Shown: in pieces, positions 1 through 21,628 of the stretch
Layout of the letters: each line of letters starts with the position of its first letter
Position numbering within the stretch: position 1 is the stretch's first letter
IMG/VR virus record: IMGVR_UViG_3300027859_000090
Location: 1-21,628 of that record
Length of the DNA stretch: 21,628 nt
Direction: 5' to 3' (one strand)
Source of the DNA: a virus
The notes under the pieces: generated by a model
What the model saw: the letters and a program-made list of their open reading frames with translations, nothing else
Database searches by the model: none
Told to the model about the DNA's origin: nothing
Position numbers and translations under genes: made by a program

Positions 1-366
1 TGGCGCCATTCTTTCCACAACTCCGGCAAATTCGGTGGTTCCACCGAAATTATCCAGTTCCAAGAAGATGTTTGGTGTTTCAGGGCGCACCCAGATATCA
101 GCATCAATAATACAAATCTGGTCATACTTATTAAAATAATCGAGTGCATTTTCTTTTTCATAGATCGGTAAGAATCCTCCATATTTTTCATATGACTCTT
201 TACTACGATTAGTAGCAAATACATCTGGTTTAATCATCATTTTGGGGATTGTTTGTACTATATAATCTGCAGAAATTCTATCGGCATATGCTTTAACCGA
301 GGCAGTACAGTGATCATACAACCTCGATTTTTTCCCAGTGTAAACTTGGTAGATCAATCTTTTCAT
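1..366 (-). CDS. GT-A-like glycosyltransferase, N-terminal part (cut by window edge)
   Basis: The frame is open from an ATG at 364-366 to the left edge, giving the first 122 residues of a longer protein. An AAGGA site lies 7 nt before the ATG. Residues 84-94 read CIIDADIWVRP: hydrophobic residues ending in D88-A-D90, the DxD metal/nucleotide-sugar signature of GT-A glycosyltransferases. The N-terminus (YQVYTGKKSRLYDHC) resembles phage proteins annotated as glycosyltransferase or hypothetical in marine T4-like phages, recalled rather than searched. The likely role is transfer of a sugar from a nucleotide-sugar donor; the acceptor cannot be told. It is the last gene visible of the P1 transcription unit. 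The C-terminal acceptor region is outside the window, so the family assignment rests on the DxD block alone. Confidence 0.6.
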   Translation of the reverse strand, partial: MKRLIYQVYTGKKSRLYDHCTASVKAYADRISADYIVQTIPKMMIKPDVFATNRSKESYEKYGGFLPIYEKENALDYFNKYDQICIIDADIWVRPETPNIFLELDNFGGTTEFAGVVERMAP

Positions 367-381
367 AACAAAATCCTTATT

Positions 382-711
382 TTATTTTTTCTTTGCTAGT
401 GCTTCCTTGCCGTAAAATGCAGCCACTATGGCAGCAACAGAGACAAAATATACTGCGGCCATATCACCTAAGATCTTGGCAGCTTTATCTAATCCAAACA
501 GTGTAGCAGCAATTACAAATGCAGGATATAATAACATTCCACCTAAAGCAAACCATGCCATATTTCTCTGTGCATCTTGTTTTTTATCTTCGTTCTCTAA
601 CTGTATCAATTTTTGTTCCATTTCGAATTCTTCATCAGTAACAATTCCATCACCGTCTTTATCAAAAGACGCGTACTTGCTCCCGGGTTCTAGTTGTTTT
701 TGTGCAGCCAT
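382..711 (-). CDS. Small membrane protein with one EF-hand calcium loop
   Basis: 109 aa. An in-frame ATG two codons upstream (715-717) is only 1 nt from the GGAG site, while the ATG at 709-711 sits 7 nt from it, so the latter is chosen. Residues 17-28 (FDKDGDGIVTDEE region) form a canonical 12-residue EF-hand loop with D, D, D, G, I and E at the liganding positions. A charged helix (EMEQKLIQLENEDKKQ) follows, then two hydrophobic segments at about residues 51-73 and 84-100, and a lysine-rich tail. This suggests an inner-membrane protein with a cytoplasmic or periplasmic Ca2+-binding N-terminus. Similar EF-hand membrane proteins of unknown role occur in marine myoviruses. The start overlaps the end of the upstream gene by about 50 nt. 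Confidence 0.75.
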   Translation of the reverse strand: MAAQKQLEPGSKYASFDKDGDGIVTDEEFEMEQKLIQLENEDKKQDAQRNMAWFALGGMLLYPAFVIAATLFGLDKAAKILGDMAAVYFVSVAAIVAAFYGKEALAKKK

Positions 712-934
712 CTGCATACTCCTTTATTTTCTTCGCTATTTCTTCAGCTTCTTTAAATCCATTACGAAGAGAATTTGACCTATGGCCATTTTTCAAAAAC
801 CAATTTATGTTATTTATATCAGAGCCTGATTCCATATTATATCCATTAGTGAGTTCTTCAAAGTCTGATCTCAGTTTTATAAACTGAGTGAATGACAAGT
901 CAGTGTCCGAACATTTTGCGAGTTCTATATTCAT
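662..934 (-). CDS. Small hypothetical protein, long overlap with next gene
   Basis: 90 aa, not recognised. An ATG at 932-934 lies 8 nt from an AAAGGA site; a TTG one codon earlier is less well spaced. The first 75 residues look like an ordinary soluble, mostly helical protein (FTQFIKLRSDFEEL, then FKEAEEIAKKIKEYAD). The last 15 or so residues (CTKTTRTREQVRVF) are basic and lie in the 50 nt shared with the EF-hand gene, so the C-terminus may be constrained by the other frame. It overlaps the upstream exonuclease gene by 35 nt. The good ribosome site and protein-like composition make it likely real; no function is offered. Confidence 0.6.
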   Translation of the reverse strand: MNIELAKCSDTDLSFTQFIKLRSDFEELTNGYNMESGSDINNINWFLKNGHRSNSLRNGFKEAEEIAKKIKEYADGCTKTTRTREQVRVF

Positions 935-1601
935 CAATTGTTTCCTTTAATAATTTAGTATAGTTATCCCTGTGCTCAACGAACACCACGGGCTTTTCAT
1001 GATCAACATCCATAATGATTACTACATTTGGAACCGTCATTCCTGTACGCTCTTCCCACATGATTGCATAAGCTGCGCCTTGTGCGAAGTAGTGACTTAT
1101 CTTTTCTTTCTTTTTAATATATCTTGACGTCTTAAAATCAATAATTGAAGGCACTCCATTGTACTGCGCAACGCAGTCACACCTACCAGCTACACCTAAG
1201 TGATCACTAAATAGAGGAACCTCGAGGCCGAATATCGTTCCAATACCTTCATCAAGTACAGGTTTGAGATTTTGTAAACTCTGTCTGATGTGTGGTAAGA
1301 AGTCTGTTGTGTCTTCATTTTTCAAATACTTTTCTACTATGCTGTGTACTTTCGTACCTCGTCTTGATGCTTTACCGCCGACTATCTCGGCCTGCTCTTC
1401 TCCAACTCTTGCTTTCCAAGCTCTTATTGCTTCTTCGCTAAGAAGGCTTAGAACTGTTGTGATACTAGGATAAGACTTGCCATTAGGAGTACTGTAAGTT
1501 CTCCCAGTGTCGGTAGTTTCAGCATCCAAGTCTTCGTAACCAATATCAATTTTGTCATGTCTAAATATTTTTCTTTTCCTTTTGATCGTAATTATACTCA
1601 A
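900..1601 (-). CDS. PD-(D/E)XK exonuclease, RecB/Cas4/MGME1-like
   Basis: 233 aa counted from TTG at 1599-1601. The RecB-type nuclease motifs occur in order: RGTKVHSIVEKYL (His86), GRCDCVAQY (Asp142), IIDFKTS (Asp155-x-Lys157), and QGAAYAIMW (Gln174 to Tyr178, the QxxxY motif). This supports a metal-dependent DNA exonuclease; cyanophage and pelagiphage relatives are usually annotated simply as exonuclease. No ATG exists in frame upstream of the conserved part. The TTG has no good SD site. An AGGA lies 8 nt before an in-frame ATA at 1566-1568 (Ile12), which would leave only an 8-nt overlap with the upstream gene instead of 41 nt. The start is therefore uncertain by 11 codons. The function is fairly sure. 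Confidence 0.85.
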   Translation of the reverse strand: MSIITIKRKRKIFRHDKIDIGYEDLDAETTDTGRTYSTPNGKSYPSITTVLSLLSEEAIRAWKARVGEEQAEIVGGKASRRGTKVHSIVEKYLKNEDTTDFLPHIRQSLQNLKPVLDEGIGTIFGLEVPLFSDHLGVAGRCDCVAQYNGVPSIIDFKTSRYIKKKEKISHYFAQGAAYAIMWEERTGMTVPNVVIIMDVDHEKPVVFVEHRDNYTKLLKETIDEYRTRKMFGH

Positions 1602-1824
1602 ATATTTCTTTTACTGCATCCGCAGGTAAACAAAATATTGCTTCAGGTGTGTGCTTAAAATTATATGAAGCACTCGCTGATGTATATATTCTTTGATGCA
1701 TCACTGATACGTATTGATGACATTCTTTTATTGTGTCAAATGTTGGTTTTTTAAATACAAAAAGAGGCCTATCAAGTGCTGCTGCGTTTGCCATAATAAA
1801 AGATACTATTATAAAAATTTTCAT
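1561..1824 (-). CDS. Small exported protein with signal peptide
   Basis: 87 aa. The ATG at 1822-1824 is preceded by AGGAG at 5 nt. The N-terminus MKIFIIVSFIMANAAALDRP is a short signal peptide with probable cleavage after ANAAA, so the product is likely periplasmic. The mature part (about 70 aa) contains two cysteines (in KECHQYV and IFCLPAD) that could form a disulfide. It ends in a charged EKKNI tail inside the exonuclease gene. Similar small exported proteins with a FxxPTFxTxxxC pattern are familiar in marine T4-like phages, but none has a known function. It might act on the envelope of the infected cell, which is speculation. Confidence 0.7.
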   Translation of the reverse strand: MKIFIIVSFIMANAAALDRPLFVFKKPTFDTIKECHQYVSVMHQRIYTSASASYNFKHTPEAIFCLPADAVKEIFEYNYDQKEKKNI

Positions 1825-1832
1825 ATCTTCTC

Positions 1833-2063
1833 CTAAGTTTTAATAGTGTTACCTCTACCAGAGTTTTCCTTTATTCTCGATAGATTATCTCTCCACCCCT
1901 GATCAGTTTTAGATAATAAACTGCCATGATGTGCGATAACGCCGGGAAACTTAAGAACTTTAATACAATTATGTTTTTTTAAATATTCTTGTAATTCTTC
2001 AGAACTACATACAATGTCATATTCATCGCCTTCTTCTAAAGGCTTTACCGTATACTTAGGCAC
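1833..2063 (-). CDS. Small conserved hypothetical protein, GTG start
   Basis: 76 aa. The start is set at GTG 2061-2063, because AAGGA lies exactly 7 nt upstream and the start overlaps the previous stop by only 8 nt. The frame stays open further upstream but would lie wholly within the preceding gene. The protein begins MPKYTVKPLEEGDEYDIVCS, has a helical middle (SEELQEYLKKHNCIKVLKF) and ends WRDNLSRIKENSGRGNTIKT. The tail, a tryptophan and basic helix followed by SGRGNTI, resembles short phage proteins I recall from marine myoviruses, but I cannot assign a family. No membrane segment is present, and the role is unknown. Confidence 0.7.
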   Translation of the reverse strand: MPKYTVKPLEEGDEYDIVCSSEELQEYLKKHNCIKVLKFPGVIAHHGSLLSKTDQGWRDNLSRIKENSGRGNTIKT

Positions 2064-2616
2064 CTTGATATCCTTTCCACCAGTCAGGAGCTGGCCGTCT
2101 CCAATCCCACTTAGCAAAATTCTTAGCCATGTGGTAGTAATTTCGATATGCTTGGACTGCGTCACCTGGGACCATACAATCAGGGTAGTGTGACATTGCT
2201 TGGGCAAACTCGGTAAGACCGCCTACGGGGATATTTATAGGAGTTTTTTCTAGAAACTTACCAAGTTTTTCATAAGTGGCATGTTTTTTACCACGCCTGT
2301 ATTCAAATTCATCAGACATGGCTACAAAGTGTTCATAGTGCCACTTATAGTTTGAGTCAGTTTTGCCTGTCCATGTAGTACATGGATGATATTTGTGAAC
2401 TGCAGCATAATACATTTCATCACGCTCATCACCAAAAGAATAGTACTGTTGCATAGTTTTACCAGACTTTGACCTGCGTTTTTCAGGAGTGCCGTCAAGC
2501 ATTCGATGTATAGTACTAAGCATTTGTGCTGACTCGACAATCATCTTAGGAACGTGCCTGTCACACAGCATTTGCGCGGATTTAACCGGACTTTTGTCCA
2601 GAATAAAAATATTCAT
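2056..2616 (-). CDS. Conserved phage protein of unknown function (HVxKM family)
   Basis: 186 aa. The ATG at 2614-2616 has AGG 8 nt upstream; a GTG three codons earlier overlaps the SD itself and is rejected. The N-terminus (MNIFILDKSPVKSAQMLCDR, then HVPKMIVESAQMLSTIHR) is a recognisable block widespread in tailed-phage proteins, typically written as DxDPxxAAxxxCDKHVxKMxxExxQMLS. The rest is rich in Trp, Tyr and His (WTGKTDSNYKWHYEHF, YRNYYHMAKNFAKWDWRR), compatible with a nucleic-acid or nucleotide-binding enzyme. No catalytic function is established as far as I know. It is the first gene after promoter P1, so it is probably expressed early. Membership of the family is fairly sure, its function unknown. 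Confidence 0.8.
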   Translation of the reverse strand: MNIFILDKSPVKSAQMLCDRHVPKMIVESAQMLSTIHRMLDGTPEKRRSKSGKTMQQYYSFGDERDEMYYAAVHKYHPCTTWTGKTDSNYKWHYEHFVAMSDEFEYRRGKKHATYEKLGKFLEKTPINIPVGGLTEFAQAMSHYPDCMVPGDAVQAYRNYYHMAKNFAKWDWRRPAPDWWKGYQGA

Positions 2617-2640
2617 AATAATCACCTTTTAAATAATATA

Positions 2641-2670
2641 ATTGTATCACTTTTTTCACAGTTTGTAAAC
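2641..2670 (-). promoter_or_regulatory. Promoter P1, early-type sigma-70
   Basis: On the minus strand TTTACA (2664-2669, within GTTTACAAA) is followed 17 nt later by TACAAT (2641-2646). An A-run (AAAAAAACT) lies immediately upstream, as in T4 early promoters. It drives the gene starting at 2616. The -10 has one mismatch from TATAAT, and it lacks the leader palindrome found at P2, P3 and P5. Confidence 0.75.
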
Positions 2671-2680
2671 AGTTTTTTTA

Positions 2681-2842
2681 TTAATTGATTTGAAACTTAT
2701 CCTCTTGTACTTTTAATAACTTGATTTTTTTTCTTACAAAATTACGTTTTTTAACGATCTTTTCCATTCGATTAACTCTTCCTCTTTTTTTAAGTTTTAA
2801 TGCGTGAAGTTCTAAATCTTTTTCAAGTTGTTGTAGTACCAT
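2681..2842 (-). CDS. 53-aa basic protein
   Basis: A short open frame from ATG 2840-2842 to TAA 2681-2683. AAAGG lies 7 nt before the ATG. The product is highly basic, with clusters LKLKKRGRVNR, KIVKKRNFVRKKIK and LLK, and is probably helical, so it could bind nucleic acid or an acidic host protein (inference). It fills the otherwise unexplained gap between the DUF6433-like gene and promoter P1, and its stop codon abuts the A-rich upstream element of P1. I do not recognise a family. Confidence 0.6.
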   Translation of the reverse strand: MVLQQLEKDLELHALKLKKRGRVNRMEKIVKKRNFVRKKIKLLKVQEDKFQIN

Positions 2843-2869
2843 CTCTTTACCTTTCGTTAGGTTGTAGAG

Positions 2870-3286
2870 TTAGTCCTTTAGTAAATTTGGAAACGCCTCC
2901 TCTACAACTGGTCTGGATATTCCAGGGATTTTCTTTTTATTGATCATATTAATAACAAGCTTGGCATCCTCCGGATGTACGCCTTCTAGTATTCCAATGA
3001 ATATATTTTCTCTTTTATACTTTGGAAGTTGATCACCTTGACCACCTTTAACAAAATACTTGAATTGTGCATTTTGTTTTCTTAAGTTTGTGGGGTGATT
3101 GTGTGCTGCGGATGCAGTATATGGTGGTTCTCCTTCAGGTAAGTTCCATTTTACGGTGGAATCCATTGAACCTCTTATAATATCTTTTAAAGCCCATGTC
3201 TCATTTTCTTTTAAGACGCGTACTTTATCATCACGATTTCTTTGCTTTGCCATCTCTTCGAGGACTTCAAATACATATTGTTTCAT
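2870..3286 (-). CDS. DUF6433-like phage protein
   Basis: 138 aa. The ATG at 3284-3286 shares one base with the RNase H stop (TAATG), with AGGAG 8 nt upstream. Recognisable segments are KVRVLKENETWALKDIIRGS at residues 22-41, VKWNLPEGEPPYTAS at 45-59, and KRENIFIGILEGVHPEDAKL near residue 90. This matches my memory of the T4-like/cyanophage family labelled DUF6433, whose members have the pattern LxxNxSWALKDxLRGxxDxxxxWNLPxGxPPY. Function is unknown. It lies next to RNase H in what appears to be a replication operon, so a replication or recombination accessory role is possible but unproven. Confidence 0.7.
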   Translation of the reverse strand: MKQYVFEVLEEMAKQRNRDDKVRVLKENETWALKDIIRGSMDSTVKWNLPEGEPPYTASAAHNHPTNLRKQNAQFKYFVKGGQGDQLPKYKRENIFIGILEGVHPEDAKLVINMINKKKIPGISRPVVEEAFPNLLKD

Positions 3287-4140
3287 TATAAAAACTCCTG
3301 TACACTTTCAATTAAATTATTACAACGCTTAGCAACTAAGTAAGGAAATACTTTACCTTTCTTTGGCCAAGGGTCCTGCTCATTAAAACTATTTATAATT
3401 TGTGATTTAAGATCAGATGGTGTTTCAGTTAAGTCGATTAATTTTTTATTCCTACAATAGTTTCTATACCATGATGCGGCATATAACAACTCACCTTCAT
3501 TAACATCTTCAATGATTGCGTCAACTTTCTTTTGTGACATAGGGGTTTGCCTAAAGCCTTCGACAAAGACATTGTCATCAGATAATATATTAGGTACACC
3601 GTCACCCTTATCACCACGTACGATATGATTTTGTAGAAAGACTCTTGGATTAGACTCAATCATTTCTTCTTTCTTTAATGGTGAAAACTGTTTTACGTTT
3701 GGAAACCTTTGCAACTGCAAGAAATCACGATCAGATGACACGATCATAATTTTTTCAGGATTGAACTCGACATCAGATTTCATAGAAACCAATGTACCAA
3801 TAACATCATCAGCTTCACAACCATCGATCTTAATTACTCGATATGGCATGTGTTCCAGTATTTCTTCACGTACTAAGTTAAGAATCCTAAATGCTTCGTT
3901 CCAATCAAATGATGATTCTTCCCTATGCTTTTTACGATTAGCTTTATATTGAGGAAATGTTTTCCTACGCCAGTTGTTGGCAGCGTCCACAGCGAGAACC
4001 ATGTCACCGTACTCTTCTTTATATCTTGTACGATACATTCTTAGAGAGTTGAGAATCATGTGGCGAATAAGCTCCTCATCATTCGTCTTATTAATAATAA
4101 TACTTGCGAGTGCTATACCGCTGTAATCAACTATAATCAT
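3286..4140 (-). CDS. rnh: RNase H / 5'-3' flap exonuclease (T4 Rnh-like)
   Basis: 284 aa (T4 RNase H is 305). The ATG at 4138-4140 forms an ATGA overlap with the upstream stop and has GGAG 9 nt before it; a longer frame to 4173 has no support. FEN/5'-nuclease acidic motifs are visible in order: IVDYSG (Asp5), LAVDAANNWRRKTFPQYK (Asp52 and the basic arch region), GCEADDVIG (Glu109, Asp111, Asp112), SSDRDFLQL (Asp137, Asp139) and RGDKGDGVPN (Asp177, Asp180). All metal ligands are present. In T4 this enzyme removes RNA primers and adjacent DNA from lagging-strand fragments and cooperates with gp32 and polymerase. Here it is in the P2 unit, apart from the polymerase. Confidence 0.93.
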   Translation of the reverse strand: MIIVDYSGIALASIIINKTNDEELIRHMILNSLRMYRTRYKEEYGDMVLAVDAANNWRRKTFPQYKANRKKHREESSFDWNEAFRILNLVREEILEHMPYRVIKIDGCEADDVIGTLVSMKSDVEFNPEKIMIVSSDRDFLQLQRFPNVKQFSPLKKEEMIESNPRVFLQNHIVRGDKGDGVPNILSDDNVFVEGFRQTPMSQKKVDAIIEDVNEGELLYAASWYRNYCRNKKLIDLTETPSDLKSQIINSFNEQDPWPKKGKVFPYLVAKRCNNLIESVQEFL

Positions 4141-4394
4141 ATTGTATATCTCCTGTAAACGTATACATCCCATAATGTAGCATTCTTAATGCCACCCTTA
4201 CAATCACCAAAGTAAGTAAAACCATTAATTGGTTTTCTACCTTTCTTTTCGACTCTAAACTTTGTCTTAGATGAATTGCATGATCTTACGACGGCTTTAA
4301 CCATTTCGTATTCTTTCATATCTTCTGGATTTTGTGGATCAAACCTACCAATCCAAGAAGATGTCCTGTCATGTTTGCCTATATGAATTCCCAT
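4137..4394 (-). CDS. Small hypothetical protein upstream of RNase H
   Basis: 85 aa. The ATG at 4392-4394 has GGAG 8 nt upstream and overlaps the preceding stop by one base; its own stop overlaps the RNase H start as ATGA, so the three genes are probably translationally coupled. The protein is compact and beta-rich in appearance (TKFRVEKKGRKPINGFTYFG, then ATLWDVYVYRRYTI), basic at the centre, with one Cys near residue 39 and another near 65. No family recognised. It could be a small nucleic-acid-binding fold, but this is only suggested by charge and aromatic content. Confidence 0.65.
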   Translation of the reverse strand: MGIHIGKHDRTSSWIGRFDPQNPEDMKEYEMVKAVVRSCNSSKTKFRVEKKGRKPINGFTYFGDCKGGIKNATLWDVYVYRRYTI

Positions 4395-4597
4395 TATAAA
4401 ATCTCCGTAGCTAGTTTTTGAACCATTGTGTACTTATTAGCAAGATCCTTTATGATCTTCATATTGTAATCTTCTCTTAAGGTTTCTCTCCTAATAGTTT
4501 CAGGTAGAGTTCTTAGTAAAAGTTGAATTTTAATTGAAGGATTATTAGATTTAAGGATTAAAGCCTTAAGTGATGATGTTGAGATTGGTTTAGACAT
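4394..4597 (-). CDS. Small helical hypothetical protein, first gene after P2
   Basis: 67 aa from ATG 4595-4597. A GCGGAG site lies about 9 nt upstream, inside the leader shared with promoter P3. The sequence is helical and leucine-rich (SLKALILKSNNPSIKIQLLLR, EDYNMKIIKDLANKYTMVQKL) with no obvious membrane span or motif. Being the promoter-proximal gene of an early transcript and very small is typical of T4-like early genes that act on host proteins, but this is only context. Function unknown. Confidence 0.65.
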   Translation of the reverse strand: MSKPISTSSLKALILKSNNPSIKIQLLLRTLPETIRRETLREDYNMKIIKDLANKYTMVQKLATEIL

Positions 4598-4605
4598 TTA
4601 GTATA

Positions 4606-4660
4606 CTCCGCTTTTTTCATTTTATAGATCTATTATACTACAGTTTTTAAGCTTTGTAAA
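4606..4660 (-). promoter_or_regulatory. Promoter P2 with conserved leader and palindrome
   Basis: TTTACA (4655-4660) and TATAAT (4632-4637), spacer 17, minus strand. A-rich GTGAAAAAA-type repeats lie upstream. ATAGATCTAT (4624-4633), a perfect 10-bp palindrome, overlaps the -10 and expected start. About 33 nt (4606-4638), from the -10 through the GCGGAG ribosome site, are identical to P3. It drives the 67-aa gene and then the RNase H group. Confidence 0.85.
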
Positions 4661-4669
4661 CAGTTTTTT

Positions 4670-5029
4670 TCACTTTTTTTTCACTTTTTTCCATATTTTA
4701 TGGAGGATAAAAAACCATAAGCCATTTATTGCAGGTTCCACTAATGCGACAGATCCAGCTTCCCATATACTAGCGCCTGTCATCCAATATACTACATTCA
4801 TTGCGATTATAATATGACCTAGAGTGTATATTACAGCAAGAACTAAGCTATCCATTTTTAATATCTGTCTGACAAATGGCTCTCTTACTTCTTTTTTCTT
4901 ATTCCACTCGGGATCTTGTCTTAGTTTCCATAACATCCAGTCATAGTATCTTTCAGGCTCAGGCCCGGGATCAGGCAACTCTACGTGTTGGCCAGTTCCT
5001 GTCATATCTTGTGTATGTTTATTCGACAT
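4670..5029 (-). CDS. DUF2061-like two-span membrane protein
   Basis: 119 aa. The ATG at 5027-5029 has GAGGAG 7 nt upstream and overlaps the ThyX stop by 11 nt. The N-terminal 50 residues are hydrophilic (LPDPGPEPERYYDWMLWK), followed by two hydrophobic segments at about 61-83 and 90-112. The pattern of TLGHIIIAMNVVYWMTGA then ALVEPAINGLWFFILHKIW resembles DUF2061 membrane proteins (two helices with a conserved E-P/xxxN and a final H-xxW). The product ends in KKVKKK; this lysine tail is encoded by the A-rich element directly upstream of promoter P2, so coding sequence and promoter overlap functionally. Function of the family is unknown. Confidence 0.65.
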   Translation of the reverse strand: MSNKHTQDMTGTGQHVELPDPGPEPERYYDWMLWKLRQDPEWNKKKEVREPFVRQILKMDSLVLAVIYTLGHIIIAMNVVYWMTGASIWEAGSVALVEPAINGLWFFILHKIWKKVKKK

Positions 5030-5696
5030 TTACGAACTCCTCTGCCATTGGGAATATTTTTGAGATAGCATCAGCACATGCAATTGCAACTTCACTGCAT
5101 TCTTTTTGTGTACCATTCGCAGATCTTAATTCAATAAAATGAATCCAGCTTCTTATAGTACCATTCATATATAACCTTGAAGTAGTCAGTCCTTCTGGTA
5201 AGACCGCCCTTGCGACTTCTTTTGCAATCCCTTTCTTGATAGCTGTCTCATAAACTTTTTTGCACATCCATATAACTCTTCCTTGTTCTCGTTCCCACTC
5301 AATTTGGAGAGCCCTATCATCAACTTCGATACTATTTTGTCTATTCTTTGTATCTTGCATTCTCGCTTCTCGTGTGACAAATTCTAACTCCTCTACTGGA
5401 TTGGCATATCTTTGGCTAAACTCTTGAAAACTAAAACTACGATGTCTCAGTATTTGTCGTGCAATATCTCTGGTAGTATTAATTTCAATGCAAGCACTTA
5501 CCATTTCAAATGGTGACCAGTGTTTATGTTTTGCAAGATATTTTAATAGTTTTTCTGATGTCTTAGTATTATTTTGATTTGATGGATTAGAGACTCTTGC
5601 ACAAAAAGCTACTAAATCTTGGCAGTCTTTTGGCATATCTTCTTCATATGTTGTAAATTCTGAAGGTTTACTATATGATATTAATTTTGCAATCAA
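5019..5696 (-). CDS. thyX: Flavin-dependent thymidylate synthase ThyX
   Basis: 225 aa. The start is TTG at 5694-5696, chosen because GGAGG lies 6 nt upstream and no ATG occurs before Met21; TTGA overlaps the previous stop by 4 nt. The ThyX signature RHRxxSxxExSxRY is present as RHRSFSFQEFSQRY at residues 84-97, with the RHR-x7-S pattern intact. The segment LPEGLTTSRLYMNGTIRSW followed by HFIELR is the typical C-terminal dUMP/FAD region. The enzyme methylates dUMP to dTMP using methylene-tetrahydrofolate, NADPH and FAD. Its presence means the gp42-like protein in this window is not needed for dTMP, which supports a dCMP role for the latter. Confidence 0.95.
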   Translation of the reverse strand: MIAKLISYSKPSEFTTYEEDMPKDCQDLVAFCARVSNPSNQNNTKTSEKLLKYLAKHKHWSPFEMVSACIEINTTRDIARQILRHRSFSFQEFSQRYANPVEELEFVTREARMQDTKNRQNSIEVDDRALQIEWEREQGRVIWMCKKVYETAIKKGIAKEVARAVLPEGLTTSRLYMNGTIRSWIHFIELRSANGTQKECSEVAIACADAISKIFPMAEEFVNVE

Positions 5697-6046
5697 CTCT
5701 TTCCTCCTACCGTAGTCCAGTTGTCACCATAACCAATAATACAAATACTGTTATAAGATGGGTGATACTCTAGTATGCTAAATGTTTTTGTTTTTAAGTT
5801 AACGAATATTTGTACTGGCACATGAGCTGGTACAGGTGAAAGACCATCAGGATCTCGAACTTTAACACTTTGTACTCCAGTGAACAGTGGTATTTCGCCT
5901 TTTGCTTTTACTGCTTCTAATGCAATTTCTTTTTGCTCACACATGACTGGTTTTTCATTCCACTCACCCGCAAGTACGCTAGTTCCTGTTATGAAGCCGC
6001 CCCAAAATGCCATGCACCATATTATTGCTATGTAATGTTTTATCAT
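5693..6046 (-). CDS. Exported hypothetical protein
   Basis: 117 aa. The ATG at 6044-6046 has a GGA about 9 nt upstream at the end of the helicase gene. Residues 1-26 (MIKHYIAIIWCMAFWGG, then FITGTSVLAG) form a signal peptide or anchor. The mature part reads EWNEKPVMCEQKEIALEAVK, then FTGVQSVKVRDPDGL, VPVQIFVNLKTKTFSILEYH and NSICIIGYGDNW: a small beta-rich domain with two cysteines. Similar exported proteins with a GEWxxKPVMC start occur between helicase and other genes in marine myoviruses, recalled from memory. Likely periplasmic; function unknown. Its stop overlaps the ThyX TTG start. Confidence 0.7.
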   Translation of the reverse strand: MIKHYIAIIWCMAFWGGFITGTSVLAGEWNEKPVMCEQKEIALEAVKAKGEIPLFTGVQSVKVRDPDGLSPVPAHVPVQIFVNLKTKTFSILEYHPSYNSICIIGYGDNWTTVGGKS

Positions 6047-7410
6047 AATTTAAAATCCTTAAATCTTTCACCAGTTTTAGTTTTATCAAACACCGGTGTA
6101 TCATCAGTTAATGTCTGTTGATTTTCTTCTACATCATATAATCTCATCTTACTACGATCAACACCAATTACAAATCTCTTATGCTGCGTAGGATCATTAT
6201 ATCTGTTCTTTAATTGCTTCACCATGAACTGCCCTTGTTGCTCAAGTTCTTCAGTTGATATTAAAGCAAACATTAAGTCCGCGGTTGCGGGTAATCCAAA
6301 AGACTCACTTGTATCTTCAAGCCCAACATCCGAGTTAGAATAACCAGAACGAGTCGTTTGCGTTGCAGAGAAGATCGGTACGTCGAACTCGACAGCAAGG
6401 CCACGTAATTCTTCAGCAATTGCTTTAATGTAAGAGTATGAATTAATTGCACCGCCCATTCCTTTCATTCTTGAACTTGCACATATATTTAAATAATCAA
6501 TAAAGATTAAGTCTGGTTCAAATTGTCTTTTTAATTTAAGTTCATTAAGTAATGCTCTAAAGTGACCAGAATGTGCAGAGCCGGTTGGATATTCTTTTAT
6601 TATTAACTTACCAGTTGTCTTACGTGCTATATCAGATACTTTTGTCGTAAACATATCTTTCGATAACTTATCAAGTTGATCAATAGGTACATTTAATAAG
6701 TTAGCATCAATACGTTCAGCTATTCGCTCTTCAGCCATTTCCATAGTGATGTATAGTACATTGTGTCCTTGTACTAGAGATGCCGCAGCAACATGACACA
6801 TAAAAAGAGACTTACCAACACCGGTGCCAGCGAGAGCAATATTAAGAGTCTTACGTGGAACGCCACCTTTCGTGATTGTGTTAAAGTATTCCAAATCAAA
6901 CGGAAGCCTATCTTCTTCTGTGTGATAGAACTCATATCTTTCCTCAACATTTTCAGTATAATCATGACCAACTTTTAAGTCAAATCCAACACCAAGAGCC
7001 TTACTTAATAAGTCAGGTAATGCACCCTTTGTCAATTCTTCATGCTTTCCATCAATAATTGATATTGACTCCATGATTGCATTATATATTGCTCTATCTT
7101 GACACCACTTCTCAGTTGTATCAAGTAGCCACCTTTCATCAACTTTTTCGTTAGTAAATAGTTGAGGAACTATGTCTATTGCCATATTATATTGTTCATC
7201 ACTTATTTTTTCTGCTTGATCTAGCTCAATCTTAAATGACTCAGAAGTTGGTAACTTATTATACTTAGAAACAAACTTACCAGCTTCACGAAACAATATC
7301 CTGTAAATACCAGAAAAATAGTCAGGCTTTATAAATGGTAAGACTTTACGCATATACTCTTCATCAGTGAGTATATGTCTTAATATAGTTTGTTCTAAAT
7401 TAGTAGGCAT
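6043..7410 (-). CDS. 41: Replicative DNA helicase, gp41/DnaB-like
   Basis: 455 aa, close to T4 gp41 (475). The N-terminal helical domain starts LEQTILRHILTDEEYMRKVL. The RecA-like motor has Walker A AGTGVGKS (194-201), a helicase motif 1a region (LYITMEMAEERIAERI, 219-234), Walker B LIFIDYLN (301-308), and QTTRSGY plus a C-terminal arginine region (KNRYNDPTQHKRFVIG). It is the hexameric 5'-3' helicase that unwinds the lagging-strand template and partners the primase. The gene order UvsX, two small genes, helicase matches T4 uvsX-40-41. The start ATG (7408-7410) lies inside the previous gene with only a distant AAGG, so translation is probably coupled. Confidence 0.95.
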   Translation of the reverse strand: MPTNLEQTILRHILTDEEYMRKVLPFIKPDYFSGIYRILFREAGKFVSKYNKLPTSESFKIELDQAEKISDEQYNMAIDIVPQLFTNEKVDERWLLDTTEKWCQDRAIYNAIMESISIIDGKHEELTKGALPDLLSKALGVGFDLKVGHDYTENVEERYEFYHTEEDRLPFDLEYFNTITKGGVPRKTLNIALAGTGVGKSLFMCHVAAASLVQGHNVLYITMEMAEERIAERIDANLLNVPIDQLDKLSKDMFTTKVSDIARKTTGKLIIKEYPTGSAHSGHFRALLNELKLKRQFEPDLIFIDYLNICASSRMKGMGGAINSYSYIKAIAEELRGLAVEFDVPIFSATQTTRSGYSNSDVGLEDTSESFGLPATADLMFALISTEELEQQGQFMVKQLKNRYNDPTQHKRFVIGVDRSKMRLYDVEENQQTLTDDTPVFDKTKTGERFKDFKL

Positions 7411-7582
7411 ATGCGGCTTTTCTCAATCCTTCATCAACTTCTTTTTGTACCTCTTCAACTCTACTTTCTAAGTAGCTTATTGAAGTATGAATGTGACCAG
7501 TATCTTCAGGTCTTAATTTACCTTTTGCTATTGAGATTTCATCCATCAATAGTATAAGTCTTTGACTCGGTGTCATTTTCAT
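7400..7582 (-). CDS. Small helical protein between UvsX and helicase
   Basis: 60 aa. The ATG at 7580-7582 has GAGAGG 6 nt upstream, although this start lies 44 nt inside the preceding gene. The sequence is mostly helical (SQRLILLMDEISIAKGKL, ISYLESRVEEVQKEVDEGL). It occupies the place of T4 gene 40 but is only about half as long, and I see no sequence reason to call it gp40. Its stop overlaps the helicase start by 11 nt, suggesting coupled translation. Function unknown. Confidence 0.65.
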   Translation of the reverse strand: MKMTPSQRLILLMDEISIAKGKLRPEDTGHIHTSISYLESRVEEVQKEVDEGLRKAAYAY

Positions 7583-7874
7583 CTTTTACCTCTCTTGTTA
7601 TAACTTCATTATCACGAATTCCTTGAGCCATGATTTGCTCAAGCATAATACCAGCGAACTCTTGTAATTTTTTATTTGAAACAACAAGTTCTGTATCTGG
7701 CGTGTATACAATATTAAAATTAAATGTCATATCTTTTTTCTTTCCATTAAATTTTACGACACCATATCTTAATACTGTTTCTGTAAATGTACCTGATAAG
7801 ATTCTAACGTTCCAAGCTTGGTCGTCTCCCTTATCAGGTATTATTTCATAGTGTTTATTTTCGACTAGGACCAT
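7539..7874 (-). CDS. Conserved hypothetical protein downstream of UvsX
   Basis: 111 aa. The ATG at 7872-7874 shares one base with the UvsX stop (TAATG). SD is weak (GGA about 9 nt upstream), consistent with coupling to uvsX. The sequence shows alternating beta strands (HYEIIPDKGDDQAWNVRILS, TFTETVLRYGVVKFN, DMTFNFNIVYTPDTELVV) and a helix near residues 65-85, ending in an acidic tail. Proteins of this type follow uvsX in several marine T4-like phages (from memory) but are uncharacterised. A recombination or helicase-loading accessory role is suggested by position only. Confidence 0.7.
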   Translation of the reverse strand: MVLVENKHYEIIPDKGDDQAWNVRILSGTFTETVLRYGVVKFNGKKKDMTFNFNIVYTPDTELVVSNKKLQEFAGIMLEQIMAQGIRDNEVITREVKDENDTESKTYTIDG

Positions 7875-8917
7875 TAGTGTTGATCCAACTTCGATAAGTT
7901 GACAACATTATTTAATATTGAATACTTATTAGTTACATACTGTTTAAAGTCAGTTTCTTCAAGTATTGGTTTCCAAAACTCTTCATTCAAGGTGTCTTTT
8001 TCTCGAACTTTCGGTTCCACCAATTCTCCAGTTGATTTGTCAATTCGTACGTACCAACCAGGGCTGGGCTTAGTAACATAATTGCCAGACATAGCAACAT
8101 CAAGAAGGCCAGACCAATGCTCAACACCACCGTCCCAACTAACAGAAATAGGAATTTTAGACTTTTCTTTAACATATCTTGATTTCTCCACGTTAATTAC
8201 GAAGTGGTAGCCTTTTATCTCAGTGCCAACTTTATCTTGCTGACGGCCAAGAATCCAAATATTATCAGCACTATAGTATATACCTGTGCCGCCTGATACC
8301 ACATCTTTAGGAAATAATCCAATCTCCTTATAAGTGTGGTTGACTGCAAGTAAAGGGATATCTTTCATATTTAGATATGGTGTTACCATTCTAAACAAAC
8401 CTTTAAGTGCCTTTGCTCTTGACATGTCAGCCACTGACTTCTCGTTGATTGCATCATCCAATTCTTTTTTAGAAGCTAAGTTGCCAACTGAATCTATAAT
8501 AATTACAACTTTATCACCGCGGTCCAAACCTTCAAGTTGGCTAATCATATCAAATTTTAACTCCTCTACATTTGTAATTGGAGTATGTAACACTCTACTA
8601 GTATCAATATCAAAGTTTTCAAAGTATGATTGAGGTGAACCGAACTCTGAATCATAAAACAATAATACAGCATCATCATATTTCTTTAAATATGCACTTG
8701 CCATTATTAAGGCAAATGAAGTCTTAAAGTGTTTAGATGGACCTGCAAGTACAGTAAGTCCCGGTGCTAAACCACCATCCATTGAGCCGGATAAAGCTAC
8801 ATTAATCATTGGTACGTCTGTAGGTACCATGTCTTTATCATTAAAAAATTTAGAATTTGATAAAACTGATGTGTAATCAACTTTAGTATTCTTTTTTAAT
8901 TTATCCATTATTGACAT
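7874..8917 (-). CDS. uvsX: UvsX, RecA-like recombinase
   Basis: 347 aa (T4 UvsX is 391). The ATG at 8915-8917 follows AGGAG by 7 nt. Walker A is GPSKHFKTS (59-67), the variant loop typical of UvsX rather than RecA GPESSGKT. The acidic helix LFYDSEFGSP (about 86-95) and Walker B KVVIIIDSVGNLASK (136-150) follow, then the KALKGLFRMVTPYLN and LLAVNHTYKEIG segments (L1/L2 region). It forms presynaptic filaments on ssDNA and drives strand invasion for recombination-dependent replication. The gene is followed immediately by two small genes and the helicase, as in T4. Confidence 0.95.
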   Translation of the reverse strand: MSIMDKLKKNTKVDYTSVLSNSKFFNDKDMVPTDVPMINVALSGSMDGGLAPGLTVLAGPSKHFKTSFALIMASAYLKKYDDAVLLFYDSEFGSPQSYFENFDIDTSRVLHTPITNVEELKFDMISQLEGLDRGDKVVIIIDSVGNLASKKELDDAINEKSVADMSRAKALKGLFRMVTPYLNMKDIPLLAVNHTYKEIGLFPKDVVSGGTGIYYSADNIWILGRQQDKVGTEIKGYHFVINVEKSRYVKEKSKIPISVSWDGGVEHWSGLLDVAMSGNYVTKPSPGWYVRIDKSTGELVEPKVREKDTLNEEFWKPILEETDFKQYVTNKYSILNNVVNLSKLDQH

Positions 8918-8926
8918 TCGCGTCTC

Positions 8927-9685
8927 CTAGTGTGGGATTGTTTGTTTTATAATATAATCGTTTACATCGACTGTAGGTGACCAACCTAATTTTTTCATCT
9001 CGGTAATATCGGCTGTATTGTTCGCTGCCTCACATGCATCACCGTCTTTAACGGGTAGAGTATAACCAGCAATTATTGCAAGATCTTCTACGGTGTTTCC
9101 TGTACCAGTACCTATATCATAGGCTTTCTCTAGTTGTCTAATGTTTTTACTCATTAAACATATAATAGCTTCAATTACATCTTTAACATGTATAAAGTCT
9201 CTTACATGACGAGTTACATATTCAACTTTGTGACTTAATAGTTTTGGAATAAACATGTTTTCACGAGCACCATCACCATATACTGTAGTAAACCTTAAAG
9301 CAACTTGATTTTCAAAGGCAGTTTCTTCGTTTACTTTCTTTGTAGTACCATACGGTGACAGCCACCAGTTATGTATACAAGAAGAAGATGCATATAATAA
9401 AGGTATGTTATTATAGTGACATATTTTCTGTATTCTGGTTGTATTTTCAACATTATTTTTCCAGTATTTTTGAGGATCTTCTATGCTCTGTCTTACATTT
9501 GCATAGGCTGCAAGATGTATTACATAATCAACATGATTTGGATCAAAGTCCTCAATACTTTTAGGAGGATCTTGTCTTAAGTCCCATTCGGTAACATCCA
9601 TTCCATCTTGAATTAACCTGTCTTTTAAGTGACTACCGATAAATCCGCGTGAGCCAGTGATGGCTACATTCTTTTTTCTTTCCAT
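8927..9685 (-). CDS. NAD-dependent epimerase/dehydratase (extended SDR)
   Basis: 252 aa. The ATG at 9683-9685 with GAGG 8 nt upstream is preferred to a longer frame to 9751 that would run across promoter P6. The Rossmann motif TGSRGFIGSH is at residues 10-19, the HLAAYANV block at 57-64, a Ser triad candidate at SSS 100-102, and YGTTK (Tyr112, Lys116) forms the catalytic YxxxK. It converts a nucleotide-sugar or related NDP substrate (epimerisation or dehydration); the exact substrate cannot be read. It is about 60-80 residues shorter than typical GalE/RmlB proteins, mostly at the C-terminal substrate domain. It may belong with the nucleotidyltransferase module on the other side of the methyltransferase. 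Confidence 0.85.
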   Translation of the reverse strand: MERKKNVAITGSRGFIGSHLKDRLIQDGMDVTEWDLRQDPPKSIEDFDPNHVDYVIHLAAYANVRQSIEDPQKYWKNNVENTTRIQKICHYNNIPLLYASSSCIHNWWLSPYGTTKKVNEETAFENQVALRFTTVYGDGARENMFIPKLLSHKVEYVTRHVRDFIHVKDVIEAIICLMSKNIRQLEKAYDIGTGTGNTVEDLAIIAGYTLPVKDGDACEAANNTADITEMKKLGWSPTVDVNDYIIKQTIPH

Positions 9686-9698
9686 TATATTTTCCTCG

Positions 9699-9738
9699 AT
9701 AATAGTATTATTATACCATAAATTGGTCCAATTGTAAA
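9699..9738 (-). promoter_or_regulatory. Promoter P6, internal, with inverted repeat at -10
   Basis: TTTACA (9733-9738), 17-nt spacer, TATAAT (9710-9715) on the minus strand. It overlies the last codons and stop of the methyltransferase gene and precedes the epimerase start by about 25 nt. An inverted repeat ATAATA-G-TATTAT (9699-9711) covers the -10 edge and start region. Flanking sequence is unlike P1-P5 (no GTTTACAAA, no A-run). Confidence 0.7.
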
Positions 9739-10913
9739 GGACTTTTCTCATAAAAATTTTCCTGTGACTTGTTATCTTGTACTAAGAAGTTAGTATCAAT
9801 TAATTGGTTATCCATGTAACCGCTGACATATCTTAATACATTGTCTGCCATATCACTTGCTGTAGTGACAGGAACATTTTGACATATATGATTTAAATTC
9901 TTTTTTCCTCCTTGAAGGACAAAGTCATCAGGTAATCCCATTATAGTAAGACACTCACGTATTGTGAGATATCTGTCTAAGTCAGGATGTGCTAGCTCAA
10001 ATGGAAGGTGGCCTACAAAAGCACCAATATAATCTTTAGGTATTGTTACAAGTCTACGCATTACGTTATTACCTGCTTCAAGCTTATTATGAATCATCAT
10101 TGCTTTCGCAGCTTCTTTATCAAATCCATTCTTTAATAACCACTTAGACACTTCAGAGTATTTAACATTATTGTTTTCAATATAATCCATAGGATTCACT
10201 GTCCTAGTAATTGAGTTTTGAAACTCACAGTGTGACATGCCTCCACACATCTCTTTAAGAACATACTGATAAAATGGATTATGTGAAGGAATCTTCTCAT
10301 TAGTTAAAACTGACATCGCGTCGTCTGGAGAATTTTTCGCAGACCGTATCGTATCTTCTATTTTTTGGTGTTTTCTCTTATAGTAATCAAGCTTAGGTAC
10401 CTTATCACCTTTCCAAAAGAAATAAAAAGATCGATCACGCACTTGGCTTAGTCCATGGAAGATAGATTTCGTTTTATAAAGCGAGAAAGTATATCCATAC
10501 TTTCTTCCAATTTCCCTGAGATTTTCAACGACCGGCTCTCCCATTTTTGAAGCGAGTCTTGGTGCGTTTTCGCCCCAGAATACTCGAGGTTTGACAGTAC
10601 CCAAGACGTAATTAGCAGAGGTAGACATCCAATCGTTAGCAGCAGCATCAGAAGATGCTGAAGTATTGAGACTAGACAAGCCAGCACAAGGACACACGGT
10701 ATTAACAACATCGACAGAATGTACATTGTGTTGCCCACCGTCATCCAAAACATAGTACGGTACTTCATTTTTATAGTATTCGACCAAGTGATTATCATTT
10801 GCTTTAAATGGTTCATAGCTTAAAATATACTCCGGTTTCTTTTGAAAAACATTTTGCATAGCGATTGTTTCGCCGCCTATGAGAGGCACTATACTTGCAT
10901 ATGTATGATTCAT
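9711..10913 (-). CDS. DNA cytosine-C5 methyltransferase-like protein
   Basis: 400 aa. The ATG at 10911-10913 shares one base with the previous stop and has GAGGA 9 nt upstream. C5-MTase motifs occur in order: a divergent motif I (IVPLIGGETIAMQNVF), motif IV with catalytic Cys in CPCAGLSS (about 75), motif VI as WGENAP (about 113-118), motif VIII as QVRDRSF (about 156), and a motif IX/X-like end (TIRECLTIMGLPDDF, then CQNVPVTTASDMADNV). The target-recognition region is about residues 170-320. It should transfer methyl from SAM to cytosine C5, unless repurposed. Motif I lacks the usual FxGxGG. Its coexistence with a dCMP hydroxymethylase in one operon is odd (see findings). Confidence 0.85.
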   Translation of the reverse strand: MNHTYASIVPLIGGETIAMQNVFQKKPEYILSYEPFKANDNHLVEYYKNEVPYYVLDDGGQHNVHSVDVVNTVCPCAGLSSLNTSASSDAAANDWMSTSANYVLGTVKPRVFWGENAPRLASKMGEPVVENLREIGRKYGYTFSLYKTKSIFHGLSQVRDRSFYFFWKGDKVPKLDYYKRKHQKIEDTIRSAKNSPDDAMSVLTNEKIPSHNPFYQYVLKEMCGGMSHCEFQNSITRTVNPMDYIENNNVKYSEVSKWLLKNGFDKEAAKAMMIHNKLEAGNNVMRRLVTIPKDYIGAFVGHLPFELAHPDLDRYLTIRECLTIMGLPDDFVLQGGKKNLNHICQNVPVTTASDMADNVLRYVSGYMDNQLIDTNFLVQDNKSQENFYEKSPLQLDQFMV

Positions 10914-12013
10914 TATTGTAAGTCCTCAACTTTCCAACCTTTATCTACTATTACATTTACTGCTTTAGCTCGAGGAAGACACGTGGTGCTTAACACATCA
11001 TTTACGACTACTCTACAACCTTGTGATACGCCTAATATTAATTGGTCATAGGGTATAAGATTGTCATCAAGTAATTTTTCAGTAAATACTCTAGCACCTT
11101 CTTTTCTTGCTGACACTAATATGATCTTATCACCTCTAGAGTCAAGTTCGTCAAGTGCTTCTTTAATACCCGGCAATAATTCTGCAGAATTTTTAAGATT
11201 AGAGTACCTGTGCGCGTGCTTAAATATTGTTCCATCCAAGTCAATGAAATAAGTATTTGGTTTTTTAGTATAATATTCTGAAATCATACCTTTAAATAAG
11301 GCAAGATCTTCTGGTGTACCAGTTGACCAGTACTTACCCACACTATCATATGTTTCAGATATGTGTGATATACCTATATTGGAACCTTCTTCAATAAGGT
11401 AATTATAAGTTTCAGATATATAAGTTTCATTCTTCTTGTTAAAATTTCTAAGTGACTTTGTACCTGAACTTACAAAATCTTGAGCTCTTTTCCAGTAGTG
11501 CACTCCAACTAAGGCTTCACCTTCGATGGCACCTTTTGGCTTTTCAATCATTTTAACTACTTTGTTATTTATTACTTTCGCAAAAGAGTTCTTAAGGTTT
11601 TCTGAATCATACGTAAGAACACAGCCGTCATAGCTTCTGCTATTTGCGAGAAATGTTTCAGCATCCCAGTCAAGATATTGATCACAGTTAGTAATAATAA
11701 GCTCACCATTATAGTCATCATTCATTCCAGCTAGAGCAGTTTCAGCTGCACCAGTCGTAACATGATCAATAACTTCAAGCTCATAACTAGAGTCAGAGTT
11801 ATCAAAATACTGATCGAGTTCTATCTTAAGGTCAGACATATATGTTCCACCTAAATCTCTACAAACAAAAATATAGTCACCTACAATATTGAGAGACTCA
11901 ACTGCATATCTAATTAGACTCTTATTATTAACTTGTATCAAGGGTTTGTGTATAGTATATCCAGCATTTGTAAATCTGGACCCTAAACCTGCCATTGGTA
12001 TAATCACTCTCAT
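10913..12013 (-). CDS. Nucleotidyltransferase-HAD phosphatase fusion
   Basis: 366 aa, two domains. Residues 1-245 form an NTP-transferase (GT-A fold): IPMAGLGSRFTNAGYTIHKP (residues 5-24; G-G-S-R loop and Lys23), TNCDQYLDWD near 108-117 (metal-binding Asp), and VKMIEKPK (153-160). Residues 252-366 form a HAD-like domain: YFIDLDGTIF with the nucleophile pair Asp258/Asp260, IILVSARKEG (Ser301) and VVVNDV (Asp339). It could activate a phosphorylated sugar or polyol with CTP/UTP, with the phosphatase trimming a partner intermediate, as in capsule gene clusters. The ATG (12011-12013) forms an ATGA overlap with the GDPD-like gene, with AAGGA 9 nt upstream. Substrate unknown. Confidence 0.85.
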   Translation of the reverse strand: MRVIIPMAGLGSRFTNAGYTIHKPLIQVNNKSLIRYAVESLNIVGDYIFVCRDLGGTYMSDLKIELDQYFDNSDSSYELEVIDHVTTGAAETALAGMNDDYNGELIITNCDQYLDWDAETFLANSRSYDGCVLTYDSENLKNSFAKVINNKVVKMIEKPKGAIEGEALVGVHYWKRAQDFVSSGTKSLRNFNKKNETYISETYNYLIEEGSNIGISHISETYDSVGKYWSTGTPEDLALFKGMISEYYTKKPNTYFIDLDGTIFKHAHRYSNLKNSAELLPGIKEALDELDSRGDKIILVSARKEGARVFTEKLLDDNLIPYDQLILGVSQGCRVVVNDVLSTTCLPRAKAVNVIVDKGWKVEDLQ

Positions 12014-12447
12014 TTGTACATATCCTTATATTTTATTGCATAATCTGTGCAGATTCCTAAAGCACCTTTAGGAACTATATCACCGTATCTTTCTGGTAGT
12101 ACTATATATGAGCCACTAAAACCTTTGCCGGGAAGTGCCCAAAGCTCACCTTTCGATGTCATTACCACATCTTCATCTGTGTGATAAAACACTCTTTTTC
12201 CACTTTTATTTAAGTACACTAATGAATTAGTGTCTTTTGCATGAAACCAAACACGTTTATCATCATATAGCCAAGTAGGACACACTACCGTTGAATCGTC
12301 ATGTCCTATTAAAAGTTCACCTTTAATGAGTCTTACATCAACTTCAACGTCAAATCCATGAGATAGCGCCTCATCGAGAGTATCAAGTTGATTTTCAGCT
12401 TCCGGATCAGGTCCTACCATAAGACCTCTATGAGCTATAATCTTCAT
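12010..12447 (-). CDS. Short GDPD/PI-PLC-like phosphodiesterase
   Basis: 145 aa. The ATG at 12445-12447 overlaps the cupin stop as ATGA. Catalytic elements of the glycerophosphodiester phosphodiesterase family are at the N-terminus: IIAHRG (His6-Arg7), FDVEVDVR (Glu35, Asp37) and IGHDD (His49). Later blocks VWFHAKD and VFYHTDEDVVMTSKGELW, then ALPGKG and YIVLPE match short PI-PLC-like proteins I recall from bacterial capsule and LPS clusters. It is only about 60% the length of a full TIM-barrel GDPD, but ends cleanly and matches that short subfamily, so it is probably not truncated. It presumably acts on a phosphodiester made with the neighbouring nucleotidyltransferase. Function unproven. 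Confidence 0.75.
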   Translation of the reverse strand: MKIIAHRGLMVGPDPEAENQLDTLDEALSHGFDVEVDVRLIKGELLIGHDDSTVVCPTWLYDDKRVWFHAKDTNSLVYLNKSGKRVFYHTDEDVVMTSKGELWALPGKGFSGSYIVLPERYGDIVPKGALGICTDYAIKYKDMYK

Positions 12448-12791
12448 CTTTCCACCACATACTTATCGCCTATAACACTAGGTGCCTTAATGCAGACGAT
12501 TGAACAGTCATCAACAAAGTTTGCGTCGACGACAAAGTCAGGATATATTACAAATAAGTCACCTTTCTTATAAGTAACGCCGTCAATTTCCACAGCGCCG
12601 TCTGTAATATAATTATATTCAGTTGCGATTTTGTGATAATGTTTATCCCATATCTCACCTTTAGGATGAGTTCTCACTGATATTTCAAAGTCTTTTGTCT
12701 TAAATAACGTAGGTTCAAAATCACCAATGAACCAACCTTTAGTAAAGTCTTTTATATCAAACTTTTCAATTGTGCCACGCTTACTTTCCAT
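12444..12791 (-). CDS. Cupin-domain protein
   Basis: 115 aa. The ATG at 12789-12791 lies at the end of the preceding gene (11-nt overlap). The double-stranded beta-helix signature is visible: DKHYHKIATEYNYITDG (His51, His53, Glu58 as metal ligands) and later VEIDGVTYKKGDLFVIYPDF. It is a single small cupin of the kind found next to nucleotidyltransferase and PI-PLC-like genes in surface-polysaccharide clusters. It could be an isomerase/epimerase acting on a sugar intermediate or a metal-dependent enzyme; the sequence does not decide. Overlapping stops and starts link it to the next two genes. Confidence 0.8.
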   Translation of the reverse strand: MESKRGTIEKFDIKDFTKGWFIGDFEPTLFKTKDFEISVRTHPKGEIWDKHYHKIATEYNYITDGAVEIDGVTYKKGDLFVIYPDFVVDANFVDDCSIVCIKAPSVIGDKYVVER

Positions 12792-14004
12792 TTAATACCT
12801 CCTCAGCATTTTTCATTATAATATCATTCATATACTTACCACTTTTTTTGTCAGGTGTTATCATATCTTTTAGTTGTTTATGTAGTCTATTATACAACAC
12901 TTCATCACCATTGTAAAGGTTTATTTTTTCTAATAAGTCGTTTGAATCTTTCACTCTTAATTCTTCAGGAAAGCCAATATTTTTTTGCTCATCATATGTT
13001 GGATGCATAAACGGTATGATGCCATGTTTTATCATTTCCCAAAACTTACCCGTTGCCCAGCCGGGAGCGATAGGAATACAGAAAGTATACTTAGTTCTTG
13101 GAAACTGCCATGATAGTTCAGACATCGCAACCTGTTCAATTCTAGGATCCTTTAAAGCTTTTTCATTCCATACTCCATAAACTTGTACATCTTCAACGCT
13201 GTCAAGTATAAAGTTTTTTAAGTCATTATATCTTGATGGCTTACCTTCGTTTAGCCACAATACCATATTAATATCACGCACATGTTCAGGCTCATCAAAG
13301 AAAGCATCAAGTCCGGCAGGCTCTTCCTCTTCAACAACATATAATGTTTCAATACCTGAATATACTGCAGGAACCTTATCAACAATCATCTCATTAGATT
13401 CATAAGAAACTCTGTGCTCAACTTCGACAGTCTCATTAATCAGCTGTAATATTCTCTTTGGTGGAATCAGTATATCTTTAGCTGGTTTAGGATAACATCT
13501 TGGATCAAGTGATAGTACCATATATGGAATTTTCGTCTCATTAATAAAATGATGTATTGGGCCGGCATATTTCGCAGCTGCCATCAATGTCTTAATTGGC
13601 TTACCATCCTTTAAGGTCTTACCTTGTACTGCATATTCAAGTACTCCACCTGCAATAAAGATACCAATATCAAACTTTTCTTCAGTCTTAATAACATGTT
13701 CCATGTATCTCCATGATTCTGTTACCTCATCTTTATCATCTTGGTTATCAAACCAGTCTTTAAACTTAGCCCATACGTCAATCACGTTACCATGTGGATC
13801 AACTTTCTTTCTTACCTCAGGTTTAAGCCTTGAAAAGTTTGACCTACCTATAAGATAGAAAGTATCTTCTGGATTAAACTTAATAAGAGTTTGAAATATA
13901 ATTCTTGCATCAATTGACCCTGCGGTCATAGCCTTCTTACCAGTACCCTTTTCTTCTGGTCCAAACTTTATTGACTTACCTATTTTACCTAGTGCTATTC
14001 TCAT
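12781..14004 (-). CDS. GT-B glycosyltransferase, T4 beta-glucosyltransferase-like (candidate DNA glucosyltransferase)
   Basis: 407 aa (T4 beta-GT is 351). By eye the N-terminus MRIALGKIGKSIKF parallels MKIAIINMGNNVINF of beta-GT. NEGKPSRYNDLKNFILDS (252-269), then EDVQVYGVWNEKALKDPR (271-288), parallels the beta-GT stretch carrying the UDP-binding Arg191/Arg195 and NIEFFGNAREKQFKNPK. GKFWEMIKHGIIPFMHPTYD (319-338) parallels LRVWETMASDAVMLIDEEFD, with Glu323 at the place of UDP-ribose-binding Glu272. The C-terminal helix (NDLLEKINLYNGDEVLYNRL) also matches. This suggests a UDP-sugar transferase acting on hydroxymethylcytosine DNA, in keeping with the dCMP hydroxymethylase in the operon. The similarity is remote and recalled from memory. 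Confidence 0.55.
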   Translation of the reverse strand: MRIALGKIGKSIKFGPEEKGTGKKAMTAGSIDARIIFQTLIKFNPEDTFYLIGRSNFSRLKPEVRKKVDPHGNVIDVWAKFKDWFDNQDDKDEVTESWRYMEHVIKTEEKFDIGIFIAGGVLEYAVQGKTLKDGKPIKTLMAAAKYAGPIHHFINETKIPYMVLSLDPRCYPKPAKDILIPPKRILQLINETVEVEHRVSYESNEMIVDKVPAVYSGIETLYVVEEEEPAGLDAFFDEPEHVRDINMVLWLNEGKPSRYNDLKNFILDSVEDVQVYGVWNEKALKDPRIEQVAMSELSWQFPRTKYTFCIPIAPGWATGKFWEMIKHGIIPFMHPTYDEQKNIGFPEELRVKDSNDLLEKINLYNGDEVLYNRLHKQLKDMITPDKKSGKYMNDIIMKNAEEVLNGK

Positions 14005-14383
14005 AATATTCTTTACACTCCTTTAATACTTGAGTAACGTATTTTTTATCATTTAGTTTACGGTTAAGGCCTGATGGATGTGGTAACTTAAAGTGATCCA
14101 CATTAATCTTTGCTAGTGCTTCAGATGCAACATTACCTAAAGCAATAACTTTTTCGTAACCTTTACTAATAGTATATAGCCTGTCATAATCTATATCTTT
14201 TTTAGTAAAGGTACCTGGGTGAGGATAGGTGTTAGAAAATGAAAAAAAATTAACACCTATCCAATCCATCCACTCATACATTTTACCAATAGTGCTTCCA
14301 CTACGAATACCTTCATCTTTTTTTCGAAAGTCTTGACCCGGTCCGGGGTTTTGTGCAATAACTAATACTTTATCCAATCCCAT
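13985..14383 (-). CDS. Uracil-DNA-glycosylase-fold protein
   Basis: 132 aa, shorter than usual UDGs (about 200). The ATG at 14381-14383 has AGG about 7 nt upstream and overlaps the deaminase by 22 nt. Residues 7-16 (LVIAQNPGPG) match motif I of the UDG superfamily (GxNP), SFSNTYPHPG (48-57) fits the following loop, ALGNVASEAL (81-90) the LGxxA block, and LPHPSGLNRKL (100-110) the HPS motif II. It lies between the dCMP deaminase and the glucosyltransferase-like gene, suggesting work on a modified or deaminated base, or on a nucleotide. Related small phage proteins are poorly characterised, so base excision activity is not assured. Confidence 0.75.
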   Translation of the reverse strand: MGLDKVLVIAQNPGPGQDFRKKDEGIRSGSTIGKMYEWMDWIGVNFFSFSNTYPHPGTFTKKDIDYDRLYTISKGYEKVIALGNVASEALAKINVDHFKLPHPSGLNRKLNDKKYVTQVLKECKEYYENSTR

Positions 14384-14802
14384 ACTACACCTGCTTCTTT
14401 AAACATTGATATTGAACTTGATATTGACTCTTGCCAGTTTTCTGGTATCTCTTGTTCTGGCGTTACAACTCTGCTTATGCCAGCTTGGATTAAACCTTTT
14501 GCACAATCATGGCATATTGGTAAGCCTATTACGTAGATTGTAGAGCCTTTTAATGATACACCATTTTCAGCTGCATTATAAATCGCATTCATTTCTGCAT
14601 GAACTATACGTTTATACTTTATGGCTTTATTTAAATAATATAATTCATGATCGTCTACACCTCTAGGAAAACCATTATAACCTTGAGCTATCACTGTACG
14701 ATTTCTAACAGCAACTGAGCCAACCTGTGTTGAGGGGTCTTTTGACCACGAGGCTACAAGCTTTGCCATTTCTAAAAATCTTTTATCCCATTTATTTGAC
14801 AA
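14362..14802 (-). CDS. cd: dCMP deaminase
   Basis: 146 aa counted from TTG 14800-14802, giving MSNKWDKRFLEMAK, the usual start of this family; AAAGG lies 10 nt before it. An ATG at 14818-14820 would add 6 residues but has no SD. Zinc site: HAEMNA (His68, Glu70 as proton shuttle) and PICHDC (Cys97, Cys100). The substrate loop is QGYNGFPRGVDD (40-51). It converts dCMP to dUMP, feeding ThyX, and competes with the gp42-like enzyme for dCMP. It is shorter than T4 Cd (193 aa), so the allosteric insert may be reduced. Its start overlaps the gp42-like stop by 11 nt. Confidence 0.93.
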   Translation of the reverse strand: MSNKWDKRFLEMAKLVASWSKDPSTQVGSVAVRNRTVIAQGYNGFPRGVDDHELYYLNKAIKYKRIVHAEMNAIYNAAENGVSLKGSTIYVIGLPICHDCAKGLIQAGISRVVTPEQEIPENWQESISSSISMFKEAGVVWDWIKY

Positions 14803-15469
14803 GATCAAAGTGCCTTTCATAAACATGCAAGTTTTGTACTTGCCACATGATATCACCAAGAGTTATTTCATTATCGTCTTCACTCTTACACTCGTTATAA
14901 TCTTTAACTAAGTCTTCTAGAACATAAAGCTGCCAAGCATAGTCATTTTTATATCCGAACACGACATCGTTAGAGCGCATTTGTACGACACAGTGTAGTT
15001 TATCATCACGTATGTAATAAGTAACGGCATTAGTACATATGAAATCGCTTTTACCATTTTCATTATATTCCTCCCATATACTTGGACGGTTGTAAATCAT
15101 TGAGGCTCTACGGCCATCAGGATTTACTAAGAGCTCATCAAGAACTCTACCGTATTGATGGTAATACTTATCAGAATAGATAATTTGACCATAATTAGAA
15201 TTAATTTCACCATAGTCATTTGCTGCATACTGCCAAGCTTCAGGTACTTTGCCACCGATAGCATTTACGTTAGTGATTTGACTCTTATACCATTGCAATT
15301 CTTTATCAATATAAGTTTGACTAGGTGTACCAAATATTGCAGGTTCATCAGCAATAAATGAAGCACCAATCCATTCAATAGTTTTTTGTCCGGTCTTATC
15401 GATAGTAAATACTTCATTAAGAAGTTTGGATTTAAATAAACCTCTTACGTCTTCAATCTTATTAATCAT
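14792..15469 (-). CDS. 42: dCMP hydroxymethylase (T4 gp42-like)
   Basis: 225 aa (T4 gp42 is 246). The ATG at 15467-15469 has AAGG 5 nt upstream. Long stretches match T4 gp42 from memory: DKTGQKTIEWIGASFIADEP (24-43), GEINSNYG (87-94), RRASMIYNRPS (120-130), SDFICTNAVTYYIRD (141-155) and RSNDVVFGYKNDYAWQ (165-180). Cys145 corresponds to catalytic Cys148, and Asp176 to Asp179, the residue that replaces the dUMP-binding Asn of thymidylate synthase and selects dCMP; both have the same 3-residue offset. It makes 5-hydroxymethyl-dCMP from dCMP and methylene-tetrahydrofolate. It ends just after LHVYERHFDLVK, about 20 residues short of the T4 C-terminus. Confidence 0.93.
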   Translation of the reverse strand: MINKIEDVRGLFKSKLLNEVFTIDKTGQKTIEWIGASFIADEPAIFGTPSQTYIDKELQWYKSQITNVNAIGGKVPEAWQYAANDYGEINSNYGQIIYSDKYYHQYGRVLDELLVNPDGRRASMIYNRPSIWEEYNENGKSDFICTNAVTYYIRDDKLHCVVQMRSNDVVFGYKNDYAWQLYVLEDLVKDYNECKSEDDNEITLGDIMWQVQNLHVYERHFDLVK

Positions 15470-15758
15470 CTTGACCTTCCATCTTTCCACGCATATATGA
15501 TACTGCAAAAGAGCAATAGTTAATCATATCTTTGTAAGTATCTTCGAGTGATTCAAACTTTGGATCACCTTCAGCTTCAAGTAAAGACTGTGCACGTAAT
15601 AGTTTTTGATGTATCATATCATGAATAGTATCAACACCTCTACGATAGTGCATAGCCTGCTTTATATTTGAGTTAGGATTTTGATAGTCTTGTGACTTTT
15701 TTAGTTGTAACTCAATACATTCATTAAGAACGTTTACTGACTCTTTAGACTCTGACAA
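15462..15758 (-). CDS. DUF1599 / Nmad1-like protein
   Basis: 98 aa. The start is set at TTG 15756-15758: GGAG is 6 nt upstream of it but directly abuts the in-frame ATG at 15762-15764. The family pattern is a helical domain with a KKSQDYQNPNSNIKQAMHYR block, RGVDTIHDMIHQKLLRAQSL and FESLEDTYKDMINYCSFAVS. These parallel DUF1599 (nucleotide modification associated domain 1: KxxDYG, then IxxKxxRxxxL, then ExxxDxINY). The family co-occurs with base-modification genes and phage thymidylate synthase relatives, and here it immediately precedes gp42. It may channel or regulate nucleotide precursors; mechanism unknown. Confidence 0.6.
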   Translation of the reverse strand: MSESKESVNVLNECIELQLKKSQDYQNPNSNIKQAMHYRRGVDTIHDMIHQKLLRAQSLLEAEGDPKFESLEDTYKDMINYCSFAVSYMRGKMEGQDD

Positions 15759-15960
15759 TTTCATCTCCATACACAAAGTGCCTGTTGTCAAGATCAATGA
15801 TGCAGTGATCAATTAACTTTTCATGCATCTTATCAACATCAATTCCACACTTGGAACTATGTCTTGGTTCAGGCATAATCTCAATCTTCTTGATTTTATT
15901 AAAGCCATACTTTGTTTCAACCGTATCACCTACATAAAATATATTATCAAACTTAACCAT
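15745..15960 (-). CDS. Small hypothetical protein
   Basis: 71 aa. The ATG at 15958-15960 shares a base with the previous stop (TAATG) and has AGGGG 5 nt upstream. The sequence looks like a small beta-barrel: NIFYVGDTVETKYGFNKIKK, then VDKMHEKLIDHCIIDLDNRH, FVYGDEIVRV. A charged VGD...VxTKYG start followed by strand-rich sequence is seen in SH3-like or KOW-like folds, but that is only impression. Its end overlaps the DUF1599-like gene by 14 nt. No function assigned. Confidence 0.65.
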   Translation of the reverse strand: MVKFDNIFYVGDTVETKYGFNKIKKIEIMPEPRHSSKCGIDVDKMHEKLIDHCIIDLDNRHFVYGDEIVRV

Positions 15961-16136
15961 TATATCCCCTTTGTTTCAATTTTAAGTATTTCATTTGGAT
16001 TTAAAGCTAGACACTTAAAGGTATCAAATGCATTATCAGTTGAGTTTTTTTCACTGTAACCACGCTCTACTACTGAAAGTGTAACTGATTTAGTAATATT
16101 ATCTTGAGTGTATATACATGTTTGATATTCGTGCAT
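15960..16136 (-). CDS. 58-aa hypothetical protein
   Basis: Read directly: ATG at 16134-16136, TAA at 15960-15962. GGAG lies 7 nt before the ATG, and both ends share one base with the neighbouring genes (TAATG on each side), which strongly supports a real gene. The product runs MHEYQTCIYTQDNITKSVTL and continues with VVERGYSEKNSTDNAFDTFK, CLALNPNEILKIETKGI: hydrophilic, two cysteines, no membrane segment. Not recognised. It fills the 175-nt gap between the two adjacent genes of the P3 unit. Confidence 0.7.
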   Translation of the reverse strand: MHEYQTCIYTQDNITKSVTLSVVERGYSEKNSTDNAFDTFKCLALNPNEILKIETKGI

Positions 16137-16513
16137 TATTGAACTCCCTGTTCTTTAGCCGCAGCTAACATAATTGGCGTAAAGATTCTTTCGATTTGAT
16201 CTTCCCACATATCCCAGCTATCATTATTAAAATATTTGAAAGAATTCATTGTAGGAATATTCCACTTATCAATATAGTAACTTTCGTTTTCAGCAAAGAT
16301 GCTTACAAACAATCCTCTTTTATTACAAAGACCATTGTTAAAGAAATCATAAGCAGCATTTTGTGCTCTTCTAAACTTTTCAAGATTCTTGTTTGAAGAC
16401 ATTGGCTTTTCACATCTACCAGAAGCTGGTATAAGCTCATTTAACTTATCTCTTAAACTTTCAAAACCTGAGTTAACACCCCAGTTATTTGTAAATAATT
16501 CTAATTGTTTCAT
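16136..16513 (-). CDS. Conserved hypothetical protein, first gene after P3
   Basis: 125 aa. The ATG at 16511-16513 is 9 nt from GGAG. An in-frame ATG at 16535-16537 exists, but it belongs to the leader shared with P2, where it is not in frame with the gene, so it is not used as the start. Blocks such as LRDKLNELIPASGRCEKP, NKNLEKFRRAQNAAYDFFNN and GLCNKRGLFVSIF recall hypothetical proteins of marine T4-like phages. Residues 90-125 form an amphipathic helical tail (DMWEDQIERIFTPIMLAAAK). No known domain. Early expression is implied by promoter P3. Confidence 0.7.
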   Translation of the reverse strand: MKQLELFTNNWGVNSGFESLRDKLNELIPASGRCEKPMSSNKNLEKFRRAQNAAYDFFNNGLCNKRGLFVSIFAENESYYIDKWNIPTMNSFKYFNNDSWDMWEDQIERIFTPIMLAAAKEQGVQ

Positions 16514-16522
16514 TTTTTTATT

Positions 16523-16577
16523 CTCCGCTTTTTTCATTTTATAGATCTATTATACACTATTTCTCGTCATTTGTAAA
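16523..16577 (-). promoter_or_regulatory. Promoter P3 with conserved leader and palindrome
   Basis: TTTACA (16572-16577), spacer 17, TATAAT (16549-16554), minus strand. ATAGATCTAT palindrome at 16541-16550. The leader from the -10 to the GCGGAG site is identical to P2. Upstream A-rich GTGAAAAAA repeats match P2, and TTAACATGTTAA (16609-16620) lies about 30 nt upstream. It drives the long operon containing gp42 and the modification genes. Confidence 0.88.
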
Positions 16578-16608
16578 CAGTTTTTTTCACTTTTTTTCAT
16601 TTTTGTTA

Positions 16609-16620
16609 TTAACATGTTAA
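16609..16620. repeat. TTAACATGTTAA palindrome, copy 1
   Basis: A perfect 12-bp palindrome containing the stop codon of the 48-aa gene (TAA at 16617-16619) and lying about 32 nt upstream of the P3 -35. Further copies: 16857-16868 (identical) and 21433-21444 (one change, TTAACTTGTTAA). It could be a short stem-loop or a protein-binding site; it is too weak to be a convincing terminator. Confidence 0.75.
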
Positions 16621-16763
16621 TCAAATTGATTTTCAAGAAATTCAAATTTGATTTGGTTATTATGAAGTGGTTGAAGTCTTTTTAATTCTTTATGAAAATT
16701 AGATAAAGATTCGAACCAGTACTCAATTGTGTTATCTGGGTATGTGATTTTAACTGTAACCAT
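16617..16763 (-). CDS. 48-aa hypothetical protein
   Basis: Read directly: ATG at 16761-16763, TAA at 16617-16619. AGGAG sits 7 nt upstream, and promoter P4 lies just before it. The product begins MVTVKITYPDNTIEYWFESL and continues SNFHKELKRLQPLHNNQIKF, EFLENQFD: a strand-turn-strand start and a helical, charged rest. It is the only gene between promoters P4 and P3, so the P4 cassette plus this gene forms a self-contained unit. Function unknown. Confidence 0.7.
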   Translation of the reverse strand: MVTVKITYPDNTIEYWFESLSNFHKELKRLQPLHNNQIKFEFLENQFD

Positions 16764-16786
16764 GATTTAACTCCTAATTAATTATT

Positions 16787-16825
16787 TAATGTATACATTA
16801 TACCATAGTTTTTCGGCTTTGTAAA
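16787..16825 (-). promoter_or_regulatory. Promoter P4 with TAATGTATACATTA palindrome
   Basis: TTTACA (16820-16825, in GTTTACAAA), spacer 17, TATAAT (16797-16802), minus strand. A perfect 14-bp palindrome TAATGTATACATTA (16787-16800) overlaps the -10 and start, at the same place where P2/P3/P5 carry ATAGATCTAT. An A-run lies upstream, then TTAACATGTTAA at 16857-16868. Confidence 0.85.
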
Positions 16826-16856
16826 CAGTTTTTTTCATTTTATTTGATTTTTGTTG

Positions 16857-16868
16857 TTAACATGTTAA
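16857..16868. repeat. TTAACATGTTAA palindrome, copy 2
   Basis: Identical to the copy at 16609-16620. It includes the stop codon (TAA 16865-16867) of the preceding gene and lies about 31 nt upstream of the P4 -35 hexamer, the same geometry as copy 1 relative to P3. Confidence 0.75.
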
Positions 16869-17392
16869 ATTATTTTAAAGTAATTTTTATTTTTTTTATT
16901 ATAAATTAAAGATTCCATTACATCTTTTGCTTTTAACACTTTTAAAAAATCGAATGAAATCCTGTCACCTACTACATAATTTCTTTCTAGCATTGGCCTT
17001 GATGTATAAAAGACAAAATAATCTAAAAAGCCAATACTTATAGACTCATCTAATTGATCTTTCATAGATTTACCCCATTTATTCTTTTCAGTTTGAACAT
17101 TAAAAAAGAAATTACCGGTACCTTTTTGTTCTTTTAAATGTTTAAAATCTAGTTTGTTATTAATATAAGATCCATCATATCTCCATGCTTTGGATTCATT
17201 TTCATATTTAATTGGTGGTTCTATTGATTTACTTTGTATTAAAGTGTGTTCTAGTAATAAGTGATCTGAATTTTTAAAATTATTCCAAGAACTATAGTTT
17301 CCATATTTTGTTTGATTATTGCGATAATCGATAAAATCTTGATTAACTTCAACTGTTAAATCATCAATCATATCAGATATTTTTATAGACAT
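16865..17392 (-). CDS. Unrecognised 175-aa protein
   Basis: The start is uncertain: ATG at 17390-17392 (20-nt overlap with the previous gene) or ATG at 17369-17371 (no overlap, 7 residues shorter); neither has a clear SD. Composition is rich in Lys, Asn, Phe and Tyr, more AT-rich than its neighbours. Segments include WNNFKNSDHLLLEHTLIQSK, ESKAWRYDGSYINNKLDFKH, LKEQKGTGNFFFNVQTEKNK and LDYFVFYTSRPMLERNYVVG. The LDFKHLKEQKG region with several acidic and lysine residues could be a nuclease-like core, but I cannot identify a motif. It follows the AEP-like gene and ends at the P4 cassette. It may be a recent insertion. Confidence 0.6.
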   Translation of the reverse strand: MSIKISDMIDDLTVEVNQDFIDYRNNQTKYGNYSSWNNFKNSDHLLLEHTLIQSKSIEPPIKYENESKAWRYDGSYINNKLDFKHLKEQKGTGNFFFNVQTEKNKWGKSMKDQLDESISIGFLDYFVFYTSRPMLERNYVVGDRISFDFLKVLKAKDVMESLIYNKKNKNYFKII

Positions 17393-18299
17393 ACTCGAGA
17401 GCACGGTTAGCCTCCTTTTCCATTGGACGGTTCTTATACCAATTACCAGTTTCTGTGTCAAGTTCACGACATAACACAGTAATTTCGTCAGGCGTAATTG
17501 GATATTTGTTTTTTACGGCATTGCCTGCAGTTGCCACCATAATCTGATACATCTTATGATACCAACCAGTTTTGGTAATCATTCGATATTCTTTTTCAAG
17601 TTGTTTAGGAAAGAAAGGACAGTTAGCATAAGATGACCAATTTACATTAGTATTATCAAGTTTTGCTTTTCTGTGTTCGAGTATTTCTTTTTGCATATCT
17701 TCGGGTAAGCTATCAAAAAAGTTATTACTAGATTTCTCACGATATGGGTATTTGTTCATTAAGACATCAGGATCAATATAATGCCCAGCACCACTAAAAA
17801 TAAAATTATACGCATCACTATATGCTGCTGGTATATAATACATCCTAGAAAGGTCTTTGGTTTGCTTATCTCCCATATCTCCGAGCTCTGTTTGGAGAGA
17901 AAACCAAAAGTGTCGAATTTTTTCAGCCGCGACTGTTTTGGTAAGCGGGAAGACAAGACGAAATTTAGGTAAAGAATGTGTACTACTAGCAGTGCTATAG
18001 CACACAAACCTAATACCATTAAACTTATTATTAATGGCGTCATAAAAGTCTCCTTCATATTTAAAATCATCAACATCAACTGCACACCAACCAGCCCACA
18101 TTGTGACATTATCATTAGCACGCGTGGTATCAGGTTTGTACTGAGCTGGCGACATGAGTGGCGCGTCTTTCTTTGATTTTATAGTACGCTTTGATAATCC
18201 ATACAATGCGTGTTCAAAACTATTAAAATCAGTAAACGTTAATTTTTGCTTAGTCTTATTATCAAATATACTATTAAAAAGAGTCAGTGATATTTCCAT
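17373..18299 (-). CDS. AEP (prim-pol)-like primase candidate
   Basis: 308 aa. The ATG at 18297-18299 follows AAGGG by 5 nt and overlaps the MazG-like gene by 26 nt. Residues 69-79 (AGWCAVDVDDF) have the hDhD pattern of archaeo-eukaryotic primases, FVCYSTASSTHSLPKFRLVF (98-117) the strand plus SxH and KxR region, and LSRMYYIPAAYSDAY (150-164) the late Ser-Arg block. A C-terminal helical region (GWYHKMYQIMVATAGNAVKN, then ITPDEITVLCRELD) resembles PriCT-like tails. It may make primers or act as a replication initiator-like protein. A DnaG-type gp61 is not present in the window, so this protein could replace or add to it. The assignment rests on motif spacing, not on close similarity. Confidence 0.55.
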   Translation of the reverse strand: MEISLTLFNSIFDNKTKQKLTFTDFNSFEHALYGLSKRTIKSKKDAPLMSPAQYKPDTTRANDNVTMWAGWCAVDVDDFKYEGDFYDAINNKFNGIRFVCYSTASSTHSLPKFRLVFPLTKTVAAEKIRHFWFSLQTELGDMGDKQTKDLSRMYYIPAAYSDAYNFIFSGAGHYIDPDVLMNKYPYREKSSNNFFDSLPEDMQKEILEHRKAKLDNTNVNWSSYANCPFFPKQLEKEYRMITKTGWYHKMYQIMVATAGNAVKNKYPITPDEITVLCRELDTETGNWYKNRPMEKEANRALEYVYKNI

Positions 18300-18696
18300 G
18301 ATTACCCTTATGATCTGGACCTTCCCAACCTTCTGGCTTTACCAAGTCTGGCAATCCAAGTGGATTAGGACGTCCTTCTTTTATTCCAACTTCTTTTGAC
18401 ATGTTGGCTCTATATACTTCATCCCATGCTTTATTAGCATCAACGCCAAATACTTCAAGCGTACCGATTGCAAAAACACATAAGTCAATAATACCATCAA
18501 CCATTTCTTCTGCATCTTTTTTCTCAAAAGCATTCTTTGTTTCATCAAGTTCTTCTTGCATCATACCAATTCTAAATTGCATGAACTTATTAATTTTTCT
18601 CCAATCTACATCAGACTGCAGCTCAGCCTGCATCCATTTGTTGACTCCATATTTTTTATGCATATCTTGCATGTCTTTAAACCAGTTTGTACTCAT
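18274..18696 (-). CDS. MazG-like NTP pyrophosphohydrolase
   Basis: 140 aa. The ATG at 18694-18696 overlaps the polymerase stop as ATGA, with GGAGGA 9 nt upstream. The all-alpha NTP-PPase metal site is visible: MMQEELDETKNAF (Glu48, Glu49, Glu52) and AEEMVDGIIDL (Glu64, Asp67, Asp71). The tail WDEVYRANMSKEVGIKEGRP followed by LPDLVKPEGWEGPDH is the usual substrate-binding end of phage MazG-like proteins. It cleaves a (d)NTP to (d)NMP and pyrophosphate. Given the dCMP hydroxymethylase in the window, a role like T4 gp56 dCTPase/dUTPase (same superfamily fold) is plausible: it would remove dCTP and supply dCMP. The substrate is inferred from context. Confidence 0.85.
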   Translation of the reverse strand: MSTNWFKDMQDMHKKYGVNKWMQAELQSDVDWRKINKFMQFRIGMMQEELDETKNAFEKKDAEEMVDGIIDLCVFAIGTLEVFGVDANKAWDEVYRANMSKEVGIKEGRPNPLGLPDLVKPEGWEGPDHKGNHGNITDSF

Positions 18697-21179
18697 ACGA
18701 AAAAATCCTCCAGTGTTGCTTGTTCTTCGGCCGACCAGCCGATAGACTCTAATATTAGGTTAAGTGGTTCTATAAATGTTTTTTCAAATTGTAAGTCATA
18801 ATCGACGTACTTATGTAGATTTAATTCTTTAGGTAATACGTCAGGAAATGCTATGACATTTTCTTTTATCGAGTTCGGTAACTTTAAGTAACAGAACTTA
18901 ATTCTATCTCCATTCGTAATTAATTCATACTTATCATTTAACTTGTTAAACTTAACATGCCTATTAAATAATAATGAACCTCTTACGTGTATTGGACAAC
19001 TCTTTTTATATATTCGCTTATGGTCGTACCAATCAGTTATGTTTGAAACTCTACGTGGAAAGGCAACCTGTTCAGGCGATAGTGACTTAAACTCATTCTT
19101 AAAGTTTCTTATAAATGTTTGTGTTTCTTCTTGTGTGCCAGATATTATTAAGTTAAATGCTTCACGGAACTTTCCTCTTACAACTTCAGGTGTTGATGAC
19201 TTAATAGCTTCAATACCCATAATCTTAAGCTTAGGTTCTTTATACTGAACACCTTCATTATTATGTACATTTAAAATATATCTTTTCTTTGCAGTCCATA
19301 TGCCACTATCAGATATACCTTCCCTTGCCATGACCATTCTATTCTTATGTGCATTCATGTTATCAAATAATTTTGAGTATGCTTTTTCCAAGACAGGCTC
19401 AAAGTGTTCCTTGCATATCTTATCAAGAAATGATACAGGATTTGTAGGACTTAACTTATCAACTAATGGACCAAAGTTAACGTACAGTGAATCCGTATCG
19501 ATTGCAATAACATAATCCTTTTCAGTTTTAAGTATGCCATTCATTGCAGCATTCATTGCCTTTTCAGCCCACTGAATTGCAAGCTGGCCAGATAATGTTA
19601 CACCTTCGGCTAATCTTACATCAAAGTGAGCAAAGTGTTTATTACCTAAAGCACCATACAAACTATTAAGTAGGATCTTAATAGCCATCTGACGATTTTC
19701 CATCGTGTTTATTTCTTTGTCCAACTCAAAGCTATAACCTTTTTGTATTTCTTTTTGTGCTGCAATTTGCATCTTTTTAACTGATACACGCTCATCATAA
19801 TATTCTTCAATAATTTGTGGTAGTACACCATCAAAGTCTTTACGATATGATGAACCATTTGCGGCAACAGAATATGTGCTACTAACTGACTTACCGCTTA
19901 GGTAATACGCAACGTCATTCATTTGTGTGTCTTCAACTAGAGTTTCTGGTGACATATTATATTGTACAATTAAGTTAGGATATAACGAATTCAAATCAAA
20001 AGAAACAACCCAGTTATGCCGGCCAACCTGAGGAGACTTTACATAACCACCTTCAAAGGGTCGATATGGTTTTTCTGTCATGTCGATAGGTACAACCTTC
20101 TTAATTAAGTTTAACCTACGATAAATAATTGATTCCCATATTGCTGTAACACCAAAAGTATCTTGATAGTTTACACCACCTTTATACGCCATAGTAAGAG
20201 CCAGAGTAATAAGGCCCATCTTTTCTTCCATTCTATCGACAAGCTCAACATCTTTCATATTATAGTCAATATATTTTTGATGATCATCTTTGTATAAGTT
20301 TTTAAGTGAGCCTGATTCTTCATATGATAACTTCTTTTCACCAAGAACTACGTTTGCTATATGATTAAGCGCATAAGATTCTTGTGGACCATAACTATAA
20401 CCAAACTTTTGAAATAACTCCATGTAATCAAGAGTTTGTATACCTGGGATTTCATACACGTCATTTTCACTACCACGTCTTACAACCTTACGATGTTCTA
20501 GTGGAAGTTCCCATGGAGAAAACTTACTTAGCACAGTAATACCTAACACCTTCGCTGTACGATTAATAATATAAGGTATATCGAAAAATCTTGTATTCCA
20601 ACCAGTAATAACATCAGGTATTACTTCAGGGTGTGACCAAAATTCTAAGAACTTAGTAAGTAGTTCTTCCTCACTATTACACCTAACATATTTAACATCA
20701 CTAATAAGAGCTTTACTTGTATCAAATTCACCATAACCCCAAACATTATATGTGGAGAACTTACTTGACTTATATGTTATGGCGAGTATTTGCTGACTTG
20801 CTTCATTGGCGTGAGGAAATCCATTGTCATAATCTGTTTCAATATCAAACGTACCAACATTAATATCTTCTCTTTTAAACTCAATATCACGTGGAAACTT
20901 TTCAGTAATATATTGTTGCACAAATTTTTTGTTACCGTATATGTGCCTACCACTAACGCCTGCATTTTGCTTAAGCCACTGATTTGCTTCGAACATACTA
21001 GGAAAGTCTACAGCTGATACATCACTACCATCAAAGCCTTTCCAATCACTTTTCATCTTACTTGAAACAAAGAGTCTTGGCTCGAAAAAATCTTTACGCA
21101 TAACTCGTTTACCGTGATTGTCATAACCACGGTAAAGAATATTATTTTTATATCTTATGACATTAGTGTAAAATGACAT
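18693..21179 (-). CDS. 43: DNA polymerase, family B (gp43)
   Basis: 828 aa (T4 gp43 is 898). Exonuclease motifs: Exo I GTFDIETDYDNG with Asp112/Glu114 (same numbers as T4), Exo II GWNTRFFDIPYI (Asp200), Exo III YNMKDVELVDRM (Asp310). Polymerase motifs: A SFDLNSLYPN (393-402), B KILLNSLYGALGNK (501-514), C IDTDSLYVNF (560-569). All catalytic residues are present. The C-terminus EEQATLEDFFV resembles the clamp-binding tail of T4 gp43 (SLDFLF-type). It performs leading- and lagging-strand synthesis with proofreading. The start ATG (21177-21179) has a poor SD (GGA about 10 nt upstream) and follows the previous stop directly, so it is probably translationally coupled. Confidence 0.97.
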   Translation of the reverse strand: MSFYTNVIRYKNNILYRGYDNHGKRVMRKDFFEPRLFVSSKMKSDWKGFDGSDVSAVDFPSMFEANQWLKQNAGVSGRHIYGNKKFVQQYITEKFPRDIEFKREDINVGTFDIETDYDNGFPHANEASQQILAITYKSSKFSTYNVWGYGEFDTSKALISDVKYVRCNSEEELLTKFLEFWSHPEVIPDVITGWNTRFFDIPYIINRTAKVLGITVLSKFSPWELPLEHRKVVRRGSENDVYEIPGIQTLDYMELFQKFGYSYGPQESYALNHIANVVLGEKKLSYEESGSLKNLYKDDHQKYIDYNMKDVELVDRMEEKMGLITLALTMAYKGGVNYQDTFGVTAIWESIIYRRLNLIKKVVPIDMTEKPYRPFEGGYVKSPQVGRHNWVVSFDLNSLYPNLIVQYNMSPETLVEDTQMNDVAYYLSGKSVSSTYSVAANGSSYRKDFDGVLPQIIEEYYDERVSVKKMQIAAQKEIQKGYSFELDKEINTMENRQMAIKILLNSLYGALGNKHFAHFDVRLAEGVTLSGQLAIQWAEKAMNAAMNGILKTEKDYVIAIDTDSLYVNFGPLVDKLSPTNPVSFLDKICKEHFEPVLEKAYSKLFDNMNAHKNRMVMAREGISDSGIWTAKKRYILNVHNNEGVQYKEPKLKIMGIEAIKSSTPEVVRGKFREAFNLIISGTQEETQTFIRNFKNEFKSLSPEQVAFPRRVSNITDWYDHKRIYKKSCPIHVRGSLLFNRHVKFNKLNDKYELITNGDRIKFCYLKLPNSIKENVIAFPDVLPKELNLHKYVDYDLQFEKTFIEPLNLILESIGWSAEEQATLEDFFV

Positions 21180-21365
21180 TTATAGGAAGTCCGATTTATT
21201 TTTATTATTTTGTGGCCAAGTATTAGTTTCCCAAGCTTTGATAAGATTGGGAATGTTAATATTGTATTGTGATAATTCTTTTTGGTTTTTTTGTAGATAA
21301 AGAATTTTGTGTGGAATAGTTGGTTGAGATTGAAAGTTAATATAGTGTTGTTGTAATTTAGACAT
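21180..21365 (-). CDS. 61-aa protein upstream of DNA polymerase
   Basis: The ATG at 21363-21365 has AGGAG 8 nt upstream and is the first gene after promoter P5. The stop TAA directly touches the polymerase ATG (TAAATG). The sequence is Gln/Asn-rich and hydrophilic: LQQHYINFQSQPTIPHKILY, LQKNQKELSQYNINIPNLIK, AWETNTWPQNNKNKSDFL. Not recognised. Because the polymerase has a weak ribosome site, translation of this gene may set polymerase expression. Confidence 0.7.
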   Translation of the reverse strand: MSKLQQHYINFQSQPTIPHKILYLQKNQKELSQYNINIPNLIKAWETNTWPQNNKNKSDFL

Positions 21366-21384
21366 TTATGTTACTCCTCATTTT

Positions 21385-21421
21385 ATAGATCTATTATACA
21401 CTAGTTTTGAGGAAAAGTAAA
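21385..21421 (-). promoter_or_regulatory. Promoter P5 with conserved leader and palindrome
   Basis: TTTACT (21416-21421), spacer 17, TATAAT (21393-21398), minus strand. ATAGATCTAT at 21385-21394 as in P2 and P3; the leader is shorter, joining directly to GAGGAG. A TTAACAAGTTAA palindrome (21433-21444 on plus as TTAACTTGTTAA) lies 12 nt upstream of the -35, closer than at P3/P4, because the A-rich spacer is missing. It drives the 61-aa gene and DNA polymerase. Confidence 0.85.
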
Positions 21422-21432
21422 CAGTTTTGTTA

Positions 21433-21444
21433 TTAACTTGTTAA
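21433..21444. repeat. TTAACTTGTTAA near-palindrome, copy 3
   Basis: One base differs from the perfect TTAACATGTTAA at 16609 and 16857. It starts immediately after the TAG stop (21445-21447) of the Fe-S protein gene, again between a gene end and an early promoter (P5). Confidence 0.7.
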
Positions 21445-21628
21445 CTAAATTGCAAAAGATTCACCGCAGCCGCATTGTGCTGTAGCATTAGGATTTATTA
21501 CTTTAAGGTAAGAGCCACCAAACTCATTTACATAATCTACTGTGCAACCTATGACAAACATTTCAGCAGTCTTATCAATTACTAATATGTTTTCTATAAG
21601 TGTGCCCTTTTCAATATCATCAGTCATA
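21445..21628 (-). CDS. A-type Fe-S cluster assembly protein (HesB/IscA-like), C-terminal part
   Basis: Partial: the frame is open to the right edge. Only about 61 C-terminal residues are seen; the Met at 21625-21627 is probably internal, because A-type proteins are about 105-120 residues and the preceding strand region is missing. The family end is clear: VIGCTVDYVNEFGGSYLKVI and NPNATAQCGCGESF, with the CGC pair of cluster-binding cysteines; the third Cys would lie outside. It transfers or stores Fe-S clusters. HesB/IscA-like genes are common auxiliary metabolic genes of marine T4-like phages. Stop TAG at 21445-21447, followed by the palindrome and promoter P5. Confidence 0.88.
   Translation of the reverse strand, partial: MTDDIEKGTLIENILVIDKTAEMFVIGCTVDYVNEFGGSYLKVINPNATAQCGCGESFAI

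Follow-up and report, generated by a model that had tools for sequence, protein, structure and literature searches.

The DNA analyzed in this study, hereafter the window, comprises the whole of an IMG/VR record (21,628 bases) and represents a fragment of a larger phage. At positions 14792 to 15469, on the minus strand, the window encodes a protein of 225 amino acids that resembles gp42, the dCMP hydroxymethylase of phage T4; the reading frame begins with an ATG at 15469 and consists of 225 codons and a stop. The original prediction of a gp42-like protein at this location, which did not mention the strand, is confirmed: in a phmmer search of PDB the best match is T4 dCMP hydroxymethylase (1b49, E=9e-72, residues 5-224 aligned), whereas ThyA chains reach merely ~1e-7 to 1e-5. 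When the protein is aligned with T4 gp42 and ThyA, its FICTN falls on FMCTN of T4 and its GYKNDYAWQ on GFRNDYAWQ. Cys145 thus corresponds to Cys148 and Asp176 to Asp179, with the offset of three that had been predicted, and an Asp rather than an Asn stands at the place of ThyA Asn177. The canonical phage ThyA in the alignment has Asn at that place (FLGLPFNIASY), as does the T4 mutant chain 6l18 found in the same PDB search, in direct contrast to the window.

At least 551 stretches in IMG/VR encode a relative of this protein. Among 81 marine sequences, namely the best 80 of these relatives and the window itself, Cys145 and Asp176 are unchanged in all, and Glu57 (T4 Glu60) and Asp168 (T4 Asp171) are likewise invariant. 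No cultured relative reaches 60% identity: Citrobacter phage Moon comes closest with 56%, and gp42 of T4-type phages is 54-55% identical; RB32 provided the gp42 reference, gene 42 of T4 strain GT7 being unannotated and reading to an early stop. The C-terminus ends 21 residues short of the T4 gp42 end. The proteins of the marine relatives have a comparable length (about 224-237 aa), and the short C-terminus is therefore considered a clade feature; truncation by a frameshift was ruled out because the short end is common to the clade, and nothing that would continue the T4 tail was seen in the other frames. Judged by its sequence, the gene is a true relative of T4 gp42 (PDB 1b49, 1b5e) and groups with it; taken alone, it is a further member of a known gene kind. 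The UvsX of the window and its counterpart in phage C48C1, a member of Kyanoviridae by classification, share 75% identity.

The genes around gp42 all lie on the minus strand. Upstream, the order is DNA polymerase gp43 (18693-21179, identified by sequence and synteny), a MazG/PRA-PH NTP pyrophosphatase (18274-18696, Pfam E=2e-9), several small genes, and Nmad1 (15462-15812; DUF1599, "nucleotide modification associated domain 1", Pfam E=5e-7). Downstream, a dCMP deaminase (14362-14859, Pfam E=4e-22) overlaps the 3′ end of gp42 and follows it directly, which differs from the T4 gp42 locus. Next are a small protein of 132 aa resembling the UDG superfamily (13985-14383, Pfam UDG E=9e-4, below the curated cut-off) and a putative GT-B glycosyltransferase (12781-14004). 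The sugar cassette continues with a cupin-like small protein (12444-12791, PHROG 24762) and a GDPD-like protein (12010-12447, PHROG 34507), both named by eye, the latter from its N-terminal AHRG, and both with no Pfam match. These are followed by a fusion of a nucleotidyltransferase and a HAD phosphatase (10913-12013; weak Pfam matches to NTP_transf_3 and HAD, phrog_3980 and phrog_415), which from its domains probably serves NDP-sugar synthesis. A Dcm-like C5-cytosine methyltransferase homologue (9711-10913, Pfam DNA_methylase E=7e-16), a nucleotide-sugar epimerase (8927-9751; Pfam Epimerase E=6e-28, phrog_540 E=1e-52), UvsX (7874-8917), gp41 and ThyX (5019-5696) complete the series. The separate ThyX of the original prediction is real (Pfam Thy1 E=6e-42).

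The arrangement gp43-gp42-glucosyltransferase-uvsX-gp41 is shared with T4; gp43 marks one border of this T4-like order, and UvsX closes what we call the modification slot. Across the 80 best of the at least 551 gp42 loci, the dCMP deaminase is near gp42 in 79, Nmad1 is present in 73 (within 3 kb in 65), and the UDG-like protein stands beside the deaminase in 51, while a search of cultured phages for the UDG-like protein gave no match. Serratia phage Muldoon also has Nmad1 directly upstream of gp42, and its slot contains genes annotated as alpha- and beta-glucosyltransferase.

The putative glycosyltransferase of the window (407 aa, read from 14004 to 12781) matches no Pfam family at E<=0.01. 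Its AlphaFold model, built from a 24-sequence alignment, has a pLDDT of 85.5 and a pTM of 0.86. In a Foldseek search of this model against 350,542 PDB chains, ranks 1-6 are all T4 beta-glucosyltransferase, or BGT (best E=9.7e-9), which outranks all other GT-B enzymes. The fold match has an identity of 11-12% and a TM score of ~0.55 by query length; hhalign aligns the C-terminal half only (E=7.8e-6) and places Glu323 on Glu272 of BGT. The homologue in Pseudoalteromonas phage XG4 (PP712099) matches Glyco_trans_1_2 weakly. T4 BGT (1c3j) is both the best fold match and the occupant of the same genomic slot, although the window enzyme, unlike BGT, travels with its own sugar-nucleotide genes. The original prediction pointed to DNA with 5-hydroxymethylcytosine (hmC). 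Hydroxymethylation is supported; however, since the beta-gt slot contains a BGT-like enzyme, the final base in the window phage is probably glycosylated hmC, a likely product as far as the predicted fold and gene order indicate.

The contents of the slot vary among relatives. In a survey of 51 loci where a single contig carries both gp42 and UvsX, we found an AGT-type cassette in 17, a GT376 protein with UDP-galactopyranose mutase in 11, a PALP-like/318/338 set in nine, the BGT-like cassette in six, and an inositol-phosphate synthase with HMUDK_hel in five; three loci were unclassified. A candidate glycosyltransferase is present between gp42 and uvsX, with the BGT fold in the window and of the AGT type in relatives. 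The AGT-type proteins of 426 and 415 aa belong to the T4 alpha-glucosyltransferase family (Pfam AGT, E=6e-33 and 1e-27) and fill the slot in relatives with a gp42 84-88% identical to the window protein; in the window, the BGT-like gene stands in the place of AGT. Two loci, L003 with AGT and L004 with the BGT-like gene, both have a gp42 88% identical to the window protein, and yet their cassettes differ; the cassettes have therefore been exchanged. The cassettes vary in content, whereas the constant step appears to be hydroxymethylation.

Several of these cassettes deserve separate description. In L015 (7201-9338), a glycosyltransferase-like protein of unknown family stands in the slot with a UDP-galactopyranose mutase (GLF, E=1e-49), a combination that suggests galactofuranosyl-hmC DNA; the same type occurs in L013, L016, L017, L020, L021, L028-L030, L034 and L044. 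In L043 (3169-7246), an inositol-phosphate-synthase-like protein, HMUDK_hel (the helical domain of 5-hmdU DNA kinase) and an unknown protein of 345 aa adjoin gp42, an unusual hypermodification set of the non-glycosyltransferase kind that is also present in L018, L025, L051 and L056. In L071 (9948-13642), the set consists of a PALP-like protein, unknown proteins of 318 and 338 aa and a UDP-glucose dehydrogenase; this type, also found in L052, L059, L060, L064, L068 and L076, is the sole one that lacks the Dcm-like gene.

A profile search with the glycosyltransferase, made without gp42, yielded 70 further loci, nearly all with a protein at most 40% identical to that of the window. The Dcm-like protein is encoded downstream of the glycosyltransferase in 67 of the 70 and a thymidylate synthase (TS) homologue upstream in 43, with both the Cys and the Asp in all 43. 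Where at least 6 kb is available on each side of the glycosyltransferase, 18 of 21 loci have both the Dcm-like gene and an Asp-type gp42, and the exceptions (L281, L299 and L300) are divergent matches at 31% identity. Because many contigs are nearly identical and hence not independent samples, these locus counts measure consistency and not probability. Among cultured phages, XG4 carries within 6.5 kb gp42 (with Asp), HAD, nucleotidyltransferase, glycosyltransferase, a second glycosyltransferase-like gene and the Dcm-like gene. Phage C48C1, which is close by UvsX, has no annotated gp42 in the corresponding region and was not matched in the Dcm-like search of cultured phages. In Enterococcus phage 9183 (L084:6776-11209), an Asp-type TS adjoins the same glycosyltransferase family and a nucleotidyltransferase, a gene set predicting modified cytosine; among the papers listed in our literature search, none dealt with the DNA chemistry of this phage.

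The Dcm-like protein accompanies the AGT, GLF, BGT-like and inositol-phosphate-synthase (MIPS) cassettes in 39 of 39 loci and the PALP-type cassettes in none of nine. Its model has a pLDDT of 90.5, and the top Foldseek matches are M.HhaI and DNMT1-type enzymes, with which it has in common the fold and motifs IV (Cys), VI (EN) and VIII (QxRxR). In 44 sequences the corresponding catalytic residues, Cys76, Glu115, Asn116, Gln157, Arg159 and Arg161, are invariant. Motifs I, II, III and X differ from those of M.HhaI and the DNMT1 type, and the genes sit in hmC-type clusters. Compared with six canonical enzymes (E. coli Dcm and five phage methyltransferases), motif I, canonically DLFxGxGG, is rewritten in the relatives and ends in PL[IV]GG, the Glu of motif II is replaced by Tyr or Trp (SY/SW), the Asp of motif III is not conserved, and GNSV of motif X reads QNVP. 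The canonical SAM-binding motif I (FxGxG) and the motif II Glu are absent from the Dcm-like sequences compared; the Pfam DNA_methylase match starts at profile position 30, and the best PDB profile matches also begin after motif I. From these alignments, the active site appears to have been kept and the cofactor site changed.

The observed homology, catalytic residues, gene order, fold match and co-occurrence have, very probably, a joint explanation: an orthologue of T4 gene 42 makes hm-dCMP, and the genome most likely carries glycosylated hmC. That hm-dCMP is the product, as originally predicted, agrees with the identity of the protein, its active site, the synteny with T4 and the neighboring genes. 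We infer the enzyme activities, the sugar and the extent of substitution as follows. gp42 would convert dCMP to 5-hydroxymethyl-dCMP with methylene-THF, by homology, as the one-carbon donor, and ThyX would make dTMP separately from dUMP supplied by the dCMP deaminase. The MazG-type pyrophosphatase, a candidate dCTPase and gp56 analogue, would probably remove dCTP, which would favor incorporation of hm-dCTP. The nucleotidyltransferase/HAD protein and the epimerase would make the sugar, and after replication the BGT-like enzyme would move it onto the hydroxymethyl group, so that the genome would come to carry glycosylated hmC and would be protected from restriction and CRISPR nucleases.

The supply of nucleotides bears on the first alternative, in which either hm-dCMP is made at a low level or 5-methyl-dCMP is made, and the DNA contains mostly normal cytosine, some of it methylated by the C5-methyltransferase homologue. 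The conservation of that homologue beside gp42 would suit such a scheme. Moreover, T4 gp56 was not found in the long marine relatives and, among the records searched, occurs only in XG4 and Muldoon; T4 gp1 as a single-sequence query gave no match in the marine genomes, and a search with the gp1-type dNMP kinase family gave a strong match in two of nine long marine relatives (both bearing the glycosyltransferase) and in Muldoon. With gp56 not detected and gp1 matched in two of nine, the route to hm-dCTP is either incomplete or runs through host or other enzymes. However, the pyrophosphatase, which adjoins gp43 in the window, is present in all nine long marine relatives, and its MazG/PRA-PH group is the superfamily of the T4 dCTPase gp56; this speaks for the originally suggested genome-wide modification. 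The catalytic residues match a hydroxymethylase, glycosyltransferases of the same slot include the T4-type AGT, and the methyltransferase homologue has rewritten SAM motifs in the relatives compared. We therefore regard this alternative as very improbable.

According to the original prediction, the Asn-to-Asp change shifts the substrate of the family from dUMP to dCMP and so points to hydroxymethylation. The first part stands and the second does not follow from the residue as such, because RB69-type TS homologues, ~25-31% identical to the window gp42, also have Asp; the Asp predicts a dCMP substrate and leaves the product unfixed. In the MetaGPA study of coastal and sewage viromes, TS homologues mostly have Asp177 on cytosine-modified contigs and mostly Asn on unmodified ones, and the Asp177 genes co-occur with dCMP deaminase and PRA-PH (PMC8670742). 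Because of this split, Asp is a good marker of phages with modified cytosine. Like the window, the MetaGPA contigs belong to environmental phages and combine an Asp-type TS with dCMP deaminase and PRA-PH; there, a carbamoyltransferase carries out the second step, carbamoylation (PMC8670742), whereas glycosylation is predicted for the window.

A second alternative is the chemistry of RB69-type phages, in which the TS homologue uses dCMP and the final base is 5-hydroxycytosine with a pentose on the oxygen and no hydroxymethyl carbon. In the T4-like Shewanella phage Thanatos, whose cluster resembles that of RB69, a pentose is O-linked directly to cytosine without a hydroxymethyl group (PMC12838424), and clusters of this type have an Asp-type TS homologue, a nucleotidyltransferase and a HAD protein in the same slot as the window. 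However, they also include genes for Peptidase_U32 and arabinose-5-phosphate isomerase, their TS is degenerate, and no BGT-like or Dcm-like gene was seen in them. In the RB69-type TS, Asn replaces the conserved Asp of S-x-D and the Gly after it is missing, whereas the window protein keeps both and is far closer to gp42 of T4-type phages (54-56%). Moreover, neither the window nor any of the marine loci fetched yielded a U32 homologue. Because of the T4-type residues and the lack of a U32 gene, hmC is the better prediction, and RB69-type chemistry in the window phage is very improbable. In two RB69-type clusters (L302:6532-7692 and L303:6008-7174) the U32 gene lies near the degenerate TS homologue. 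The U32 family includes RNA cytosine/uridine hydroxylases that act at C5 of pyrimidines; by analogy, the hydroxyl for which the Thanatos authors had no explanation could come from the product of this gene.

The remaining alternative, an ordinary thymidylate synthase beside sugar genes that modify surface polysaccharide, agrees with the library names and with the frequency of sugar genes in phages, but it has almost no probability left: ThyA identity is effectively refuted by the alignment of Asp176 and by ThyA matches that fall tens of orders of magnitude behind gp42, a ThyX is already present, and the glycosyltransferase folds best onto a DNA-modifying enzyme and is found only with Asp-type TS. 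The warning that such a gene is easily misannotated was right, since PHROGs and many GenBank records name the family thymidylate synthase. In cyanophage S-TIM5 (L083:8775-9611), position 177 of the "ThyA" is Asp instead of Asn, and by this residue the protein is probably misannotated; a Dcm-like gene is also present.

Genomes of the hmC type are known mainly from T-even enterobacterial phages. Because whole cassettes, for sugars or other hypermodifications, are swapped in the slot and gp42 is retained, the DNA of marine phages probably contains several kinds of modified cytosine yet undescribed. What is new here is the swappable cassette with a BGT-like enzyme, together with a near-constant C5-methyltransferase homologue altered at its cofactor site. 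We found no description in the open-access literature of a C5-methyltransferase partner of dCMP hydroxymethylase or of a pelagiphage hydroxymethylase, which is weak evidence of novelty. A C5-methyltransferase makes little sense where every cytosine is already 5-substituted. One hypothesis is that the protein has a SAM site of altered sequence. The role that we infer with more daring, and consider rather doubtful, is that it is not a SAM methyltransferase: it might flip out hmC or glycosyl-hmC, attack C6 with its Cys and carry out a SAM-independent reaction at the 5-CH2 group (exchange, removal or transfer). To our knowledge, SAM-independent chemistry of C5-methyltransferases on hmC is known only in vitro. 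If the proposal is true, this reaction would be a natural use of that chemistry, and the Dcm-like protein would be a general third component of cytosine hypermodification in marine phages. This near-constant partner, whose catalytic site is intact and whose cofactor motifs are rewritten, offers a concrete target in the search for new DNA chemistry, and XG4, a cultured phage with gp42, the glycosyltransferase and the Dcm-like gene, makes the question open to direct test.

Two minor features of the window lie on the minus strand beyond ThyX. The ORF at 2056-2625 weakly matches the pyrimidine dimer DNA glycosylase of the T4 type (E=2e-4, narrowly short of the cut-off), and the ORF at 382-717 encodes a small membrane-protein-like product in which an EF-hand-like motif (DKDGDGIVTDEE) was recognized by eye.
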